From: Thermomicrobium sp. 4228-Ro | Lineage (GTDB): Bacteria > Chloroflexota > Chloroflexia > Thermomicrobiales > Thermomicrobiaceae | Reading direction: 5' to 3' | DNA: 64,000 nt | Assembly: GCF_026241205.1 (NCBI RefSeq) | Contig: NZ_JAPFQM010000001.1 | Location: forward strand, 620,001-684,000 | Part shown: piece by piece, positions 1 to 64,000 of the stretch | Layout: every line of letters starts with the position of its first letter | Position numbering within the stretch: position 1 is the stretch's first letter | Notes under the pieces: generated by a model | Told to the model about the DNA's origin: nothing | Database searches by the model: none | The model's input: the letters and a program-made list of their open reading frames with translations, nothing else | Program-made: the position numbers and the translations under genes

Positions 1-357
1 GAGCGTGCGACCGAAATCCGCGCAGCCGAACAGGCCGTGGCCGCGATCACCGGCAGCGAGGAAACCCTGCGACCGTTCTTCCGGCCCCCGTACGGTGACT
101 ACGACGAGGCGTTGCTCGAGCAATTGCCAGAACTGGGATACGACGCCCTCCTGCTGTGGACGGTCGATTCCCTGGGCTGGCGCGGCCTTCCGCCCGAGGA
201 GGTCGTCCAACGGGTCGTCGCTGCTGCTGGACCCGGTGCAATCGTCCTCATGCACGTCGGTGCACAGTCGACCGATGCCGCGGCACTACCGATGCTGATC
301 GACGCATTGGCAACAGCAGGATATCGATTCGCCACCGTTCAGGAGTTCCTCGGCTGA
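1..357 (+). CDS. Polysaccharide deacetylase, C-terminal part (partial)
   Basis: The reading frame is already open at base 1 and ends with TGA at 355-357, so only the last 118 residues are present. The visible part fits the end of a NodB-type carbohydrate esterase: an RPPYGDYD segment (motif 3), LLWTVDSLGW (motif 4 region) and IVLMHVG (the His of motif 5). Members of this family remove N- or O-acetyl groups from cell-wall or exported polysaccharides. The metal-binding Asp/His motifs would lie upstream of the window. Substrate and localisation cannot be judged from this fragment. Confidence 0.85.
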   Translation, partial: ERATEIRAAEQAVAAITGSEETLRPFFRPPYGDYDEALLEQLPELGYDALLLWTVDSLGWRGLPPEEVVQRVVAAAGPGAIVLMHVGAQSTDAAALPMLIDALATAGYRFATVQEFLG

Positions 358-379
358 GACACTGGCTGTCAGGGAAACT

Positions 380-409
380 TTGACATCCTCTGGCCAGGAA
401 GGGTATCTG
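380..409 (+). promoter_or_regulatory. Promoter before the cupredoxin gene
   Basis: TTGACA (380-385), an 18-base spacer and TATCTG (404-409). Transcription would start near 416, giving a leader of about 120 bases before the start codon at 535. Confidence 0.5.
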
Positions 410-534
410 AGAGATTGCTTTGGCATACTACGCTTCGGAGCTGCGCCCGAAGCGCAGCGTACAGGTACAGCGTCAGTATCGGGTTCGTTCTGTGCAGGGT
501 TCTCGAATCCCTGCCGAGTGAGGAGGCTTGGGCG

Positions 535-966
535 ATGACGGAACGGTACAGTGAGCGTGTCACGCGACGTGCGCTCCTTCGCCGAGCGACAGGTCTCGCT
601 GTCGCATTGCCGGCCGTGAGTCTGCTGCTCGCTGCCTGCGGTGGTGGCGGTGGCGGTGGTGGCGGCACCAGCAGTGGCGGCGGTGGTGGGAAGATCACCA
701 TCGAGATGAGCGAGTACAAATTCAATCCATCGACGATCACCGTCTCACCCGGCGCGAGTGTGACGGTGACGCTCAAGAACGTCGGGACTCTGCAACATGA
801 TTTCCATGCAGATCAGATCAACCCACAGACCTCGCCCCTGGTCGATCCGGGTAAGTCGGTCGACTTCACCTTCACTGCCCCCAGTCAGGCAGGTACCTAC
901 GATTTCTGGTGCACCGTGCCTGGTCACAAAGAACTGGGTATGGTCGGCAAGCTCGAGGTCAAGTAA
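535..966 (+). CDS. Cupredoxin-domain lipoprotein (plastocyanin/azurin-like)
   Basis: 143-residue exported blue-copper protein. I chose ATG 535 because GAGGAGG sits just upstream; the open frame continues further 5' but without a ribosome site. The N-terminus has paired arginines (RRALLRR), a hydrophobic stretch and the lipobox LLAAC with Cys35 as the lipidation site, so the protein should be membrane-anchored outside the cell. A glycine-rich linker (residues 36-52, interrupted by TSS) follows. The cupredoxin fold then carries a complete type-1 copper set: His88, Cys126, His131 and Met136. Such proteins shuttle electrons between respiratory complexes, and auracyanin plays this role in other Chloroflexota. 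The exact partner here is unknown. It is monocistronic, with a terminator immediately after it. Confidence 0.85.
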   Translation: MTERYSERVTRRALLRRATGLAVALPAVSLLLAACGGGGGGGGGTSSGGGGGKITIEMSEYKFNPSTITVSPGASVTVTLKNVGTLQHDFHADQINPQTSPLVDPGKSVDFTFTAPSQAGTYDFWCTVPGHKELGMVGKLEVK

Positions 967-998
967 TTCGGGAACACGCTCGTAGCACGTGGACGAAC

Positions 999-1037
999 CG
1001 GCGGCTCGCCAGCGAGCCGCCGCTTGGTTTGTCTTTC
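999..1037 (+). terminator. Rho-independent terminator after the cupredoxin gene
   Basis: A 10-bp perfect stem (999-1008 with 1013-1022), loop CCAG, followed by the T-rich run CTTGGTTTGTCTTT. Confidence 0.8.
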
Positions 1038-1201
1038 CCGCGCCTGCACGACCGCACGGCGGTGTGCTACGATGTCGGCGGTCACGCACGGGAGCGCGTC
1101 TGTCTCGGTACCGTCTCGGATCGGGACTACCTCGGGCACGGTCGCTTCCGCCAGGCCTCAGGCAGGCAAAACACCACACAGGCAGGGAGAGGAGGATCGC
1201 G

Positions 1202-2794
1202 ATGGTATCCCACCAGGCTGGGACCAACCGGGACGGGCAGATTGCGATGCCATTGCCCACCGCGATCCACGACCTGCTCGATCGATCGACACTCATCATC
1301 GCTTCCAACCGCGGCCCGATCGAATTCCACGAAACGAGCGACGGCGAAATCGTTTCCAAGCGCGGGACCGGAGGCGTCATCACGGCGATGAGTGCCGCCG
1401 CGCGCTATGCCGACGCGATCTGGGTCGCCTGTGCGATGACGCCGGCTGACCGGCTGCTCGCCGAGAAGATGCAGGAGGAGCAGCAACCGTTCATCGAGCA
1501 CCCAGATCTCGAGGGCTTTCGCGTCCGCTTCGTTCTCCCCGATCTCGAAGCCTATCGCGGCTACTATTACCGGATCGCCAACCCCCTTCTGTGGTTCCTC
1601 CAGCATTATCTCTGGGACACCCCGCGCGCACCCGATATCGACTACGAGACCTGGCAGGCGTGGCACCATGGGTACGTCGTAGTCAATCGCTTGTTCGCCG
1701 AGGAAATCGTCGCTGCCGCCGAGGCCGCCCCACGCGAGCCGATCGTGTTGCTCCAGGATTACCACCTCTACTTGGCCCCAGCATTTATCCGCGAGCGATG
1801 CCCGGATCTCCTGCTCTATCATTTCATTCACATCCCATGGCCCGATCAGGACTACTGGCGATTGCTGCCGATGGAGATGCGCCGGTCCATCTGTGAGGGA
1901 CTGCTCGCGAACGATATCGTCGGCTTTCAAACACCGCGCCATGCCCGCAGCTTCCTCAATACGGTCGACGTCAACCTGCCGGATGCCGAGGTCGATTACC
2001 GCCGTCGTGAAGTGACCTATCGTGGACGCACGACGCGCGTCCGTGTCTACCCGATCTCGATCGATCCGGAACTGGTGCGGCAGGTCGCCGCGAGCGAGGA
2101 CGCACGCCGGCACGAGGAGCATCTTCGCGCGTTCCGGAACGAGTACACCATCGTCCGGGTCGATCGTGCCGAGCCGAGCAAGAACGTCGTCCGCGGCTTT
2201 CTCGCCTATGATCGCCTGCTGGAGGCACATCCCGAACTGATCGGGCGGGTGAACTTCCTCGCCTTCCTCGTCCCGACGCGGATGGAAGTCGCAGAATACA
2301 TCAACTACCTGGACGAGATCAACGCAGTCGTGGGGCGTATCAACGCGAAATACGCAAACGCCGCTCAGATCGAGGGGATCGACTGGCAACCCGTGCACCT
2401 GTTCGTCGGCGACGACTACCCGCGAGCGCTCGCAGCGATGAAGTTCTATGACGTGCTTCTCGTCAACGCGATCTTCGACGGGATGAACCTCGTCGCCAAG
2501 GAAGGCGCGCTCCTCAACGAGCGGAATGGCGTCCTGATCCTGTCCGAGGGTGCCGGCGCGTATCAGCAGCTCGGGCCCTGGGCCCTTACCGTTTCCCCCA
2601 CCGACATCGAAGGAACCGCCGAAGCGCTCTGGCGGGGATTGACCATGCCGGAGTCCGAACGTGCCTGGCGTGCCCAGCAGCTGCGCCAGCACGTGCTCGA
2701 GCACGACCTGCGCCGCTGGCTGATCGACCAGCTCCAGGACATCGCCGAACTCCGGGCAGAGCGAGAGACCGATCCCGTGCGCACGCCCTCATGA
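1202..2794 (+). CDS. otsA: GT20 glycosyltransferase, trehalose-6-phosphate synthase-like
   Basis: 530 residues, the usual length for this family. The start at ATG 1202 is favoured by GAGAGGAGG just upstream; the frame is open further 5' but without a ribosome site. Family landmarks are in order: ASNRGPIEF with GTGGV at the N-terminus, QDYHLYLAP, FIHIPWP, VGFQTPRHA, the donor-binding VDRAEPSKN (Arg and Lys conserved as in OtsA) and FDGMNLVAKE near the end. OtsA transfers glucose from a nucleotide sugar to glucose-6-phosphate to make trehalose-6-phosphate, a heat and osmotic protectant. No phosphatase domain is fused and none is encoded next to it. A related acceptor, such as glycerol-phosphate, therefore cannot be excluded. 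Confidence 0.82.
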   Translation: MVSHQAGTNRDGQIAMPLPTAIHDLLDRSTLIIASNRGPIEFHETSDGEIVSKRGTGGVITAMSAAARYADAIWVACAMTPADRLLAEKMQEEQQPFIEHPDLEGFRVRFVLPDLEAYRGYYYRIANPLLWFLQHYLWDTPRAPDIDYETWQAWHHGYVVVNRLFAEEIVAAAEAAPREPIVLLQDYHLYLAPAFIRERCPDLLLYHFIHIPWPDQDYWRLLPMEMRRSICEGLLANDIVGFQTPRHARSFLNTVDVNLPDAEVDYRRREVTYRGRTTRVRVYPISIDPELVRQVAASEDARRHEEHLRAFRNEYTIVRVDRAEPSKNVVRGFLAYDRLLEAHPELIGRVNFLAFLVPTRMEVAEYINYLDEINAVVGRINAKYANAAQIEGIDWQPVHLFVGDDYPRALAAMKFYDVLLVNAIFDGMNLVAKEGALLNERNGVLILSEGAGAYQQLGPWALTVSPTDIEGTAEALWRGLTMPESERAWRAQQLRQHVLEHDLRRWLIDQLQDIAELRAERETDPVRTPS

Positions 2795-2873
2795 GCCACC
2801 GCGGAAAGCCCGGCCAGCGGTTGGTTTGGTACAACTCTCCTGGTAGGGTCGAAGCCGACCCGGGAGGGTGACG

Positions 2874-5081
2874 GTGTTCGCGCGTATCGGTCGGTTCTCG
2901 TTCCGCCACCGCTGGTGGGTACTCGCCGGCTGGCTCCTGGCTGTCCTCGCCGCTCTCCCGCTCCTCCCGCGCGTCAGCGGTGCGTTGGAAGTGGGCGGAT
3001 TCTCGAGTCCCCACACCGAGGCGGCTCGGACACGCGAGCTGCTCCGGCAACGCATCCCCGGGTACAGCCCGAGTTCGATCATCGTCCTCTTTTCCCATCC
3101 CACGCTGCGCCCCACCGATCCCGAGTTCGTCCGGCAGGCACAGGAAGCGCTCCACGCGGTTCCCGCCGTACCCCACGTTACGGGCATTCAGTGGTTCACC
3201 GACAACCCGACGCAAATCGCGCCGGACGGCTCGCTCGCCTACGCGGTCATCGAACTCGACCTCCAACCCGAGGAAGCGCAGCGCGTGCTCGACGAGATTC
3301 AGGCTGCGATCCAACCGACCGGCCTCACGATCCAGCTGGCCGGCGCCCCCGCCTTCTACGCTGATCTCGAACGGGTCACCGAGCGTGATCTCCGTCGTGC
3401 TGAGGTCATTGCCTTCCCGTTCGCCCTCGTCGCCTTGCTCTACGTCTTCGGGTCAGCGGTCGCCGCCGCGGTTCCGCTCTTCATCGGCGGGGTCACCGTC
3501 GCACTCGTGCTCGGTATCGTCTATGCGCTGACACGGATCACCGAACTGTCGATTTTCACCTTGAACGTCGCCTCTCTGCTCGGACTCGGCCTCTCGATCG
3601 ACTACTCGCTCTTCCTGGTCAGTCGCTTCCGCGAGGAGCTCGCGCAAAACGGACTCGAAGAAGCCGTCGTGCGGACGACGACGACCGCCGGTCGAGCTGT
3701 GTTCTTTTCCGGTTTGACCGTGCTGATCGGGCTTTCCGGGCTCGGCTTCTTCGAATTCTTGTTCATGCGCTCGGTCGGCATCGCTGGCGTCCTCGTCGTC
3801 CTGGTCGCCGTGAGCGCGAGCCTCACGCTCCTTCCAGCCCTGCTCGGCATTCTCGGTCCACGCATCGATGCCTTGCGTGTCATCCGCCGTGGCGTCGAAA
3901 CAGGCCGGTTCTGGCACTGGGTCTCCGATTTCGTCATGCGCCGTCCCTGGCAAATCGCGATTCCCGTCGTGACCGCGCTGATCGTCCTCGGCTTACCTTT
4001 CCGCCATGTCGAACTGAGTTCTCCAGATGCGACGATCTTGCCGACTTCGACACCTTCCCGCCAGGCACTCGAGACCTTCCGGCGCGCCTTCGGTGACGGC
4101 GCACTCTCGCCGCTGGTCATCGCGGTCGAGACCGAGCGTCCGGTCAACGATCCTGCGACGATCGCTGCACTCTACGACTTCACCCGCAAGCTCGCCGCCG
4201 ACCCACGTGTCACGCGGATCACCAGTATCGTCACCATCGATCCGCGTATCTCGCTCCAGCAGTATCAGCTCCTGTACGCCGACCCCACGCGGGTCCCGGA
4301 CCCGCTCCTCCGCCGCGTCTACGACCAGCTCGCCGGGGACCACTTGACAGCGATCTACGTGTATACTGATGCGCTCCCTGCGAGCGACCGCGCGAAGCAG
4401 CTCCTGCACGATATCCGTACGCTGGATCCCGGCCCTGGCCTGAAACTCTGGGTGGACGGCGGTACAGCTGAGATCGTCGACGTGGTCAACCGGATGTACA
4501 GCGAGTTTCCCCTGGCAGCACTGACCGTCGTCCTCGCCACCTATGTCGTCTTGTTCGTGCTCCTGCGATCGGTGCTCCTCCCGCTCAAAGCGATCGTGCT
4601 GAATGTGCTGAGCCTGACCGCAAGCTACGGAGCGCTGGTGTTCGTATTCCAGGAAGGTCACTTCAGCTCGCTCCTGCGCTTTTCGCCGCTCGGCTTCACG
4701 GAAGCCTCGCTCCCGATCGTCATGTTCTGCATTCTCTTCGGTGTTTCGATGGACTATGAAGTATTTCTGCTGAGCCGAATGCGCGAGGTCTGGGATCGGA
4801 CACGCGATAATCGACTCGCTGTCGCGACCGGACTCGCCCGGAGCGGTCGCATCATCACTGGCGCAGCGCTCATCCTCGTCGTCGTCGCAGCGGCATTCGT
4901 TACCGCTGACGTAGTGCTGATCAAGGCGCTCGGGCTCGGTATCGCGCTGGCGGTCGCGCTCGATGCGAGCGTCGTCCGCACCTTGCTGGTACCCGCAACG
5001 ATGCGCCTGCTCGGCCAGTGGAACTGGTGGGTACCGCGCCGGATGGAGCGAGCCCTCGAGACGGTTAGGCTGGAGCACTGA
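2874..5081 (+). CDS. MMPL/RND-family membrane exporter
   Basis: 735-residue polytopic membrane protein. GTG 2874 is preferred over GTG 2868 because GGAGG at 2863-2867 then has a normal spacing. It has the duplicated RND layout: a TM helix near residue 20, a large external domain, a block of TM helices (about 170-350), a second external domain and a second TM block (about 510-720). Each TM block contains the proton-relay signature (GLSIDYSLFLVSRFREE and GVSMDYEVFLLSRMREV). MMPL proteins export lipids or hydrophobic compounds using the proton gradient. The stop overlaps the start of the next lipoprotein gene (TGATG), so the two are probably co-translated and may work together at the envelope. 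The substrate is unknown. Confidence 0.85.
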   Translation: MFARIGRFSFRHRWWVLAGWLLAVLAALPLLPRVSGALEVGGFSSPHTEAARTRELLRQRIPGYSPSSIIVLFSHPTLRPTDPEFVRQAQEALHAVPAVPHVTGIQWFTDNPTQIAPDGSLAYAVIELDLQPEEAQRVLDEIQAAIQPTGLTIQLAGAPAFYADLERVTERDLRRAEVIAFPFALVALLYVFGSAVAAAVPLFIGGVTVALVLGIVYALTRITELSIFTLNVASLLGLGLSIDYSLFLVSRFREELAQNGLEEAVVRTTTTAGRAVFFSGLTVLIGLSGLGFFEFLFMRSVGIAGVLVVLVAVSASLTLLPALLGILGPRIDALRVIRRGVETGRFWHWVSDFVMRRPWQIAIPVVTALIVLGLPFRHVELSSPDATILPTSTPSRQALETFRRAFGDGALSPLVIAVETERPVNDPATIAALYDFTRKLAADPRVTRITSIVTIDPRISLQQYQLLYADPTRVPDPLLRRVYDQLAGDHLTAIYVYTDALPASDRAKQLLHDIRTLDPGPGLKLWVDGGTAEIVDVVNRMYSEFPLAALTVVLATYVVLFVLLRSVLLPLKAIVLNVLSLTASYGALVFVFQEGHFSSLLRFSPLGFTEASLPIVMFCILFGVSMDYEVFLLSRMREVWDRTRDNRLAVATGLARSGRIITGAALILVVVAAAFVTADVVLIKALGLGIALAVALDASVVRTLLVPATMRLLGQWNWWVPRRMERALETVRLEH

Positions 5082-6163
5082 TGCGACGGCGCACGTTCCT
5101 GTCCTGGTTCAGTCTCCTGCTCGCCGCCTGCCGAGCGGAGACCGCGCCGGGGGCATCATCGTCGACCGCTGAACCGAGCCCTCGTCCAGCCAGTCTCTTC
5201 CTGACACCGCCACCAGCGCCCGGTCCGGTCGTGTTCCCGCGCGATTTCGGGTCGCACGACGCCCTGACCGAGTGGTGGTACTACACCGGGCATCTCCAGG
5301 CGACGACAGCCGAACGCTTCGGCTTCGAGTTCGTGGTCTTTCAGGTCCAGCGCTTCGGTTACCCGGTCGTCTATGCCGCCCATGCGGCTGTTACCGTTGT
5401 CGAGGAGCAAGCGTTCCGCTGGGACGAGCGCCTGGCTTCGGCGCCGCAGCGGCAAGCGAGCTGGCCGCTCGAGCTGCGCGTCGGCGACTGGGCGCTCACC
5501 AGTGATGGCCAGTCCGACCGGATTATCGTGCACAGCTCGTCGTTCGCCTTCACAATCGATCTCCGATCGACGAGACCACCGGTTCTCCATCACGGGGGCT
5601 ACTTCGAATGGGCTCCTGCCACCGGATCGTACTACGACTCGCGGACGCGCTTGACCGTCGAGGGACGACTCGAGGTCGACAGTCGCTCGCTCGCCGTGAC
5701 CGGGCTAGCCTGGAACGATCACCAGTGGGGCAACTTCCTCCTCGGAACCGGTGGCTGGGACTGGTTCGCGCTGCAACTCGACGATGGAACGGATATCATG
5801 CTCTGGCAATCGCGCGACAGCGCGCAACGACCGATCGAACGACGCGGGACGGTCGTCTTCCCGGACGGTACCGCGCATCCGCTCGAAGCTGCCGATATCC
5901 AGATTCGTGTCTCCGGCACCTGGAGGAGCCCGCATTCAGGCGCGACGTACCCCAGTGGCTGGGAGATTGCCTTGCCACCGCTCCATCTCACCGCCGCCGT
6001 GACTCCTTTAGTCCGTGACCAGGAGTTGCAGACCGTACGTTCGACCGGTGTGGTCTACTGGGAGGGTGCCGTTGCCGTCCAGGCCCAGCGGGATGGAGCG
6101 CGAATCGGTGGACAGGGGTACGTCGAACTGACCGGTTACGCCGCGCCGGTCGCGGGAGCGTAG
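5081..6163 (+). CDS. Lipocalin-like CrtC/AttH-family lipoprotein
   Basis: 360 residues. The start codon overlaps the stop of the MMPL gene. The N-terminus RRRTFLSWFSLLLAAC ends in a lipobox (LAAC), so the mature protein should be lipid-anchored outside the membrane. The body has the hallmarks of the CrtC/AttH lipocalin-like family: EWWYYTGHL near residue 65, then a second half containing LAWNDHQWGNFLLGTGGWDWF and DIMLWQSRD. CrtC members hydrate carotenoids, whereas AttH members are of unknown role. Carotenoid 1,2-hydratase is conceivable in a pigmented Thermomicrobium-like organism, but linkage to an MMPL exporter fits a lipid or pigment binding role equally well. Confidence 0.75.
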   Translation: MRRRTFLSWFSLLLAACRAETAPGASSSTAEPSPRPASLFLTPPPAPGPVVFPRDFGSHDALTEWWYYTGHLQATTAERFGFEFVVFQVQRFGYPVVYAAHAAVTVVEEQAFRWDERLASAPQRQASWPLELRVGDWALTSDGQSDRIIVHSSSFAFTIDLRSTRPPVLHHGGYFEWAPATGSYYDSRTRLTVEGRLEVDSRSLAVTGLAWNDHQWGNFLLGTGGWDWFALQLDDGTDIMLWQSRDSAQRPIERRGTVVFPDGTAHPLEAADIQIRVSGTWRSPHSGATYPSGWEIALPPLHLTAAVTPLVRDQELQTVRSTGVVYWEGAVAVQAQRDGARIGGQGYVELTGYAAPVAGA

Positions 6164-6330
6164 GCCGGACGATCCCTGTCACGAACCCGCGGTGCCGTGG
6201 CGCACGAGCGCACGTGCAGTGCCGGCGTCCCGCTCGTGACCGCTACGCCAGGACACTGCCGACGATCGATCGCACGTCCTGCACAGCGGGCAACGTGAAG
6301 GCAACGACCGGCCTTTCAGTCCAGCAGACC

Positions 6331-6359
6331 TTGACAACTGGCACACGAAACCCTAGAAT
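6331..6359 (+). promoter_or_regulatory. Promoter for metX leader
   Basis: TTGACA (6331-6336), 17-base spacer, TAGAAT (6354-6359). Transcription would begin near 6366, about 18 bases before the SAM riboswitch. Upstream of it, 6164-6330 shows nothing I can assign. Confidence 0.75.
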
Positions 6360-6383
6360 AGGCGCCAACAATCGAGAGGCCGG

Positions 6384-6493
6384 CGCTCATCCAGAGCGGT
6401 GGAGGGAACGGCCCGACGAAGCCCGGCAACCAGCGCAGGCCACTGCGCCAGGTGCCAATGCCGGCGGAGCAGAGAGGCTCCGCACGATGAGCG
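6384..6493 (+). promoter_or_regulatory. SAM-I riboswitch (S box)
   Basis: The P1 helix pairs CGCTCATC (6384-6391) with GATGAGCG (6486-6493). Between them lie the conserved S-box elements in order: AGAGCGGTGGAGGGA, GGCCCGACGAAGCCCGGCAACC and GGTGCCAATGCC, followed by a P4-like hairpin rich in GGAGC/GCTCC. The element binds S-adenosylmethionine, and binding stabilises P1 and favours the downstream terminator. It sits in the leader of metX, so it should shut methionine synthesis when SAM is abundant. Confidence 0.93.
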
Positions 6494-6515
6494 CGGTCCA
6501 TGCAGCGATGCAGGA

Positions 6516-6545
6516 CCCTCCACCATGATGTGGGGGGCTTCTTCG
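6516..6545 (+). terminator. Riboswitch expression-platform terminator
   Basis: Stem CCCTCCAC (6516-6523) with GTGGGGGG (6530-6537), one G-T wobble, loop CATGAT, tail CTTCTTCGT. It starts 22 bases after P1, as expected for a SAM-off switch. The T-tract is poor. Confidence 0.6.
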
Positions 6546-6620
6546 TATCCCTCCACGCGGACAGATGAGCTTTGCCGAAGGCGCATTCCTACGGGGTTTC
6601 TGCGCTCCGGGGGTGTGACC

Positions 6621-7751
6621 ATGAGCGGAGGGAAGACTGTGACGACGACCGTGCCGTGTACGTATCGCATCGCCCGTATCGCGACGCCGGAACAGCCGTT
6701 CGTGACCGAACACGGTGACATTCTGCCGGTCGTCGATATCGCTTATGAAACCTGGGGAACGCTGAGTCCGACTCGGGACAACGTCGTCCTCATTTGCCAC
6801 GCATTGACCGGAAGTAGCCACGTCGCCTCCCACGCACCGGACGATCAACTGGGCTGGTGGGAACCGATGGTCGGGCCTGGCCGGTTCATCGACACCGACC
6901 GGCATTTCGTGATCTGCGCCAACGTCCTCGGTAGTTGTTATGGCTCCACCGGGCCACGGTCGATCGATCCGCGGACCGGTCGTCGATACAATCTTCGCTT
7001 CCCACTGATCACGATCCGCGACATCGTCCGCTCCCAGGCCTTGCTGCTCGACCAGCTCGGTATCGAGCGGATCTACGCCGTGATCGGTGGCTCGCTCGGT
7101 GGCATGCAGGTCCTCGAATGGGCTGCGATGTATCCGGACCGGGTCGAGCGGATCGTGCCGATCGCGGTCGGCGGCCAGTTTTCCGATCAGGGCATCGCCT
7201 ACAACGAAGTGCAACGGCGCGCCATCATGCTCGATCCAGCCTGGCGGAACGGCGAGTACGAGGACGGCGAGGGGCCGCAGCGCGGGCTGGCCATCGCACG
7301 CATGCTCGGTGTGATCACGTACCAGTCGGACGAGCTGATGACCGCCCGGTTCGAGCGCCGAACGGAGGCACGCTATACGGCCTGGCCCGAGTTCCTCGGT
7401 CGCTACGATGTCGAAGGGTACCTCCACTACCAGGGAGACAAACTGGTCCGGCGGTTCGATGCGAACTGCTATCTCTACCTCACCCGGGCGATGGATTCGC
7501 ACGACCTCGGGCGCGGTCGCGGCGGGTATCCAGCTGGTCTCGCGCTGATCCGTGCCCGGACGCTCTGCATCGGCATTCGGTCCGACATCCTCTTCTGGCC
7601 GAGCCAGGTACGCCAGCTGGCTGACGATCTGCGCGCCTTCGGTACCGATGCCCAATACTGGGAACTCGACTCACCGAATGGCCACGATGCCTTCCTCAAG
7701 GACTTCGACCAGATCGGCCCGGTCATCGCCGGTTTCCTCGCGGAACCGTGA
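6621..7751 (+). CDS. metX: Homoserine O-acetyltransferase
   Basis: 376 residues, normal length. ATG 6621 follows GGGGG; GTG 6615 in the same frame is the alternative. The upstream part of the open frame is the riboswitch and is not coding. It is an alpha/beta-hydrolase with ICHALTGSSH, the nucleophile elbow GGSLGGMQ (Ser) and a C-terminal DSPNGHDAFL carrying the catalytic His, and MetX family blocks such as GPRSIDP and VGGQFSDQGIAYNEVQR. It acetylates (or succinylates) homoserine, the committing step to methionine. The SAM-I riboswitch upstream fits this role. It converges on hom, which makes its substrate. Confidence 0.93.
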   Translation: MSGGKTVTTTVPCTYRIARIATPEQPFVTEHGDILPVVDIAYETWGTLSPTRDNVVLICHALTGSSHVASHAPDDQLGWWEPMVGPGRFIDTDRHFVICANVLGSCYGSTGPRSIDPRTGRRYNLRFPLITIRDIVRSQALLLDQLGIERIYAVIGGSLGGMQVLEWAAMYPDRVERIVPIAVGGQFSDQGIAYNEVQRRAIMLDPAWRNGEYEDGEGPQRGLAIARMLGVITYQSDELMTARFERRTEARYTAWPEFLGRYDVEGYLHYQGDKLVRRFDANCYLYLTRAMDSHDLGRGRGGYPAGLALIRARTLCIGIRSDILFWPSQVRQLADDLRAFGTDAQYWELDSPNGHDAFLKDFDQIGPVIAGFLAEP

Positions 7752-7780
7752 CGTCACGTCGAGCGAAACGCAACGCAGGA

Positions 7781-7810
7781 GCAGGGGATCGGTTGCAGTC
7801 GACCCCCTGC
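7781..7810. terminator. Hairpin between convergent metX and hom
   Basis: GCAGGGG (7781-7787) pairs with CCCCTGC (7804-7810). It lies 30 bases past the metX stop and just past the hom stop on the other strand. T-tracts are weak, so it is a likely but not certain shared terminator. Confidence 0.45.
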
Positions 7811-7830
7811 ATCCTCAACACCGCACGAGT

Positions 7831-8829
7831 TCAGCCAGCTGGATCGATCCGCGGAAGCAGCGCCGGGCCGAACCGCACGGCATCGATGACATCGGCGATC
7901 AACGCAGCGGCGGTGGGCGCGGGGCCAGCCCCTGGCCCGTACAGGACGACCGTGCCGACCCGGTCACAGGTGAGTTCGATCGCATTCAAATTGAGGCGCA
8001 CGTGCGCGAGAAGGTCGTTCCCCGAGACGAAGACCGGATGCACCCGCAGTTCCCAATCGCCGTTCTTGTACACCGCCTCCGCAATCAGTTTCACCGCCCC
8101 ACCGCGCGTCCGCGCGTCGAGGATCTGATCCGGCGTGACGCTGGTTATCCCGCGGCGATCGATCCGCTCGGGGTGAATATGCCGGCCAGCCACGAGCGAG
8201 GCGAGGATGCTCAGCTTGTAAGCCGCATCGAACCCCTCGACATCAGCAGTCGGGTCCGGCTCGGCGTAGCCGCGGCGTTGTGCTTCGCGCAGGGCGTCAT
8301 GGTATGCTACCCCCTCCTCGGCCATCATGGTCAGGATGAAGTTCGTCGTCCCGTTCACGATACCCCGGATCCGCTCCACGCGGTTGACCGACAAGAGCTG
8401 CCGCAGGCTCGCCATCAGCGGAATTCCTGCTCCCACGCTCGCTTCGAAGAGGAGCGCTCGCTGCCTCTCGCGCGCCACAGCGACCAGCTCCGCGAAGTGC
8501 TTGCTCAGAGCCTCCTTGTTCGCCGTGACGACGTGTTTCCCCGCCAGCAAGGCACGTTTCAAGTAGGTGGCAGCTGGCTCCTCACCGCCCAGTGCCTCGA
8601 CGACGACGACCACGTCCGGATCCTCGAGTATCGGATCGATACTGGTGGTCGCAGCATGTTCCGGCAGACCAGCCGCGACCACCCGTTCCGGATGGCGAGC
8701 CATGCCCCAGCGCACGTCGATCCGAAGGCCTGTGCGTCGCGCAAGCTCGTCCCCCTTGTCCTGGAGGGTCTTGGCAACAGCTGAGCCGACCGTTCCGACT
8801 CCGAGCAACGCGACACCGACTGTCTGCAT
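7831..8829 (-). CDS. hom: Homoserine dehydrogenase
   Basis: 332 residues from ATG 8829, chosen because GGAGAGG lies 7 bases upstream; an ATG at 8871 lacks one. The NAD(P)-binding GVGTVGSAVAKTL is at the N-terminus. The catalytic domain follows, with VTANKEAL, IVNGTTNFIL, GYAEPDPTADVEGFDAAYK (substrate-binding Asp and the Lys of the relay) and a C-terminal GPGAGPAPTAAALIADV. It reduces aspartate semialdehyde to homoserine, feeding Met and Thr/Ile. The C-terminal ACT domain of many bacterial Hom proteins is absent, so classic allosteric inhibition by threonine through that domain is unlikely. This makes RNA-level control of the neighbouring genes more significant. It is transcribed divergently from asd. 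Confidence 0.93.
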   Translation of the reverse strand: MQTVGVALLGVGTVGSAVAKTLQDKGDELARRTGLRIDVRWGMARHPERVVAAGLPEHAATTSIDPILEDPDVVVVVEALGGEEPAATYLKRALLAGKHVVTANKEALSKHFAELVAVARERQRALLFEASVGAGIPLMASLRQLLSVNRVERIRGIVNGTTNFILTMMAEEGVAYHDALREAQRRGYAEPDPTADVEGFDAAYKLSILASLVAGRHIHPERIDRRGITSVTPDQILDARTRGGAVKLIAEAVYKNGDWELRVHPVFVSGNDLLAHVRLNLNAIELTCDRVGTVVLYGPGAGPAPTAAALIADVIDAVRFGPALLPRIDPAG

Positions 8830-8854
8830 CTGACGACCCTCTCCGCTCGTTTCC

Positions 8855-8883
8855 TTGACCCACAACGCCATGCCTGGTACAGT
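8855..8883 (+). promoter_or_regulatory. Promoter for the asd leader
   Basis: TTGACC (8855-8860), 17-base spacer, TACAGT (8878-8883). Transcription would start near 8890, about 230 bases before asd, leaving room for the leader peptide and attenuator. Confidence 0.7.
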
Positions 8884-8958
8884 GACGCCAGGCGCACACA
8901 GGGTAGGCGAGCCCTGGCGCCTCGCGCAACGGGAAGGGTGCTTGAAGGAGTGGACGCC

Positions 8959-9033
8959 GTGCGCATGACTGGCCGCGTCACGACTACGACAACAGCGACT
9001 CGTCGCGCCGGCGTGCGCTCGGGCAGCCCGTGA
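8959..9033 (+). CDS. Threonine-rich leader peptide of asd
   Basis: 24-codon reading frame, GTG 8959 to TGA 9031-9033. AAGGAG (8945-8950) lies 8 bases before the GTG; ATG 8965 is an alternative start in the same frame. The peptide reads VRMTGRVTTTTTATRRAG and then VRSGSP. Seven of 24 codons are threonine, five of them consecutive (8980-8994), and they use ACG, ACT and ACA. It is followed by mutually exclusive hairpins ending in a terminator before asd. This is the layout of a ribosome-mediated transcription attenuator: scarce Thr-tRNA stalls the ribosome and permits transcription of asd. It is too short for ordinary gene finders. The function is inferred by analogy with thr operon leaders; the codon run and pairing are directly visible. 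Confidence 0.8.
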   Translation: MRMTGRVTTTTTATRRAGVRSGSP

Positions 9034-9062
9034 CGCGCGGTGAATCCCGAGCGAGCGCCGGC
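9007..9062 (+). promoter_or_regulatory. Antiterminator helix of the asd attenuator
   Basis: 9007-9023 pairs with 9046-9062: 17 positions with one G-A mismatch and one G-U wobble, and two perfect blocks of 8 and 6 bp. Its 3' arm (9057-9062) includes the first five bases of the terminator's 5' arm, so the two structures exclude each other. The 5' arm lies inside the last codons of the leader peptide. A translating ribosome masks it, whereas one stalled on the threonine codons leaves it free. Confidence 0.75.
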
Positions 9063-9090
9063 AGGGGCTGTTGCCTCTGCCGGTTTTGTT
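9058..9090 (+). terminator. Attenuator terminator before asd
   Basis: An 11-bp stem (9058-9068 with 9073-9083, one G-T wobble), loop TGTT, then TTTTGTT. It is a strong intrinsic terminator in front of a gene rather than behind one. Confidence 0.88.
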
Positions 9091-9121
9091 GTGTCGGACG
9101 TTTTCGTGAAAGGAGGCTGTC

Positions 9122-10174
9122 GTGGCAGAACGGATCGATGTCGCGATTCTGGCGGCGACCGGGAGTGTCGGACAGCGCTTCGTGCAGTTGCTGGCTGGTC
9201 ACCCCTGGTTCCGCATCGCCGAGCTGGTAGCCAGCGACCGCTCCGCAGGTAAACGGTACGCCGATGCGGTGAACTGGCGCATCAGCGCTGCGCCACCGGA
9301 GGAAGTCCGCGATATCGTCGTCAAGCACATCGAAGAACCGATCCAGAGTCCGGTCGTCTTCTCCGCGCTGCCTGGCGGAGTTGCAGGCGCGATCGAGGAA
9401 GCGCTCGCCCGTGAGGGAAAGAAGGTCTTCACCAATGCGCGCGATCACCGCATGGATCCTGACGTACCGCTCCTCATTCCCGAGGTCAATCCGGACCATG
9501 CCCGGGCGATCGAGCGGCAACGGCAGCTCCGCGGCTGGCGCGATGGGTTCATCGTCGCCAACCCGAACTGCTCGACGATCCATCTCGTTCTCGCTCTCAA
9601 GCCGCTTTACGATGCCTTCGGGATCGAACAAGGTATCGTGACCACGTTGCAGGCCGCGTCGGGAGCCGGTTATCCCGGTGTCCCCTCGCTCGATCTCATC
9701 GACAACGTGATCCCGTACATCGGCGGCGAGGAAGAGAAGATCGAAGCCGAATCCCGCAAGATCCTCGGCCAGTGGGCCGACGGCATCTTCCAGGACGCTC
9801 CGCTGACGCTCAGTGCGCACTGCAATCGGGTGCCGGTTCGTGACGGGCATCTCGAGACTGTCAGCCTCAAGCTCCGCCAGCAGGCAACTGCGGCCGAGGT
9901 GATCGAGGTGCTGCGCTCCTTCCGTGCTCGCCCTCAGGAACTCGAACTTCCCAGCGCGCCGCGCCACCCCGTGATCGTGCTCGACGAGCCGGATCGCCCG
10001 CAGCCGGTACTCGATCGCGATGCCGAACGCGGGATGGCGTCGGTGGTCGGCCGCGTCCGGCCCTGCCCGGTCTTCGATATCCGCTTCGTCGTACTGGGGC
10101 ACAACACGATCCGCGGTGCTGCTGGGGCTTCGGTCCTCAACGCCGAACTCTTCTATCGCGAGGGCTTGCTCTGA
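9122..10174 (+). CDS. asd: Aspartate-semialdehyde dehydrogenase, archaeal/fungal type
   Basis: 350 residues. GTG 9122 follows AAAGGAGG. The N-terminal nucleotide-binding loop reads AATGSVGQRFVQLL. The active-site cysteine lies in VANPNCSTIHLVLALKP, LQAASGAGYPG follows, and the substrate-binding region has SAHCNRVPVRDGHLE. These blocks match the archaeal/fungal branch of the family rather than the E. coli branch. The enzyme reduces aspartyl phosphate to aspartate semialdehyde, the shared precursor of Lys, Met, Thr and Ile. Its transcript carries the threonine leader peptide and terminator described above. It is followed by a strong terminator and appears monocistronic. Confidence 0.94.
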   Translation: MAERIDVAILAATGSVGQRFVQLLAGHPWFRIAELVASDRSAGKRYADAVNWRISAAPPEEVRDIVVKHIEEPIQSPVVFSALPGGVAGAIEEALAREGKKVFTNARDHRMDPDVPLLIPEVNPDHARAIERQRQLRGWRDGFIVANPNCSTIHLVLALKPLYDAFGIEQGIVTTLQAASGAGYPGVPSLDLIDNVIPYIGGEEEKIEAESRKILGQWADGIFQDAPLTLSAHCNRVPVRDGHLETVSLKLRQQATAAEVIEVLRSFRARPQELELPSAPRHPVIVLDEPDRPQPVLDRDAERGMASVVGRVRPCPVFDIRFVVLGHNTIRGAAGASVLNAELFYREGLL

Positions 10175-10192
10175 CACGTGACGATCGCGAAG

Positions 10193-10230
10193 GGCGGGGC
10201 AGGCGTCAGGCACACACCACCTGCCCCGCC
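10193..10230. terminator. Terminator between convergent asd and cimA
   Basis: A perfect 11-bp stem (10193-10203 with 10220-10230) with a 16-base loop, then TCATTCTG. It probably serves asd and perhaps cimA from the other side. Confidence 0.75.
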
Positions 10231-10240
10231 TCATTCTGCC

Positions 10241-11860
10241 TCACGGTGCGACCGGTACCAGCTGCGGGATCCTCGCCGCGACCTCAGGTCGCGTCACCAG
10301 CGGGTAGGCGAGGCTATCTGCCAGTGCGAGCCACGACGCTTCGATGATGTTTTCCGACGACCCGACCGTGTTCCAACTGCCTTGGGCATCTCCGGAGCGA
10401 ATCCAGACGCGTACTTTGGCTCCTGTCCCGTGGTGGTCGTCCAGCACGCGCACCTTGTAGTCCTCGAGCTCGACCTTCGCGATCTCCGGGTAAAACTCCT
10501 GCAGAGCCTTACGCGTGGCACGGTCGAGCGCATTCACCGGCCCGTTTCCTTCTGCTGCGGTGTGGAACACCTGGTCGCCGACCCGCAGCTTCACCATCGC
10601 TTCGGCGAGCATGCCACGTCCGTTGCGGTACTCGGTCAGCACAGTGTAGTCGAGGACTTCGAAGGGAGGCCGATAGTCCGGCAAGTTCCGCCGGATCAGG
10701 AGCTCGAGTGACGCATCGGCGTCTTCGAACCAGTACCCCTGGAACTCCAATTCCTTGATCTGCTCCAGGACGCGCCGCACCACCTCCGGCTTGTCGGAGA
10801 GTTCGATCCCGAAGCTCCGCGCCTTGACGATGATGTTGCTGCGGCCACTCAACTCGCTCACCAACACGTGCCGCGTATTCCCGACGACTTCCGGAGGCAT
10901 ATGCTCATAGGCTGACGGATGTTTGGCGATCGCGTTGACGTGCAGTCCTGCCTTGTGGGTGAACGCGAAGGCACCGACGAACGGCAGGCGCGGATCGTGC
11001 GTGAGGTTCGCGACCTCGGCCACGTAGCGAGACGTTTCGGTCAGCTTGCGCAACTGTCCCGGTGGCAGGCACCGGTAGCCGAGCTTGTACTCGAGGATCG
11101 GGATGATCGAGCAAAGATTGGCATTCCCGACTCGCTCACCGAGCCCATTGATCGTTCCCTGGACATGCGTCGCACCAGCCAGTACTGCCGCGATACTGTT
11201 CGCGACCGCCAGCTCGCAGTCGTTGTGCGTGTGGATCCCGACCGTGCAGGAAACCGCAGCGATCGCGTCACGGACAGCTCGTACCAGGGGATCGGTCAGT
11301 GTGCCACCGTTGGTATCGCAGAGCACGACAGCATCGGCACCGGCATCGCAGGCGGCTCGGAGCACCTCAAGCGCGTACTCGCGATCCTCGGCGTACCCAT
11401 CGAAGAAGTGCTCGGCATCGAAGATGACCTCGCGCCCAGCCCGCTTGAGGTAGGCAACCGACTCCGCCACCATGCGGAGATTCTCCTCGAGCGTCGTCCC
11501 GAGGATCTCGCGCACCTGGAACGACGATGCCTTGCCGACGATCGTGACCGTCGGCGTTTCGGCAGCGAGCAACAGTCGAAGATTCGCGTCGTCCTCGACG
11601 GCGATACCAGCCCGACGCGTGCTCCCGAATGCCACGATCCGCGCATGCTTCCACTGCTCGTGGCGAGCGCGCTCGAAGAACGCCATGTCCTTCGGGTTCG
11701 AGCCAGGCCAACCACCTTCGATGTAGGCAACGCCCAGCTCGTCGAGCGCGCGGGCGATCTTCAGCTTGTCCTCGGTAGTCAGCGAGACGCCTGAACCCTG
11801 CGTCCCGTCGCGCAGCGTCGTGTCGTAAATCGCCACCCATCGTCCCTCGTGCTCGTTCAT
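10241..11860 (-). CDS. cimA: (R)-citramalate synthase
   Basis: 539 residues, the usual CimA length. GGAGGAGGG precedes ATG 11860. The N-terminal TIM-barrel has the HMGL/LeuA signatures YDTTLRDGTQG, FDAEHFFDGY, VLCDTNGG and GIHTHNDCELAVANS (metal-binding His residues). The C-terminal LeuA-dimer regulatory domain runs from about residue 400 and includes EGNGPVNALDRATRKAL and GSSENIIEASWLALADS. CimA condenses pyruvate with acetyl-CoA to citramalate, giving a threonine-independent route to 2-oxobutyrate and isoleucine. It is preceded by its own promoter, an isoleucine-rich leader peptide and a strong hairpin, so it appears controlled by isoleucyl-tRNA charging. Confidence 0.93.
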   Translation of the reverse strand: MNEHEGRWVAIYDTTLRDGTQGSGVSLTTEDKLKIARALDELGVAYIEGGWPGSNPKDMAFFERARHEQWKHARIVAFGSTRRAGIAVEDDANLRLLLAAETPTVTIVGKASSFQVREILGTTLEENLRMVAESVAYLKRAGREVIFDAEHFFDGYAEDREYALEVLRAACDAGADAVVLCDTNGGTLTDPLVRAVRDAIAAVSCTVGIHTHNDCELAVANSIAAVLAGATHVQGTINGLGERVGNANLCSIIPILEYKLGYRCLPPGQLRKLTETSRYVAEVANLTHDPRLPFVGAFAFTHKAGLHVNAIAKHPSAYEHMPPEVVGNTRHVLVSELSGRSNIIVKARSFGIELSDKPEVVRRVLEQIKELEFQGYWFEDADASLELLIRRNLPDYRPPFEVLDYTVLTEYRNGRGMLAEAMVKLRVGDQVFHTAAEGNGPVNALDRATRKALQEFYPEIAKVELEDYKVRVLDDHHGTGAKVRVWIRSGDAQGSWNTVGSSENIIEASWLALADSLAYPLVTRPEVAARIPQLVPVAP

Positions 11861-11879
11861 GACCCTCCTCCAGACACCT

Positions 11880-11908
11880 GGCGGCCTCCCCGCGTCGGGG
11901 AGGCCGCC
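11880..11908 (-). terminator. Hairpin of the cimA attenuator
   Basis: A perfect 12-bp stem (11880-11891 with 11897-11908) with a 5-base loop, ending 8 bases before the cimA ribosome site on the minus strand. Its stability suits a terminator, but the following bases (AGGTGTCTGG) contain no T-tract. Termination by it is therefore less certain than at asd. Confidence 0.6.
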
Positions 11909-11965
11909 GTCACTCCGTTCGCGCTGATTACTCTTTCACACGCCTAGGGCTCGACCCTCCCCAAC
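11894..11965 (-). promoter_or_regulatory. Antiterminator pairing of the cimA attenuator
   Basis: On the minus strand GTTGGGGAGG (11965-11956), inside the last codons of the leader peptide, can pair with CCTCCCCGAC (11903-11894), forming 10 bp with one wobble. The second segment includes seven bases of the 5' arm of the 12-bp hairpin, so the two pairings exclude each other. A separate 6-bp hairpin (11974-11988) directly follows the isoleucine codons and could act as the pause hairpin. Confidence 0.6.
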
Positions 11966-12036
11966 GCCGCATACCCCGCCACGCGGGGCCGAATGATCGA
12001 AATAATCGCGATCGTCAGGTCGGGCCAGCGAGCCAT
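11944..12036 (-). CDS. Isoleucine-rich leader peptide of cimA
   Basis: A 30-residue frame from ATG 12036 to TAG 11946-11944, with GGAGGG (12052-12047) 10 bases upstream. It starts MARWPDLTIAIISIIRPR; five of seven consecutive residues are isoleucine (IAIISII, codons ATC and ATT at 12012-11992). The rest reads VAGYAALGRVEP. It starts shortly after a good promoter, and competing hairpins separate it from cimA. CimA is the entry enzyme of the citramalate route to isoleucine, so an Ile-codon sensor is a logical fit. The peptide and pairings are seen in the sequence; attenuation itself is inferred from ilv/thr leader precedent. Confidence 0.8.
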   Translation of the reverse strand: MARWPDLTIAIISIIRPRVAGYAALGRVEP

Positions 12037-12065
12037 CGGCGCCACACCCTCCAGTATTCCCTCGT

Positions 12066-12094
12066 AGCCTAAACCATGCTCCGTCGTTTGTCAA
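12066..12094 (-). promoter_or_regulatory. Promoter for cimA leader
   Basis: On the minus strand: TTGACA (12094-12089), 17-base spacer, TAGGCT (12071-12066). The predicted start, near 12059, is only a few bases before the ribosome site of the isoleucine leader peptide. It separates cimA from the upstream acetolactate-synthase-like gene. Confidence 0.75.
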
Positions 12095-12136
12095 GTACGA
12101 CGATCCACGGCTGACCGGATACTGCCGTCTCCGCCG

Positions 12137-13741
12137 TCAGACTGGAAAGTCGATCGGCACCTCGATCAACGTCGGCCGGGATCGGTTGAGCGCGGCGGTG
12201 ACAGCCTCGGTGAGCATGTCCGGGGATGTCGCTCGAACGGCCGGAATCCGATACGCCTCGGCCAGACGCAGGAAATCGGGATTCACGAGGTCGACCGCGA
12301 TGAAGCGACGCCCGTACGAGCGGGCCTGCTCGTCCTTCACAGCCGTATAACTCGCATCGTTGAAGAGGACGATCGGGATACCGAGCTCGAACTGTACCGC
12401 TGTCGCGACCTCCTGCATGGTGAACTGGAAGCCACCGTCACCGACGAGTGCGACTACGGCCGCCTCCGGGCGCGCGATTTTCGCACCGATCGCCGCGGGC
12501 AGCGCGAAGCCGAGTGTCCCGTAGCCGGTCGGGAAGAGATAGGTGCGGGGTTCGTAGACCGGATAGTGCCGGTTGCCGACGTACGCCATCATCGTCATGT
12601 CGTTGACCAGGATCCCGTCGCGTGGCAGCGCCGCGCGGAGCGCCCGCAGCCACTCGGCGTGCTCGGCGCCCCACGCCTGTTCGAGCGCTGCGCGCTTGCA
12701 CGCTGCGAGTTCCTCCACCGACCAACCCGAGCGCGAGATGCCGCGTGACGCCAGTGCCTCCAGCAACGCACGCGCAGCCGCCCGCACGTCAGCGAGGATG
12801 GCGAGACTCGGCGGATACTGGCGCAAAATCTCGCCCGCGTCGATATCGACGCGGATCCGGCGCTCCGGTAAGGGCAGCTTGCCGTTCTCGGTGTCCTGAG
12901 CCCCGAGCTTGGAACCGAACACGATGGCCAGATCGGCCTGCCGGAGCAGGCGATCGACCGGATTTCCAGCCTCCCAGAGATTGCCGAGGCAGCGCGGGTG
13001 ATCCTCCGGCACGGCCCCCTTCCCCTGGATCGTCGTGAGCACTGCCGCGCCCAGACGTTCGGCGAGTTCGACGAGTTCAGCACTCGCGCCGCTCGCCACC
13101 GCCCCGCCCCCGCAGTAGATAACGATGCGTTCGGACGCTTCGATCGCAGCGACCGCAAGCTCGACCGCCCCTGAGCTCGGTTGCGGTGCAATCCGCGCCG
13201 GTTGTTCCAGATGCGCAAGATCGATCTCACCCGTACCTCGGAGCACGTCGAGCGGGACTTCGACATGGGTCGGCCGGGGACGACCGTTGATCGCCTGGCT
13301 GAACGCCTCCCGGATGAGGGTCGGCACCTCCGGGACGCCGCGGGCGCGATCAGCCCACTTCGTGAGCACACGCATGATGCCGAGCTGGTCCCGGCAGTCG
13401 TGCAGGTGTCCGAGCATCTGTCCCTGCCAGTCCTGCTCGACGTTCGAGGCGATGACCACGAGCGGCGAGGAGTCCGCGTAGGCCTCCCCGACCGCAGTAG
13501 CGATGTTCGTCACGCCCGGGCCAGTGATGACGATCGCGACACCTGGCTTCCCGGATACCCGCGCATACCCGTCCGCCATGAAACCAGCACCCTGCTCGTG
13601 CCGAGCGAGAATGTGCCGGATCGGTGACGAATACAGTGCGTCGTAAATCGCCAGCGTGTGCACGCCTGGGATGCCGAACACGACCTCAACGCCTAACCGC
13701 TCCAGTGTGCGTACGACTGCCTCGCCACCGTGCACTCGCAT
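12137..13741 (-). CDS. Thiamine-diphosphate enzyme, acetolactate synthase-like catalytic subunit
   Basis: 534 residues from ATG 13741. The longer frame to 13822 would begin upstream of a TATAAT at 13784-13779, so the shorter start (or ATG 13753) is preferred. The three-domain ThDP layout is clear. An N-terminal pyrimidine-binding domain has the activating Glu in ILARHEQGAGFMADGYAR. A central domain has FGSKLGAQD. The C-terminal pyrophosphate-binding domain has GDGGFQFTMQE and NDASYTAVKDEQ. True IlvB has a small IlvN partner; none is nearby. Position beside cimA suggests branched-chain synthesis, but 2-oxoacid decarboxylases of this fold look similar, so the substrate is open. Confidence 0.75.
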   Translation of the reverse strand: MRVHGGEAVVRTLERLGVEVVFGIPGVHTLAIYDALYSSPIRHILARHEQGAGFMADGYARVSGKPGVAIVITGPGVTNIATAVGEAYADSSPLVVIASNVEQDWQGQMLGHLHDCRDQLGIMRVLTKWADRARGVPEVPTLIREAFSQAINGRPRPTHVEVPLDVLRGTGEIDLAHLEQPARIAPQPSSGAVELAVAAIEASERIVIYCGGGAVASGASAELVELAERLGAAVLTTIQGKGAVPEDHPRCLGNLWEAGNPVDRLLRQADLAIVFGSKLGAQDTENGKLPLPERRIRVDIDAGEILRQYPPSLAILADVRAAARALLEALASRGISRSGWSVEELAACKRAALEQAWGAEHAEWLRALRAALPRDGILVNDMTMMAYVGNRHYPVYEPRTYLFPTGYGTLGFALPAAIGAKIARPEAAVVALVGDGGFQFTMQEVATAVQFELGIPIVLFNDASYTAVKDEQARSYGRRFIAVDLVNPDFLRLAEAYRIPAVRATSPDMLTEAVTAALNRSRPTLIEVPIDFPV

Positions 13742-13778
13742 CGGATCCCCCATCCATCCTGTGCCGATCAGCGTCGCG

Positions 13779-13784
13779 ATTATA
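13779..13784 (-). promoter_or_regulatory. -10 element of the acetolactate synthase-like gene
   Basis: A perfect TATAAT on the minus strand (13784-13779), about 38 bases before ATG 13741. I see no good -35. Confidence 0.4.
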
Positions 13785-13851
13785 GAATCCGGGCGAGCGG
13801 CAGCATACGTCGCTCGCGTCAACCTGGAGTTCGAGGGGGACGGACACGCCA

Positions 13852-14839
13852 GTGGGGGTACCGAAGGCTGTGCGGCGCATCACGCACCTCCTCGTCCTGT
13901 TCTTCTCTTCTCGGCAGTCGTCCTCGTGTCACCGGCTACCTCGGCACCCGTGCGGATCACGCGTCCAGTGCGCCCAACCGTGGACGCACCGAGGTCGCTT
14001 CACCAGCTGCGGGCAGCGAGTTCACGGAGGAGCCACCGGATCGCCCACCCCCAGTCGAGCCAGGGCGCAACCACCTCCCTCAGTGAGCGACCAACACCCC
14101 TTCTACCCACTCCGGGATCGACCGCCGCGTCGCCGACACCGGTCCCACACCCCTTCACGGATCCCGTACCGATCCTCATGTATCACTACATCCGGCCTCT
14201 CCCCGGACCGGAAGACCCGATCGGGCGTGGCCTTTCGGTCGATCCGGAGTCGTTCCGCGACAGCTGCACTGGCTCGCGCCCCACGGCTATACGCCCATCA
14301 CCCTATCGGAACTCGCTGCGCTGCGGCAGGGTACGATGCCAGCGCCTCCCAAGCCGATCGTGCTCACCATCGATGATGGCTACCGCGATTTTTACGAGAA
14401 CGCCTGGCCGATCTTACGCTCCTATCACTTCCACGCGACCGTGTTCGTCATTACCGGTTTCCTCGATACGCCGCGTTACCTCACCTGGGACATGGTGCGG
14501 GAGCTGGATCGTTCTGGCCTCGTCGAGATCGGAGGCCACACCGTGCACCATGTCGATCTCACCCAGGCTTCCGCCGAGAGCCTTGTGCAGGAATTGACTG
14601 ACTGCCAGCGTGCGCTCAGCGAAGCACTCGGCCATCCGGTGGTATCATTCGCCTATCCGGCGGGCAAATTCGACAGTCGGGTCGAGGCAGCTACGGCACA
14701 CGCCGGCTACCGCATCGCGGTGACGACGCAGCCCGGATGGGCAAAGGCCGATGACGATTGGCTCGCACTGCCGAGAGTACGCGTTCGGGGCGAGATGAGC
14801 CTCGAGGAGTTCGCTGCGCTGCTCACCGGTTCGCGCTGA
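13852..14839 (+). pseudogene. Polysaccharide deacetylase, frameshifted twice
   Basis: The coding sense moves through three frames. A signal-peptide start (GTG 13852, VPKAVRRITHLLVLFF) is in one frame. It continues in the second frame near 13900 (SAVVLVSPATSAP, a Pro/Thr-rich linker, then VPILMYHYIRPLPG). Near 14261 it moves to a third frame (QLHWLAPHGYTPITLSEL, then VLTIDDGYRDFY with the catalytic Asp pair, GGHTVHH metal ligands and AYPAGKFD). Each shift equals one missing base. The intact product would be an exported NodB-domain deacetylase of about 330 residues, like the one ending at 357. It is either a real pseudogene or a gene with two sequencing errors; the C-terminal part could be translated from ATG 14336. 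Confidence 0.75.
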
Positions 14840-14842
14840 CGC

Positions 14843-15505
14843 TCAGGCACCGGCTCCGCGTGGTTCGCAGATCCTGACTTCCGCGACCCCCTGTACGAGC
14901 GCGGCGAGCCGTCTGGCATCCTCGACAGAGCCGACGATCGCCCCGTAATGCATCGGGATCACCACACGCGGCTTCAGCATCCGCACCGCTTCTGCAGCTT
15001 CCTCAGCGGTCATAACGTACGTGCCGCTGACCGGGAGAAACGCATAATCGACCGGACCGAATTCGGCCATCTCCGGAATCGCGTCGGTATCGCCAGCGAA
15101 GTACCAGGTCACCGAGCCGACTCGGCAGATATACCCCACATGCTCGCGCTCGCGCGGATGGAACGGAACACCAGGACTGCGGAACTTGTTGAGGTTATAT
15201 GCTGGCACAGCTCGCACCTGGAGTGGCCCGTGCGCAATCTCCTGACCAGGCCGTATCACATGTACTGGTGGAAGAAGCCCTTCGCCTTGTGCGGCTGTCG
15301 GATTGACGATGAGGAGCGTCCGCTCAGGATCGCGTATCTTCGCGACGTCGGTGGGAGAGCAGTGATCGAAGTGCTCGTGACTGATCAGAATGACATCCGC
15401 ACTCGGCTCACCGTCCGGAATCCGAAACGGGTCGTGATAGATCCGCAACCCGTCGACGTCGATACGGAACGCAGACTGTGCGTACCACGTCACGTCGAAA
15501 GACAT
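14843..15505 (-). CDS. Metallo-beta-lactamase-fold hydrolase (UPF0173-like)
   Basis: 220 residues from ATG 15505, which follows GGGGG with 5-base spacing; an upstream start at 15559 lacks a site. The metal-binding core is present: ILISHEHFDHCSP (HxHxDH) near residue 40, FAGDTD near 130 and MHYGA near 175. This matches the compact UPF0173/UlaG-like group of zinc-dependent hydrolases acting on small phosphodiesters or lactones. The substrate is unknown. It converges with the deacetylase remnant and has no operon partners. Confidence 0.82.
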   Translation of the reverse strand: MSFDVTWYAQSAFRIDVDGLRIYHDPFRIPDGEPSADVILISHEHFDHCSPTDVAKIRDPERTLLIVNPTAAQGEGLLPPVHVIRPGQEIAHGPLQVRAVPAYNLNKFRSPGVPFHPREREHVGYICRVGSVTWYFAGDTDAIPEMAEFGPVDYAFLPVSGTYVMTAEEAAEAVRMLKPRVVIPMHYGAIVGSVEDARRLAALVQGVAEVRICEPRGAGA

Positions 15506-15678
15506 CCATACCCCCTGTTCGGTACCACTGGCCACGCGCCACACGGTCGACGGACTCATGCAAGGATCCCCCGGCCCCGCTCGAGCGCCTTTCCAGCAGG
15601 GGACCCCAACGATTTCCCGTCAAGGGCACTCACTCGGCACCGAGTCGGCGCCCCCTGAGTTCGGTCGTGCTCGGCGTA

Positions 15679-15942
15679 TTACAGGACAGGCTCAGCGGGT
15701 TCAGCTGGACGCGGAGCGAGAAGGCCGAGCAAGCGTTCGACCGCCATGATATGGCTGCATGTACCGAGCCCGAGCGCTTCGAACGAGTGGCAGGTGCAGA
15801 ACCACGTTCCCTGCTCGAAACGCACGTCGTAGACATCGTGATCGCCACGGAACCGGATATGCAGGGACTCGATATGAGCCCGATCCGGTTCAGCAGCGTA
15901 CCGTCGAGCCTTTTCGATCTTGCTGATCAGGCTCGAGTTCAT
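15679..15942 (-). CDS. Small SWIM-type zinc-finger protein
   Basis: 87 residues from ATG 15942, with AAAGGAG 7 bases upstream. A SWIM motif is visible: Cys49-x-Cys51, ten residues, Cys62-x-His64. It follows a basic/helical N-terminus (residues 1-22) and a short beta region (FRGDHDVYDVRFEQGTWF). SWIM domains bind DNA or protein partners and are usually parts of larger proteins, so a stand-alone 87-residue version is unusual. A promoter candidate on the minus strand (TTGTGC 16005-16000, 17 bases, TAACGT 15982-15977) fits the start. The remaining bases up to 16231 show nothing else I can support. The role is unknown. Confidence 0.7.
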   Translation of the reverse strand: MNSSLISKIEKARRYAAEPDRAHIESLHIRFRGDHDVYDVRFEQGTWFCTCHSFEALGLGTCSHIMAVERLLGLLAPRPAEPAEPVL

Positions 15943-16231
15943 CGCACCGCTCCTTTCTTCCTCTTCCCTCGGGCCCACGTTACCTCTGCCGAAGCAACAG
16001 CACAAGCGCGTCGAGGTATACTGCCCTCGCGCCTACACCCCTCAATTGCTGGACCTCTGCTCATGGTGAGGCCCTCTCGACTGGGGATCGCTCCTTCCAG
16101 TATAGCGGACACGGCATCCGGGGGACAATCGCTGTCCACCATCACGTCCCACACCGGGCTACGCAGCGGGCGCCGGCGACGGTCTGCTGCATGCACGGGC
16201 GATTGCGCTACACTCGCGCTCGGAGGAAAGC

Positions 16232-16873
16232 ATGCAGGCGAGTATCGCTCTCCTCGCTGGCGGACAAAGTCGACGCATGGGGCGCGATAAGGCGCTCCTC
16301 GACTTTCTGGGAGAGCCGCTGCTCGCACGCATGATCCGTCGCGTGCGCCCGTTGACCGACGATCTGTTCATCGTCGCGTCCGATCGGCCGGAGTACGAGC
16401 AGTTCGGAGTGCCGGTGGTACCGGATCGCTTTCCTGGCTGTGGCCCTCTCGGTGGCATCGATACGGCCTTGCACGCCGCGCGCCACGACTACTGTCTCGT
16501 GCTCTCCTGCGACCTTCCCTTCGTCAATCCTCGCTTGCTCGCCGCACTGCTGGCCATCCCACGCGACTATGATGTCCTCGTCCCCGTTCGGTCGATCCGC
16601 ACCGACCAGGGCGGAGACGAGACCTTCGAGACCTTGCATGCCGTCTACGCCAAGACCTGCATACCGGCGATCGAGCGATGCCTCGCCGAGAGCCGCTACA
16701 AGATCGTCAGCTTCTTCTCGTCCGTTCGGGTACAGCGCGTCGAAGAAGCGTTCGTGCGGTGGTACGACCCTGATCTCCTTTCGTTCCTGAACGCGAATAC
16801 GCCCGAGGCTTATGCGCAGGCACTCGCGTTGGCGCGTCGCGTACTGGATCGTGGAGGCGGAGACGTGCCATGA
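16232..16873 (+). CDS. mobA: Molybdenum cofactor guanylyltransferase
   Basis: 213 residues, normal for MobA. GGAGGAAAGC precedes ATG 16232. The nucleotidyltransferase signature LLAGGQSRRMGRDKALL is at the N-terminus, VASDRPEY follows, then GPLGGIDTAL and the metal-binding SCDLPF. MobA joins GMP to molybdopterin to make the guanine-dinucleotide form of the cofactor used by DMSO-reductase-family enzymes. The next gene starts within its stop (ATGA overlap), but that gene is not obviously related in function. A CobY-like or other small nucleotidyltransferase role is less likely given the full set of MobA blocks. Confidence 0.85.
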   Translation: MQASIALLAGGQSRRMGRDKALLDFLGEPLLARMIRRVRPLTDDLFIVASDRPEYEQFGVPVVPDRFPGCGPLGGIDTALHAARHDYCLVLSCDLPFVNPRLLAALLAIPRDYDVLVPVRSIRTDQGGDETFETLHAVYAKTCIPAIERCLAESRYKIVSFFSSVRVQRVEEAFVRWYDPDLLSFLNANTPEAYAQALALARRVLDRGGGDVP

Positions 16874-18504
16874 GGAGTCGCATCGTACCGGTTTTCGCCG
16901 AGCGAGCCGGAAGGCCGGTCGTGATGGGTCGCCGCTGGGCGATCGCCAGTGGCCATCCTGTCGCCACCTGGGCAGGCGCACGCATGCTGGAACGAGGTGG
17001 TAGGGCCATCGATGCGGCTCTCGCGATCGCTGCTGCGCTGAATGTCGTCGAACCGCACATGTCCGGCCTGGGTGGCGATCTCGCCGCATTGGTCATCGAC
17101 TCCCGCACGGGTCAAGCATGGGCGATCGACGGGATCGGCCTGGTTCCGCTCGAAGCCACCCCGGAACGCTTTCGCGACGGTATCCCCGAGCATGGGCCAC
17201 TGACCGTGGCGGTACCGGCTGCCGCCCGAGCCTGGGAACTCCTCTATACCCGCTGGGGCACACTCCCCCTTCGCGAGATACTCGCGCCGGCGATCGAACT
17301 CGCCGCTGACGGCTTCCCGGTGAGTCACAACCTGTCCGCCTACCTCGCTGCGTATACCGATCGCTTGACGACAGACGAGTGGGCGGCACGCACGTTCGTT
17401 CCCGCGGGCCGTCCGCCTCAACCCGGTGACATCCTCCGGCAGCCGCACTTGGCGCGGACGTTCGAAATCCTCGCGACGGCCGGGTTCGCCGAACTGTATC
17501 GCGGTCGATTGGCCGAGCAACTGGTCCGCTCCCTGCGACAAGCGGGTGGTGTCCTTTCCACCGAGAGCCTCGCGCTGGCAGAAGCGAAACCGGAGCCACC
17601 GCTCCAGCTCGGATATCGGGAGTGGACCGTGTGGGCACCACCATCGAGCATTGGAGCGCAGGAACTGCTTCTCACGCTCGCTCTGCTCGATCGCTTTCCC
17701 GTCGCGGGCTGGAAGCCGCTCTCGGCTGAACTCCTGCACGTCATGATCGAAGCCACGAAGCTCGCCGAAGTCGAACGCGAACGCTGGACGGCGAACTCGC
17801 ACGCGCCCACCCCGCTCCCGGCCGAGGCGCTCGATCCTGCTCACGCGCAGGCGCTCGCCAGAACGATCGATCTGCGCCGAAGCACGCCACGCCACGCCGC
17901 GGAACGACGCGAGCGAACCGCGACGACCGCATTCGTGGTCGTCGACAGCACGCGACTCGCGATCGTCGGAACGGCGAGTCTACATGAGCCATTCGGTTCC
18001 GGCTTCGTCGCCGGCGACACCGGGATCCTGCTCAATAACGCCCTGGTCTCTCGTACCCTCGACCCGCAGGCACCGTATCGTCTCGCTCCTGGGAGCCGTG
18101 TCCGCCACGCGCTGAGCCCTATCGCGGTGACAGGCAACCGGACGCTGATCGGCATCGGTTCGTCGGGTGGCGATGCACAACCGCACGTTCTCGTCCACGT
18201 CCTCACCCATCTGCTCGAATTCGGCTTCTCGGCGCAGGAAGCCGTCGAACTCCCCCGCTGGCGCTTCCGCCGCTCCGGCCGAGCAGCGGTTTCGTCCCGG
18301 GGTGCCGACGGGCTCGTCGAGGTCGAAGGTCGCCTACCGAATGCGACGATCGAAGGGCTCCAGGCACGCGGGCATCGGGTGGAACGGCTTCCGCGCTGGG
18401 GGCCGATCGGCTCCTGCCAACTGGTGCTCCGCCGCGGAGATCGGGACATCGCGCTCGAAGCGGCAGCCGACCCGCGGAGCGATGCCTATGCACTCGCCTG
18501 GTGA
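16870..18504 (+). CDS. Gamma-glutamyltransferase-family N-terminal nucleophile hydrolase
   Basis: 544 residues, overlapping mobA by four bases. The family core is clear: GGRAIDAALAIAAALNVVEPHMSGLGGDL near residue 45, PGSVxA-like VAVPAAARAWE, and the autoprocessing site ATTAFVVVD near residue 352, whose first Thr would become the N-terminal nucleophile. GFVAGDTGILLNN follows, with a C-terminal GSSGGDAQPHV. In E. coli Ggt the equivalent segment is TTHYSVVD, so the His is Ala here. No signal peptide is seen, suggesting a cytoplasmic enzyme. It may hydrolyse gamma-glutamyl compounds or another amide; cephalosporin acylase-like relatives share this fold. Confidence 0.78.
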   Translation: MRSRIVPVFAERAGRPVVMGRRWAIASGHPVATWAGARMLERGGRAIDAALAIAAALNVVEPHMSGLGGDLAALVIDSRTGQAWAIDGIGLVPLEATPERFRDGIPEHGPLTVAVPAAARAWELLYTRWGTLPLREILAPAIELAADGFPVSHNLSAYLAAYTDRLTTDEWAARTFVPAGRPPQPGDILRQPHLARTFEILATAGFAELYRGRLAEQLVRSLRQAGGVLSTESLALAEAKPEPPLQLGYREWTVWAPPSSIGAQELLLTLALLDRFPVAGWKPLSAELLHVMIEATKLAEVERERWTANSHAPTPLPAEALDPAHAQALARTIDLRRSTPRHAAERRERTATTAFVVVDSTRLAIVGTASLHEPFGSGFVAGDTGILLNNALVSRTLDPQAPYRLAPGSRVRHALSPIAVTGNRTLIGIGSSGGDAQPHVLVHVLTHLLEFGFSAQEAVELPRWRFRRSGRAAVSSRGADGLVEVEGRLPNATIEGLQARGHRVERLPRWGPIGSCQLVLRRGDRDIALEAAADPRSDAYALAW

Positions 18505-18517
18505 AGGGCAGCGACCG

Positions 18518-19330
18518 ATGGAACAGGAATGGCGAGCGACCGGGATCGTCACGTTCCTGAGTGACTACGGCATCCAGGATAGTTATGTCGCTCAAGTCAA
18601 AGGGGTCATGCTCGCTCGCCATCCAGGCCTGACGATCGTCGACATCAGTCACCTGATTCCGGCACAGGACATCCTCGAGGGGGCCTTCCAGCTCGCGACG
18701 TGCTGGCGTGTCTACCCATCGGGAACGGTGCACCTCGCCGTGGTCGATCCGGGAGTCGGTACCAGCCGGCGGCCGGTCGCTGTGCTCGCCGACGCGCACC
18801 TCTTCGTGCTCCCGGATAACGGGTTGGTGACCTTCGTGCTCGAAGAGGCACGTTCCGTGCAGGCGTGGTCACTCGATCGGAGCGAGTTCTTCCGGCACCC
18901 CGTCTCCGCGACCTTCCATGGCCGGGACATCTTCGGACCGGTCGCTGCAGCCCTCGCCTCCGGCACGTCTCCCGAGCGTGTCGGGTCCCCCGTCGATCCC
19001 GCGACGCTCGCACGCTTGCTTCTACCCGCCCTCGAGGTCGCAGCTGACGGTGTGCGCGGTCCGATCGTGTCGATCGACCATTTCGGCAATGCCCGAACGC
19101 TCATTCGACCCGAGCACCTACCGGCACCACCCGAGCGCCTGACCGTAACCTGTGGTTCGCTCCACATCCAGGGCATCTCCCGGACGTTCGGCGATGTGGA
19201 ACCGGGGCAGCCGGTTGCCTACTTCGGCAGTCACGGTGGACTCGAACTCGCTGTCCGCAACGGGAATGCAGCACAACAGTGGCATCTCGTACGTGGGATG
19301 CTCGTCGAAGTTCGACGGGTCAGGCGGTGA
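18518..19330 (+). CDS. SAM hydroxide adenosyltransferase (DUF62/duf-62 family)
   Basis: 270 residues. ATG 18518 lies 13 bases after the preceding stop, with AAGGG upstream. Family blocks are FLSDYGIQDSYVAQVKGVM (N-terminal Asp motif), VDISHLIPAQDI, VHLAVVDPGVGT, LPDNGLV and ATFHGRDIFGPVAA, with a C-terminal IVSIDHFGNARTLI. These proteins split S-adenosylmethionine into adenosine and methionine using water; fluorinase and chlorinase are specialised relatives. The RDIFGP segment with the Asp/Arg/His set fits the hydrolytic type rather than a halogenase. The role in vivo is not settled for the family. Gene order suggests co-transcription with the Ggt-like gene. Confidence 0.85.
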   Translation: MEQEWRATGIVTFLSDYGIQDSYVAQVKGVMLARHPGLTIVDISHLIPAQDILEGAFQLATCWRVYPSGTVHLAVVDPGVGTSRRPVAVLADAHLFVLPDNGLVTFVLEEARSVQAWSLDRSEFFRHPVSATFHGRDIFGPVAAALASGTSPERVGSPVDPATLARLLLPALEVAADGVRGPIVSIDHFGNARTLIRPEHLPAPPERLTVTCGSLHIQGISRTFGDVEPGQPVAYFGSHGGLELAVRNGNAAQQWHLVRGMLVEVRRVRR

Positions 19331-19339
19331 TGATATACT
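19311..19339 (+). promoter_or_regulatory. Promoter for the small membrane protein gene
   Basis: TTCGAC (19311-19316), 17-base spacer, TATACT (19334-19339), overlapping the end of the SAM hydrolase gene. Confidence 0.55.
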
Positions 19340-19374
19340 GCGTTGGCGAGCGGAAGGCTCAGGGGCAGATCAGT

Positions 19375-19629
19375 ATGGGACGCGTGAACACACGGAAGCC
19401 GCGACGCAAGACAGCGAAGCGCACAGCGCGTTCGATTACTCCTGCATCACCGCAGTCTGCAGTACGAGCGACGGGAGTTTCCCCCATAAATACTGGCAGT
19501 GGCATTATCAGTCCGTGGGGTCGGGTCGACGAAGAATATGCGCTCATCAAAGCCGACCTGAAGCGTCTCGCATGGGTCACTGCGTTTCTTCTGCTCGTCC
19601 TCTTGGTCTTGACGTCTTTCCTCCGCTGA
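19375..19629 (+). CDS. Small single-span membrane protein, unknown
   Basis: 84 residues from ATG 19375 (weak GGGG upstream). The N-terminal half is strongly basic (GRVNTRKPRRKTAKRTAR) and the C-terminus is one hydrophobic helix (LAWVTAFLLLVLLVLTSFL) ending two residues later. It looks like a tail-anchored protein with a basic cytosolic face. It has its own promoter in front and a very strong terminator behind, which supports a real gene. I recognise no family. Confidence 0.65.
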   Translation: MGRVNTRKPRRKTAKRTARSITPASPQSAVRATGVSPINTGSGIISPWGRVDEEYALIKADLKRLAWVTAFLLLVLLVLTSFLR

Positions 19630-19648
19630 CAGGAGTATGACGAGCAAG

Positions 19649-19689
19649 ACGAGAGGCCGGGCTCGGTCATCGCGAGCCCGGCCTCTCGT
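19649..19689. terminator. Strong shared terminator
   Basis: A 17-bp perfect stem (19649-19665 with 19673-19689) and a 7-base loop between two convergent genes. The flanks (TGTGGTTCCT) give a modest T-tract on the plus strand. Confidence 0.8.
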
Positions 19690-19705
19690 GTGGTTCCTCG
19701 CACGA

Positions 19706-20596
19706 TCACGTTTCCAGTGACTCGTCGAGATCGAAGTCGGAAATGAGCGACTCCTCGTCCACCGTACTGAGCAACTCCTCCGCGACCGACTCTTCCTCCT
19801 CGACAGTCTCCGCCTCGACCTCTTCTGCTTCGAGCATTTCGGCCTCTTCCAGCAGTTCCTCTTCCTCCTCCAGCACCTCCTCGCGGCCGAACGTCTCCGG
19901 CAGGTACGGGCGAGGCGGAGCGATCTTCGGCTGCGGCGGGAAGGAGGGTGTGTCGATGAGATGCGGTGCGCGGAATACCTCCCGAAGGATCACGCGCAGC
20001 GTATCACCGGTCAACTGCACCACATAGGCACGATAGACATTGCCTTGCCGGACGAGATCGATGAGTCGGCGAGCGATTCGCCCCTCCAGCTGGCCGAGCC
20101 GTGTGCCGTCCGCATCGACAACGAACACGGCACTGTCCTGCATGTCGAGAAAAACCTCTTGACCTGGGAAGAGGCGAGCCAAAACGACCGGCGGTGCAGG
20201 ACGGAGCAAATCGGTCACGTACGTTCGCCCCATCTCTTCCATGAAGACATCGTGTCGCGGTGCTGGACGGCTGCTCGGCATCGGAATGACGCCGTCGGGC
20301 GTCTGGCTCACGAGCCACTCGAGCCGTGCGACGTTCCGCTGGGCGATCGGATTGCCCGGCTCGATCTCCAGTGCACGCTGGTAAGCAGCGCGCGCATCCG
20401 CCACCCGCCCGAGTTCAGCGTAGGCATGCCCCAGCCGGTTCCACGCTGCCACATCGCGCGGCGCCAACTCGGTAATCTTTTGGTTGAGTTCGACGGCCCG
20501 CTGCCAGTTTCCCTGGAAAGCAGCCTGCTTGGCTGCTTGCGTCAGACGTCGCAAGAGCCGACGTTCATGACCGCCCTGGTTCGCCAATGCTGACAT
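19706..20596 (-). CDS. TPR protein with acidic C-terminal tail
   Basis: 296 residues. Two tetratricopeptide repeats occupy roughly residues 17-85 (FQGNWQRAVELNQKITELAP, then NRLGHAYAELGRVADARAAY). A central globular part (about 110-215) follows, containing VFLDMQDSAVFVVDADGTRLGQLEG, which resembles a small beta domain. The last 65 residues are almost entirely acidic (EEEEELLEEAEMLEAEEVEAE and similar). TPRs mediate protein contacts, and the acidic tail suggests a chaperone-like or nucleic-acid-mimic partner surface. It is 24 bases downstream of miaB on the same strand. The function is unknown. Confidence 0.75.
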   Translation of the reverse strand: MSALANQGGHERRLLRRLTQAAKQAAFQGNWQRAVELNQKITELAPRDVAAWNRLGHAYAELGRVADARAAYQRALEIEPGNPIAQRNVARLEWLVSQTPDGVIPMPSSRPAPRHDVFMEEMGRTYVTDLLRPAPPVVLARLFPGQEVFLDMQDSAVFVVDADGTRLGQLEGRIARRLIDLVRQGNVYRAYVVQLTGDTLRVILREVFRAPHLIDTPSFPPQPKIAPPRPYLPETFGREEVLEEEEELLEEAEMLEAEEVEAETVEEEESVAEELLSTVDEESLISDFDLDESLET

Positions 20597-20620
20597 CGTT
20601 CTCCTCAGCCTCCGTCTCGG

Positions 20621-21994
20621 TTATCGCGTTGCGCCAGCAGCGACTGATTCTTCGACCGCGACTGGTTCACCGAGCAGGTACCACGGACTCGTCTGCGTAA
20701 TCCGCACCTGAACGAAGCGACCCTTCCAGTTGCCAGGAGCCTCGAAGAAGACGAGCGTGTTCCCGCGCGTCCGGCCACGCCAGCGACCACGCGCCATCCC
20801 GTCGACCAGAATCTCGACCGTCTGTCCCAGGTAACGAGCGTTGCGCTCCCGGGCGATCCGTTCTTGCAAGGCTTCGATCGCCCGATGGCGCCGCCGCTTT
20901 TCCTCGCGTGGCACATCGTCGACCCAGCGAGCCGACAAGGTTCCCGGCCGCGGGGAGTACATCGCGACATGCACCTTGTCGAACCGGATCTCTTCCAACA
21001 GGCGATAGGTGTTCAGGAACTGCGCTTCCGTCTCGCCCGGAAAGCCCACAATGATGTCGGTCGAGAGCGTCACGTCCGGGATCAACTCGCGGATGCGTGC
21101 GATCCGCTCACGGTACTCGTCGACCGTGTAATTCCGCCGCATTCGACGCAGCACCTCGTCGTCACCGGCCTGCACCGGGAGGTTGACGTGCTCGCACACC
21201 TTCGGGAGATCGGCGATCGCCTGAATCAGTTTGTCGCTGAAGTACTTCGGATGCGAGGTGAGGAAGCGGATCCGCTCGATGCCGGGAACCTCATGCACGC
21301 GTGCGAGCAAATCCGCGAGATCCGGCTGCCCAGGCAAGTCGTGACCATACGCGTTCACTGTTTGCCCGAGCAGCGTCACTTCGCGGACTCCACGCGCAGC
21401 CAGCCGCTCCACTTCCGCGACCACCTGTTCGACGGGGCGACTGCGCTCGCGCCCGCGCCGGTACGGAACGATGCAATAGGAGCAAACGAAATTGCAGCCA
21501 TAGATCACCGGCACGAAGGCCGTCACATCCGGATCGGACTGTCCTTCGTAGTAGTGGGGCAACTCGACGAGGTCGACATCGACCTCGGCCAGTTCCGGCA
21601 CGATCTCGACGAGCCGCTCGAACTCGGACGGCCCGTACCACAGATCGACCCACGGGTACCGCTCGGCGAGACGCCGCTCCTGACCAGCGACGAGACACCC
21701 GGTCACCGCGATGCGGACATGCGGCTTGCGCCGCTTGAGCCTCGCCAGCGCACCGATATAGCCGAGCGCCTTGTCCTCGGCCTGCTGACGAACGACACAG
21801 GTATTGACGATGACGACATCGGCATCCCACTCACGCACAGCTGGCAGATAGCCGGCCTGACGCAAGAGCGCTGCCGCTTTTGCCGACTCGGCCTCGTTCA
21901 TCTGGCAGCCGATCGTCCAAATGTGAAAACGCTTGACTCCGGGGATCTCCGCGGTTACCTGGGCCTGTCGAGGTTGCAATTGTACGAGCTGCAT
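20621..21994 (-). CDS. miaB: tRNA-2-methylthio-N6-isopentenyladenosine synthase
   Basis: 457 residues from ATG 21994; GGAGGGAG lies just upstream, and the GTG at 22009 is inside that site. The MiaB layout is complete. The N-terminal UPF0004 domain carries three cluster cysteines (TIGCQMNEAES, NTCVVR, VTGCLV). The radical-SAM domain has YGCNFVCSYCIVPYRRGRE (CxxxCxxC) and LLGQTVNAYG, and a C-terminal TRAM domain begins around residue 385 (YLGQTVEILVDG). It methylthiolates A37 of tRNAs reading UNN codons. The absence of RimO-specific features and the NTCVVR block favour MiaB. Confidence 0.92.
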   Translation of the reverse strand: MQLVQLQPRQAQVTAEIPGVKRFHIWTIGCQMNEAESAKAAALLRQAGYLPAVREWDADVVIVNTCVVRQQAEDKALGYIGALARLKRRKPHVRIAVTGCLVAGQERRLAERYPWVDLWYGPSEFERLVEIVPELAEVDVDLVELPHYYEGQSDPDVTAFVPVIYGCNFVCSYCIVPYRRGRERSRPVEQVVAEVERLAARGVREVTLLGQTVNAYGHDLPGQPDLADLLARVHEVPGIERIRFLTSHPKYFSDKLIQAIADLPKVCEHVNLPVQAGDDEVLRRMRRNYTVDEYRERIARIRELIPDVTLSTDIIVGFPGETEAQFLNTYRLLEEIRFDKVHVAMYSPRPGTLSARWVDDVPREEKRRRHRAIEALQERIARERNARYLGQTVEILVDGMARGRWRGRTRGNTLVFFEAPGNWKGRFVQVRITQTSPWYLLGEPVAVEESVAAGATR

Positions 21995-22193
21995 GGAATC
22001 TCCCTCCACAGGCGCACGGCGCCCGTGTCCTCGATACAGTCTACCAGTATAGCCGAAAAACCAAGGGCAGGGGTCAGCTGCAGTCGCGTCACCCGGTACC
22101 TGTGCTAGGATACTCGGTCGAGGGGATGGCCGACGAACCGAGCGCTCCGCGGCGTCGGGAACGGCGCCCGCTCCATGCCCTGAGGAGGACGGT

Positions 22194-22967
22194 ATGACAC
22201 AGCGACGCTGCGGTACCTGCCGGTATTTCGAAGAGGGAGGACTCGCAGGATCCGGATGGTGCCGGCACCCGAAGCGTCAGGGGCTCCAGCATATGGTCTT
22301 CGTGCGCCGCGGCGAACTTGCCTGCCGCACCGGTTGGGACGAAGACCTCTGGGAACCGCGCGAGCATCTCGACCGAACCGAAGCAGCGAGCGTGGCAGGT
22401 TCCTGGGCCTGGCATTCCGATCGCCGCTCGACTGAGGATCTCGACACGGCTTTCGAACCGCCGGTTCCACCACGTTGGCACGCGACCGAACCATTCGACG
22501 AGCGGCCCGCTGCCGAGCCTGCACTCGACCATGCGCGCACTGGCCGGAGCGGCGAGACGGAACCGTTCCCGCTCCTTAGCGAGCACACGGGCGACATGGC
22601 AGCTCCGCTCGATCGAGTGGAAGAGGAACCGACCACCGAACCTACTCTCGACGACGTTTCCCCCGATGCGCAAGAGATTCTGGCCGCTCTTCCGCGCATC
22701 TGCCGCACCTGTCGCGATTTTCGCCCCTCAGGCGATGGCCGCACTGGTTGGTGTGCCAATCCCTACGCGTTCCCGGAGCGACGGCAGGTCATCGCTGATA
22801 CCTTGGCCTGTGCCAGTACGCTCGGCTCGTGGTGGCTCCCCAGCGACGACTGGTGGTTGCAACACGCCGATATTTCGCATCACGGGCAGCCGACTCCGCA
22901 CGTCGATGAGTTCCTTCGTCAGCTGCTCAGCGAACGGCTGGAACGCCGCCGGCGCGCGAGTTCGTGA
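22194..22967 (+). CDS. Protein with two copies of a C-x2-C...W-C cysteine module, unknown
   Basis: 257 residues; GAGGAGG precedes ATG 22194. Two similar cysteine-rich modules flank an acidic low-complexity linker (residues about 70-150). Module one is CGTCRYFEEGG...GWCRHP with a later Cys in LACRTGW. Module two is CRTCRDFRPSG...GWCANP with a later Cys in LACASTLGSW. Spacing C-x2-C-x12-C-x~20-C is the same in both, so they arose by duplication and could each bind zinc or an iron-sulfur cluster. The gene stands directly before the RodZ-like gene (11-base gap). I do not recognise the family. Confidence 0.7.
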   Translation: MTQRRCGTCRYFEEGGLAGSGWCRHPKRQGLQHMVFVRRGELACRTGWDEDLWEPREHLDRTEAASVAGSWAWHSDRRSTEDLDTAFEPPVPPRWHATEPFDERPAAEPALDHARTGRSGETEPFPLLSEHTGDMAAPLDRVEEEPTTEPTLDDVSPDAQEILAALPRICRTCRDFRPSGDGRTGWCANPYAFPERRQVIADTLACASTLGSWWLPSDDWWLQHADISHHGQPTPHVDEFLRQLLSERLERRRRASS

Positions 22968-22978
22968 GGCAGTGAGCG

Positions 22979-23833
22979 ATGGGCGAGTTCGGCGAATTGC
23001 TGCGGAATGCCCGGGCATACCGCGGGGTCTCCCTGACCGATGCTGAGCGGGCGACACGCATCCATCGCCGGTACCTCGCTGCACTCGAGCAGGAAGCGTT
23101 CGACCAGCTGCCGCCGCTCACCTACGCGCGAGGCATCGTGCGCATCTATGCGCAATATCTCGGATTGGACCCCCTGACCGTTCTCGCGAAGTTCGAGGAG
23201 GCTCACGGTCAACGGAGCATGGGGTTCCGCGTTGTCCCCGCTGTCCGGCAAGTCCGCGAGCCGATGGCGCATTGGGCCCCCAACTTCGCCGTCATCGTGT
23301 TCATGCTCGCGATCTCCGCCATCGTTTTTGCGCTGGTGTACACGACCTATCTCGCGCCGCGCGAGCAACCTACGCCGACGCTCTCTGCCAGTAGAGACAT
23401 CGGGGAGACTCCTTCCGTCGCGTCGACACCGACGGTCGGATCTCCCGCAGCAGCGCGGACCTCGACGGCCATACCGGAGACACCCACTCCCGGCACGCTG
23501 GGGCTGAGAACCACGGCGCCGACAACACAACCCACAGAAAGCCCTGCACCCGTCACTCCGACAGCCGCTCCCGTTGAGGCAACGCAACCTTCTCCACCGC
23601 CGAGCGAGGAGCACACGTTCGAGATTCTCGCGCAAGGTCGCGTCTGGGTGCAGGCAACCGTCGATGGCCAAACCGTGTTGGCCGAGGTGCTCGAGCCCGG
23701 TACGAGACGAGTGTTCCGGGGACAGACGATGACGGTGTCGTCCGGTAACGCACCGCTGGTTCGAGTCATCATCGACGGGGAAGACCGTGGTCCCCTCGGC
23801 CAGCGCTGGGACGAATCGGCGACCTATCCGTAA
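22979..23833 (+). CDS. RodZ-like protein: HTH domain, one TM helix, C-terminal beta domain
   Basis: 284 residues. Residues 1-70 form a Cro/CI-type helix-turn-helix of the HTH_25 kind (LLRNARAYRGVSLTDAERATRIHRRYLAALE, then YARGIVRIYAQYLGLDP). One TM helix is at about 104-125 (FAVIVFMLAISAIVFALVY). A long Thr/Pro/Ala linker (130-205) leads to a C-terminal domain with VWVQATVDGQ and VFRGQTMTVSSGNAPLVRV, matching the DUF4115 domain of RodZ-like proteins. RodZ links the actin-like MreB scaffold to cell-wall synthesis; in organisms without MreB, related proteins have unknown roles. Confidence 0.78.
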   Translation: MGEFGELLRNARAYRGVSLTDAERATRIHRRYLAALEQEAFDQLPPLTYARGIVRIYAQYLGLDPLTVLAKFEEAHGQRSMGFRVVPAVRQVREPMAHWAPNFAVIVFMLAISAIVFALVYTTYLAPREQPTPTLSASRDIGETPSVASTPTVGSPAAARTSTAIPETPTPGTLGLRTTAPTTQPTESPAPVTPTAAPVEATQPSPPPSEEHTFEILAQGRVWVQATVDGQTVLAEVLEPGTRRVFRGQTMTVSSGNAPLVRVIIDGEDRGPLGQRWDESATYP

Positions 23834-24753
23834 CGGTTCGCCCGCTCTTCGCCGACCCCGCGACTGAAGGCTGGAACGACAGCCGTCAAGGCAGCCGGTT
23901 CGATCGTGACAGACAACGCTGACAGGTCAGGGTAGGGGTCCCCGTCGACTTCGACCGGCGCTCGTCCGCATGGGGTGATCGACACCTGCTGGCCACGCCA
24001 GCGGCGCACCGATCGCGCGCGCCAGAGACGGCCGAGTGCGGCCCACGTGAAGACCTCGACCCAACCCGCGAGACTTCCCGGTGTCAACGCGAGGACATCG
24101 AGAGACCCATCGCTGGGATCGATGTCAGGGCCGAGCCGGAAATACGGATGGACCAGGAACGAGCCGTTGGCGACCAGCACGGTACGAGCCGTGACTTCAT
24201 GACGTGCGCCGTCGATCTCGATCGTGAACGACCAGGGCCCGTCACCGAGATGGCGAAGACCAGGGATCAGGTAGCTCCGCCAGGCGAAGAAGCGCTTGAC
24301 GCCTGGCGAAGCGTCCGCCACGATCTCCGCATCGATACCGACTCCACCGAGAAAGAGCAGGACGCGATCTGCGGAAATCCGCCCCACATCCAGCCGGCGG
24401 TAGCGCACGGGACCGGTCAGCGCATGCGCTGCTCGGATCGGATCGGCCGGCAAGCCGAGCAGCTGTACCACATGGTTCGTCGAACCACCGGGCAGGACAC
24501 TGAAAGACGAACCGGAACCGGCAACCGCAGCGGCAACGCGACTGGCTGTCCCGTCACCACCGAACGCGACGACGAGGTCGGCACGTCCAGCCGAGCGGCG
24601 AGCCAGTGCGTATATCTCCTCCGGCGACCGCCCGATCTCGACGGTGACGGCGAACCGGCGCGCGAGGACTCGTGCAATACGTTCGACAGTGCTGGCGCGC
24701 ACGCGTCCGGCACCGGCATTCGCGATCAAGGCGAGTGACGGGTGCGCTCTCAT
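23824..24753 (-). CDS. Diacylglycerol/lipid kinase-family protein
   Basis: 309 residues from ATG 24753, which overlaps the stop of the upstream gene (ATGA). The catalytic domain has ALIANAGAG at the N-terminus, the family signature VAFGGDGTASRVAAAV near residue 63 and LPGGSTNHVVQLLGLP near 90 (GGDGT and GGT-like loops). The C-terminal beta domain has LGGVGIDAEIV and DGSLDVLALTPG, with the conserved Asp of DGxLDV. Members phosphorylate diacylglycerol, sphingosine or related lipids with ATP; the substrate here is unknown. It converges with the RodZ-like gene with a 10-base overlap. Confidence 0.85.
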   Translation of the reverse strand: MRAHPSLALIANAGAGRVRASTVERIARVLARRFAVTVEIGRSPEEIYALARRSAGRADLVVAFGGDGTASRVAAAVAGSGSSFSVLPGGSTNHVVQLLGLPADPIRAAHALTGPVRYRRLDVGRISADRVLLFLGGVGIDAEIVADASPGVKRFFAWRSYLIPGLRHLGDGPWSFTIEIDGARHEVTARTVLVANGSFLVHPYFRLGPDIDPSDGSLDVLALTPGSLAGWVEVFTWAALGRLWRARSVRRWRGQQVSITPCGRAPVEVDGDPYPDLSALSVTIEPAALTAVVPAFSRGVGEERANRYG

Positions 24754-25919
24754 GCTGTCGCCGGTGCTCCGATGCGGTAACGGAGGATCGCGCCGATGCC
24801 ACCGTACGGTTCGAGCTGCGCTCGCAGTTCTGGCTCGGTGATGAAGACGAGATTCGCGTTCTGCCGGTACGCCTCGGCATAGACTTCCGGAACGATGTTC
24901 TCGCGCTGGCGCACCGGGCCGCTGCAGAACGCGCACTCGGTTGCCTCGCTCCCGATCGGCTGCAGCGCTCCACAACGGAGGCAGTATCGCCCCGGCGCAC
25001 GCAACTGATCGTCGACGACGAGTGCGTTCACGTTCTGCATCTGCACCACTTCGACGACACGGTCGAGACCGACGACGGCCATATCCTGGCTCAGCGCTTC
25101 GGCCAGGACGAGTTCGACGTAGCGCTGCTTTTCCTGCCGCTGCCACGCAGCGACGATGCGTCGCGTCTCTTCCAGCACTTGCTTGGCGTTCGCTTCCATC
25201 AAGCAGTTGAAGGAGCCGACGTAGCGCTCGTGAAGGTACGGGTGCAAGCCATCCACGAAATCGGCCACCACTTCATCCGGCCCAGCAACGACGAGGAATC
25301 GGAAGGGATCTTGTTCGAAGAGCTCGAACAGCACTTGCCCGACCCGCTGGAAATGCTGGCGAACATGGTCTTCGATGTGGCGCGCGAAACGTGCTTGCGA
25401 CCAGCCTCCCTGCCCATGCTGGCCTGGTACCTCTTCGTCCAGGCGAACCGCTACTTCTTGGAAATTCACGAGATGCCCACGGAAGATGCGTGCACGATCG
25501 CGGGAGATCAAGCACGTACAGACCGGTTCGAACATCTCGACTACCCGCACGAGCCGGCCGATGACCGGTCGAAAATCGAGATCGACTTCGTTCCCCACTT
25601 CGCGCGGCACGTGAAAGACCTGCCAGATGCCAGCCCGGCTACTGGCGAAAAGCGCCACTCCTTGCCCGAACTCGTCACCGTGATCGCGGAAGAACGCACG
25701 GATCCGCTCGACGTCCTCGTCGACCGCCTGGCTCTGCGGGCGCGTCAGACCGAGTTGCTCTTTTGCCCGGTCCAGATCGCGAAGCAAATTCTTCAAGCGG
25801 ATCGAATAGTGATCGTCAGTGATGTGTTCCTTGTCGATGCGCAGATAAAGGCTGATGATCGGCCACTCGTCGCTGCGCAGCGCCCCGAGCCCCTCGACGT
25901 CACGTCGTGTGATCTCCAC
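24750..25919 (-). CDS. Bacterial eRF1-like protein (VLRF1/baeRF type)
   Basis: 389 residues. The order matches bacterial relatives of the archaeal/eukaryotic release factor eRF1. The N-terminal domain contains LYLRIDKEH. A central domain has the exposed loop GGWSQARFARHIEDHVRQHF (residues about 170-190), equivalent to the GGQ loop of eRF1 or the GxxQ loop of Vms1. The C-terminal L7Ae-like domain carries a treble-clef-like CLRCGALQP...CAFCSG metal site near 320-345. Vms1-type proteins release nascent chains from stalled 60S-like subunits, so a ribosome-rescue hydrolase role is a reasonable inference. It is translationally coupled to the lipid kinase gene. The biochemical activity of this branch is unproven. 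Confidence 0.78.
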   Translation of the reverse strand: MEITRRDVEGLGALRSDEWPIISLYLRIDKEHITDDHYSIRLKNLLRDLDRAKEQLGLTRPQSQAVDEDVERIRAFFRDHGDEFGQGVALFASSRAGIWQVFHVPREVGNEVDLDFRPVIGRLVRVVEMFEPVCTCLISRDRARIFRGHLVNFQEVAVRLDEEVPGQHGQGGWSQARFARHIEDHVRQHFQRVGQVLFELFEQDPFRFLVVAGPDEVVADFVDGLHPYLHERYVGSFNCLMEANAKQVLEETRRIVAAWQRQEKQRYVELVLAEALSQDMAVVGLDRVVEVVQMQNVNALVVDDQLRAPGRYCLRCGALQPIGSEATECAFCSGPVRQRENIVPEVYAEAYRQNANLVFITEPELRAQLEPYGGIGAILRYRIGAPATA

Positions 25920-25974
25920 GCTCTACCCTCCCCATACCCGATGGTCGAACTCGCCACTCTTCGCTGTCTTGCTG

Positions 25975-26091
25975 TCAATCTTCCGTGGCCTCCTCAGGGC
26001 CGAACAAACGCTCGACGATGTAGTTCGCAAGCCAGGTTGCCGCGGCTGCGAGCACGAGATTCAACACACCCCGCACGAGATTTCTGACCAT
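25975..26091 (-). CDS. Very small membrane protein, unknown
   Basis: 38 residues from ATG 26091 with GAGGGG about 10 bases upstream. One hydrophobic helix (GVLNLVLAAAATWLANYIV) is followed by the charged tail ERLFGPEEATED. It lies between the eRF1-like gene and a YggT-like gene, all on the same strand. It could equally be noise; length and amphipathic layout are the only support. Confidence 0.35.
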   Translation of the reverse strand: MVRNLVRGVLNLVLAAAATWLANYIVERLFGPEEATED

Positions 26092-26200
26092 CGACCGGCT
26101 ACCCCTCTTCCGCACGACGACGCTCCAGCCCGCGACGTCCCATTTCGTCAGCAGTCTACCATGCCACCCGGCACCGTTTCGCGCTGCACCCATGACCACG

Positions 26201-26536
26201 TTAGCGACCGGATCGCTCGCGCGACCACCCGGCCAAGACACCGAGCACGCTGAGCGCCAGTACACCGGACACCAGCACGGCAAACAGGTCAGGGAGAACG
26301 GGAAGCGTCCCGACCACCGGTATCGCCGTGAACGGGAAGCCCAGCCACCGGTGGAACGCGGTCAGCGAACCGCTCGGGTCACCCATCACCGCCGCATAGA
26401 CCCGGAGACACCAGCGCCCGACCAGGAGGGCCCAATAGACCGAGACAGCGAACATCGTCCAGTCGGCCAACCGCGTGGCCAGGCGCCCCCGCCGACGCGT
26501 GCGACGAGTTCGGACCGGCATCATCGAGCTGCTCAT
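26201..26536 (-). CDS. YggT-like small membrane protein
   Basis: 111 residues, ATG 26536 overlapping the coaBC stop by four bases. An arginine-rich N-terminus precedes two hydrophobic segments (MFAVSVYWALLVGRWCLRVY and LFAVLVSGVLALSVLGVLAG) separated by FHRWLGFPFTAIPVVGTLPVLP. This two-helix plan with a proline-containing loop resembles the YggT/CCB3 family of membrane proteins. Those are linked to cofactor insertion or turgor in other organisms. The assignment is by pattern only. Confidence 0.55.
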   Translation of the reverse strand: MSSSMMPVRTRRTRRRGRLATRLADWTMFAVSVYWALLVGRWCLRVYAAVMGDPSGSLTAFHRWLGFPFTAIPVVGTLPVLPDLFAVLVSGVLALSVLGVLAGWSRERSGR

Positions 26537-27744
26537 CCGATTCCCGTGCCTGTTCCTGCCTCCAAAAGGAGCTGAATGGCGTCCCAGATACGCTCAGCGA
26601 CCTCGTCCTTCGGCAACTCGGGCAACACCTCCGGCGGTTTTCCCGGGCGCAGCAGGAACACCTGGGCCGTATCGGCACCCATCGTCCGCCGAGCATCGTT
26701 CAAGACCAGGAGATCGAGACCTTTCCGCTCCAGTTTCTCTCGCGCATGCTCCAGGAGCCGTTCGGTCTCGGCCGCAAAGCCCACTTTGACGAGCCCCGGA
26801 CGGTGAATGCTCGCCAGAATGTCCTCGGTCGGCTCGAGTTCGAGGACGAGCGATGCCTCCCGCTTCTTGATCTTCTCGCTCGCTGGGGAGCGCGGCCGGA
26901 AATCGGCTACCGCAGCGCACATGACGAGGACGTCCGCGCTCGCGGTCATTTCCTGGACAGCGCGGGCCATTTCGGCTGCTGTCTCCACCTCGATCCGCTG
27001 CACGCCGTACGGTGCGGAGAGGCACGTCGGACCACTGACGAGCATCGTCGTCGCACCGCGGTCACGAGCCACCTCGGCAAGTGCGTAACCCATCTTTCCG
27101 CTCGAATAGTTGCTGAGGAAGCGGACCGGATCGATCGGTTCGCGTGTCGGCCCCGCCGTCACGACCACCCGGCGACGGCGGAGTGGCCCATCGCGCCCGA
27201 GAACCTGCCGGACCGCCCCGAGCAGCTCGTCCGGCTCGGCCATCCGACCTTCACCGATCATCCCTGAGGCGAGCGATCCGTGATGCGGCCCGACGATCGT
27301 CACGCCGCGTGACCGGAGGAGTTCGAGGTTCGCCTGCGTTGCCGGGTGCCGGTACATGTGGTGGTCCATCGCGGGCGCGACGATCAACGGTGCCGGGCAG
27401 GCGAGCGCGGTGAGGGTGACCGCATCGTCGGCGATGCCGTGGGCCAGTTTGGCCAGTGCATCAGCCGTGGCAGGTGCCACGACCATCAGATCGGCCAGTG
27501 CCCCGAGCGTGACGTGCCCTGCCTGCTCGCCCTGCCAGACGCCGACCGTCGAGACCTGTACCGGCCGCCTGGTGAGCGCCTGGAACGTGAGCGGTCCGAC
27601 GAAGTCGGTCGCAGCCGGAGTCATCACCACATCGACGACTGCTCCACCCTGGAGCAAGCGCCGGACGAGCTCGGGAACCTTGTAGGCAGCGATCCCCCCG
27701 GTTACGCCGACGACGATGCGCTTGTCTCGCAAGATCCTCGGCAC
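26533..27744 (-). CDS. coaBC: Bifunctional phosphopantothenoylcysteine decarboxylase/synthetase
   Basis: 403 residues from GTG 27744, preceded by GAGGAGG; this start overlaps the end of the upstream membrane-protein gene by 43 bases. The N-terminal flavoprotein domain (CoaC) has VGVTGGIAAYKVPELVRRL, VVAPATADALAKLAHG and APAMDHHMY, the PxMNxxMW-type substrate loop with Asp in the Asn position. The C-terminal synthetase domain (CoaB) has VTAGPTREPIDPVRFLSNYS with SSGKMG, MCAAVADFRP and KIKK. Together they convert 4'-phosphopantothenate and cysteine to 4'-phosphopantetheine in coenzyme A synthesis. Confidence 0.9.
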   Translation of the reverse strand: MPRILRDKRIVVGVTGGIAAYKVPELVRRLLQGGAVVDVVMTPAATDFVGPLTFQALTRRPVQVSTVGVWQGEQAGHVTLGALADLMVVAPATADALAKLAHGIADDAVTLTALACPAPLIVAPAMDHHMYRHPATQANLELLRSRGVTIVGPHHGSLASGMIGEGRMAEPDELLGAVRQVLGRDGPLRRRRVVVTAGPTREPIDPVRFLSNYSSGKMGYALAEVARDRGATTMLVSGPTCLSAPYGVQRIEVETAAEMARAVQEMTASADVLVMCAAVADFRPRSPASEKIKKREASLVLELEPTEDILASIHRPGLVKVGFAAETERLLEHAREKLERKGLDLLVLNDARRTMGADTAQVFLLRPGKPPEVLPELPKDEVAERIWDAIQLLLEAGTGTGIG

Positions 27745-28340
27745 GATGCCTCCTCTGTGACGGCCGGTCGTTCGGACTCCAGTCGTTCGCGGCGCGCCAG
27801 CACGGCGCGGATCTCCGCGAACCCGACTTCGAGCCGAGGATAGACGAACCAGACGACAGCGAGTGCGAAGAGCGTGCCAGTGAAGAGGCGCAACTGCCAC
27901 GTACTCTCCCGCAGCCCGACGAGTTGCGTCGTCCCGTCGAGCGCCACCGGCAACGCGAGCAGGACGGCCCCCCGCCAGGACAGAGGTGGCAGGCGATGAC
28001 GCACGAGCACGAAAACGAGACCGAGGACGAAGACGCCCACGTAAATCGCGAGGTCACGCTGGCAGTACGCGACTTGCTCCCCGAAGAGGAAAAAGCTGCG
28101 ATCCGGACGCTGGTGGCAGACGAACCGGTAGGCAAAGTAAATGGGCGCCGCGAGCTTCGGATGACCGGTCGCCACCAGCCACGGTGCGAGCAGCGGTAGA
28201 GCAGCGAAGAGGCCCGTGAGGAGATTGAGGGTTGCGAGCCAGTGTCGAGCCCAGATACCGACCAGACGATCGACCGCGCGTTCGAAGCGGACGTGCCGCA
28301 GGGCGCCCGGTTGGACGACCGACGCTCGGCTGTCTTGCAT
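27702..28340 (-). CDS. DUF2085-type membrane protein
   Basis: 212 residues from ATG 28340 with GGAGG upstream; the longer frame runs over the tRNA gene and is not credible. There are about four TM helices (residues 30-55, 95-120, 128-150, 155-175). The diagnostic segment FVCHQRPDRSFFLFGEQVAYCQRDLAIYVG has a paired Cys-His and Cys-x-Arg, typical of the DUF2085 family of small membrane proteins of unknown role. It overlaps coaBC, so co-transcription is likely. Confidence 0.72.
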   Translation of the reverse strand: MQDSRASVVQPGALRHVRFERAVDRLVGIWARHWLATLNLLTGLFAALPLLAPWLVATGHPKLAAPIYFAYRFVCHQRPDRSFFLFGEQVAYCQRDLAIYVGVFVLGLVFVLVRHRLPPLSWRGAVLLALPVALDGTTQLVGLRESTWQLRLFTGTLFALAVVWFVYPRLEVGFAEIRAVLARRERLESERPAVTEEASCRGSCETSASSSA

Positions 28341-28369
28341 GTGCCGCCTCCTGGCGAATCGAGCGAGCT

Positions 28370-28399
28370 TTGACGAATCGCTGCTGCGAAGTTTATACT
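28370..28399 (+). promoter_or_regulatory. Promoter of the tRNA-Glu gene
   Basis: TTGACG (28370-28375), 18-base spacer, TATACT (28394-28399), 22 bases before the mature tRNA 5' end. Confidence 0.75.
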
Positions 28400-28421
28400 C
28401 AGATGGATTGTGCGGGTGCAC

Positions 28422-28495
28422 GCCCCCATCGTCTAGAGGCCTAGGACACCACCCTTTCAAGGTGGAGATCGCGGGTTCGAATCCCGCTGGGGGCA
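28422..28495 (+). tRNA. tRNA-Glu (anticodon TTC)
   Basis: A 74-base cloverleaf. The acceptor stem GCCCCCA pairs with TGGGGGC, the D-arm contains TCTAGAGGCCTAGGA, the anticodon stem CCACC/GGTGG encloses loop CTTTCAA with anticodon TTC, and the T-arm is GCGGG-TTCGAAT-CCCGC. The discriminator is A, and the next bases are CCG, so the CCA end is not encoded and must be added by the nucleotidyltransferase. Confidence 0.96.
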
Positions 28496-28804
28496 CCGCT
28501 CGCTTCCATCGCTCCGTCTCGGAAACTGCCCAGGCCGGGATCGCGTGTCGGTTCGTCGGGTTCGCTCTGCGCGTTACACGAGCCATTCGTTCCAGCGCTC
28601 ATACGTGAGTGCTCCGCCTGCTCAGCATCCCGTCGAGTGTCCATGTGTGGAGACTCAGCATACCGGTGCGTCAGAGCGGCACCTACGATCCATCCCGAAC
28701 GACGAGTGTGTTCTCGATGACTGGTCGTCCAGCATACTCCTCTGCAGCAACACCACGCGCCGGCGACGCCGGACGGCCGGCAGTCTGACCGAGGAGGTGT
28801 ACGG
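28496..28804. other. Intergenic stretch without a visible gene
   Basis: A 309-base gap between tRNA-Glu and the nucleotidyltransferase gene. Only a weak promoter-like pair (TTCTCG 28711-28716 and CATACT 28733-28738, 16-base spacer) is visible, which could drive the downstream gene. No reading frame here has a ribosome site. Confidence 0.5.
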
Positions 28805-29797
28805 ATGCACGTCGTCATTCCGGTGGCAGGCCTGGGAACGCGGCTTCGTCCCCATACCTGGAGCAAGCCGAAGCCGCTCGTCACGGTTGCCGGAAAACCG
28901 ATCCTCGGCCATGTCCTCGACCGGCTCCTGTCGCTGCCACTCGAACGCGTCGTCTTCGTCACCGGTTACCTCGGCGAGCAGATCGAGGACTACGTGCGAT
29001 CGCACTACCGCTTCGAGGCACTCTTCGTCGAACAGCCCGAACCGCTGGGACAATCCCATGCGCTCTTGCAGGCGAAAGGGCTCATCGACGGGCCGACTCT
29101 CGTCGTCTTCCCGGATCTGATCTTCGACGCCGATCTCGAGTCGCTCGTCACCTGCACCTGGGACGGTGTGGTCTTCGTGAAAGAAGTCGACGATCCACGC
29201 CGCTTCGGTGTCGTGATCGTCGAAGACGGTCGCATCGTTCGGCTCGTCGAGAAGCCCCAAACGCTGGTCAGCCATCTCGCCGTCGTCGGGGTCTATTACT
29301 TCCGCGATTTCGCTGACCTGATCGACGCCATCGAGCAGCAGATCGCCGAAGACCGCCGGCGGGGAAACGAATATTACCTTGCCGAGGCGATCCAGATCCT
29401 GATCGATCGCGGTCGCACCATCGTGGCGCAACCAGTTTCGGTCTGGGAGGACTGCGGCACGGTCGAAGCCCTGCTGCAAACCAACCGCTTCCTCCTGGAG
29501 CGCCAGTCCCAGGAACATCCCACCTTCCCGAACAGTGTCGTCATTCCACCGGTCGTCATCGACCCCAGCGCGACGATCGAACGAGCGGTCGTAGGGCCCT
29601 ACGTCAGCATCGGCGCCAGCGCTGTCGTCTCGCGCGCGATCGTCACTGACTCGATCATCGACGAAGGTGCAACGATCGACGGCGTGATGCTCCATCGCTC
29701 GATCGTCGGTCGCAGAGCACGCGTGGCCGGCGACTTCCTGCGCGTCAATGTCGGCGACTCCTCGGAGATCGCCTTCGCACGGCAGGACGAGGGTTGA
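28805..29797 (+). CDS. Sugar-phosphate nucleotidyltransferase with left-handed beta-helix tail
   Basis: 330 residues; GAGGAGGTG precedes ATG 28805. The nucleotide-binding signature VIPVAGLGTRLRPHTWSKPKPLV is at the N-terminus. FPDLIFDADL carries the metal-binding Asp, and VEKP and ANEYYLAEAI-like (RGNEYYLAEAIQ) follow. From about residue 240 hexapeptide repeats form a beta-helix (VVIDPSATIERAVVGPYVSI, GASAVVSRAIVTDSI). The plan matches glucose-1-phosphate thymidylyl/uridylyl transferases that supply activated sugars for envelope polysaccharides. Which nucleotide and sugar are used is not evident. It is followed by prmA after 3 bases. Confidence 0.85.
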   Translation: MHVVIPVAGLGTRLRPHTWSKPKPLVTVAGKPILGHVLDRLLSLPLERVVFVTGYLGEQIEDYVRSHYRFEALFVEQPEPLGQSHALLQAKGLIDGPTLVVFPDLIFDADLESLVTCTWDGVVFVKEVDDPRRFGVVIVEDGRIVRLVEKPQTLVSHLAVVGVYYFRDFADLIDAIEQQIAEDRRRGNEYYLAEAIQILIDRGRTIVAQPVSVWEDCGTVEALLQTNRFLLERQSQEHPTFPNSVVIPPVVIDPSATIERAVVGPYVSIGASAVVSRAIVTDSIIDEGATIDGVMLHRSIVGRRARVAGDFLRVNVGDSSEIAFARQDEG

Positions 29798-29800
29798 CCG

Positions 29801-30721
29801 ATGCGGCCACGCTGGATCGAAGTCTCGGTCGAAGCCGACGCGGAATCGGCCGATGCCGTCAGTGAGCTCTTCGCTCGCTTCGGCTACCAGCAAGGCGTCG
29901 CGGTCTTTCACCCAGTGGCGCAGGATGCGGATGGCGAGCACGCCACCATCGACCCGGCGGCACCGGTCCGCATCGTCACCTACCTCCCGCTTGACGAACG
30001 GGTCGACGAGACGATCGAAGCGTTGCGGCGTGGGCTGTGGCACCTCGGCCAGCTCGGCACGGTGGGAGAACTCCGGCTGCAGACCATCGCCGAAGAGGAC
30101 TGGCAGGAAGCCTGGAAGCAGCATTTTCCCGTGACCCGCATCGGCCGGCGCTTGGTGATCCGACCATCCTGGTTGCCCTACGATGCCACCGCTGCTGACC
30201 TCGTGATCGATCTCGACCCCGGTATGGCGTTCGGCACGGGACTACACCCGACGACCCAGCACTGCTTGCTCTGGCTCGAGGAGCTGGAGCTGGCCGGCAA
30301 ACAGGTGCTCGACGCCGGGGCCGGCTCCGGCATTCTCTCCATCGCCGCACTCAAGCTGGGTGCCGCGCACGTCACGGCGTACGAGATCGACCCGGTGGCG
30401 GTCGAGGTGCTCCGGGAAAACCTCGCCCGCAACGGTGTGCTGGATCGCGTGAGCGTCCGACAGGCCGACGTCACACGCGATCTCGATGCGCACGAGCGCT
30501 TCGATCTCGTCCTGGCCAACATCGTCGCGCGTGTGCTCATCGAAGCCGCACCGCGGCTCGTCCGCGCAGCGCGTCCCGGAGCCCGGCTCGCCCTCAGCGG
30601 GATCATCGAGCAGCACGAGGAGGCGGTCCGTTCTCGTTTCCGGGCGCTCGGCACCGAGCTTCTCGACCGCAAGCAGGACGGCGATTGGGTCAGTTTGCTC
30701 GTCCAGCGGACACGACCATGA
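29801..30721 (+). CDS. prmA: Ribosomal protein L11 methyltransferase
   Basis: 306 residues, normal length. The N-terminal substrate-recognition domain starts WIEVSVEADAESADAVSELF and includes EEDWQEAWKQHFP. The class-I SAM-dependent domain has DPGMAFGTGLHPTT, VLDAGAGSGILSIAA (motif I), AYEIDPVAVEV and LVLANIVARVL (the NIxA motif). PrmA methylates lysines of ribosomal protein L11. It overlaps rsmE by four bases, forming a small translation-related operon with it. Confidence 0.93.
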   Translation: MRPRWIEVSVEADAESADAVSELFARFGYQQGVAVFHPVAQDADGEHATIDPAAPVRIVTYLPLDERVDETIEALRRGLWHLGQLGTVGELRLQTIAEEDWQEAWKQHFPVTRIGRRLVIRPSWLPYDATAADLVIDLDPGMAFGTGLHPTTQHCLLWLEELELAGKQVLDAGAGSGILSIAALKLGAAHVTAYEIDPVAVEVLRENLARNGVLDRVSVRQADVTRDLDAHERFDLVLANIVARVLIEAAPRLVRAARPGARLALSGIIEQHEEAVRSRFRALGTELLDRKQDGDWVSLLVQRTRP

Positions 30722-31515
30722 GCCGCCGTGGCCATCGCTTCTACATTCCCGAGCCCCTGCACAGTGGCGAGCGCGTCGAGCTTCCCGAGCGCGTTCGCCA
30801 TCAGGTCACGCGCGTGCTCCGGCTGCGTGTCGGCGACCAGATCGTGCTGTTCGATGGGCAGGGTCTCGACTACCGGGCTGTGCTGGTCGCCGTCAGTCCG
30901 GAGCGGGTCATCGCGGAGATCGAGGATGCGCAGCCGTCGCGGCCGCTTCCGTGCCCACCGATCTCGCTGGCAGCTGCATTGTTGCGTCACGATCACTTCG
31001 ACCTCGTGGTCGAGAAAGCGACCGAGCTCGGTGTCGAGCGTATCCTCCCACTCCGGACGCACCGCGTGGTGGTCCAGCTCGACGAGCGCGCAGTCCACAA
31101 TCGATTGGCGCGCTGGCAACGGATCGCGATCGAGGCGAGCGAACAATGCGGCCGGGGCGTTGTACCCTTCATCGATCCGCCCTGCTCGCTGGCTGACGCG
31201 CTCGAGCGGTGTCGTGGCCACCGGTTGATCGCCTTCTGGGAAGCGGAGCGCATTCCATCGATCGTCGAGGACTCGTTCGAGCCCACGACCCCTGTTGCAC
31301 TCTTCGTCGGCCCTGAAGGAGGCTGGACCGACGACGAGATCACGCTGTTGCGTACGCATAATGCCGCGCCACGCTCCTTAGGCCCCTTGATTCTCCGCGC
31401 CGAGACAGCGGCCCTCGCTGGGATCGTCGCGGTACGGGCCCGGAGCAGTGCGCCCACCTCGCCCATCAGCGATCCGGCCGGAGCTGGCGAACCTCGAGCG
31501 TGCGCAGGCGGTTGA
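30718..31515 (+). CDS. rsmE: 16S rRNA (uracil1498-N3)-methyltransferase
   Basis: 265 residues from ATG 30718, overlapping the prmA stop. The N-terminal PUA-like part reads RVRHQVTRVLRLRVGDQIVLFDG. The C-terminal SPOUT domain has EKATELGVERILPL, RWQRIAIEASEQCGRG, ALFVGPEGGWTDDEI (the SAM-binding knot motif) and SLGPLILRAETA. RsmE methylates U1498 in the decoding region of 16S rRNA. Its last 50 bases overlap, tail to tail, with the ABC-class ATPase gene on the other strand. The final 25 residues therefore look unconserved. Confidence 0.92.
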   Translation: MSRRGHRFYIPEPLHSGERVELPERVRHQVTRVLRLRVGDQIVLFDGQGLDYRAVLVAVSPERVIAEIEDAQPSRPLPCPPISLAAALLRHDHFDLVVEKATELGVERILPLRTHRVVVQLDERAVHNRLARWQRIAIEASEQCGRGVVPFIDPPCSLADALERCRGHRLIAFWEAERIPSIVEDSFEPTTPVALFVGPEGGWTDDEITLLRTHNAAPRSLGPLILRAETAALAGIVAVRARSSAPTSPISDPAGAGEPRACAGG

Positions 31516-33187
31516 GTGCAGCAGCGAGCTCGAAGCGGCGTGGACGCGCGAAATCCCCCGGATGCCCCCGGAACGGGGAGAGGACATCCAGTCCGTGGCG
31601 ATCGATCGCTGCCTCGAGCAAGTCCAAGATGGCTGCCAGCGGACGGCGGCCGTCGATGAATCCCTGCTCGAGCGCATAGACGAGCGCCAGGCCGATCGCT
31701 CGCGTCTGGCTCGGATCGACGATCTGCTCGACATGACTGAGGTCGATCGACTCGTACCCGAACGCGACCTCTTCGGTCCCGTACGCTTTCACGCGCGTCC
31801 GGTCCCGCCGTCGCGGGTCGATGCTCTCCGGCACTGGCACCCGCGCCACGACACCAGGCCACAGGTCAGGCGGTTCGAAGTGCCCATCGCCGTGCCGCTG
31901 GGCAAGTGCACGGGCCCTCTCCGTGACATCTTCCGGACGGTAGGAACGCATCCAGATGACGGTGTCGGCAACATGCAGATAGTCCCCGGCGCCACCCATC
32001 ACGAGCACGGTCGAGACGCCGGCAGCACGATGCAACTGCCGGACCCGATCGATGAAGGGCACGATCGGTTCGGCATCGGCGGGAATGAGCTCGCGCATCA
32101 GATGGTCGCGAATCATGAAGTTGGTCGCGCAGGTATCTTCGTCCATCAAGAGAACCCGCGCACCGACTTCGAGCGCTTCGAGAATATTGGCAGCTTGCGA
32201 GGTCGAGCCGCTCGCATCGTCACTGGTAAAGCATTCCGTCGAGTGCCCGAGCGGCAGGTTCCGGATGAACGCCGAGAGGTCGACCCCAACGACGCGGCGA
32301 CCGTCCTCGGAGCGGATCACGACGGCATCGTTTCGCGTGACGACCCGCTCGCGCCCATCTCCGGGGATGTGGTTGTAGACCCCGCGGGCGAGTGCTTCCA
32401 GGAGCGTGGACTTGCCGTGGAAGCCACCGCCGACGATGAGCGTCACCCCCTCGGGGATCCCCATCCCCCGAACCGGCCCACTGTGGGGAGTCACCAGCTC
32501 GACTTCGAGGCTCGGCGGTGGTTCGAAGGGAATCGCTCCCTCGCGCAACGGTTCCTGGCTGACTCCGGACCGGCGCGGGAGGATCGCACCGCGTCCGACG
32601 AAAGCGACGAGCTGGTGGTCTGGCAGCTGCGCCCGCAGGGCTTCCGCATCCTCGACCACAGCGATGAACTGCTCGGCCTCAGCGGACGCCTGGCGGTCGA
32701 GCTGCAACGTGGCCCGCGCGATCTCCGGAAGCAGATCGGCCAAGAGCTCCTCGGCTCGATCGCCCAGGATCGTTCGCCCGGCCGCGGGGAGTCCGACGGA
32801 AAGACGCAGTTCGACACGCTCCTCGGTGATCAGGCAAGCCGTTCGCTCGAGCACCTCTTGTCCACCAGCGTCGATCGCGATGAGTCCGGAGCGGCCCGTA
32901 CCGGCACGCCGTCGCCCCAGGCGATCGATGATCCGCTGCGCCCGACGGGCCAGGAAGTCTTCGAGCGCGATACGCCGCACCCGGCTGGAGACATCTGGGA
33001 GAGCGAGGCGGTGCCGTTCGACGATCAGCCGGACGCGCGACGGTGGTGCGTACGGGTCTCCCTGGACGTGATCGATCGCGAGGACGACATCTGCCGCGCG
33101 GTACAGCCCCCTGATCTCCTCGTAGGCCTTGTATCCGCGCCGGTCGATGCGTCGCAAGGTGGAACGAAGCACCCCGATGTCCCGCAC
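31466..33187 (-). CDS. ABC-class ATPase-domain protein (predicted isomerase family)
   Basis: 573 residues. The central nucleotide-binding part has LIVGGGFHGKSTLLEALARG (Walker A, near residue 247). It continues with TSDDASGSTSQAANILEALE and ARVLLMDEDTCATNFMIRD (Walker B, with Asp-Glu-Asp), then VLVMGGAGDYLHVADTVI. This matches the stand-alone family of ABC-class ATPases that lacks membrane or DNA-binding partners; its role is undetermined. N-terminal about 200 residues are family-specific. It is monocistronic, and its stop lies inside rsmE on the opposite strand. Confidence 0.85.
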   Translation of the reverse strand: MRDIGVLRSTLRRIDRRGYKAYEEIRGLYRAADVVLAIDHVQGDPYAPPSRVRLIVERHRLALPDVSSRVRRIALEDFLARRAQRIIDRLGRRRAGTGRSGLIAIDAGGQEVLERTACLITEERVELRLSVGLPAAGRTILGDRAEELLADLLPEIARATLQLDRQASAEAEQFIAVVEDAEALRAQLPDHQLVAFVGRGAILPRRSGVSQEPLREGAIPFEPPPSLEVELVTPHSGPVRGMGIPEGVTLIVGGGFHGKSTLLEALARGVYNHIPGDGRERVVTRNDAVVIRSEDGRRVVGVDLSAFIRNLPLGHSTECFTSDDASGSTSQAANILEALEVGARVLLMDEDTCATNFMIRDHLMRELIPADAEPIVPFIDRVRQLHRAAGVSTVLVMGGAGDYLHVADTVIWMRSYRPEDVTERARALAQRHGDGHFEPPDLWPGVVARVPVPESIDPRRRDRTRVKAYGTEEVAFGYESIDLSHVEQIVDPSQTRAIGLALVYALEQGFIDGRRPLAAILDLLEAAIDRHGLDVLSPFRGHPGDFARPRRFELAAALNRLRTLEVRQLRPDR

Positions 33188-33291
33188 GGTGTCCCCTCCC
33201 CCTGACCGCCTGCCGCGAGTATAGTGCCAACCCGGGAGCCAGTCGGCACCCCATGGAGTGGCGATCGTCGAGGAGGGAGCGAGGGAACCGA

Positions 33292-34053
33292 ATGCCGTAC
33301 TGGGCGCTGAACGCCGTGCGCATCTACTACGCTCGCGCGGGATCGGGAGTACCTGTCCTTCTCCTGCATCAGTATTTCGGGACGCACGAGAGTTGGCTCG
33401 CCCTCTTTGACCTCCTCCGGAGGCACTTCGACGTCATCGCTCCAGACCTGCGTGCCCACGGCCGGACGAGCGATCCCGGCGGGCGGCTGACACTGCCCGG
33501 ATTCACCGAGGACATCGCGGAGCTGGCACGCGCGCTCGAGATCGGGTCGGCACATCTCGTCGGCGCGAGCCTCGGGGCGATGGTCGCAGCACGTTTGGCG
33601 GTGACGCGAGCGATCGAAGCACGCTCGCTCGCTCTGATCGGTGCACCGAATTTCGCTGCTCCGTCGACGACCGAGTACACCCGCTCGATGATCGAGGAGA
33701 TCTTCCCTGCGAACGAGGAGGAATATGGTCACCTGCACCGGGCGCACGGCCCGCACCACGCACGGGAGCGACTGCTCCACACCTTCGCGCAGGACAGTAT
33801 CGACCGTCCCCGCGAGATGCAGACGTGGTACGAAGGACTGGAGGGACTCGACTGCCCGATCCTCCTCATGGCTGGCGACAACGATCCGGTCTCACCGGCC
33901 TCTTGGGTGGTCGAGCTCGCCAGCCGTCTCGGGCACGGGGAAGTCTGCCTCCTACCGCGCGCCGGCCACTTCCCACACCGGAGCGTGCCCCACCTCGCCG
34001 GAGGGGTGCTGCTCGACTTCTTGCTCCGAGCCGAGCGAGAAGCAGCCCCGTGA
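33292..34053 (+). CDS. Alpha/beta-fold hydrolase
   Basis: 253 residues from ATG 33292 (GAGGG upstream). It has LLLHQYFGTHESW (oxyanion region), DLRAHGRT, the nucleophile elbow VGASLGAMVA (Ser100), and a C-terminal GDNDPVSP with the acid Asp and AGHFPHRSVP with the catalytic His. There is no signal peptide. This is the esterase/lipase or C-C hydrolase type; the substrate cannot be told. It stands alone between divergent and convergent neighbours. Confidence 0.82.
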   Translation: MPYWALNAVRIYYARAGSGVPVLLLHQYFGTHESWLALFDLLRRHFDVIAPDLRAHGRTSDPGGRLTLPGFTEDIAELARALEIGSAHLVGASLGAMVAARLAVTRAIEARSLALIGAPNFAAPSTTEYTRSMIEEIFPANEEEYGHLHRAHGPHHARERLLHTFAQDSIDRPREMQTWYEGLEGLDCPILLMAGDNDPVSPASWVVELASRLGHGEVCLLPRAGHFPHRSVPHLAGGVLLDFLLRAEREAAP

Positions 34054-34061
34054 CTCCCGCC

Positions 34062-34508
34062 TCACATCCCACCCGGGCGCAGACGCTCGCCGAGGATGAA
34101 GGCGACCTGTCCGAGGACGAGGACGAACAGCGCGACCGCGAGCAGGACTACAAGCAACCGCCGCGACAGTCCCGCGCGGATCCCGAGATAAAGCGCAGCC
34201 ACCAGCGGCGCACCCATCAGCGCTGCATAGTGCGCGATTTCGACGCCAGTGCCGACCCCGCTCGGTGCGCTCAGTCCGAAGCCACGTGCCCCGGCCGGGA
34301 GCACGAGAACCGAGAGGATCAAGCCGGCCAACGGGAGGACGGTGGCGACTACCTTGTCGAGCAGCCGCCACCGCGGGTTCGCCCACGCCAACAAGACACC
34401 GACCGGCCAGATGACAGCGGTCGCGCCGACCGCGACGGCGATCAGGAAGTCCTGGTCAGTCCACTCGCGCTGTGACGCATCGTGCGACGGCAGTGACTGT
34501 TGCTGCAT
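34062..34508 (-). CDS. Small polytopic membrane protein, unknown
   Basis: 148 residues from ATG 34508; a GTG directly before it is an alternative. About four TM helices are predicted (residues 22-42, 50-70, 85-105, 117-137), with little soluble sequence. It lies 33 bases downstream of rho on the same strand and may be read from the rho transcript. I recognise no family. Confidence 0.55.
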   Translation of the reverse strand: MQQQSLPSHDASQREWTDQDFLIAVAVGATAVIWPVGVLLAWANPRWRLLDKVVATVLPLAGLILSVLVLPAGARGFGLSAPSGVGTGVEIAHYAALMGAPLVAALYLGIRAGLSRRLLVVLLAVALFVLVLGQVAFILGERLRPGGM

Positions 34509-34541
34509 CACGACAGGGCCTCTGCATCACTCGACCGTGTC

Positions 34542-35852
<1,311 letters not shown>

Positions 35853-36131
35853 GGTTTCCGTCCTCCTCGAAGCGGTTCGTTTGGCCACTGAGCTGTTCTC
35901 CCTTACTGTCACACGACAACGACGCCTCCTGCGCCTCCCCACGCCGGTGCGCACGATGCACCCGCGAGACGGTCGCAGCACGACGCAGCCCAACGTGTGG
36001 TCATAACGAGATCTGTCGGTCGATCAGCGGACAATCAGGAACCTCGACGCTCGATAGTCTTTCGCGTGAAATGCTCTGGTCTCCGGAGTACGATGGATGG
36101 CGCAAGACCAGGATGCCACGGAGAGGCACAA
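35853..36131 (-). other. Long 5' leader region of rho
   Basis: 279 bases between the glpX terminator and the rho start. No leader peptide with a good ribosome site or clear riboswitch is visible. Long leaders are common for autoregulated rho genes, so regulation here would be plausible but is not shown. Confidence 0.35.
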
Positions 36132-36149
36132 GGCGCGGAATCCCGCGCC
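36132..36149 (-). terminator. Terminator of glpX
   Basis: On the minus strand GGCGCGG, loop GATT, CCGCGCC, then TTGTGCCTCTCC, 4 bases past the glpX stop. Confidence 0.65.
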
Positions 36150-36152
36150 CTG

Positions 36153-37160
36153 CTACTGTACCACAGCCCGCTCCTCGGTGTCAAACGCGACGGTCTCGTA
36201 CTCCTGTACCTTCGCGAGCCGATGCTCCGCAACGATCCGGCGGATCGTTCCGCTCCGGGAACGCATGACGATCGAGTGCGTGCGCGCTCCGTTCCGCGTG
36301 AAGCGCACTCCCTCGACCAGGTCACCCGTCGTGATGCCGGTCATCGCGAAGAACACGTTGTCGGAGCGGACCAGGTCGTCAGCCGTGAACACCTTGTCGA
36401 GCTCCAGCCCCTGCTCCAGCGCGCGTCGCCGCTCGTCCTCGTCGCGTGGATACAGCGTGCACTGGATCGCCCCACCGATACACTTGAGCGCGGCAGCCGC
36501 GACCACTGCTTCCGGGGAGCCGCCGATCCCCATCAACACGTCGACACCCGACTCCGGGAACGCAGTCATGATCGCACCGGCCACATCACCGTCGGTGATC
36601 AGGCGAATGCGGGCACCGGCTCGCCGCACTTCCTCGATAAGATCCTGATGGCGGGGACGATCGAGAATGACGACGGTCAATAAGCGCACACTCATCCGCT
36701 TTGCCTCAGCGATACGGTGCAAGTTCTCGGTCGGCGACAGCCGGATATCGATCGCCTGCGCCGCCTCAGGGCCGACGGCGATCTTGTTCATGTACACGAT
36801 CCCTGGCGGGTAGTACATCGACCCACGCTCGGCCAGCGCCACGACCGAAACCGCACCGGGCATGCCGTTCGCGCAGAGCCGCGTCCCGTCGATCGGGTCG
36901 ACCGCGAGGTCGCCTTCCGGCGGCTCACCGGTGCCGACCTCCTCGCCGATGTAGAGCATCGGCGCCTGATCCTTTTCGCCCTCACCGATCACGACGATGC
37001 CCTTCATGTGCACCGTCGAGAGCATGCGGCGCATCGCCCGGACGGCTGCAGCGTCAGCAGCATTCTTGTCGCCGCGTCCGACCCACTGTGCTGCCGCCAG
37101 CGCGGCCGCTTCGGTCGTCCGTACCAGCTCCAACGCCAGGTTGCGATCGAGCTGCTCCAT
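36153..37160 (-). CDS. glpX: Fructose-1,6-bisphosphatase class II
   Basis: 335 residues, normal for GlpX. It has the metal and substrate blocks of the family: [68 protein letters not shown] and [21 protein letters not shown]. The enzyme removes the 1-phosphate of fructose-1,6-bisphosphate in gluconeogenesis, with lithium-sensitive, metal-dependent chemistry. Some homologues also act on sedoheptulose bisphosphate. GGAAGGAAGG precedes ATG 37160; the stop of the upstream helicase gene is 4 bases before the start codon. Confidence 0.94.
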
Positions 37161-37164
37161 ACGC

Positions 37165-40092
37165 CTACCTTCCTTCCGTTGCCGCGGTACTCGCTGCTAA
37201 TCGCTCTTGATGGCGCGTCAACCACTCCTGCGCGAGGCGCGGAATCTGGACGATCGACGTGCGCCGGACGGTGCAGGGAGGCAAGGACTGGACGAACAGC
37301 TGACCATACCGACGGGTCACGATGCGACGGTCCAGCACGACGCACACACCGTAGTCACGCGTGCTTCTGATCAGCCGGCCGAACCCCTGCTTGAACCGGA
37401 GTACGGCCTGCGGCACCGCATACTCGTGGAAGGGATCCGCATAGGCCTCGCAGCGCGCGGCGAAGACCGGGTCGCTCGGTACCGCGAACGGGAGTTTGAC
37501 GATGACGAGGACACTCAAGGCCTCGCCAGGAACGTCGACACCTTCCCAGACGGCATTCGTGCCCAGCACCACCGTCTCCGGTCGCGCCTTCAGGCGCTCG
37601 ACGAGTTGCCGCGGGCTTCCGTCCAACCGCTGCCCGAGAACGAGAATCCCTTCCTGTTCGAGCGGCCGCTTGATCGCCCGGTACGCCGCCTGCAGGGCAC
37701 TGTGCGACGTGAACAGGACCAGCGCCCGTCCACGCGTCACCCGCAGCAAGTTGATCAACGCTTCGCTGACCTGCCGCTGATAACCCGGTTCGCCCGGTTC
37801 AGCGACATCCTCGGCAAGACAGAGCAGCGTCGACGTCGCATAATCGAACGGCGAATCGACGACCAGCTCGTCCGCATCCGCAAGCCCCAGCTGCTGGCGG
37901 ATGTACCCGAAGGAGCGATCTACCGTCAAGGTAGCCGAGGTGAGAACGCAGGTTTCGAGGCGCGAGAACAGCAGCTCGTTCAACAGGGAAGCGACTTCGA
38001 GCGGAGCCATATTGAGGCTGACGGCTGGTGGTTGGGGACGCCAGGACAACCAGTACACCCGCTCGGCACGCGGCTGGAACAGCACCTCTTGGAGCCGCTC
38101 GTGCATCTCGCGAGCACGCCGCTCGAGCACGTCCAGCTCGGTCATCAGCTCACTGAGTTCGTCACGAACCGATTCCGGGAGCTCCTCGAGGCGCAGGCTC
38201 GCCCAGTGCAGGGCCGTGACGACCGTCCGGAGGTGCGTCGTCAAGCTCTGGCCGATCTCTTCGACAGTCATCCAGGCTGTCTCATGGCGGAGCGCTTCCG
38301 TGATCCGGATTTGCCGATCGTATCCGCCGTTCTCGACCGGGTGCCGCTGGGCGATATCGCCGAGCGACAGAAACAGCGTCTCGGCCTGCTGCTGCAGCGC
38401 CTCGACACGCGGCCACCACTCGGTCAGCTTCTCGCCCAACTCCTGGGCCAGCGCCCGCGCTCGCGCTTCCGGAACCGCTGCGAGCCCTGTCCACAGCTCG
38501 CCCAGTGCACCGACGAAACGCCCCACATGATCGACCCCGAGCGTCCGGCGGATGAGCTCACGCACGTCATCGTGCGTCACTTGGAAACCGAATTGCTGCG
38601 TCGCTTCCTCGACGAGATGATGCGCCTCGTCGACGACGAGATACCGGTACGGCGGGAGTACACGACTCTCTGCGAGAAGATCCGAGAGCAGGAGCGCATG
38701 GTTCACGATGACAATGTGCGCTCCCTCCGCCGTCGCCCGCGCTCGATAGAGAAAACACTGATTCCGTCGGTGAAAGAGGCACCGGTTGGGTACGCACGCT
38801 CCTTCCGATTCCGCGACCTGTGCCCACGCCAGTTGCTCCTCGTTGCTCAGATGCAACTCGGCGCGATCGCCCGTCTCTGTCTGGGGAAGCCACGCCGTGA
38901 TCTTGGCTGCGAGCAATGCCTCGGCGCGACTCTGGAAGGGCTCCCGCTGGCGCAGGAACCAGCGACGCAGGCACAAGTAATTCGCGCGGCCCTTGAGGAC
39001 CGTCGCGCGGAATCGCGCTGCTCGTGCCAGCCGTGAATCCCGCTCGGCTGCAGCCTCCAGCGCGCGCCGCAGCAACGGCAAGTCCTTCGCATAGAGCTGG
39101 TCCTGCAGCGCCAGCGTTTCGGTGGAAACGACCACCGTCTCGCCGCGCTCGACCGCATGGAGGATGGCCGGCAAGAGATAGGCGAGCGACTTCCCCGTAC
39201 CGGTTCCCGCCTCCACCAGCAGCTGACCGCCCTCGTTGAAAGCGCGGGTGACCGCCTCCGCCATCGCGACCTGACCGGCACGGAACTCGTAGTTCGACAA
39301 GGTGACAGCGAAGGGACCGTCCGGGCTGTACAGCCCAGCGACCCACTGCGGGTCGATGACGGGTGCCTCCCCAGTCGGTTCCAAGCGCGGCGGGCGCTCC
39401 CGCGGCAGGAGGAAGACGAGTTCCGCCGCGTGGCTGACGCCCGGCACTGTCGAACGCAGGCGTTCGGCCAGGGCACCGCCGAGCGCACCGATTCCCTGCT
39501 CGGCCAGTTCCCGGTAGATCGCCTCGAAGACGTCGGATTCGGGCAAACCGGCCTGCGCAGTGTAGTCGGCCAGGCGGCGCAACGTCTCCAGATCGTACTC
39601 GCGCAACAGATCGCACAGACCGAGAAACACTGCCATCGTCGTCTCGACATCGGCCATCGCTCGATGCTGCTGCGCGACCGAGATGCCGAGCCGGGCAGCG
39701 ATACTCGCCAACGAGTACGCCGGCAGGTCCGGGAGCAAGATCGTCGCCAGCCGGAACGTATCGTAGACCGGGTTCCGCAGTTCCAGGCCCTGCGCAGCCA
39801 GCATCTGCAGATCGTAGTCGGGCGACTGCCCAACGATCGGATGGTTGCGGACGAACTGCCGGAGCCGCGGTGCAACCTGCGCGAAGGTCGGTGCACGGCG
39901 AAGATCACGCATCGTCAGGCCGGTCAGGCTCGAGACCGCGAGCGGCAAGGGGCGACGTGGCTGGACGAGCGTCTCGAACCGCTCGAGCACCTGCTCGTCG
40001 CGGAACTTGACCGCCGCCACCTCGATGATCTCGTCTCGTTCCGGATCCATTCCCGTCGCCTCGATGTCGAGCGCGACGTAGATCCGCGGCAT
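37165..40092 (-). CDS. dinG: DnaQ exonuclease - DinG helicase fusion
   Basis: 975 residues from ATG 40092 (GAGGAG upstream; GTG 40104 has it too close). Residues 1-170 are a DEDDh 3'-5' exonuclease: VALDIEATG (ExoI), [11 protein letters not shown] (ExoII) and QHRAMADVE (ExoIII). The rest is an XPD/DinG-type superfamily-2 helicase: [19 protein letters not shown] (Walker A), [14 protein letters not shown] (DEAH), TSATL, and C-terminal [13 protein letters not shown]. Four cysteines for a 4Fe-4S cluster are present (NYLCLRR; then ACVPNRC and NQC). Firmicute DinG has this fusion but often lacks the cluster, so having both is notable. The likely role is unwinding of R-loops or damaged DNA. Confidence 0.88.
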
Positions 40093-40120
40093 CGTTCCGG
40101 TCACTCCTCGCTCGTTTCTG

Positions 40121-41227
40121 TCACGACACGGGAAACGACTCGACCAAACGGATCAGTTGGAGAAGCCCACGCTCGAGCGGTGGAAGCTCGATCGTTTCCT
40201 CGAGCGTGTGACTGCCACGCCCCCGCGTCAAACCGATGCAGATCGCCGGGATGCCCGCACCGATCGCCGCATTGGCATCGGTACTCGATGCGTCCAGGAT
40301 CGGCTCGATACCCAGCTTCCGGAGAATCCGCACCGCCTGCTGCACGAGTATCGAATCGGCTGGTGTCTCCCCAGCCGGTCGCTCGCCCAAAAGCTCGATA
40401 TCGACCGCGATCGAACCACAACGGTGCCGGACACAGATCGCCTCGACCGCGCGATAGAGCCGCTCCAATTCCCGCCGGTCGATCGAGCGGAGGTCGACGA
40501 CCGCCTGCGCCACCGGCGCGATCGTGTTGACGGAGACGCCCCCCGCGATCGTGCCCACATTGTACGTCGTCTTGGGCACGCGCGGCACCTCGAGCTCGGT
40601 CAAAGCGCTGACGATGCGGGCCAGTTCGTGAATCGCACTCGGCGTGCCGAAATTTCCCCAGCTGTGCCCGCCAGGGCCGCGAACGACGATGCGGATACGG
40701 ATCGACCCGACGGCGACATGGGTGACGCGCCCCAGGTTGTGTCCCTCGACGGCGATCACCGCACCCAGTTCCGGCCCATAGCGGTCGATGAGGGCCCGCA
40801 TACCACGGAGGTTCCCGAGCCCCTCTTCACCGACATTCGCTGCCAGGATGACATCCCCGGGGAGTTCGAGCCCGCTGGCCGCGAGAAACTCCCACAACGT
40901 GAGCAGCGCCGCGACACCGAGCGCATTGTCGCCGATTCCCGGCCCCCGGATCCAGCCGTCACCGCGCTCGAAGGTGAGCGGCGTCTCGCGGGGAAAGACC
41001 GTGTCGAGATGAGCGGCCAGGAGCAGACTCTTCGCGTGCCCGCGACCGCGCCACCGCACGACCACGTTGCTCACCTCGTCCACCGTGACCTCAGCACCGC
41101 GATCGCTCAGCCATTCCGCCACGAAGCGAGCACGCTCAGCTTCTTCGAAGGTCGGCGCCGGAATCGCAGCAATCACACACGCAAGAGAGGCGACCTGTTC
41201 GACTATGTCGCTCGGCAACGTTCGCAT
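40121..41227 (-). CDS. M20-family metallopeptidase
   Basis: 368 residues; AAGGAG precedes ATG 41227. Binuclear-zinc motifs are in the right order: AAHLDTVFP (His, Asp), GPGIGDNALGVAALL (bridging Asp), ANVGEEGLGNLRG (general-base Glu, metal Glu), and a C-terminal GSHTLEETIELP (His). The lid/dimerisation domain inserts around residues 180-290, with RGPGGHSWGNFG. Members are aminoacylases, di- or tripeptidases or carboxypeptidases; the closest type cannot be named from motifs alone. It ends 28 bases before the helicase start, so the two may be co-transcribed. Confidence 0.85.
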   Translation of the reverse strand: MRTLPSDIVEQVASLACVIAAIPAPTFEEAERARFVAEWLSDRGAEVTVDEVSNVVVRWRGRGHAKSLLLAAHLDTVFPRETPLTFERGDGWIRGPGIGDNALGVAALLTLWEFLAASGLELPGDVILAANVGEEGLGNLRGMRALIDRYGPELGAVIAVEGHNLGRVTHVAVGSIRIRIVVRGPGGHSWGNFGTPSAIHELARIVSALTELEVPRVPKTTYNVGTIAGGVSVNTIAPVAQAVVDLRSIDRRELERLYRAVEAICVRHRCGSIAVDIELLGERPAGETPADSILVQQAVRILRKLGIEPILDASSTDANAAIGAGIPAICIGLTRGRGSHTLEETIELPPLERGLLQLIRLVESFPVS

Positions 41228-41338
41228 GCATTCTTCTCCTTCTCGGATGGCGGCCAGGACACGCCGGCTCTCGCACCGGCAGTCTACCGGGAACGCACCC
41301 CTCCACGCGAATGGTTCCGGATGCGCGAACTAGCCGAC

Positions 41339-41367
41339 TTGTGAAGAGTCTCCGCACAGCGTACACT
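41339..41367 (+). promoter_or_regulatory. Promoter of the sdh operon
   Basis: TTGTGA (41339-41344), 17-base spacer, TACACT (41362-41367); predicted start near 41374, about 63 bases before sdhC. Confidence 0.65.
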
Positions 41368-41436
41368 TCCCGCAGCGACCAGGCACGCGTTCTCGTTCCC
41401 GCCTTGCTCGCCGATCGAGTATTGGGAGGCTGAGCG

Positions 41437-41841
41437 GTGACGACCGAGACGGCACGCGAGGTAACGAGCCGGGGGATCAGCGCGTACCGTGGGTACCGTC
41501 CCCCACCCGGGATGATTTCCTGGGCCCTCCACCGCATCACCGGGCTCGGCGTCTTGCTCTTCTTGCTGCTTCACATCGTCGATATTTTCATCGTCAATTA
41601 CGGGCCGGACGCGTTCAACGAGCTCTTGTTCTTGTATCGGCACCCGGTCTTCCGCATCGGCGAGATCATCTTGGTCGCTGGTCTCTATTATCACGCCGCG
41701 AACGGCGTACGGATCATCCTGATCGACTTCTGGCCGCAGGCCTATCGCTTCGAACGAGAACTCTTCTACGGTGTCATCGCTGTCTTCCTGCTCGCATTCA
41801 TTCCGACAGCGGTCCTGATGATTCGGGCCATACTGACATGA
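41437..41841 (+). CDS. sdhC: Succinate dehydrogenase cytochrome b subunit
   Basis: 134 residues from GTG 41437 with GGGAGG upstream. Three TM helices are visible (about 36-58, 75-97, 108-130). The segment ISWALHRITGLGVLLFLLLHIVDI, with Ser, His and Arg, is the SdhC quinone/heme signature, and LYYHAANGVRIIL supplies another His. With SdhD it anchors the SdhAB heads to the membrane, binds heme b and delivers electrons from succinate to quinone. It is the first gene of the sdhCDAB operon. Confidence 0.9.
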   Translation: MTTETAREVTSRGISAYRGYRPPPGMISWALHRITGLGVLLFLLLHIVDIFIVNYGPDAFNELLFLYRHPVFRIGEIILVAGLYYHAANGVRIILIDFWPQAYRFERELFYGVIAVFLLAFIPTAVLMIRAILT

Positions 41842-41854
41842 CGAGGAGCGAACG

Positions 41855-42268
41855 ATGACTGCTGTCCGGCCGCATGTGGGTCGCGAACGGCCATCAGGAG
41901 GCTTCGAACTCTTTTCGTGGTATTTCTTCCGGTTAAGCGGCCTCCTCTTGATCTTCCTGGCGATCGGGCACGTGGTTATCATGCACGTCATCAACACGGT
42001 GGACGAAATCGACTGGCAGTTCGTCGCCGATCGCTGGCACTCGCCGTTCTGGCGCGCCTATGACTGGTTGATGCTGTTCCTGGCACTCCTGCACGGTCTC
42101 AATGGGGCCCGGCTGGCGGTGGACGACTACATCCGGCCCCAGGGTTGGCGCATCCTGGCGCACTCGATCCTTTGGACGCTCGCGCTCCTCTTCCTCATCA
42201 TCGGCTCGATCGCGATCCTGACCTTCGATCCGACTCGCTTCCAAGCGGTCGCACAAGCAGGGGGTTGA
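41855..42268 (+). CDS. sdhD: Succinate dehydrogenase membrane anchor subunit
   Basis: 137 residues, 13 bases after sdhC. Three TM helices (about 18-45, 68-88, 100-122). Conserved histidines are in LAIGHVVIMHVIN and LLHGLNGARL, candidates for heme ligation. Its size and position between sdhC and sdhA define it as the second membrane subunit. Confidence 0.88.
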   Translation: MTAVRPHVGRERPSGGFELFSWYFFRLSGLLLIFLAIGHVVIMHVINTVDEIDWQFVADRWHSPFWRAYDWLMLFLALLHGLNGARLAVDDYIRPQGWRILAHSILWTLALLFLIIGSIAILTFDPTRFQAVAQAGG

Positions 42269-42271
42269 ACG

Positions 42272-43999
42272 ATGTATCACCGCTTCGATGCTGTCATCGT
42301 CGGTGCTGGCGGCGCTGGGCTGATGGCCGCTGCCCAGCTGGCTGGTCGTTGCAACGTCGCGGTCATCAGCAAGCTCTACCCGGTCCGTTCCCACACTGGA
42401 GCCGCCCAAGGCGGAATCGCCGCCGCGCTCGGCAACGTGGAAGAAGACCACTGGATCTGGCACATGTTCGATACCGTCAAGGGCGGTGACTACCTCGTCG
42501 ACCAGGACGCTGCCGAGGTTCTGGCACGCGAGGCGATCGACGCCATTATCGAGCTCGAGCACTGGGGATTTCCCTTCAACCGCACACCGGATGGCCGCAT
42601 CGACCAGCGGCGCTTCGGTGGTCATACGCGGAACTTCGGTGAAGGGCCGGTCCGGCGCGCCTGCTACGCAGCCGACCGGACCGGACACATGATCCTGCAG
42701 ACACTGTACCAGACTGCGCTCAAGCGGCAGGTCACGTTCTTCGACGAGTTCATGATGCTCGACCTCCTGCTCACCGACGACGGCGTCTGCACCGGCGTGG
42801 TCGCGATGGACATCGAGACGGGCGAGATCCACGTCTTCCACGCCAAGGCCGTCCTGCTGGCCACCGGCGGCTTCGGCCGGGTGTACAAGGTCACCAGCAA
42901 CGCCCTCGCTGCGACCGGCGATGGCGACGCCATCGCCTTCCGCCGGGGAATCCCGCTCGAGGACATGGAGTTCTACCAGTTCCACCCGACCGGCATCTAC
43001 AAGATGGGCATTCTCCTCTCCGAAGCTTGCCGCGGCGAGGGAGGCATCCTCCGCAACGGTCTCGGGGAGCGGTTCATGGAGCGCTACGCACCGACGCTCC
43101 TCGACCTCGCCCCGCGCGACATGGTCTCGCGCGCCATCTACCAGGAGATCCGGGCTGGTCGGGGCGTGGACGGCAAGGACTACGTCTGGCTCGATCTCAC
43201 TCACCTGCCGGCCGATGTGATCGAGACGAAGCTTCCCGACATCACCGACTTCGTGCGGACGTACCTCGGTCTCGATCCGGTGAAGGATCTCATCCCGATC
43301 CAACCCACGGCGCACTATGCGATGGGCGGGCTCCCGACCGACGTCGACGGTCGGGTGACGGTCGACGCGCAGAACACTCCGATCCCGGGACTCTACGCCG
43401 CCGGCGAGTGCGCCTGCGTCAGTGTGCATGGGGCGAACCGGCTCGGTACCAATTCACTCGTCGACCTGGTCGTCTTCGGCCGGCGGGCCGGGCGACACAT
43501 GCTCCAGTTCGTCCGGGAGAACGACTTCCACCCGCTGCCGAAGGAACCGGACTACCGTGCCCGCGCCGAGGTCGAGTGGATCCTCGAGAACGAGGGGAAC
43601 GAGCGCGTCGCCCAGATCCGTGCCGAGCTGCAGGAAGCGATGATGACCGATGCCGGTGTCTTCCGGACAGGGGATGGCCTCAAGCGCCTCCAGCAGAAGC
43701 TCGGCGAACTCCGCAACCGCTACACCCGGATCCGGATCGACGACAAGAGCCGGACGTTCAACATGGAACTCGTCGAGGCACTGGAGCTCGGATTCCTCCT
43801 CGACTGCGCTGAAGCGATCGCTGCGTCCGCGCTCGCCCGGGAGGAGAGCCGGGGCGCGCATTATCGGGAGGATTTCCCGGTACGCGATGACGCCAACTGG
43901 CTCAAGCACACCTTGATCACGCGGACGTCCGGCGGTCTGCAACTCTCCTACAAGCCGGTCGTGATCACCCGGTTCGAGCCGAAGGAGCGGGTGTACTGA
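42272..43999 (+). CDS. sdhA: Succinate dehydrogenase flavoprotein subunit
   Basis: 575 residues. The FAD-binding N-terminus is [34 protein letters not shown] contains the His that carries FAD covalently. Active-site blocks [34 protein letters not shown] and [21 protein letters not shown] follow, ending in the C-terminal helical domain. It oxidises succinate to fumarate in the TCA cycle on the inner face of the membrane. In the right order it could also run as fumarate reductase; the paired C and D anchors favour an aerobic dehydrogenase. Confidence 0.95.
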
Positions 44000-44000
44000 G

Positions 44001-44696
44001 ATGCAGGTGACGGTACGCGTCCAGCGGTTCAATCCCGAGAAGGACACCAAGCCCTACTACCAGGAGTACACGGTCGAAGTCGAGCCGACCGATCGGGTCC
44101 TCGATGCCCTGAACGCCATCAAGTGGTACCACGACGGGACGCTCACGTTCCGGCGCAGCTGCGCGCACGGCGTGTGCGGGTCCGATGCCATGCGGATCAA
44201 CGGGCGCAATCGGCTGGCCTGTAAGGTCCTCATCAAAGACCTCGGTCCGAAGATCACGGTCGAGCCCTTGCTCGGCTTTCGCATCATCCGCGATCTCGTC
44301 GTCGACATGGAGCCCTTCTTCGCCCAGTACCGGGCCGTGATGCCCTACTTGATCAACGACGAGCCACCACCGGTACGCGAGCGCCTGCAGTCACCAGAAG
44401 AGCGTGAGCGCTACGACGATACGACGAAGTGCATCCTCTGTGCCTGCTGCACCTCGGCGTGCCCGATCTTCTGGACTACGGAGTGGCTGGGGCCAGCTGC
44501 CATCGTCAACGCGCATCGTTTCCTCTTCGACTCGCGCGATCGCGCGACCGAGGAGCGCCTGGCGATCCTCAACCAGAAGTTCGGCGTCTGGCGCTGTCGG
44601 ACGATCTTCAACTGCACGGAGGCGTGCCCGCGCGGTATCCAGGTGACCAACGCGATCGAACAGGTCAAGCGGCGGATCCTCTTCGAGGAAAGCTGA
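44001..44696 (+). CDS. sdhB: Succinate dehydrogenase iron-sulfur subunit
   Basis: 231 residues, starting one base after the sdhA stop, with AAGGAG upstream. All three clusters can be placed: the 2Fe-2S ligands in RRSCAHGVCGSDAMRINGR and RLACKV, the 4Fe-4S ligands in CILCACCTSACP, and the 3Fe-4S ligands in CRTIFNCTEACPRGI. It passes electrons from the flavin to the membrane subunits. Confidence 0.95.
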   Translation: MQVTVRVQRFNPEKDTKPYYQEYTVEVEPTDRVLDALNAIKWYHDGTLTFRRSCAHGVCGSDAMRINGRNRLACKVLIKDLGPKITVEPLLGFRIIRDLVVDMEPFFAQYRAVMPYLINDEPPPVRERLQSPEERERYDDTTKCILCACCTSACPIFWTTEWLGPAAIVNAHRFLFDSRDRATEERLAILNQKFGVWRCRTIFNCTEACPRGIQVTNAIEQVKRRILFEES

Positions 44697-44708
44697 CGGG
44701 GGCACGGC

Positions 44709-45182
44709 ATGCGCAACCCGTTCGATTGGGACTATCTCACAGCTCCGCTCTGGCAGACGCCCACCTGGGGCCCCTTTTCGATCGCCTTCGTGACGGTGTA
44801 CGTCATCGGTTTTCTCGCGTGCTTGTGGATCTACAATGATCCGCGACGTCTCATTCGCAAACGCGACCCGCTCCTTGCCGAATTTCTCCAGCGGATCGCT
44901 GGCTGGGGACTCGCGGTCTTCGGCGTTGGTCTCTTCTTCTTCCTCTTCCGGCTCGGTCGGATCAGCGCCTTCAATCTCTCCATGCGCATTTGGCTCTACC
45001 TGTCGGCGCTCTCGTTCCTCGTCTGGCTGCTCTACGCTGGACACGTTCTCTACCGTGTCTACCGGCCACTGGCACGACAGCGCCAGGAGGAGCTCCGCCG
45101 CAAGCAATACGCGCGAATCCCGAAGCGCGCCGCACGTCGCCTCCCTCGGGCGGAGCCACCGGCGGCCAAGCAGTCCCGCTGA
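44709..45182 (+). CDS. Membrane protein linked to the sdh operon, unknown
   Basis: 157 residues; GGGGG precedes ATG 44709, 12 bases after sdhB. Three TM helices (about 24-42, 64-86, 97-120) are followed by a basic cytosolic tail (RRKQYARIPKRAARRLPR). No heme or metal motif is obvious. Its place at the end of the sdh operon suggests a role in assembly or membrane anchoring, but this is only inferred from position. Confidence 0.7.
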   Translation: MRNPFDWDYLTAPLWQTPTWGPFSIAFVTVYVIGFLACLWIYNDPRRLIRKRDPLLAEFLQRIAGWGLAVFGVGLFFFLFRLGRISAFNLSMRIWLYLSALSFLVWLLYAGHVLYRVYRPLARQRQEELRRKQYARIPKRAARRLPRAEPPAAKQSR

Positions 45183-45204
45183 ACGAAGAACTGCCGAAAC
45201 GAAC

Positions 45205-45234
45205 GGGCTGCCCTGGCTTCAACCAGGGCAGCCC
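45205..45234. terminator. Shared terminator of the sdh operon and SRP RNA
   Basis: A perfect 12-bp stem (45205-45216 with 45223-45234) with a 6-base loop. On the minus strand it is followed by GTTCGTTTCGG, a fair T-tract for the SRP RNA. On the plus strand it lies 22 bases after the last sdh-operon gene. Confidence 0.75.
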
Positions 45235-45244
45235 GACGGAAAAT

Positions 45245-45515
<271 letters not shown>

Positions 45516-45521
45516 ACAGTG

Positions 45522-45551
45522 AGTATACCGATCCGCAGCCCGCGATCGCAA
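45522..45551 (-). promoter_or_regulatory. Promoter of the SRP RNA gene
   Basis: On the minus strand TTGCGA (45551-45546), 18-base spacer, TATACT (45527-45522); predicted start about 45515, matching the RNA 5' end. Confidence 0.7.
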
Positions 45552-45690
45552 TCGGCTCGGACGCACCAGCCCCGCCAGATGTGGTACACCCCAGCCACGG
45601 CGTTATTCGAGACCAGGGACGATCGGCGCCGCGCCGAGTGCACGACCGCACTCCGTACCTTCCGGCTAGAGAGACCGCGTTCCCAACGGT

Positions 45691-45719
45691 TGACACGCTG
45701 GTGTCGCCGCGTTATCATG
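45691..45719 (+). promoter_or_regulatory. Orphan promoter facing a gene-free stretch
   Basis: TTGACA (45691-45696), 17-base spacer, TATCAT (45714-45719). It points away from the SRP RNA gene into 45726-45930, where no reading frame has a ribosome site. A 9-bp hairpin (45832-45840 with 45845-45853, loop GGAC, tail GTTCTC) could end a transcript of about 130 bases. Confidence 0.55.
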
Positions 45720-45891
45720 GTATTCGGCACCCGTACGTACATCGTTCGGACGGGGCAGAAAGAGCGCAGCGCGGTTCTTCCGTTCTGTCTGTTCTCCAAG
45801 ATCGACCACTTCTCCCTCCCTCCCTGTACCTGGGGCCGTCGGACGACGGCCCCGTTCTCACCGGCGATGCGCCCTGCCACGCTCCAACAGA

Positions 45892-45925
45892 GACAGGGGC
45901 GGTGCGCAACGCCACCGCCCCTGTC
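45892..45925. other. 12-bp inverted repeat
   Basis: 45892-45903 pairs perfectly with 45914-45925. It lies downstream of the orphan promoter, and on the minus strand just past the regulator's terminator. No T-tract on the plus strand, a weak one (TCTGTTGG) on the minus strand. Confidence 0.5.
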
Positions 45926-45929
45926 CCCT

Positions 45930-45963
45930 AAAAAAGACGAAGGGGACTGACGTCCCCGTCGTC
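45930..45963 (-). terminator. Terminator of the ArsR-type regulator gene
   Basis: On the minus strand GACGA-C-GGGGAC, loop GTCA, GTCCCC-T-TCGTC, then six T residues (45935-45930). It is the cleanest intrinsic terminator in this region, 138 bases past the regulator's stop. Confidence 0.85.
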
Positions 45964-46100
45964 ACACGGGCCGATCGCCGAAGGAGGGCGATCACAGTCC
46001 GACCGTGGCCGAGACCGGCCGGACTGGGTGCGGGTCATCGAGGGGTACGCGATCCCGCAACGGGACCGCGGTAGGGGGCAGACAGAGGAATCGCCTGGCC

Positions 46101-47297
46101 TCACTCGACGGCGGAGTGAGGTGGCTTGTCCTCGGCCAGCAGCGACCGACCCGCGGCGTGCGACACCAGGGCCGCACGCGACCCGTTTGATTTGTCCTGT
46201 TCGGCCGAGTTCCGTTCGACCGAACCGATCCGCTCCAGCTCCTCGGCGATCTGCCGAAGTCGCTGGGAGTTGATCGCGTAGTACTTCATCCCGTTGGCAG
46301 GCCGGACCGTCACGATTCCAGCAGCCTCCAGCATCGCCAGATGACGCGACACGGCCGACTGACTGATGCCCAGCATGCCAACGATCTCCTGAGCGTACCG
46401 TTCGCCGTTGCGCAAGAACTCGATGATGCGCAACCGGGTCCCGTCACCGAGCGCCCGCAGACCGGGCAAGAGATCGGGCGAGATGACCGATTCCGGCTCC
46501 GGCTGCGTCGCGGCGCTAGTCCGCTGGCAGTTAAAGTACAGAATCAGTTCCGGCGGGTACAGGATGAACTGCACGAAATTGCCCAGGTAGTAAGACGGGC
46601 AGAACGTCACCCGCTCGACCCGCGGCAGCGCGAGCTGCACCTCCTCCGGCAGCCGGTGGCCGCTCAATTCCTCGAAGGCCGTCGCCACGCTCGAGAAGGT
46701 CGTCGCTCGTGCTTGCCGGACAGCCCGCCGCATGACCGGCAGGACTCGCTCGAACTCCGCCGCGTAGAGTTCTCGCCAGAACCGCTCCAGCAAACGAACG
46801 GTCCGCTCTTTGAGCTGTTCAGGTGCCAGGACGAGCCGGACGACCTCGTCCAGATCCGCCCGCGTGATCCCAGGCTCGAAGAACGCTCGCCACACTGCCG
46901 GATCGTCCGTCTCGGGTGGCGCCTCGAGCGCCCCGCGATCGAGGTAGACCCGCAGCATGGACTGGATCGCCATGCTCCGGTAGGCCCAGGCCGGGAGCCG
47001 CTGCAAATGGGACAGAAACTCCTCGAACCCCGCCTCGCGGTGTTCGGGCCGGAACGGATCGAACGACATCAACAGTTCTTCGACGTAATACAACAGCCGG
47101 CCCGAGAACCCGAGCAGCGTGTCGAGATCATGCTCCCATTCGCTACCGAGCGCCTTCCGCGCTTCGACCAGCCAACGCTCGAACCGGCGCGCATCAGTCG
47201 CTCGAAAGACCAGCGAGATGACCGAGGTCAAATCGAGCGGAACCGATATTGCGACCTCGAGCTTGAGCGCCGGCCGGCCTACCAGCAACTCACCCAT
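46101..47297 (-). CDS. ArsR-type transcriptional regulator with large N-terminal domain
   Basis: 398 residues from ATG 47297. The nearest GAGGAGG is 17 bases upstream, so the exact start is uncertain. The C-terminal winged helix (about residues 265-350) is of ArsR type: LLPGLRALGDGTRLRIIEFLRNGERYAQEIVGMLGIS with recognition helix QSAVSRHLAMLEAAGIV. The first 260 residues, with no metal-binding cysteine cluster, form a sensing domain seen in atypical ArsR proteins. It stands divergent from the solute-binding-protein gene and next to a perfect palindrome, so it probably controls the aromatic/ABC cluster and itself. The effector is unknown. Confidence 0.78.
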   Translation of the reverse strand: MGELLVGRPALKLEVAISVPLDLTSVISLVFRATDARRFERWLVEARKALGSEWEHDLDTLLGFSGRLLYYVEELLMSFDPFRPEHREAGFEEFLSHLQRLPAWAYRSMAIQSMLRVYLDRGALEAPPETDDPAVWRAFFEPGITRADLDEVVRLVLAPEQLKERTVRLLERFWRELYAAEFERVLPVMRRAVRQARATTFSSVATAFEELSGHRLPEEVQLALPRVERVTFCPSYYLGNFVQFILYPPELILYFNCQRTSAATQPEPESVISPDLLPGLRALGDGTRLRIIEFLRNGERYAQEIVGMLGISQSAVSRHLAMLEAAGIVTVRPANGMKYYAINSQRLRQIAEELERIGSVERNSAEQDKSNGSRAALVSHAAGRSLLAEDKPPHSAVE

Positions 47298-47320
47298 CGT
47301 TCCGCTGGCCCGGCCTCCTC

Positions 47321-47334
47321 GATATCGCGATATC
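47321..47334. promoter_or_regulatory. Palindromic operator candidate
   Basis: GATATCGCGATATC, a perfect 14-base palindrome 24 bases upstream of the regulator's start; a further CGATA half-copy follows at 47336-47340. It is a likely binding site for the dimeric ArsR-type regulator. The rest of the 335-base divergent region holds the solute-binding-protein promoter. Confidence 0.5.
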
Positions 47335-47514
47335 ACGATAGCATGGTCTCCCTCTCGTGTCAACCCTTCCGAGCGGAACGCCGCTGCTCCCGGTCTCCAC
47401 TCCGTCTCCGCCGCGGGAACGAGCACGATTTTCTCTTCTTTCATTCGGTGCGTCGAGCGGCACACATGAGTCGTCGGTATCTCCCCGCCCCGTGCGGGAT
47501 CAGCGGCCCAAACC

Positions 47515-47543
47515 TTCGCAGGGCACCGATCGCCGCGTATACT
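47515..47543 (+). promoter_or_regulatory. Promoter of the solute-binding protein gene
   Basis: TTCGCA (47515-47520), 17-base spacer, TATACT (47538-47543); start near 47550, 83 bases before the gene. Confidence 0.6.
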
Positions 47544-47632
47544 CGTCGGCGTTCGGCCGAACGGGAGAACGGCCGGATGTCGAAAGACTCGGTTCGAGCG
47601 CGTACTCGAAAAGGGAAGGGTAGGAACGTTCG

Positions 47633-48814
47633 ATGGAGCGCATGACCCGACGGCGATGGCTCGGTCTCGTCATGGGCACGGTGACCGTCTCGGCGAGTGC
47701 ACTCCTCGCCAGTTGCGGCGGCACGGGGAGCACACCGACACCGACCACTGCCGCCACACCGACACCGCCGGCAGCGGCTGCCTCACCGACCGCCACCGCC
47801 GCAGCGACCGCGACCACTGGCGCAGCCACCCCGACCGTCGCTATCGCCACTCCGACGACCGCAGCCGCGAGCACCGTCAAGGCGCGCATCGCCTTGACCG
47901 CGAGCGATGCCGCTTTCCTGATCGCGCTCGATCAGGGGCTCTTCAAAGCTGCTGGCATCACCGTCGACCTGATTACCGCAACGCTCGACCCCGGTCAGGC
48001 GATCTCCCTTCTCGGAGCTGGCCAGCTCGATCTCGTCGGTGGGGGCATCAGCGCTGCTCTCGTCAACGGCATCAAGCAAGGGGTCGCCCTCAAGATCGTC
48101 GTCGCCGAGACCGTGATCACCGAAGACTTCGGAAACTACCACGTCATCGGCGTCTCCAAGTCGCTCTGGGACTCCGGCGAGGTTCGCTCGGTCGCTGACC
48201 TGCGCGGCAAGTCGATCGCGCTGGTGACGAGTTCCGGTGGCGATGTGCTGGAAACCAAGAAGGTCTTGGCCCAGCATGGGCTGACGCTCGACGACGTCCA
48301 AGTACAGACACTTCGGGCACCGGACGTTCCCGCCGCCCTCCAGAACGCCGCTGTCGCCGCCGGATTCCTGATCGAGCCGTACGTGACGATCGCATTGGAG
48401 CAGCTCGGTGCCGCAGTCGCGTTAGTCGACGGGCAGGCGATCGCACAAGCAGCCGGCATCGGCCTCCCGATCAACGTCCTCTCCTTCGGCCCGCGGCTCC
48501 TCGACGACCGATCGCTCGCCGTCGCGTTCCTCGCTGCCTATCTGCGCGGTGTCGCTTGGTACTACGAACGGATCGGCGATACCGCTCGCCGGCAGGAGAT
48601 CGCCGAGGTACTCAAGAAGTACACGCCGCTCAAGGACGACCAGCTCTACGCCCGCATGACTTGGCCGCCGATCGCGCGCGACGGTCGCTTCGATCCTAAA
48701 TTCCTCGACGAGTATCAGGCCTTGTGGATCGAACGCGGCCAGATCAAGGAAACACTGCCGGTGGACGAGCTGGTGGACTTCAGTTATCTCGACGAAGCAG
48801 CTCGCCAGGTTTGA
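47633..48814 (+). CDS. ABC-transporter solute-binding lipoprotein (NMT1/SsuA-like)
   Basis: 393 residues from ATG 47633 (ATG 47642 is possible). Signal: ERMTRRRWLGLVMG with two arginine clusters, then the lipobox LLASC. A Thr/Pro/Ala linker runs to about residue 80. The periplasmic-binding fold is of the NMT1/THI5 type: ARIALTASDAAFLIALDQGLFKAAGITVDL, GQLDLVGGGISAALVNGIKQG, and DLRGKSIALVTSSGGDVLETKKVL. Such proteins feed permeases of the SsuC/TauC type for sulfonates, nitrate, thiamine precursors or aromatic acids. The permease and ATPase at 55-56.7 kb are probable partners. The ligand is unknown. Confidence 0.85.
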   Translation: MERMTRRRWLGLVMGTVTVSASALLASCGGTGSTPTPTTAATPTPPAAAASPTATAAATATTGAATPTVAIATPTTAAASTVKARIALTASDAAFLIALDQGLFKAAGITVDLITATLDPGQAISLLGAGQLDLVGGGISAALVNGIKQGVALKIVVAETVITEDFGNYHVIGVSKSLWDSGEVRSVADLRGKSIALVTSSGGDVLETKKVLAQHGLTLDDVQVQTLRAPDVPAALQNAAVAAGFLIEPYVTIALEQLGAAVALVDGQAIAQAAGIGLPINVLSFGPRLLDDRSLAVAFLAAYLRGVAWYYERIGDTARRQEIAEVLKKYTPLKDDQLYARMTWPPIARDGRFDPKFLDEYQALWIERGQIKETLPVDELVDFSYLDEAARQV

Positions 48815-48837
48815 GGCACCGACGTGAGGGATGCTCG

Positions 48838-50150
48838 ATGACCCTGCCGATCGGCACGCGCACCGAACGCCGCACGACAGTCGACCCGGTCACGATCGAA
48901 GCCGATCTCTGCGTGGTCGGTGCCGGAATGAGCGGTGTGGCCTGTGCCGTCACAGCAGCACGGCTCGGCCGACGCGTCGCGCTCCTCGACGCAGCCCCCT
49001 GGGTTGGTGGTCAGGCGGTCGGCGTCCCGATCGGCACCATCGCTGGTCTCTTCAGCTGCGGTCCGCGCGAGGAGCAGCGACTCCTTTCACCCCTTTTTAG
49101 TGAGGAGCTGATCCGGCGTCTCGAGGAGCGCAATGCGACGTGGCCGATGTACTCGCGTCGGGCACGCACGCTCATCCTGGTCTACGACGAAGCCGAACTC
49201 GAGCGCATCTTCGAGATGCTGCTCGTCGAAGCCGGTGTGCGGATCGTGCCAGGCACGGTCGCAGTCGCAGTCGAACGCGCAGGAGATCGCATCGTGGCGG
49301 TCGCCTGCGCGACCCGCTTCGGCCCCTTGGTCGTCCGAGCCCCGCTCTTCGTCGACGCCTCGGGCGACGCCGTCCTGAGCTGGCTGGCCGGAGCCCCCTA
49401 CCGCGTCAGCGATCCACCCGTCTACGGAACGCAAATGGCCGTCCTCGAGCACGTCGCGTTGCCAGCCGATGAGGACGCGACGGCGATCGCACGCCGTGCC
49501 GAAGAACTCCTGCGGACGTACGCTGACCGCTACGGGTTGACCCGCCTCGAATCGCGCGTCTTCCTCCTCCCGCAGCGCGGTCTCGCCATCCTCAATGCGA
49601 CCCACCTGCCGACGCCGCTCCATCCGGTCGCCTTCTGGGGGCAGCCTGGCCGGCTCGCGCCGAGGCCGAGCGTGCAGCCCAGCTCCTCCGTGATCAGTTT
49701 CCCAGCGTGTTCGGACATGCTCGCCTTCGCCGGCTGGGCTATCCTGGCATCCGGCAGACACGCACCATCGTCGGCCGGACGAGTCTGAGCGCGGACGACA
49801 TCCTCGCTGGGCGACGTTTTCCGGACGCGATCGCCCGCGCCGCCTGGCCGGTCGAATTGCATGACTCGGCCGCCGACTACCGCTGGCAACCGCTGCCGGA
49901 CAGCCACTCCTACACCGTCCCGTACGGTGCACTGCTTCCGGCGGAACTCAGCAATGTCCTCGCGGTCGGCCGTTGCATCGACGCCGATCCAGTCGCCCTC
50001 TCGAGCGTGCGCGTGATGGGTCCCTGCGCTGCCATGGGCGTCGCAGCTGCGCACGCCGCTGATCTGGCGCTGCTGAGCGGACGAGACTTCGCAACCGTCG
50101 ATATCGCCTCCCTGCAGCGACGCCTCGCTCCCAACCTCGGCGACAGCTGA
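48838..50150 (+). pseudogene. FAD-dependent oxidoreductase, one-base frameshift
   Basis: ATG 48838 opens a Rossmann FAD-binding domain (CVVGAGMSGVACAVTAARLG, then GGQAVGVPIGTIAGLF and FVDASGDAVLSWLAG) like that of the FAD-dependent oxidoreductases of the NAD-binding_8/FAD_oxidored type. Coding sense leaves this frame in the G-run at 49637-49641 and continues in the next frame (AAWPARAEAERAAQLLRDQF, then TRTIVGRTSLSADDIL and NVLAVGRCIDADPVALSSVR) to the stop at 50150. One missing G explains it. The joined product would be about 437 residues, a plausible full length. It is either inactive or a sequencing error. It follows the solute-binding protein gene by 23 bases. Confidence 0.78.
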
Positions 50151-50316
50151 ATCCTTCCGCCGCGACAGCGAACAGCGCGCCCGAATCTGCCCGATTTTGT
50201 TCTATTCGGCCCTCGCTGACCGCTTTCTGTGCGCTGAGAGTTCATCGCTGAAGCACCACTTTCGATCGTTTCGGCATATCTCCGACGCCTTGGTTCAGGA
50301 TATCGGAACTTTCCTC

Positions 50317-50346
50317 TTGCGGAAGTGATCTGACCACCCGTACACT
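50317..50346 (+). promoter_or_regulatory. Promoter of the hpaB-like gene
   Basis: TTGCGG (50317-50322), 18-base spacer, TACACT (50341-50346). A GATATCGG half-palindrome like that at 47321 lies just upstream (50299-50306), hinting at shared control. Confidence 0.5.
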
Positions 50347-50410
50347 ACACAACGGGACCCGCCGGAAAAGCGAGCGCGTGCGGAGGACGAGTAGGCCGCG
50401 GAGGTGCAGC

Positions 50411-51966
50411 ATGGCACAGACGGTCGCAACGCGGCCGTTCACCGGCGAGGAATACCTCGAAAGCCTGCGGGACGGACGCGAGGTCTACGTCTACGGTGAG
50501 CGCGTCACGGACGTGACGACCCATCCGGCGTTCCGCAATGCCGCCCGCATGGTCGCCCGCCTCTACGACGCCTTGCACGACCCAGCCAAGAAGGACATCC
50601 TCACCGTCGAGACCGATACCGGCAACGGTGGCTTCACCCATCCCTTCTTCCGCGCCCCCGCTCGGTCGAGGACCTCGTCAAGGCCCGCGACGCCATCGCC
50701 GAGTGGGCCCGCATGACCTACGGGTGGCTCGGGCGCAGCCCCGACTACAAGGCGAGCTTCCTCGGCACGCTCGGCGCCAACGCCCCCTTCTACGAGCCGT
50801 TCAGCGAGAACGCCCGCCGCTGGTACCGGCTCGGCCAGGAGCGCGTCCTCTACTGGAACCACGCCATCGTCAACCCGCCCGTCGACCGCAACCGCCCGCC
50901 CGACGAGGTGGGTGACGTCTACATGCACGTCGAGCGGGAGACCGACGGCGGGATCTCCGTCTCGGGCGCCAAGGTGGTCGCCACCGGCTCGGTCTTGACG
51001 CACTACAACTTCATCGCCCACTACGGCCCCTTGCCGATCAAGGACAAGAAGTTCGCCCTCATCTTCACCGTCCCGATGGATGCACCGGGCGTCAAGCTCA
51101 TCAGCCGGCCGAGCTACGAGTACACGGCCGCCGTCATGGGGAGCCCCTGGGACTACCCGCTCTCCAGCCGCCTCGACGAGAACGACGCCGTCTTCATCGT
51201 CGACCACGTCTTCGTCCCCTGGGAGAACGTCTTCGTCTACGGGGACGTGGAGAAGGTGAACACTTTCTTCCCGGCCTCGGGGTTCATCCCGCGCTTCACC
51301 TTCCACGGCTGCACCCGCTTTGCCGTCAAGCTCGACTTCATCGCCGGGGTGCTCCTCAAGGCGATCGCGACGACCGGCGTCAAGGACTACCGCGGCGTCC
51401 AGGCCCGGGTCGGCGAGGTGATCGCCTGGCGCAACCTCTTCTGGGCCATCACCGACGCCATGGCCCGCAACCCGATCCCCTGGACGGACGGCTACGTGCA
51501 CCCGAACCTCGAATACGGTATGGCCTACCGCGTGCTGGCACCGACCGCCTGGTCGCGCGTCCGCCAGATCATTCTCGACAATGTCGCGAGCGGCCTCATC
51601 TACATCCCCAGCCATGCCCTGGACTTCCAGAACCCGGCCGAGCGCCCCTACCTCGAGAAGTACGTGCGGGGCAGTGGCGGGGTCGATGCCCACGACCGGG
51701 TCAAGCTCATGAAGCTCCTCTACGACGCGACGATCTCGGAGTTCGCCGGTCGCCACGAACTCTACGAACGCAACTACGCCGGGAACCACGAGAACATCCG
51801 CTTGGAGACGCTCATCGTCGCCGAGGCGGTCGGTGCCGCCGAGCGGATGCGGGGGCTGGCCGAGCAGTGCATGGCCGAGTATGACCTGGAGGGTTGGCTG
51901 GTACCGGACCTGGTCAACAACGACGATGTGAGCTGGGTCCTCCAGCGCTTCCGCGAACAGCAGTGA
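50411..51966 (+). pseudogene. hpaB: 4-hydroxyphenylacetate 3-monooxygenase family (HpaB), frameshifted
   Basis: GGAGGT precedes ATG 50411. The first 83 codons ([29 protein letters not shown]) run into another frame at the C-run 50655-50659, after which [20 protein letters not shown] and the whole remaining protein follow in the new frame to 51966. One missing C accounts for it. The joined product of about 518 residues has the full HpaB core ([57 protein letters not shown]). HpaB uses FADH2 from a separate reductase to ortho-hydroxylate phenols. Everything after the shift is very well preserved, so a recent lesion or sequencing error is likely. Confidence 0.85.
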
Positions 51967-52121
51967 CCGGGAGCGGAGCCGGACGCACGGTTCTGGCGGG
52001 TCTCCCGTGCGTCCGGCTGTCCCGGTGGAGGAGGACGAGGCCGGGCGAAGGGGTCGGCACCCCCGCGGGCAGAGACGCCCAAGGAGTCGGTCAGCAGGAG
52101 ACTGCAGTGGGAGGGAGTTCC

Positions 52122-53117
52122 ATGAGCACGAACGGCTATCCGGAACCGCTCTTCGAGGTCGCGCAACTCGCCCACGTCGAGATCTACACCCCCGATCTCG
52201 ACGGTACTCTCTGGTTCTTCAAGGACCTCCTCGGCCTGGAGGAGACCGAGCGGGTCGGCGACTCGGTCTACCTGCGCGCCTACGAGGACTGGTACCACCA
52301 CACCCTCAAGGTCACCAAGCGGGAGAAGCCCGGCCTGGGCCACGTCGCCTGGCGCACCACCTCCCCGCAGGCGCTCGAGCGCCGCGTCCGCGCCCTCGAG
52401 GAAGCCGGCCTCGGCGAGGGCTGGATCGCGGGAGACCGCGGCCACGGCCGCGCCTACCGCTTCCACACCCCAGACGGCCACCCGATGGAGCTCCTCTGGG
52501 AGGTCGAGTACTACAAGACGCCCGCCGAGGCCAAGACCAAGCTGATCAACCGGCCCCAGCGCCGCCCCTTGCGCGGTATCCCGGTCCGCCGCATCGACCA
52601 TGTCAACCTGCTGGCCAGCGACGTGACGCAAAACAAGCAATTCCTGATGGACCTCCTCGGCTTCCGCTTGCGCGAGAACATCCAGCTCAACAACGGCCGG
52701 GAAGCCGGCGCCTGGCTCTCGGTCAGCCCGCTGGTGCACGAGATCGCCTTCATGATGGACCAGTCCGGCGCCAAGGGCCGGCTCCACCACGTCTGCTACT
52801 GGTACGGCTACCCGCAGCACCTCTCCGACATCGCCGATGTGTTCAGCGAAGTCGGGATCAAGATCGAGGCGGGACCGGGCAAGCACGGGATCTCGCAAGC
52901 GATGTTCATGTACGTCATCGAGCCGGGCGGCAACCGGGTCGAGCTCTTCGGCGATGCCGGGTACCTCATTTTCGACCCGGCCTGGCAGCCGATCACCTGG
53001 CGGGAAGAGGAGCTGGACAAGGGAATCATCTGGTTCGGTTCCCCGCTGCCAGCCGAGTTCTTCCTCTACGGCACCCCACCGGTCGAGGCTGCCGAACCCG
53101 CCCGCGCCGACGACTGA
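52122..53117 (+). CDS. Extradiol ring-cleavage dioxygenase (catechol 2,3-dioxygenase type)
   Basis: 331 residues; GGGAGGGAG precedes ATG 52122. Two vicinal-oxygen-chelate domains are present. The N-terminal one (residues 1-130) starts [18 protein letters not shown]. The catalytic C-terminal one has the Fe(II) ligands His ([12 protein letters not shown], near 163), His (RLHHVCYW, near 225) and Glu (GGNRVELFG, near 275). It should cleave a catechol next to the hydroxyls, the step after HpaB-type hydroxylation. It is intact, unlike its neighbours, and is followed by a strong terminator. Confidence 0.9.
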
Positions 53118-53122
53118 ACCAC

Positions 53123-53153
53123 GAGGCCGCCAGGTGGGCATCCTGGCGGCCTC
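53123..53153 (+). terminator. Terminator after the dioxygenase gene
   Basis: A perfect 12-bp stem (53123-53134 with 53142-53153), 7-base loop, tail GCTCCCTCG with a poor T-tract. Confidence 0.65.
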
Positions 53154-53252
53154 GCTCCCTCGTCCGGATCACGCGGTTCGGCAGTATTCCGGGCAGGGTA
53201 TGGGTCCCGCGGGGGAGACGACTCGACGCACGGTCGGGCCATCATCCCTAGC

Positions 53253-53997
53253 GATGACGACGTGGCTGCGCTCTATCGCGCCTGGGCGACCCGCACACCG
53301 CGCTCCTCCCCGTTCCTCCCTGACACTTGCAACGAGGCGGATGCGTATCGTATCCAAGCCGCACTCGTGGCCCGGCTGCCAGGCCAGGTCGTCAGCTTCA
53401 CGCTCGGCTTCACCTCGCCTGCGATGCGGCAGCAGTTCGGAGTCGAGCACTCCAACTACGGCCGGCTCTGTGATTGAATGGAGATCGAAGGAGAAAGGGT
53501 CTCCGGCGACCGCTTCATCCATCCTCGCGTCGAGCCAGAAATCACAGTGCGCTTCTCCGGAGCACTCGTCACCCCGTGCGATCCCGATACGCTGCAGCAC
53601 GCCGTTACCGCGGTCTACCCAGCGCTCGAAGTCGTGGATTCCCGCTTCGTCGACTACCGCTTTCGACCGTCCGAGAACACTGCTGACGACAGCTCGACAG
53701 CCGGGTACCGCTTGGGACCAGCGCACGATTCGACCGTGCCCCCTCTTCTGTCCGACCTCACGGTGCGCCTCCCGCGGAACGGGCAGCCGATCGACGAAGG
53801 AACGCCCGCAGCGTTGGAACCGGAGCCGCTGGCGCTCGTCTGCTGGCTGGTCGAACAACCCACCCGACACGGAGTCGCGCTTCCCGCCGATGCGATCGTC
53901 CTGACCGGCGGGCTTACGCGCGCACCCCGCCCACCGTGGCGACCGGTTCCGCGCTGACTTCGGTCCGCTCGGCGTGGTCGAGCTGACGTTCGCCTGA
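53253..53997 (+). pseudogene. 2-oxo-pentenoate/hepta-dienoate hydratase family (MhpD/HpaH), doubly broken
   Basis: The frame from about 53262 shows the family pattern (DAYRIQAALVARLPG, LGFTSPAMRQQFGV, NYGRLCD) but hits TGA at 53475-53477. It resumes in the same frame with GERVSGDRFIHPRVEPEITVRF, ALEVVDSRFVDYRF and GDVIL-like DAIVLTGGLT. Near 53925 sense moves to another frame (HRGDRFRADFGPLGVVELTFA, stop 53995-53997). The usual GYKIG lysine segment is VSFTLG here. One nonsense and one frameshift lesion plus a lost key residue argue for genuine decay. The enzyme would hydrate the dienoate released by meta-cleavage. Confidence 0.8.
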
Positions 53998-54072
53998 GGG
54001 ACTCGTCGGCTCGCTCGGCGCGGCCTACGCACCTGGAGTACGCTTACCGTTGCGGTGAAAGGGGGACGACCG

Positions 54073-54288
54073 ATGCCGATGCTCGAGATCCTGATCGCCC
54101 GGGAACAGCCGCTGCCGGTGGAGACCAAGCGCGCCTTCGCCCGCGAGGCAGTCGAGATCTTCCGGGAGGTGCTCGGCACCCAGCCCGGCCGCTTGCGCCT
54201 CGTTTTCTTCGAACTGAAGCCAGAGGATACGCTGGCTGTCCTCGACGAGCCAGCAGCGCAGGCATCGGCCCGCGAACCCAGCGGCTGA
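54073..54288 (+). CDS. 4-oxalocrotonate tautomerase-family protein
   Basis: 71 residues from ATG 54073 (AAAGGGGG 9 bases upstream). After removal of Met the protein begins PMLEILIAREQPLPVETKRA, so the catalytic N-terminal Pro1 is present. REAVEIFREVLG and LRLVFFELKPEDT follow, typical of the beta-alpha-beta tautomerase fold. Family members shift double bonds in 2-hydroxymuconate-type intermediates in meta-cleavage pathways, which fits its neighbours. An ATG at 54055 in the same frame is less likely because it would bury the catalytic proline. Confidence 0.82.
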   Translation: MPMLEILIAREQPLPVETKRAFAREAVEIFREVLGTQPGRLRLVFFELKPEDTLAVLDEPAAQASAREPSG

Positions 54289-54396
54289 ATCGCAGCCGAG
54301 CCGCTCCGGCCCGTCGTTCCGCTCCTCCGATGCGAGCGACCACCCGCCGCTCGGCGATCTCGCTCCCCAGCTCGACGGCAGGATAGGCTGCTGTGT

Positions 54397-54740
54397 TCAC
54401 GCGGAAACAACCGGCACGACGAGATACGAGTCGTAGTGCCCGCCACTCGAGACTCGATGGCGACCACGATGGACGGGTCGACTCGTGGTACGCGGAGACG
54501 CGACTCGGTGGGTATTGCTGGATATCTCGCCCCTGCACGATGAGCCGCAGGTTTTTGTCGGCCTCGAACCGCGTCCCGGGCGGCCAGATCTCGATGTCGA
54601 CCGGGACAGGCTCGCCGGGTCGGACCTTCTCCTCGCGATCGTGGCAGTGGTACGGCTGGAACTCGGTCGAGCGAAGCGGATCGAGTGCCCGGTGGGAGAG
54701 GCGCAGCCACCCGAGCGCGACGGGCCCGAATCGTGCAGCC
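54397..54740 (-). pseudogene. C-terminal remnant of a CocE/NonD-type hydrolase
   Basis: On the minus strand a frame reads RFGPVALGWLRLSHRALDPL, then VRPGEPVPVDIEIWPPGTRF and LRLIVQGRDIQQYPPSR. It then needs a one-base shift near 54475 to continue as HRGRHRVSSGGHYDSYLVVP before the stop at 54397. These blocks match the C-terminal jelly-roll (PepX_C) domain of the X-Pro dipeptidyl-peptidase/cocaine esterase-like family. The catalytic alpha/beta-hydrolase part is missing: beyond about 54740 no similarity is visible. It is a decayed gene, about 110 codons of an original 550 or more. Confidence 0.72.
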
Positions 54741-55008
54741 TGCTGTCTCGTCCTTCGCGCGTTCCTCGGGTCAGTACCCGGCGAAATCCGACACGCTCTG
54801 CAGACTTGTCCCAGAACGGCACGTCACGCTCGGCTTCGAGCGAAGACGGTGAAGCACAGCGATCGTGCGCACAGGTCGAGGTCTCGCTCTGTTTTCACCT
54901 GCGTGGGACTCGTCCAGCGGCTCTCTCGCCTCCAGTCGAACTCCGGTCGGAATTCCACCCCGAGTCGAGAGAGAACAAGTTTGCCGCGAGGCCTTCAGCC
55001 CGTCCGCC

Positions 55009-55839
55009 TCATGTCCGCCCACTCGTCCGCTGCCAGGGTACCAGCACTTTCCGCAAGAAATCGACCAGCTGCACGCTGACGAAGCCGAGAATCGCTGTCA
55101 CGAACAAGGTCGCCCAGAGCGAGGAGACCGAGAACGTTTGCCAGGCGCTCCACAGGAGATAGCCGAGGCCATCGCGTGCACCCAGCATCTCCGCCAACAC
55201 CCCGAGGATCAACCCGGTCCCGACCCCGAGCCGGAGTCCCGCCAGCACCAGCGGCATCGCTCCCGGCAGCGCGACTGTCCGGATCACGTCCCACCGCCTG
55301 GCCCCGAACGTCTTGGCCACGTCGAAATAGACCGGGCTGATCGCCAGTACGCCTTCCATCGCGTTGGTCACGGCAAGGTAGAAGACACCGATCGCCACCA
55401 TCGACACCTTCGATCCCTCGCCCAGACCAAAGATCAGGAGCAGCAAGGGAAACAACGCACTCTTGGGCAGTGGGTAGGTCGCCGCGATGATCGGGTCGAG
55501 CGTCAACCGGAGCCAGCGCCACAAGCCCATCGCCAGCCCGATCAAGACCGCCGGCACGCCCCCGATAATCGTCCCCAGAACCACCCGCCACAGCGTGATC
55601 TTCAGGTGATGGAGGAGGACACCGGTGGTCACTGCCTCCCAGAAAGCCCGCACGATCGCGCTCGGCGCCGGGAAGAAGCGCTGGTCGACCCAGCCCACCC
55701 GCGCCGCCACCTCCCAGAGCAGGAGCAGCACGATCGGTGACAGGATTTGCGCCGCTGCCTCCGTCTTGGCTCCGGCCCGCGGCACCCAGCGTCGGCGCCG
55801 CACGGCCACGTGCTCCAAGGCCGCGCCTCGCTCTGCCAT
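55009..55839 (-). CDS. ABC-transporter permease (SsuC/TauC type)
   Basis: 276 residues from ATG 55839, with GGAGG upstream. About six TM helices; N-terminal PIVLLLLWEVAARVG and FPAPSAIVRAFWEAV are typical of the family. The inner loop AKTFGARRWDVIRTVALPGAMP is the EAA-like coupling motif that docks on the ATPase. It starts one base after the ATPase stop, forming an ATPase-permease operon. With the lipoprotein at 47.6 kb it would complete an importer for a small anionic compound, perhaps the aromatic substrate of the nearby pathway. Confidence 0.9.
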   Translation of the reverse strand: MAERGAALEHVAVRRRRWVPRAGAKTEAAAQILSPIVLLLLWEVAARVGWVDQRFFPAPSAIVRAFWEAVTTGVLLHHLKITLWRVVLGTIIGGVPAVLIGLAMGLWRWLRLTLDPIIAATYPLPKSALFPLLLLIFGLGEGSKVSMVAIGVFYLAVTNAMEGVLAISPVYFDVAKTFGARRWDVIRTVALPGAMPLVLAGLRLGVGTGLILGVLAEMLGARDGLGYLLWSAWQTFSVSSLWATLFVTAILGFVSVQLVDFLRKVLVPWQRTSGRT

Positions 55840-55840
55840 G

Positions 55841-56665
55841 TCAGTCCTCCCGTGGCCCGCGTCGCACTTCCTCCGCGATCGAGCCCCAGATCTCTTCGTA
55901 CAGCTCCCCATAGCGCGGATCGGCCCGCACCTCCACCACGTCCCGCGGCCGAGGGAACGGAATCGGAATGAGGCGCTTCACCTGCCCCGGCCGGTGCGTC
56001 ATCACCAGCACCTCGTCCCCGAGCGTGATCGCCTCGTCGATCGAGTGGGTGACGAAGATCACCGTCTTCTGCTGCTCTTCGCAGAGCGTCGACACCTCCT
56101 GCTGCAGGATCGTCCGCATCTGCTCGTCGAGAGCCGAGAACGGCTCGTCCATGAGGAGCACGTCCGGATCGACTGCGAAGGCCCGGGCGATCGAGACGCG
56201 CTGCTTCATGCCGCCCGAGAGCTGATGCGGGTAGGCGCGCTCGAACCCGGCCAGTCCCACCTTGCGGATCCAGTGCCCCACCCGCTCCTCGACCTCGCGC
56301 CCCCGGACTCGCCGCAGCTTGAGACCATAGGCAACGTTGTCGCGCACCGTCATCCAGGGGAACACCGACTGCTCCTGGAAGACCATCGCGAACGGCGGAT
56401 GCCCGTCCCGGCTCGGCCGCATCCAGACCTCACCGCTGTCCTGCCGCTCGAGACCGGCGAGGATCCGGAGGAGCGTCGTCTTCCCGCAGCCGCTCGGCCC
56501 AACGATGACCAGGAACCGCCCCTCGCGCAGCTCGAAACTCACGCGGTCGAGCGCGCGCAGCTGGCGTCGCCCATGCTGGAAATGCTTCACGACGTCCGTC
56601 ACGCGCACGACGACGTCACGGTGCGCGGTCGACGCCGTACCCGGCTCCTGTGCAGCTTCGTGCAT
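55841..56665 (-). CDS. ABC-transporter ATPase (SsuB/TauB type)
   Basis: 274 residues; GGAGGGTGGC precedes ATG 56665. Walker A is GPSGCGKTTLLRILAGL, the Q-loop FQEQSVFPW, the signature LSGGMKQRVSIARAF, Walker B VLLMDEPFSALD and the switch His FVTHSIDEA. Sequence around them is typical of the nitrate/sulfonate/taurine importer ATPases. It drives the permease encoded directly downstream. The 216 bases upstream (56666-56881) show no gene. Confidence 0.92.
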   Translation of the reverse strand: MHEAAQEPGTASTAHRDVVVRVTDVVKHFQHGRRQLRALDRVSFELREGRFLVIVGPSGCGKTTLLRILAGLERQDSGEVWMRPSRDGHPPFAMVFQEQSVFPWMTVRDNVAYGLKLRRVRGREVEERVGHWIRKVGLAGFERAYPHQLSGGMKQRVSIARAFAVDPDVLLMDEPFSALDEQMRTILQQEVSTLCEEQQKTVIFVTHSIDEAITLGDEVLVMTHRPGQVKRLIPIPFPRPRDVVEVRADPRYGELYEEIWGSIAEEVRRGPRED

Positions 56666-56881
56666 GCCACCCTCCAGGCCACATCAGCGAGACTGGGAAT
56701 GAAAGCGACATCGATGCGCTACGCCTGTTCCGATGCTAGCCAGGTTCGGCTAAGTTCTGCAACCAGCTCGTTCGCCATAGGAGAACAGAACCGCCTCGCC
56801 AGCTCTCTGTGTCCGCCCCACCCGCCCGCGAACAGCCGAATCCGGCTCGACTCAGCGCCGCTACACGACCGCGGAAACGGC

Positions 56882-57704
56882 TCACCCCAACGCCGTATCG
56901 AGCACCATCATCGTCGTGAAGCCGAGGATGGTTCCCGTCGTCGCGAGATCGCTGTGGTCACCACGTTGCGATTCAGGAATCAGTTCTTCGACCACGACGT
57001 ACAGCATCGCGCCTGCAGCGAAGGCGAGGGCGTACGGTAGGATCGGTTGGACGAGGATCACCGCCGCCGCGCCGATGAGCGCTGCCACCGGCTCGACGAT
57101 CGCCGAGAGCTGTCCGTACCAGAACGCCCGGAACGGACTGAACCCCTCGCGTCGCAGTGGCATGGCGACCGCCAGCCCCTCCGGCACGTTCTGGAGCGCG
57201 ATACCGATCGCCAGGGCAACCGCACCGCCGGCCAGCGACAAAGCGAGCGCCGGGTCGAGTACCCGGGCCGCTGCACCGAAGGCAACACCGACCGCCAGTC
57301 CCTCCGGGACGTTGTGCAGCGTGATCGCCAGGATGAGCAAGGTCGTCCGTCGCCAGGTCGTCGAGATTCCCTCAGCGGCCTCTCGAGGGAAAAAGAGATG
57401 CAGGTGCGGGAGAAAGCGATCGACCAGCCGCAAGGCGAGCGCACCGAGCACGAGACCGCTCGCGGCCGAGCCAGGGGATGCCACCGTTCTGCTCGGTCAC
57501 CTCCATCGCGGGAATGAGCAGTGACCACACGCTCGCCGCGATCATCACACCGGCAGCGAAACCGAGCATCATGTCCAGCAGCCACCGAGCCATGCCACGA
57601 CGCACCAAGACCAGCGCTGCTGCCAGTGCGGTCGCTCCCCACGTCAGGAGCCCACCGAGCAGGGCTTGGAGGAGCGGATCGAGGGCGAAAAACCAGTCCA
57701 GCAT
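56882..57704 (-). pseudogene. ZIP-family metal transporter, frameshifted
   Basis: The N-terminal frame from ATG 57704 (LDPLLQALLGGLLTWGATAL, LLDMMLGFAAGVMIAASVWSL, MEVTEQNGGIPWL) leaves sense near 57485. The family pattern continues in another frame (AASGLVLGALALRLVDRFLP, LAITLHNVPEGLAVGVAFGA, GIALQNVPEGLAVAMPLR) to the stop at 56882. The HNVPEGLAVG and QNVPEGLAVA helices carry the metal-binding His/Asn/Pro/Glu of ZIP proteins (zinc, iron or manganese uptake, or export in the GufA branch). One extra base near a GGCTCGG sequence explains the break. The joined protein would be about 270 residues. Confidence 0.82.
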
Positions 57705-57745
57705 ACCGGCTCCTCAGGATCGTTCGACATAGAGAAACTTCTAAA

Positions 57746-57759
57746 TTAGTCATGTCTAA
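57746..57759. promoter_or_regulatory. Inverted repeat upstream of the ZIP gene
   Basis: TTAGTCATGTCTAA: 12 of 14 bases are symmetric, 42 bases before the ZIP start. The TTAG...CTAA arms resemble operators of DtxR/MntR-family metal repressors. Confidence 0.4.
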
Positions 57760-57828
57760 CTCTAGCAGCGCAACACCGAACGACGCAAGCAGGCGCGGCA
57801 CCCGCGCGCCGCCTCGCGGGAACGGTCA

Positions 57829-59040
57829 TCACCGCGATTCGGCTGCCTCGTCCGTGAGCACCCGACCGATCCACGCTCCGGCGATCCGATGCGCCTCGTC
57901 CCACACCTCGCGGATCGGAACTCCCGTCGCCTGGTGGATGGCGAGGCAGTCGCGGTATTCGGGCACCGCGTCGATCACCCGCCCACCGTGGATCTTCAGT
58001 TTCACCGCGACCTCGCCCCAACGTGTCGCCACGCTCACGATGCGGCGCTCCAGCTTCGTCCGATCGAGCGCGATCGCGCGTACACCGAACGTCGTCGAGT
58101 GCTCGAAGAAGACCTGCTCGATCCAGGGCCGGTCGCTCGCCCGGCAAATCACGCTCACCTCCACTGCCGGGCGTGACCGTTTCATGACGATCGGCGTGAG
58201 ATAGACGTCCAGCGCCCCCGCCGCGAAGAGCCGTTCGACGAGCGGCTCGACGAACTGCGGATTCATGTCGTCGAGGTTCGCCTGGAGGAGGAGTTCGGCC
58301 GGCTCCGGTTCCGGCGGCACGCTCGTGGTCTCGCCGATCCAGAGCCGGAGCGCATTGGGCCAGGGCAGCTCGCGCGCGCCGAAGCCGTACCCGACCCGCT
58401 CGGGACGGAACGCTGGCCGTTGGAAGTGGGCGAGCGTCACCAGCAGCGCCGCTCCGGTGGGTGTCACCAGCTCCGCTTCGATGTCCACCGGTACGGTCGG
58501 TGCAGCCGCTTCGGCCAGCAGCGCCGCCGTCGCTGGCGCTGGCACCGGCAGTCTCCCGTGGGTCGTCTCGACCCAGCCCCGGCTCATCGGCAACGGCCCA
58601 CAGGCGATCGCTTCCACCCCCAGCAGTTCGAAGCCCCAGACGACTCCCACGATGTCGACGATCGAGTCGACCGCACCGACCTCGTGGAAGTGCACCCGCT
58701 CGACCGGCACACCATGGACGCGCGCTTCCGCCTCGGCCAGCCGTTGGAAGACGGCGAGTGCTCGCTCCTCGACGCGTGGTGGAAGCGCCGATTCGTTCAG
58801 CAACCTGCGGATCTCCGCCCAGTCGCGCGACGGTTGGTCACGCTCGACGACGACCTGAACACGGGTGCCGCGCAGTCCCTGCCGGACGACCGTCTCGGCG
58901 ACCAGCCGGTACCCTTCGAGGGCGAGCGACGTCGCGAGCCGCGTCGCCAGCTCATCGACCGCGAGCCCGGCATCGACCTGCGCACCGAGCAGCATGTCGC
59001 CGCTCGCCCCCGAAAACGGATCGATGACCGCGACACGCAT
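57829..59040 (-). CDS. larC: Nickel-pincer cofactor nickel insertase LarC
   Basis: 403 residues from ATG 59040. The N-terminus VAVIDPFSGASGDMLLGA and HFHEVGAVDSIVDIVGV are hallmarks of LarC (DUF111). The C-terminal half contains LLQANLDDMNPQFVEPLVERLFAAGALDVYLTPIVMKRSRPA. LarC inserts nickel into the pyridinium pincer cofactor of lactate racemase and related enzymes. It is usually one continuous frame outside Lactobacillus, as here. LarB, LarE and a LarA-type enzyme are not in the window. It follows rlmN on the same strand with an 11-base gap. Confidence 0.9.
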   Translation of the reverse strand: MRVAVIDPFSGASGDMLLGAQVDAGLAVDELATRLATSLALEGYRLVAETVVRQGLRGTRVQVVVERDQPSRDWAEIRRLLNESALPPRVEERALAVFQRLAEAEARVHGVPVERVHFHEVGAVDSIVDIVGVVWGFELLGVEAIACGPLPMSRGWVETTHGRLPVPAPATAALLAEAAAPTVPVDIEAELVTPTGAALLVTLAHFQRPAFRPERVGYGFGARELPWPNALRLWIGETTSVPPEPEPAELLLQANLDDMNPQFVEPLVERLFAAGALDVYLTPIVMKRSRPAVEVSVICRASDRPWIEQVFFEHSTTFGVRAIALDRTKLERRIVSVATRWGEVAVKLKIHGGRVIDAVPEYRDCLAIHQATGVPIREVWDEAHRIAGAWIGRVLTDEAAESR

Positions 59041-59051
59041 GCGCTGACCTT

Positions 59052-60173
59052 TCACTGTCCGGCCACAGCCGGCAAGCGGCGTCCTCGCCGCGCTTCTTCG
59101 TGCGCCCGGAGCTGCCCGCAGGCAGCGGCGATCTCCACACCACGCGAGTACCGTACCGTAGCCGGAATGCCGTAGTGCTCGAGAACAGCGCGAAAGCGTT
59201 CGATCCGCTCCGGAGCAGGACGCCGGTAGAGCGGCGCTGCGGGGGTCGGGTTGTAGGGGATCAGGTTGACATGGCACAGCAGGCCACGCAGCTTCCGGGC
59301 GAGCTCCGCAGCCGTCTTCTCGTCGTCGTTCAGGCCGTCGATCAGGACATACTCGAACGTGACGCGCCGCCCGGTTTTCGCGACATACCGGCGACAGGCC
59401 GCGAGCAGCTCGTCGACCGGCCAGCGCCGGTTGAGCGGCACCAGCTGCGAGCGCAGTCCGTCGTTCGGCGCGTGGAGCGAGACAGCCAGCTTGACCTGAT
59501 ACGGCTCCTCGGCCAGCCGGTCGATGAACGGCACCATGCCGGCAGTCGAGAGCGTGATGTGCCGCGTCCCGATTCCCAGTCCCTGTCGATCGTTGACGAT
59601 CGCGACGAAGCGCAGCACTGCATCGTAGTTCTGGAACGGCTCTCCCATCCCCATGACGACGATATTCGACAGGCGCCGCTGCCGCTCGCGCGCGACCCGC
59701 GCGGCATAGACCACCTGGCTCACCATCTCCCCAGGCGTGAGGTTGCGGATCAAGCCGGAAAGCCCGGTCGCGCAGAAGCTACAACCGACCGCGCAGCCGA
59801 TCTGACAGGAGACGCAGACAGTCGTACGGTCGGGGTAGAACATGAGGACTGTCTCGACGAAGTGCTCGTCCTCCGTCCGGAAGAGGAACTTGATCGTCTC
59901 GCCGTCGTCAGTCACCCGCCGCCGCACCTCGACCAGGTTCGTGATTGGCAAGGTCTCCTGCAGTTCTTGCCGCATCGCTTTCGGCAGAACGCTCATGACC
60001 CCGTAGTCGAGCGCGAGTTGCTGGTAGGCCCAGTGGTAGAGTTGCCGGGCGCGGTAGCGCGGGTACCCACGCTCGACGACCCACGCTTCCAGTTCAGCCA
60101 GCCGAAAGTCGTGGAGCGTGCGCGGCCGCCCCGTCCGAGGACGCTCTGTTGTCGCCGATCGGGCGTCGTGCAT
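59052..60173 (-). CDS. rlmN: 23S rRNA (adenine2503-C2)-methyltransferase
   Basis: 373 residues. The radical-SAM cluster motif is [16 protein letters not shown] (CxxxCxxC). [13 protein letters not shown] and TLSTAGMVP follow, and AVSLHAPND with [14 protein letters not shown] come next. The methyl-carrier cysteines of the family can be placed in the first motif region and in [11 protein letters not shown] near the C-terminus. RlmN methylates A2503 of 23S rRNA and A37 of some tRNAs. All family blocks are intact, and the product has the normal length. Confidence 0.94.
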
Positions 60174-60218
60174 GTTGTCCTGAGTCCTCCGCGTCGTTCG
60201 CTCATCTCGTTAAGTGTA

Positions 60219-61385
60219 TCAACGAGCTGGCCGGCCAACGGCAGCGTCGAGCTGTACGCGGAGCTGACGGATCCGGGCCTCGAGCGCTTCAGCCTCGAAG
60301 GCAGCCAGATACCTGGGCAGACGCTCCCCGCGTGCCCGGTGCCAGCACCGGTACGCCCAATCCACGAGCGCGATATCGAGTCGCCGACGCAGCCAGAACG
60401 CTCGGAAACCGTACCGCACAAGGTAGCTGAGCTGACGTCCCCGACGACGCCAGGGACGGGTCACGGTTTCCAGATCCTCCGGATCGGCCAGGCCGCGTTG
60501 CACCGCTTCCGCGAGAAAGCGCCGAACGTCGCGCGAGCGCCGGCGAGCTTGGACGAACGCAATGACAGCCAACCCGATCGCTCCAGGCAGCAGGACGCCC
60601 GCTGGATAACCGAGGAGCACTGCGACCGCGAGCGCGCCGCTCTCGTCCGCCTGCGCGAGGGTGACCGCCCCGTTCCAGAGCGCATGGAGGAGCACGGCCA
60701 CGAGCAGCCCGCTCGGAAGCACCAGCCACCGGGCGGCCGCTGAACGCGCTTGCGCTGCGAGCCCGATACCCAGGCCGGTCAACGCCGTGTAGAGCGGGTG
60801 GCCGAAACCGGTCAGAATGCCGCGAACCAGAAAGAGGCTGCCAGCACCGGCGAGCCCTCCCCGCAGGAACTCGTCCGCATAGTACAGCCAATCCTCGACG
60901 ACCGCGAAGCCCAGGCCGGCCAATCCACCGTAGACGATGCCGTCCACCACATCGTCGAACTCGTGCCGTGCCGCGAGAAACAGCAAGAGTACGAAAGCAC
61001 CTTTCGCGATCTCTTCCGACAGCGGTGCGAACACCACCGAGCCGATCGCGTCACGCACCTCAGTCGACAAGCCGAGTGTTGCTCCAGTCGAGACTTCGAG
61101 TGCAGCCGTGCCGAGTGCGCCGCTGAGCGTCGCCACACCCGCACCCCAGGCGAACGCCAGCCCGAGCAACCACGGTGGCTCGTGCTCCAGCGGGTCGAGT
61201 GCGATCAAGTAGAGCGCAGCGAAAGGAGCGAGCAGTAGAGCCAGCGCGCCGCCCACGAGAAAGGCTGCCCATGACGTTCCCACGAGGACGATAGCGACGA
61301 CGCAGCAGAGCCCAGTGAGCGCCAGGACACTCGTGCACCCAATGATCAGCGGCCAGATCGGTGACCCACTCGCTCGTCGCTCCAT
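60219..61385 (-). CDS. PrsW-like intramembrane metalloprotease
   Basis: 388 residues from ATG 61385 with GAGGAG upstream. About eight TM helices lie in the first 290 residues. Motifs of the PrsW/CAAX-protease group are visible: FAPLSEEIAKGAFVLLLF (EExxK), GLGFAVVEDWLYY, and GFGHPLYTALTGLGIG and LLHALWNGAV with the metal-binding histidines. The C-terminal about 90 residues form a soluble, arginine-rich tail. PrsW cleaves anti-sigma factors in Bacillus; no anti-sigma gene is next to it here, so the substrate is unknown. Confidence 0.82.
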   Translation of the reverse strand: MERRASGSPIWPLIIGCTSVLALTGLCCVVAIVLVGTSWAAFLVGGALALLLAPFAALYLIALDPLEHEPPWLLGLAFAWGAGVATLSGALGTAALEVSTGATLGLSTEVRDAIGSVVFAPLSEEIAKGAFVLLLFLAARHEFDDVVDGIVYGGLAGLGFAVVEDWLYYADEFLRGGLAGAGSLFLVRGILTGFGHPLYTALTGLGIGLAAQARSAAARWLVLPSGLLVAVLLHALWNGAVTLAQADESGALAVAVLLGYPAGVLLPGAIGLAVIAFVQARRRSRDVRRFLAEAVQRGLADPEDLETVTRPWRRRGRQLSYLVRYGFRAFWLRRRLDIALVDWAYRCWHRARGERLPRYLAAFEAEALEARIRQLRVQLDAAVGRPAR

Positions 61386-61482
61386 GCTCCTCGCCCGCTT
61401 CCCCGGTCGGCGCAGTCGCGTGTATCGTATCGTGAAGAAGAGACGGCATCGAGACAGCGTCCCCGCGGGAGGGAGCACGACG

Positions 61483-62391
61483 ATGAACCAGCACCGCGAG
61501 CTATCGGGAGAACGGCTGCTCGAGCGACTCACCGAGATCTGGCCGGATGGAGCACCGGCGCGCGTTCAGCCGGTCTTCGACGACCTCCGTACCGCCCTCC
61601 GGGTTCCCGACGTGCCGTTTCCGTTCCGCTTGCTCGCGAACTGGCCACCGTACCTGGCTTTCGCTGTCCGCCAGTTCAGCCCGTTCGTGCGCTCGCTCGC
61701 CTTCGAGGCAGCAGCCGATGCGCTCCGGGCCGAAATCGCCCAGGCGCTCGCGGCTGCCGCTCGTCGAGAGCGACTGGAACCGCTTCGTCCACTCGTCCTC
61801 CGCGAGCACGAGCTGGCACCGAAGATCGTCCTCGTCCTCGCCGCGTTCGCGGTCGGCTTGCGCGGACGCAGCACCGAACCCGCACCCCCGCTCGGCACGA
61901 CGCTGCCGGAGGAAGAGCCGCTCCCGGTGCGGCCTGCCGAGCTCCCGCGGACGATCGACGAGCGGATCGCACCGCTACCGGACATCCGCTCGCTTCCGGA
62001 GGCGACGCGTGCCGCGCTGGAGGAACTCGCCGCACTGCGCGGCGTGCCGACCGTCGATGATTTCAGTCGAGCGCTGGGGGTGACCGACCGGGAAGCACTC
62101 GCCCAGCTCGTCCAGCTGCGCCAGGCTCAGGCAGCGACGGTGGACGAGCTCCGGCCGAGGATCGGCCAGCTGGCCGACCGACTGGTCCGGCGCTTTACCC
62201 TCCCCGGCGGCAAAGTCCTGCCGGACTTCATGGTCCCGCCGGACGACCTGCCAGCTATCCTGACAGCCGTCGAGACACTCCAAGCGATCGCGCGCGAGGC
62301 GCTGATCGATGTCACGCTGGCTCGCCTCGCGCTCGACGGTGTGGAGGCTGCCAAACGGTCCCCCTACCCCGTCAGCCAACCAGTGGGGTAA
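61483..62391 (+). CDS. DehI-family (group I haloacid dehalogenase-like) protein
   Basis: 302 residues from ATG 61483, with GGGAGGGAG upstream. Recognised by resemblance to DehI at both ends. LRVPDVPFPFRLLANWPPYL, about 40 residues in, matches the LRVPxVxFxxRxLAxxPxYL region, and the C-terminus VTLARLALDGVEAAKRSPYP matches the DGAEAASKSPFP end. A VDDFSRAL segment near residue 190 may hold the catalytic Asp. The two-repeat all-helical fold of DehI would fit. Whether this protein dehalogenates anything is unknown; many relatives in genomes are uncharacterised. Its end overlaps the CcdA gene tail to tail by 20 bases. Confidence 0.65.
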   Translation: MNQHRELSGERLLERLTEIWPDGAPARVQPVFDDLRTALRVPDVPFPFRLLANWPPYLAFAVRQFSPFVRSLAFEAAADALRAEIAQALAAAARRERLEPLRPLVLREHELAPKIVLVLAAFAVGLRGRSTEPAPPLGTTLPEEEPLPVRPAELPRTIDERIAPLPDIRSLPEATRAALEELAALRGVPTVDDFSRALGVTDREALAQLVQLRQAQAATVDELRPRIGQLADRLVRRFTLPGGKVLPDFMVPPDDLPAILTAVETLQAIAREALIDVTLARLALDGVEAAKRSPYPVSQPVG

Positions 62392-63217
62392 CCGGGAACA
62401 GGCGCGCGAACGGCGCCGGCCAGAGCGCCGTCGCGAAGTAGTAGGCAGCGAGCGCGACGAGAAGGACGAACGAAGCTGACCGCACGAAGCCGAAGGCCGA
62501 ACGGGCACGCGCCCGAAGTTCGGCACCCGTTCGCTCAGTCAGCGACGAGAACGCGAACAGCCCGCTGACGAAGCTCGCGGCTGCAAGGACGAAACCGATC
62601 GGCGCAAAGATCGGACTGTATGTCATGCTGTGCATGGCCAGACCGGCCAAGATCGGCCCGGTTCAACCGAATCCAGCTAGGACAAAACCGGTACCGGCTG
62701 CCACCGAACGGAGGAAGGACGGCTGTGCTCCGGTACGCAAGAGCCGCCGCCCCGTACGGCTGACGACCGTCCCCGGTAGACTCCACCAGCCGCGCTGCGC
62801 CGCCAGCCCGGCAAGCACGAGAGCGACGGTAAGCCGCAGCATTCGCCCGACTGCACTCGGAAACGTCACACCACCGATCAGAGGCGCAAGCCCCGATGCG
62901 ATCGCCACACCGAGCAGGAGGAAAACGCTACAGGCACCGAGCCCCAGACCGACAAGTCGGCGATGTTTCCCGTTCCTGTCACGGCCGGCACTGCGCGCCA
63001 GGATCGCCAGGAACAGTGGAAACGAGCAGGGGGAGAGCAGGCTGGCCAGCCCGGCGAGCAGCGCCAAGGCGACAAGCGAGAGTGCATCGATGGGCGGCAA
63101 CCGAAAGCGGGGATAGTGCACGTATGCCAGCCAGTAAGCGAGCAAGAGTACCGCGAATACGGATGTGAGAGCGAGTACGGTCGACACCCTGGGATGCCGT
63201 CGTAGCTGGTAACGCAT
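62372..63217 (-). CDS. ccdA: CcdA-like thiol-disulfide membrane protein with in-frame TGA (candidate selenoprotein)
   Basis: 281 residues if TGA 62665-62663 is read through, from ATG 63217 (GGAGGTGG upstream). Six to seven TM helices. The first CcdA redox motif, LASLLSPCSFPLFLAIL, is at about residue 60. The second motif of the family (PCTGPIL in Bacillus CcdA) reads AGFG-TGA-TGPILAGLA, so the stop codon stands exactly at the second conserved cysteine. The frame stays open and hydrophobic for 93 more codons (FVSGLFAFSSL, SFVLLVALAAYYFATALW). CcdA moves electrons across the membrane to reduce thioredoxin-like proteins. Either Sec replaces Cys, or this is a gene killed by a single mutation. It lies divergent from an OsmC-like gene. 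Confidence 0.7.
62635..62649 (-). promoter_or_regulatory. SECIS-like hairpin downstream of the ccdA TGA
   Basis: On the minus strand UGGCC-GGUCU-GGCCA, a 5-bp stem with loop GGUCU. The loop lies 19-23 bases past the TGA and is preceded by an unpaired U. The E. coli fdhF SECIS has a GGUC apical loop, a bulged U and similar spacing. A short GC-rich stem can arise by chance. Confidence 0.45.
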
Positions 63218-63348
63218 GCGGCCACCTCCGATCCGGCCACCACGCCTGACGACACCATCGGACGCTGCCTCTTGCCGCACGACCTCGCATCAGGTACATG
63301 CGACGGCTATCCTTCACCCGCCGAGCGCTGTGCGGCACGCATGACCAG

Positions 63349-63367
63349 TATACCCCCACGGGGTATA
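63349..63367. promoter_or_regulatory. CsoR/CstR-type palindrome between ccdA and osmC-like genes
   Basis: TATACCCC-CAC-GGGGTATA, a perfect 8+3+8 inverted repeat 18 bases before the OsmC-like start. It overlaps possible -10 boxes (TATACC, TATAGC). The ATACCCC...GGGGTAT form is typical of CsoR/RcnR/CstR-family repressors responding to copper, nickel or persulfides. No regulator gene of that family is in the window. Confidence 0.6.
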
Positions 63368-63385
63368 GCAAAAGGAAGGGTAGCG

Positions 63386-63901
63386 ATGGATCTACGGACT
63401 CTCCAACGCCCGCTCAAGCAGCGGTACCGGGAAGAGCCGGAAGCCGCCCAGATCACGCTGCGCGCGGTGGCCAGCCAGTTCGAGAGCCCGCTGCGCTGCG
63501 TGATCGAAACCACCGGCGGCACGATCGTCAGCGAAGCGCATCCAGGAGTCGGTGGCCCCGGCACGGCCAGCTGCTCCGGCGATCTGCTCCTGGCCGCGCT
63601 GGCTGCCTGCGCCCAGATCACCTGCCAGATGGTGGCGACCGCCCTCGGGATTCCCTATCGCCGCATCAGCGTGGCGGCCGAGGGCGATCTCGATCTGCTC
63701 GGGACGCTCGGCGTCTCCCGCGAGGTACCGGTCGGTTTCCAGGCGATCCGGCTCCTGGTCGATATCGATGCACCGGAGGCGACGCCGGAGCAGCTGGCCA
63801 ACCTGCGGGAAAAGACCGAGCAGTTCTGCGTGATCTACCAGACGCTCCGCCAGCCGCCCGCCGTGACCGTCCAGTGGTCGAACGCCAGCTCTCAGCCGTA
63901 A
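63386..63901 (+). CDS. OsmC-like protein
   Basis: 171 residues from ATG 63386, preceded by AAGGAAGGG. The OsmC fold pattern is seen: IETTGGTIVSEAHPGVGGPG, ASCSGDLLLAALAACAQIT (with the reactive Cys of the second helix), and AAEGDLDLLGTLGVSREVPVGFQ, then EQFCVIYQTLR with a second Cys. OsmC-like proteins reduce organic hydroperoxides or handle persulfides with a cysteine pair. The gene is divergent from the CcdA-like gene across a CsoR/CstR-type operator, suggesting a shared thiol or sulfur-stress response. Confidence 0.82.
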   Translation: MDLRTLQRPLKQRYREEPEAAQITLRAVASQFESPLRCVIETTGGTIVSEAHPGVGGPGTASCSGDLLLAALAACAQITCQMVATALGIPYRRISVAAEGDLDLLGTLGVSREVPVGFQAIRLLVDIDAPEATPEQLANLREKTEQFCVIYQTLRQPPAVTVQWSNASSQP

Positions 63902-64000
63902 AGTTCCGCCAAACGGTCGATCGTGAAACCGGGTGCCTGGCAGGCCTCGATAATCCGGCGCTCGCGCGCTTCGACTTCTTTGGCGGCCCGGTACAGCTCC
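63892..64000 (-). CDS. C-terminal end of an unidentified protein (partial)
   Basis: On the minus strand a frame is open from the window edge to TGA 63894-63892. The 35 residues include ELYRAAKEVEARERRIIEAC and end FTIDRLAELYG. It is helical and charged. It overlaps the OsmC-like gene end by 10 bases. Too little is present to identify it. Confidence 0.45.
   Translation of the reverse strand, partial: ELYRAAKEVEARERRIIEACQAPGFTIDRLAELYG

Follow-up and report, generated by a model that had tools for sequence, protein, structure and literature searches.

The gene asd, which encodes aspartate-semialdehyde dehydrogenase, is very probably controlled in the 64,000 nt stretch of DNA analysed here (hereafter the window, which belongs to genome G000 of a Thermomicrobiales bacterium, phylum Chloroflexota) by ribosome-mediated transcription attenuation in response to charged tRNA-Thr and, in relatives, also tRNA-Ile. 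This reading rests on sequence and covariation, namely on the peptide, its codon bias, the position of the stop codon, the exclusive helices, their conservation and the pathway-matched codons, from which we infer translation of the peptide, ribosome stalling at the Thr run and transcript ends at the terminator. With less confidence, we also consider it probable that the Chloroflexota possess their own widespread and largely homologous attenuator family, in which a common hairpin chassis is combined with a pathway-swapped codon cassette (Thr/Ile before asd and lysC-asd, Trp/Phe/Tyr before DAHP synthase), and that in one genus the sensor that acts on the following gene of the operon is a Thr tail at the C-terminus of LysC, in place of a leader peptide. 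The features of the window to which we will refer are the following.

7831-8829, reverse strand: hom, homoserine dehydrogenase lacking an ACT domain, divergently oriented to asd, with a probable start at 8829
8855-8883, forward strand: sigma-70-type promoter, TTGACC (8855-8860), 17 nt spacer and TACAGT (8878-8883), with TGG preceding the -10 hexamer
8944-8950, forward strand: Shine-Dalgarno sequence GAAGGAG of the leader peptide
8954-9014, forward strand: possible protector (1:2) pairing of ACGCCG (8954-8959) and GCGC (8961-8964) with GCGC (9005-9008) and CGGCGT (9009-9014), tentative and weaker in L003
8959-9033, forward strand: leader peptide VRMTGRVTTTTTATRRAGVRSGSP, 24 codons, GTG start, stop codon at 9031-9033
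8968-9000, forward strand: regulatory Thr codons, ACT (8968-8970), ACG ACT ACG ACA ACA (8980-8994) and ACT (8998-9000)
9007-9023, forward strand: 5' arm of the antiterminator (arm 2)
9046-9062, forward strand: 3' arm of the antiterminator (arm 3)
9058-9091, forward strand: intrinsic terminator CCGGCAGGGG-CTGTTG-CCTCTGCCGG (9058-9083) and T-tract
9122-10174, forward strand: asd, aspartate-semialdehyde dehydrogenase (TIGR00978 asd_EA)

The promoter TTGACC-17-TACAGT is the sole promoter-like match within 8700-9200, where shuffled sequences lead one to expect none, and transcription would start at about 8890; comparable TTGAC(N)-TACAGT or TATCGT elements are seen 5' of the leader in relatives. The short leader ORF possesses a start codon and a ribosome binding site, its translation being predicted, and purine-rich sites precede the leader starts in most relatives. 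Five of the seven Thr codons of the peptide are consecutive (8980-8994), and, with both strands counted, the window has only two places with runs of at least five ACN codons. Arm 2 is located between these regulatory codons and the stop codon, which itself falls into the antiterminator loop between arm 2 and arm 3, and the intrinsic terminator sits between the leader ORF and asd. The antiterminator (9007-9023 with 9046-9062) reaches -41.5 kcal/mol (z about -3.4 against dinucleotide shuffles) and the terminator stem (9058-9083), with 12 pairs, -23.6 kcal/mol (z -3.2), the sequence that follows from 9084, where the T-tract begins, being TTTTGTTGTGT. Since both helices use bases 9058-9062, they are mutually exclusive. 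The features of the asd leader are far beyond chance. Promoter, 24-codon peptide, seven Thr codons, antiterminator and terminator had all been located correctly, to the base, in an earlier note on this DNA, and the five bases that it assigned to both helices are indeed shared.

These elements would work together as follows. When Thr is scarce, the ribosome would stall in the Thr run just 5' of arm 2 and leave arm 2 free to pair with the newly made arm 3; this pairing would block the terminator, and asd would be transcribed. When Thr is abundant, the ribosome would reach the stop codon, 24 nt into the antiterminator, and thereby cover arm 2, so that arm 3 would go to the terminator and transcription would end near 9084-9091. 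In most other genera a protector hairpin would pair with arm 2 and lead to termination when nothing is translated. Such a hairpin follows directly after the last Thr or Ile codon and overlaps arm 2 in most genera outside that of the window (g1), in which a local protector hairpin does not stand out from shuffled sequence; the tentative 1:2 pairing of the window leader was taken from the MFE fold of 8950-9095.

Relatives were sought in 150 genomes of the window's class and then in the genomes of its own family (f1, n = 21) and of the sister family (f3, n = 5). All 24 asd genes from f1 and f3 for which upstream sequence was available are preceded by the leader, although these represent ten genera only; one peptide (L004) is identical to another (L002), which leaves 23 leaders in the further analysis. 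In 40 further genomes of the class, no terminator stands immediately 5' of asd, with the exception of genus g61 of family f14. The leader peptides of f1 and f3 comprise 22-36 codons, and the stop codon lies 24-30 nt past the start of arm 2 in all leaders analysed (24 nt in the window). Codons of the pathway end products are enriched and kept in relatives: among the codons before the antiterminator, 113 of 363 (31%) encode Thr and 39 of 363 (11%) Ile, while the genes of the window have 5.7% Thr and 5.5% Ile, and ACT makes up 34% of the Thr codons in the leaders versus 7% in seven window genes. Genera g1 and g2 possess Thr runs, g3, g6 and g11 mixed Ile/Thr peptides (IITIIDGMTIT), and g4 peptides of Thr, Ile and Met (ITITGMTMTTT). 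The check on homologous leaders that had been set beforehand thus turned out in favour of attenuation, all 24 genomes of f1 and f3 having a leader that codes for Thr/Ile and both helices showing covariation. What was proposed as a Thr attenuator on asd stands in its leader and helices, but the codons of the family are those of Thr plus Ile, and the use of Thr only is a habit of the window's genus.

Both helix bases were predicted by RNAalifold on an unconstrained MAFFT alignment of the asd leaders. With the structure fixed, 94.8% of the cells are paired and 38 cells carry compensatory double changes; in 500 shuffles, neither pairing nor covariation score nor the count of doubly changed cells ever came up to the real values, and structures slid along the alignment are paired at 36-60%. 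The number of pairs with a double change was reached by 22 of 500 shuffles and that of further pair types by 35 of 500. When antiterminator arms were exchanged among the ten genera, the duplex energy of -17.7 kcal/mol for own arms weakened to -13.7 kcal/mol, and none of 20,000 permutations paired as well as the real partners; two g4 sequences (L018, L026) had been anchored one GGCAG too early, which makes this test conservative. In every relative from f1 and f3, leader peptide and asd are separated by a covarying antiterminator and a strong terminator with its T-tract, and it is for this reason that we regard it as very unlikely that the leader boosts asd mainly by translational reinitiation, even though the peptide ends about 90 nt 5' of asd and reinitiation has been put forward as a general role of leader genes (PMC4833913).

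We derived a covariance model from the asd leaders and scanned with it 301 genomes from the phylum and 61 from the order; its renewed recovery of asd leaders is no test, because they were its source. In f2, f4 and f5, other families of the order, leaders such as VISTTEITTIPPAGSGVRG and MSMTIMITTTTTTPGWPGGESA were also recovered, immediately 5' of lysC. Thr and Ile account for 51% of the codons in these lysC leaders, and asd, located after lysC in f2 and in most of the f4 genomes inspected, lacks a separate leader there. In f1, lysC is located elsewhere in the genome, with no such leader in five genomes inspected, and its product shows an identity of only about 37-40% with the f2 query, which suggests that lysC was replaced in f1 or lost from a lysC-asd operon. 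The simplest history of f1 would be that lysC, once located between leader and asd, was lost. A direct comparison of two aspartokinases, L238 of f1 and L262 of f2, gives about 39% identity, and their genomic place differs.

Family f14 provides a further variant. In four of four genomes of its genus g61 (L173, L174, L176, L172), lysC-asd encodes a LysC with an extended Thr-rich C-terminus, ending in ETTTTTSERL, ETTTPQLV, TTTTATETVQLV or TTTTATHTMQLV. This tail is followed by the arm GCCAGCGG or a variant of it, which could form a helix with the 5' side of a terminator located in front of asd, less cleanly so in two of the four genomes (L163, L164). The other two genera of f14 have neither Thr tail nor terminator. 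The end of the upstream lysC may thus serve in g61 as the leader peptide for asd.

A second match of the model in f1 genomes precedes DAHP synthase (aroF, its identity read from sequence), and the window's genome carries one as well.

G000 C1:547367-547515, reverse strand: aroF attenuator (L228), with leader MGSCLLQHQVWFAYYFSPPALLAGRWVLKR and a chassis as in the asd leader

In this genome the ATG of the aroF leader lies about 10 nt after the -10 hexamer, and for this reason the transcript may be nearly leaderless. The f1 aroF leaders encode QHQVWFAYYF(S/T)PPALLAG, and most of the sixteen best matches in other classes likewise precede DAHP synthase, with YYYWW, FFFFY, FSFYYWF or YTYAF. Phe, Trp and Tyr make up 24% of the codons in the DAHP synthase leaders, Thr and Ile 5%; the counts of Thr and Ile against Phe, Trp and Tyr are 230:15 in Thr-pathway leaders and 17:77 in aromatic leaders (Fisher p about 1e-43, a value that overstates independence as the rows are phylogenetically related). 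Of 20 model matches that were fetched, one (L233) lies before an unrelated gene. Another match (L191) is found 5' of a putative tyrosyl-tRNA synthetase gene, where one frame has EYYT, and is a possible Tyr attenuator. Constant hairpins combined with codons that follow the pathway are the signature of ribosome-mediated attenuation. The asd leader is therefore not the isolated single-gene oddity that it had first appeared to be, since related attenuators of Chloroflexota also precede lysC-asd and, with aromatic codons, DAHP synthase.

The same shift bears on two further explanations. The Thr run could be a conserved nucleotide element resembling GACTACTAC, with the hairpins as an ordinary terminator and an upstream hairpin, and a GACTAY motif does recur shortly 5' of arm 2 in many leaders; however, all four Thr codons as well as Ile codons occur, their positions vary, the window's genus has the motif diluted yet keeps Thr, and the aroF leaders encode Trp, Phe or Tyr at the corresponding place, which makes this account highly improbable. 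A T-box or metabolite riboswitch with an incidental Thr-coding frame is equally hard to credit: T-boxes are known in Chloroflexi (PMC3766115) and a SAM riboswitch precedes metX in the window, but 8840-9140 gave no T-box (RF00230) or riboswitch match at relaxed thresholds, only weak chance matches to sRNA and miRNA models, the alignment of asd leaders has no conserved aptamer-like core, conservation being confined to helices and codon content, and that content shifts with the downstream pathway.

The asd leader might be the main sensor of threonine, as the earlier note had suggested from the lack of an ACT domain in the Hom protein. A domain search agrees that Hom lacks this domain, but the conclusion does not follow, because LysC, the aspartokinase of the window's genome, carries two ACT_9 domains; the suggestion is unsupported. 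The longest hom frame starts at 8871, within the asd promoter. Near hom and asd, the SAM riboswitch (RF00162) is found at 6384-6493 on the forward strand, 5' of metX, and a gene for citramalate synthase (TIGR00977), the enzyme that opens an alternative route to isoleucine, lies at 10241-11860 on the reverse strand, convergent to asd.

In the open literature we found no attenuator described for asd, aspartokinase, DAHP synthase or Chloroflexi, any claim of priority being provisional. According to a survey limited to Rfam models (PMC3766115), amino-acid attenuators may have arisen in gamma-proteobacteria and have been transferred only a few times, and a survey of leader genes called its results for Chloroflexi insignificant, the genomes being too few (PMC4833913). 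The trp and leuS attenuators of Actinobacteria are classical attenuators outside Proteobacteria, no threonine attenuator having been found in that group (PMC1262725). They possess three-way complementary GC-rich triples, much like GCCGG-CCGGC-GCCGG here, but concern other amino acids and genes (PMC1262725). The presence in Chloroflexota of a covarying attenuator family with Thr/Ile and aromatic members speaks for a greater age of the mechanism or for more than one origin. The asd leader is new in the Chloroflexota literature searched, while ribosome-mediated attenuation is a kind of regulation already known.

Proteobacterial leaders of the pheA/trp type have runs of aromatic codons before a gene of the aromatic pathway. 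The same is true of the aroF leaders described here, which, however, use the chassis of the Thr/Ile leaders and precede DAHP synthase across Chloroflexota; the aroF and lysC leaders gave no cis-regulatory match in Rfam at gathering thresholds. The independent variation of chassis and codon cassette makes the family a natural experiment on specificity change, and, to judge from the LysC-tail form, the end of an ordinary gene can turn into a sensor.

The leader of the enterobacterial thr operon (Rfam RF00506 Thr_leader, thrL of E. coli) contains runs of Thr and Ile codons and targets thrABC. With it the asd leader shares the Thr/Ile codon runs, the exclusive antiterminator and terminator, and a target in the aspartate-family pathway. 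By contrast, the leader described here belongs to another phylum, controls asd alone or lysC-asd, and has its stop codon in the antiterminator loop. Neither gathering nor relaxed thresholds of Rfam returned a cis-regulatory match for the asd leader, RF00506 being absent even at E up to 10. In its mechanistic working the asd leader is like the enterobacterial thr leader, but it stands outside RF00506.

Follow-up and report, generated by a model that had tools for sequence, protein, structure and literature searches.

A candidate isoleucine-codon attenuator upstream of cimA in Thermomicrobium and related Thermomicrobiaceae

Does the leader of cimA in Thermomicrobium sp. 4228-Ro sense isoleucine, the product of the citramalate route, and if so by which mechanism? 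We analyzed a window of 64 kb (the whole stretch of DNA studied here), which is part of a 3.07-Mb genome. The regulated gene, at 10241..11860 on the minus strand, encodes a protein of 539 aa that scores 702 bits against the NCBIfam model TIGR00977 for citramalate synthase (cut-off 450). This agrees with the original prediction, which had named the gene cimA and proposed that the amino acid sensed matches the product of the pathway; five Ile codons are found in the leader. From the sequence comparisons and predicted folds described below, we consider it very probable that the cimA leader is a ribosome-mediated transcription attenuator of the ilv/leu type that senses charged tRNA-Ile. Such a leader should switch cimA on only when isoleucine is scarce.

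Reading the minus strand from 12094 to 11861, we found in order a promoter, the Shine-Dalgarno-like motif GGAGGG, a short open reading frame (ORF), a hairpin, GCGTTGGGGAGG, the stop codon of the ORF, a terminator-type stem, the cimA Shine-Dalgarno sequence and the cimA ATG at 11860. The promoter consists of TTGACA (12094-12089), a 17-nt spacer and TAGGCT (12071-12066). The leader ORF has its own Shine-Dalgarno motif, start and stop, and runs from an ATG at 12036 to the TAG at 11946-11944 (11944..12036). It encodes 30 aa, MARWPDLTIAIISIIRPRVAGYAALGRVEP, and is rich in codons for the pathway product. Residues 9-15 read IAIISII and are encoded by ATC GCG ATT ATT TCG ATC ATT (11992..12012), placing Ile at positions 9, 11, 12, 14 and 15. 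A pause-type hairpin of 6 bp, CCCCGC-GTG-GCGGGG (11988-11974), lies directly 3' of these codons. The promoter, the 30-residue peptide with its Ile run and the 6-bp hairpin had been described in the original prediction and were confirmed.

Four segments account for the alternative pairings. Segment 1 (12011..12025) is the part of the ORF that pairs with the 5' arm of the antiterminator in the unconstrained fold, and could sequester it when no ribosome is present. Segment 2 is that 5' arm (GCGUUGGGGAGG, 11956..11967), predicted to form a duplex with the 5' arm of the terminator. Segment 3 (CCUCCCCGACGC, 11892..11903) is the 3' arm of the antiterminator and overlaps the 5' arm of the terminator. 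Segments 3 and 4 form the terminator-type hairpin, GGCGGCCTCCCC/GGGGAGGCCGCC (11908-11897 / 11891-11880), which has the 12 bp originally described and no T-tract. The competing antiterminator was also predicted correctly in kind, with a correction to its length: GCGTTGGGGAGG (11967-11956) pairs with CCTCCCCGACGC (11903-11892) over 12 bp including one G-U, instead of 10 bp.

An Ile run of this density is rare. The 64-kb window contains 815 short ORFs of 10-60 codons, of which the cimA leader ORF is the sole one with five Ile within seven residues, and no run of such density appeared in any frame in 5000 dinucleotide shuffles of 11861-12094. A pattern scan of the leader for promoters and terminators reported nothing. 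This null is a product of the consensus thresholds of the scanner, and the promoter was missed because TAGGCT matches TATAAT at just 3 of 6 positions.

We then compared the leaders of cimA orthologues. A search of 61 genomes of the order revealed that true CimA orthologues (70-100% identity) are confined to the Thermomicrobiaceae. The leader is present in all 14 orthologues with readable upstream DNA and in one further locus (L048), recovered by a covariance model and split over contigs in its genome (G010), which gives 15 readable leaders from four genera of this one Chloroflexota family. The promoter pattern TTGAC(A/G)-17/18-TAnnnT precedes each of them at a similar distance, so that every leader carries, by sequence pattern, its own promoter in front. 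Across genera the promoter and the leader are retained, whereas the DNA further upstream is different. All 15 have an Ile-rich short ORF at the equivalent position, with 4-6 Ile codons within the 10 codons preceding the hairpin. In summary, the Ile codons end just before the conserved CCCCG/CGGGG hairpin in every leader, and a GGGAG(G) antiterminator arm and a CCTCCC...GGGAGG terminator are likewise found throughout. The original prediction had staked itself on this comparison, and both the frame and the Ile run were kept in 15 of 15 leaders.

The pattern of codon change distinguishes what is conserved as peptide from what is conserved as RNA. Over the 15 leaders, Ile is encoded by 50 ATT and 21 ATC codons that alternate at the same positions, as expected if the amino acid is selected. 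The hairpin codons CCC CGC GTG GCG GGG are almost invariant at every base, as expected if the RNA structure is selected. These data also bear on whether the ORF encodes a conserved small protein or membrane peptide, in which the Ile run would be structural and the hairpins incidental. The hydrophobic Ile run and a conserved stretch I-R-P-R-V-A-G would suit such a protein, but the N-terminal part, the length and the C-terminus of the peptide show no conservation across the leaders. It is the hairpin that encodes the RPRVAG stretch, and in one leader (L013) an inserted base shifts the downstream frame and alters the peptide, yet spares the perfect hairpin CCCCGCC/GGGCGGGG. Moreover, the residues in paralogous leaders (see below) change to Leu or to a branched-chain mixture, depending on which gene follows. 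We regard a small protein as a very improbable explanation.

The hairpins are supported by the alignment. In 14 aligned leaders, 97.6% of cells in the pause-type hairpin and 96.4% in the terminator helix are paired; for both helices as drawn the value is 96.8%, and displacing the partners by 1-3 columns lowers it to 42-63%. The original prediction had suggested a search for covarying stems, and 3 of the 12 terminator pairs are changed on both sides. Covariation in this helix is modest, as the compared leaders are closely similar and rich in GC. The antiterminator duplex has a predicted energy of -30.6 kcal/mol in the window and of -20 to -33 kcal/mol across all 15 leaders. In two leaders of a sister genus (L016 and L048) it has shifted to GGGAGGCAU:AUGCCUCCC, with complementarity retained.

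To model the effect of translation, we folded each leader with the RNA under the ribosome footprint excluded, placing the ribosome at the first Ile codon, the last Ile codon or the stop codon. When it sits at the first Ile codon, the antiterminator is predicted to form before the 3' arm of the terminator is made in all 15 leaders, and at the last Ile codon in 14 of 15. A ribosome placed at the stop codon leaves no antiterminator in any of the 15, which is partly a consequence of the chosen footprint; where the stop lies 24 nt beyond the point at which the GGGAGG arm begins, only the 3' part of that arm would be covered. When no ribosome is present, the predicted fold pairs most of arm 2 elsewhere in 15 of 15 leaders, mainly with an upstream part of the ORF, although the position of this alternative partner varies between genera. 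Antiterminator and terminator share segment 3 and exclude one another, with the choice between them set, in these computations, by ribosome position. In the equilibrium fold of the finished leader the terminator is usually favored, also when a ribosome occupies the Ile codons, so the decision would have to fall during transcription, as in classical attenuators.

These parts suggest the following mechanism. A transcript would start about 20 nt ahead of the 30-codon leader ORF. When Ile-tRNA is plentiful, the ribosome would pass the Ile codons and reach the stop codon, where it would cover the antiterminator arm wholly or partly; the 3:4 hairpin would then form and transcription would end before cimA. 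When Ile-tRNA is scarce, the ribosome would stall on the Ile codons and disrupt the pairing of segment 1, and the freed arm 2 could capture segment 3 ahead of the synthesis of segment 4, allowing cimA to be transcribed. If the leader is not translated at all, arm 2 would be held by segment 1 and the terminator would form by default. The parts, their conservation, the match between codons and product and the mutually exclusive pairings are present at the locus. From them we infer that ribosomes stall on the Ile codons, that cimA responds to isoleucine and that transcription in Thermomicrobium stops at the hairpin.

The last of these points meets a difficulty that the original prediction had already named as its weak point, the missing T-tract. 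A canonical intrinsic terminator is a GC-rich hairpin followed directly by a U-tract. Thermomicrobium cimA leaders have no U-run after the terminator hairpin (in the window AGGTGTCTGG follows instead), and most relatives also lack a T-tract. In contrast, three leaders of the sister genus (L016, L017 and L048) carry TTTTTTT or TTTTTT directly after the hairpin and have the complete canonical form. The observation thus stands for Thermomicrobium and fails for these relatives, whose U-tracts suggest that the shared device is most simply read as an intrinsic terminator. We interpret the runs of 6 to 7 U in three relatives as largely settling the objection.

A related possibility is that the Ile-codon leader acts through another exit in Thermomicrobium, by Rho-dependent termination or by control of cimA translation, with no intrinsic termination. 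Besides the missing T-tract, the spacing would fit: just ~10-20 nt separate the end of the hairpin (11880) from the Shine-Dalgarno sequence (GGAGGAGGG) and start codon of cimA that follow it. That Shine-Dalgarno sequence, though, lies outside both alternative pairings, and the sister-genus orthologues show 6-7 U after the same hairpin. Short or broken U-tracts are also found at the leuA T-box and S-box terminators of these genomes: the tail of the leuA T-box terminator is UUU in Thermomicrobium versus UUUUUU in Sphaerobacter-like genomes, and the S-box hairpin in the window has only an interrupted U-rich tail, CTTCTTC, making it another U-poor terminator. We therefore consider a different exit unlikely and continue with transcription attenuation at the 3:4 hairpin. 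The S-box itself, a SAM riboswitch (RF00162, 81 bits), is located at 6384-6493 on the plus strand of the window.

The leader might also be a riboswitch or T-box that senses isoleucine or a tRNA directly, and T-boxes do precede leuA in the same genomes. Searches of 11800-12150 against Rfam at two thresholds, the looser one admitting E up to 10, found no family, apart from one chance-level sRNA match on the opposite strand. The T-box model RF00230, with its specifier loop and T-box antiterminator, gave no match at the cimA leader but matches the leuA leaders of the same genomes, and the stretch transcribed ahead of the ORF leaves no room for a T-box. Direct sensing is thus the least probable of the explanations considered, and ribosome-mediated attenuation remains the preferred one.

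If control codons report the pathway product, related leaders before other genes should carry other codons. We built a covariance model (R1) from cimA leaders alone and searched the class and the phylum; gene context played no part in this search. R1 matched before leuA (L049-L051), where the peptide contains Leu codons (...YLDLLGLFLLSLLRPLGGARGALGGCP); before ilvB (L052, ...LSTIISLVLITLPRG..., and L069, MFVPLVLLNLVLVVLLSLLVIII...), with Ile/Leu/Val codons; and before ilvE (L071, MHAFAVVIIFSELL...), with Val/Ile codons. The E-values of the phylum matches are weak (1e-3 to 1e-6). Within the Thermomicrobium genome itself, leuA has a Leu-codon leader (...SSLLRLSLSRPRGGATSDAGRA, L002) and ilvB (C1:371150) has a mixed Leu/Val/Ile leader (...SALALPVVGILVLTGLPSAGG, L082) ~350 bases upstream, with its own TTGACA/TAGGCT promoter and GGGAGG/CCTCCC switch. 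The leuA, ilvB and ilvE leaders (L049-L052, L069, L071 and L082, most of them found by R1) have their parts in the same order as the cimA leader and a comparable GGGAGG/CCTCCC core in the antiterminator; they differ in their control codons, Leu or a Leu/Ile/Val mixture depending on the gene, and those of leuA follow a T-box in tandem. Codon identity therefore tracks the pathway in paralogous leaders, alongside conservation beside the same gene.

Several other candidates were rejected. Among the weak R1 matches, at least L072 and L074 look like chance, and L053 and L054 are coding or unrelated. L055 and L078 represent the palindromic terminator read from the opposite strand. Nine leaders of the Thermomicrobiaceae type came out of a DNA pattern search across whole genomes, together with four matches (L056, L058, L064 and L068) that proved on reading to be unrelated coding or repeat sequence and were discarded. 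Outside this rejected set, two further loci, L070 (1501-1640) and L075 (1501-1635), have leader-like ORFs with CCTCCCG terminators. The first (ORF MSRELVLIVIVELPILIGSETTSGGSA) precedes a gene for a PucR/CdaR-like regulator and the second a gene that is similar by eye, which is unexpected for a branched-chain attenuator. Just upstream of cimA in the window, a gene at 12137-13822 on the minus strand encodes a TPP-dependent enzyme of the acetolactate synthase superfamily, with best matches to PRK08266/PRK07524 below their cut-offs. It is not the biosynthetic ilvB, which in this genome is the C1:371150 gene.

The leuA leaders revealed a second layer. The T-box model RF00230 scores above its gathering score upstream of leuA in ten Thermomicrobiaceae genomes including the present one (L002, L049, L050, L086, L087, L089, L090 and L094-L096), and the T-box core is visible in further leuA leaders (L051, L088 and L091-L093). 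Where the alignment is shown, the position that we take to be the specifier reads CUC, a Leu codon. Directly after the T-box come a Leu-codon short ORF and a second terminator-type hairpin (L049, L050 and L086-L097). In the Thermomicrobium genome this tandem occupies L002 3408-3181 (minus strand) and the stretch down to leuA. In open-access text, we found no earlier description of a leader-peptide attenuator placed behind a T-box. In other families of the order, three leuA regions (L020, L024 and L025) have a T-box core and a Leu-containing short ORF that ends in a GGCCCC/GGGGCC-type hairpin, with no second terminator evident. On balance, we favor the idea that all these attenuators descend from a single branched-chain device of ancestral Chloroflexota, which was duplicated along with the paralogous enzymes under its control and acquired new control codons (Leu for leuA, Ile for cimA, mixed for ilvB and ilvE). 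In the leuA tandem, two mechanistically unrelated sensors placed one after the other would both monitor the charging of tRNA-Leu on a single transcript.

The enterobacterial ilvGMEDA, ilvBN and leuABCD operons are controlled by ribosome-mediated attenuators. The cimA leader resembles them in having an ORF whose control codons match the product, 1:2, 2:3 and 3:4 pairings, and a terminator before the first structural gene. It differs in controlling cimA, in carrying Ile codons only, in its occurrence in Chloroflexota, in its extremely GC-rich arms and in the absent U-tract in Thermomicrobium, and we claim no sequence homology. Upstream ORFs with branched-chain codons and alternative RNA structures before a biosynthesis gene are also a feature of the ilvB-II, ilvB-OMG and ilvB uORF motifs, of which ilvB-OMG is known from various phyla (PMC10272879), and of the ilvB leader peptides described in Actinobacteria (PMC1262725). 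Those precede ilvB and use mixed branched-chain codons, whereas the present leader precedes cimA and uses Ile only. It has no Rfam match, and we set it apart from ilvB-OMG by description and not sequence by sequence. Codon changes in the Streptomyces coelicolor ilvB leader had no effect (PMC1262725), a warning that sequence alone is no proof of mechanism.

Our search of the open-access literature found no report on cimA attenuation, nor on attenuation in Chloroflexi or Thermomicrobium. The leader described here would bring the citramalate route to isoleucine, and the Thermomicrobiaceae (Chloroflexota), within the range of classical amino-acid attenuation. It also raises the question of what lets GC-rich hairpins act as terminators in a thermophile when their U-tract is short or missing. 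The family may offer a natural experiment, in which related leaders are built on one chassis and the control codons track the downstream gene.
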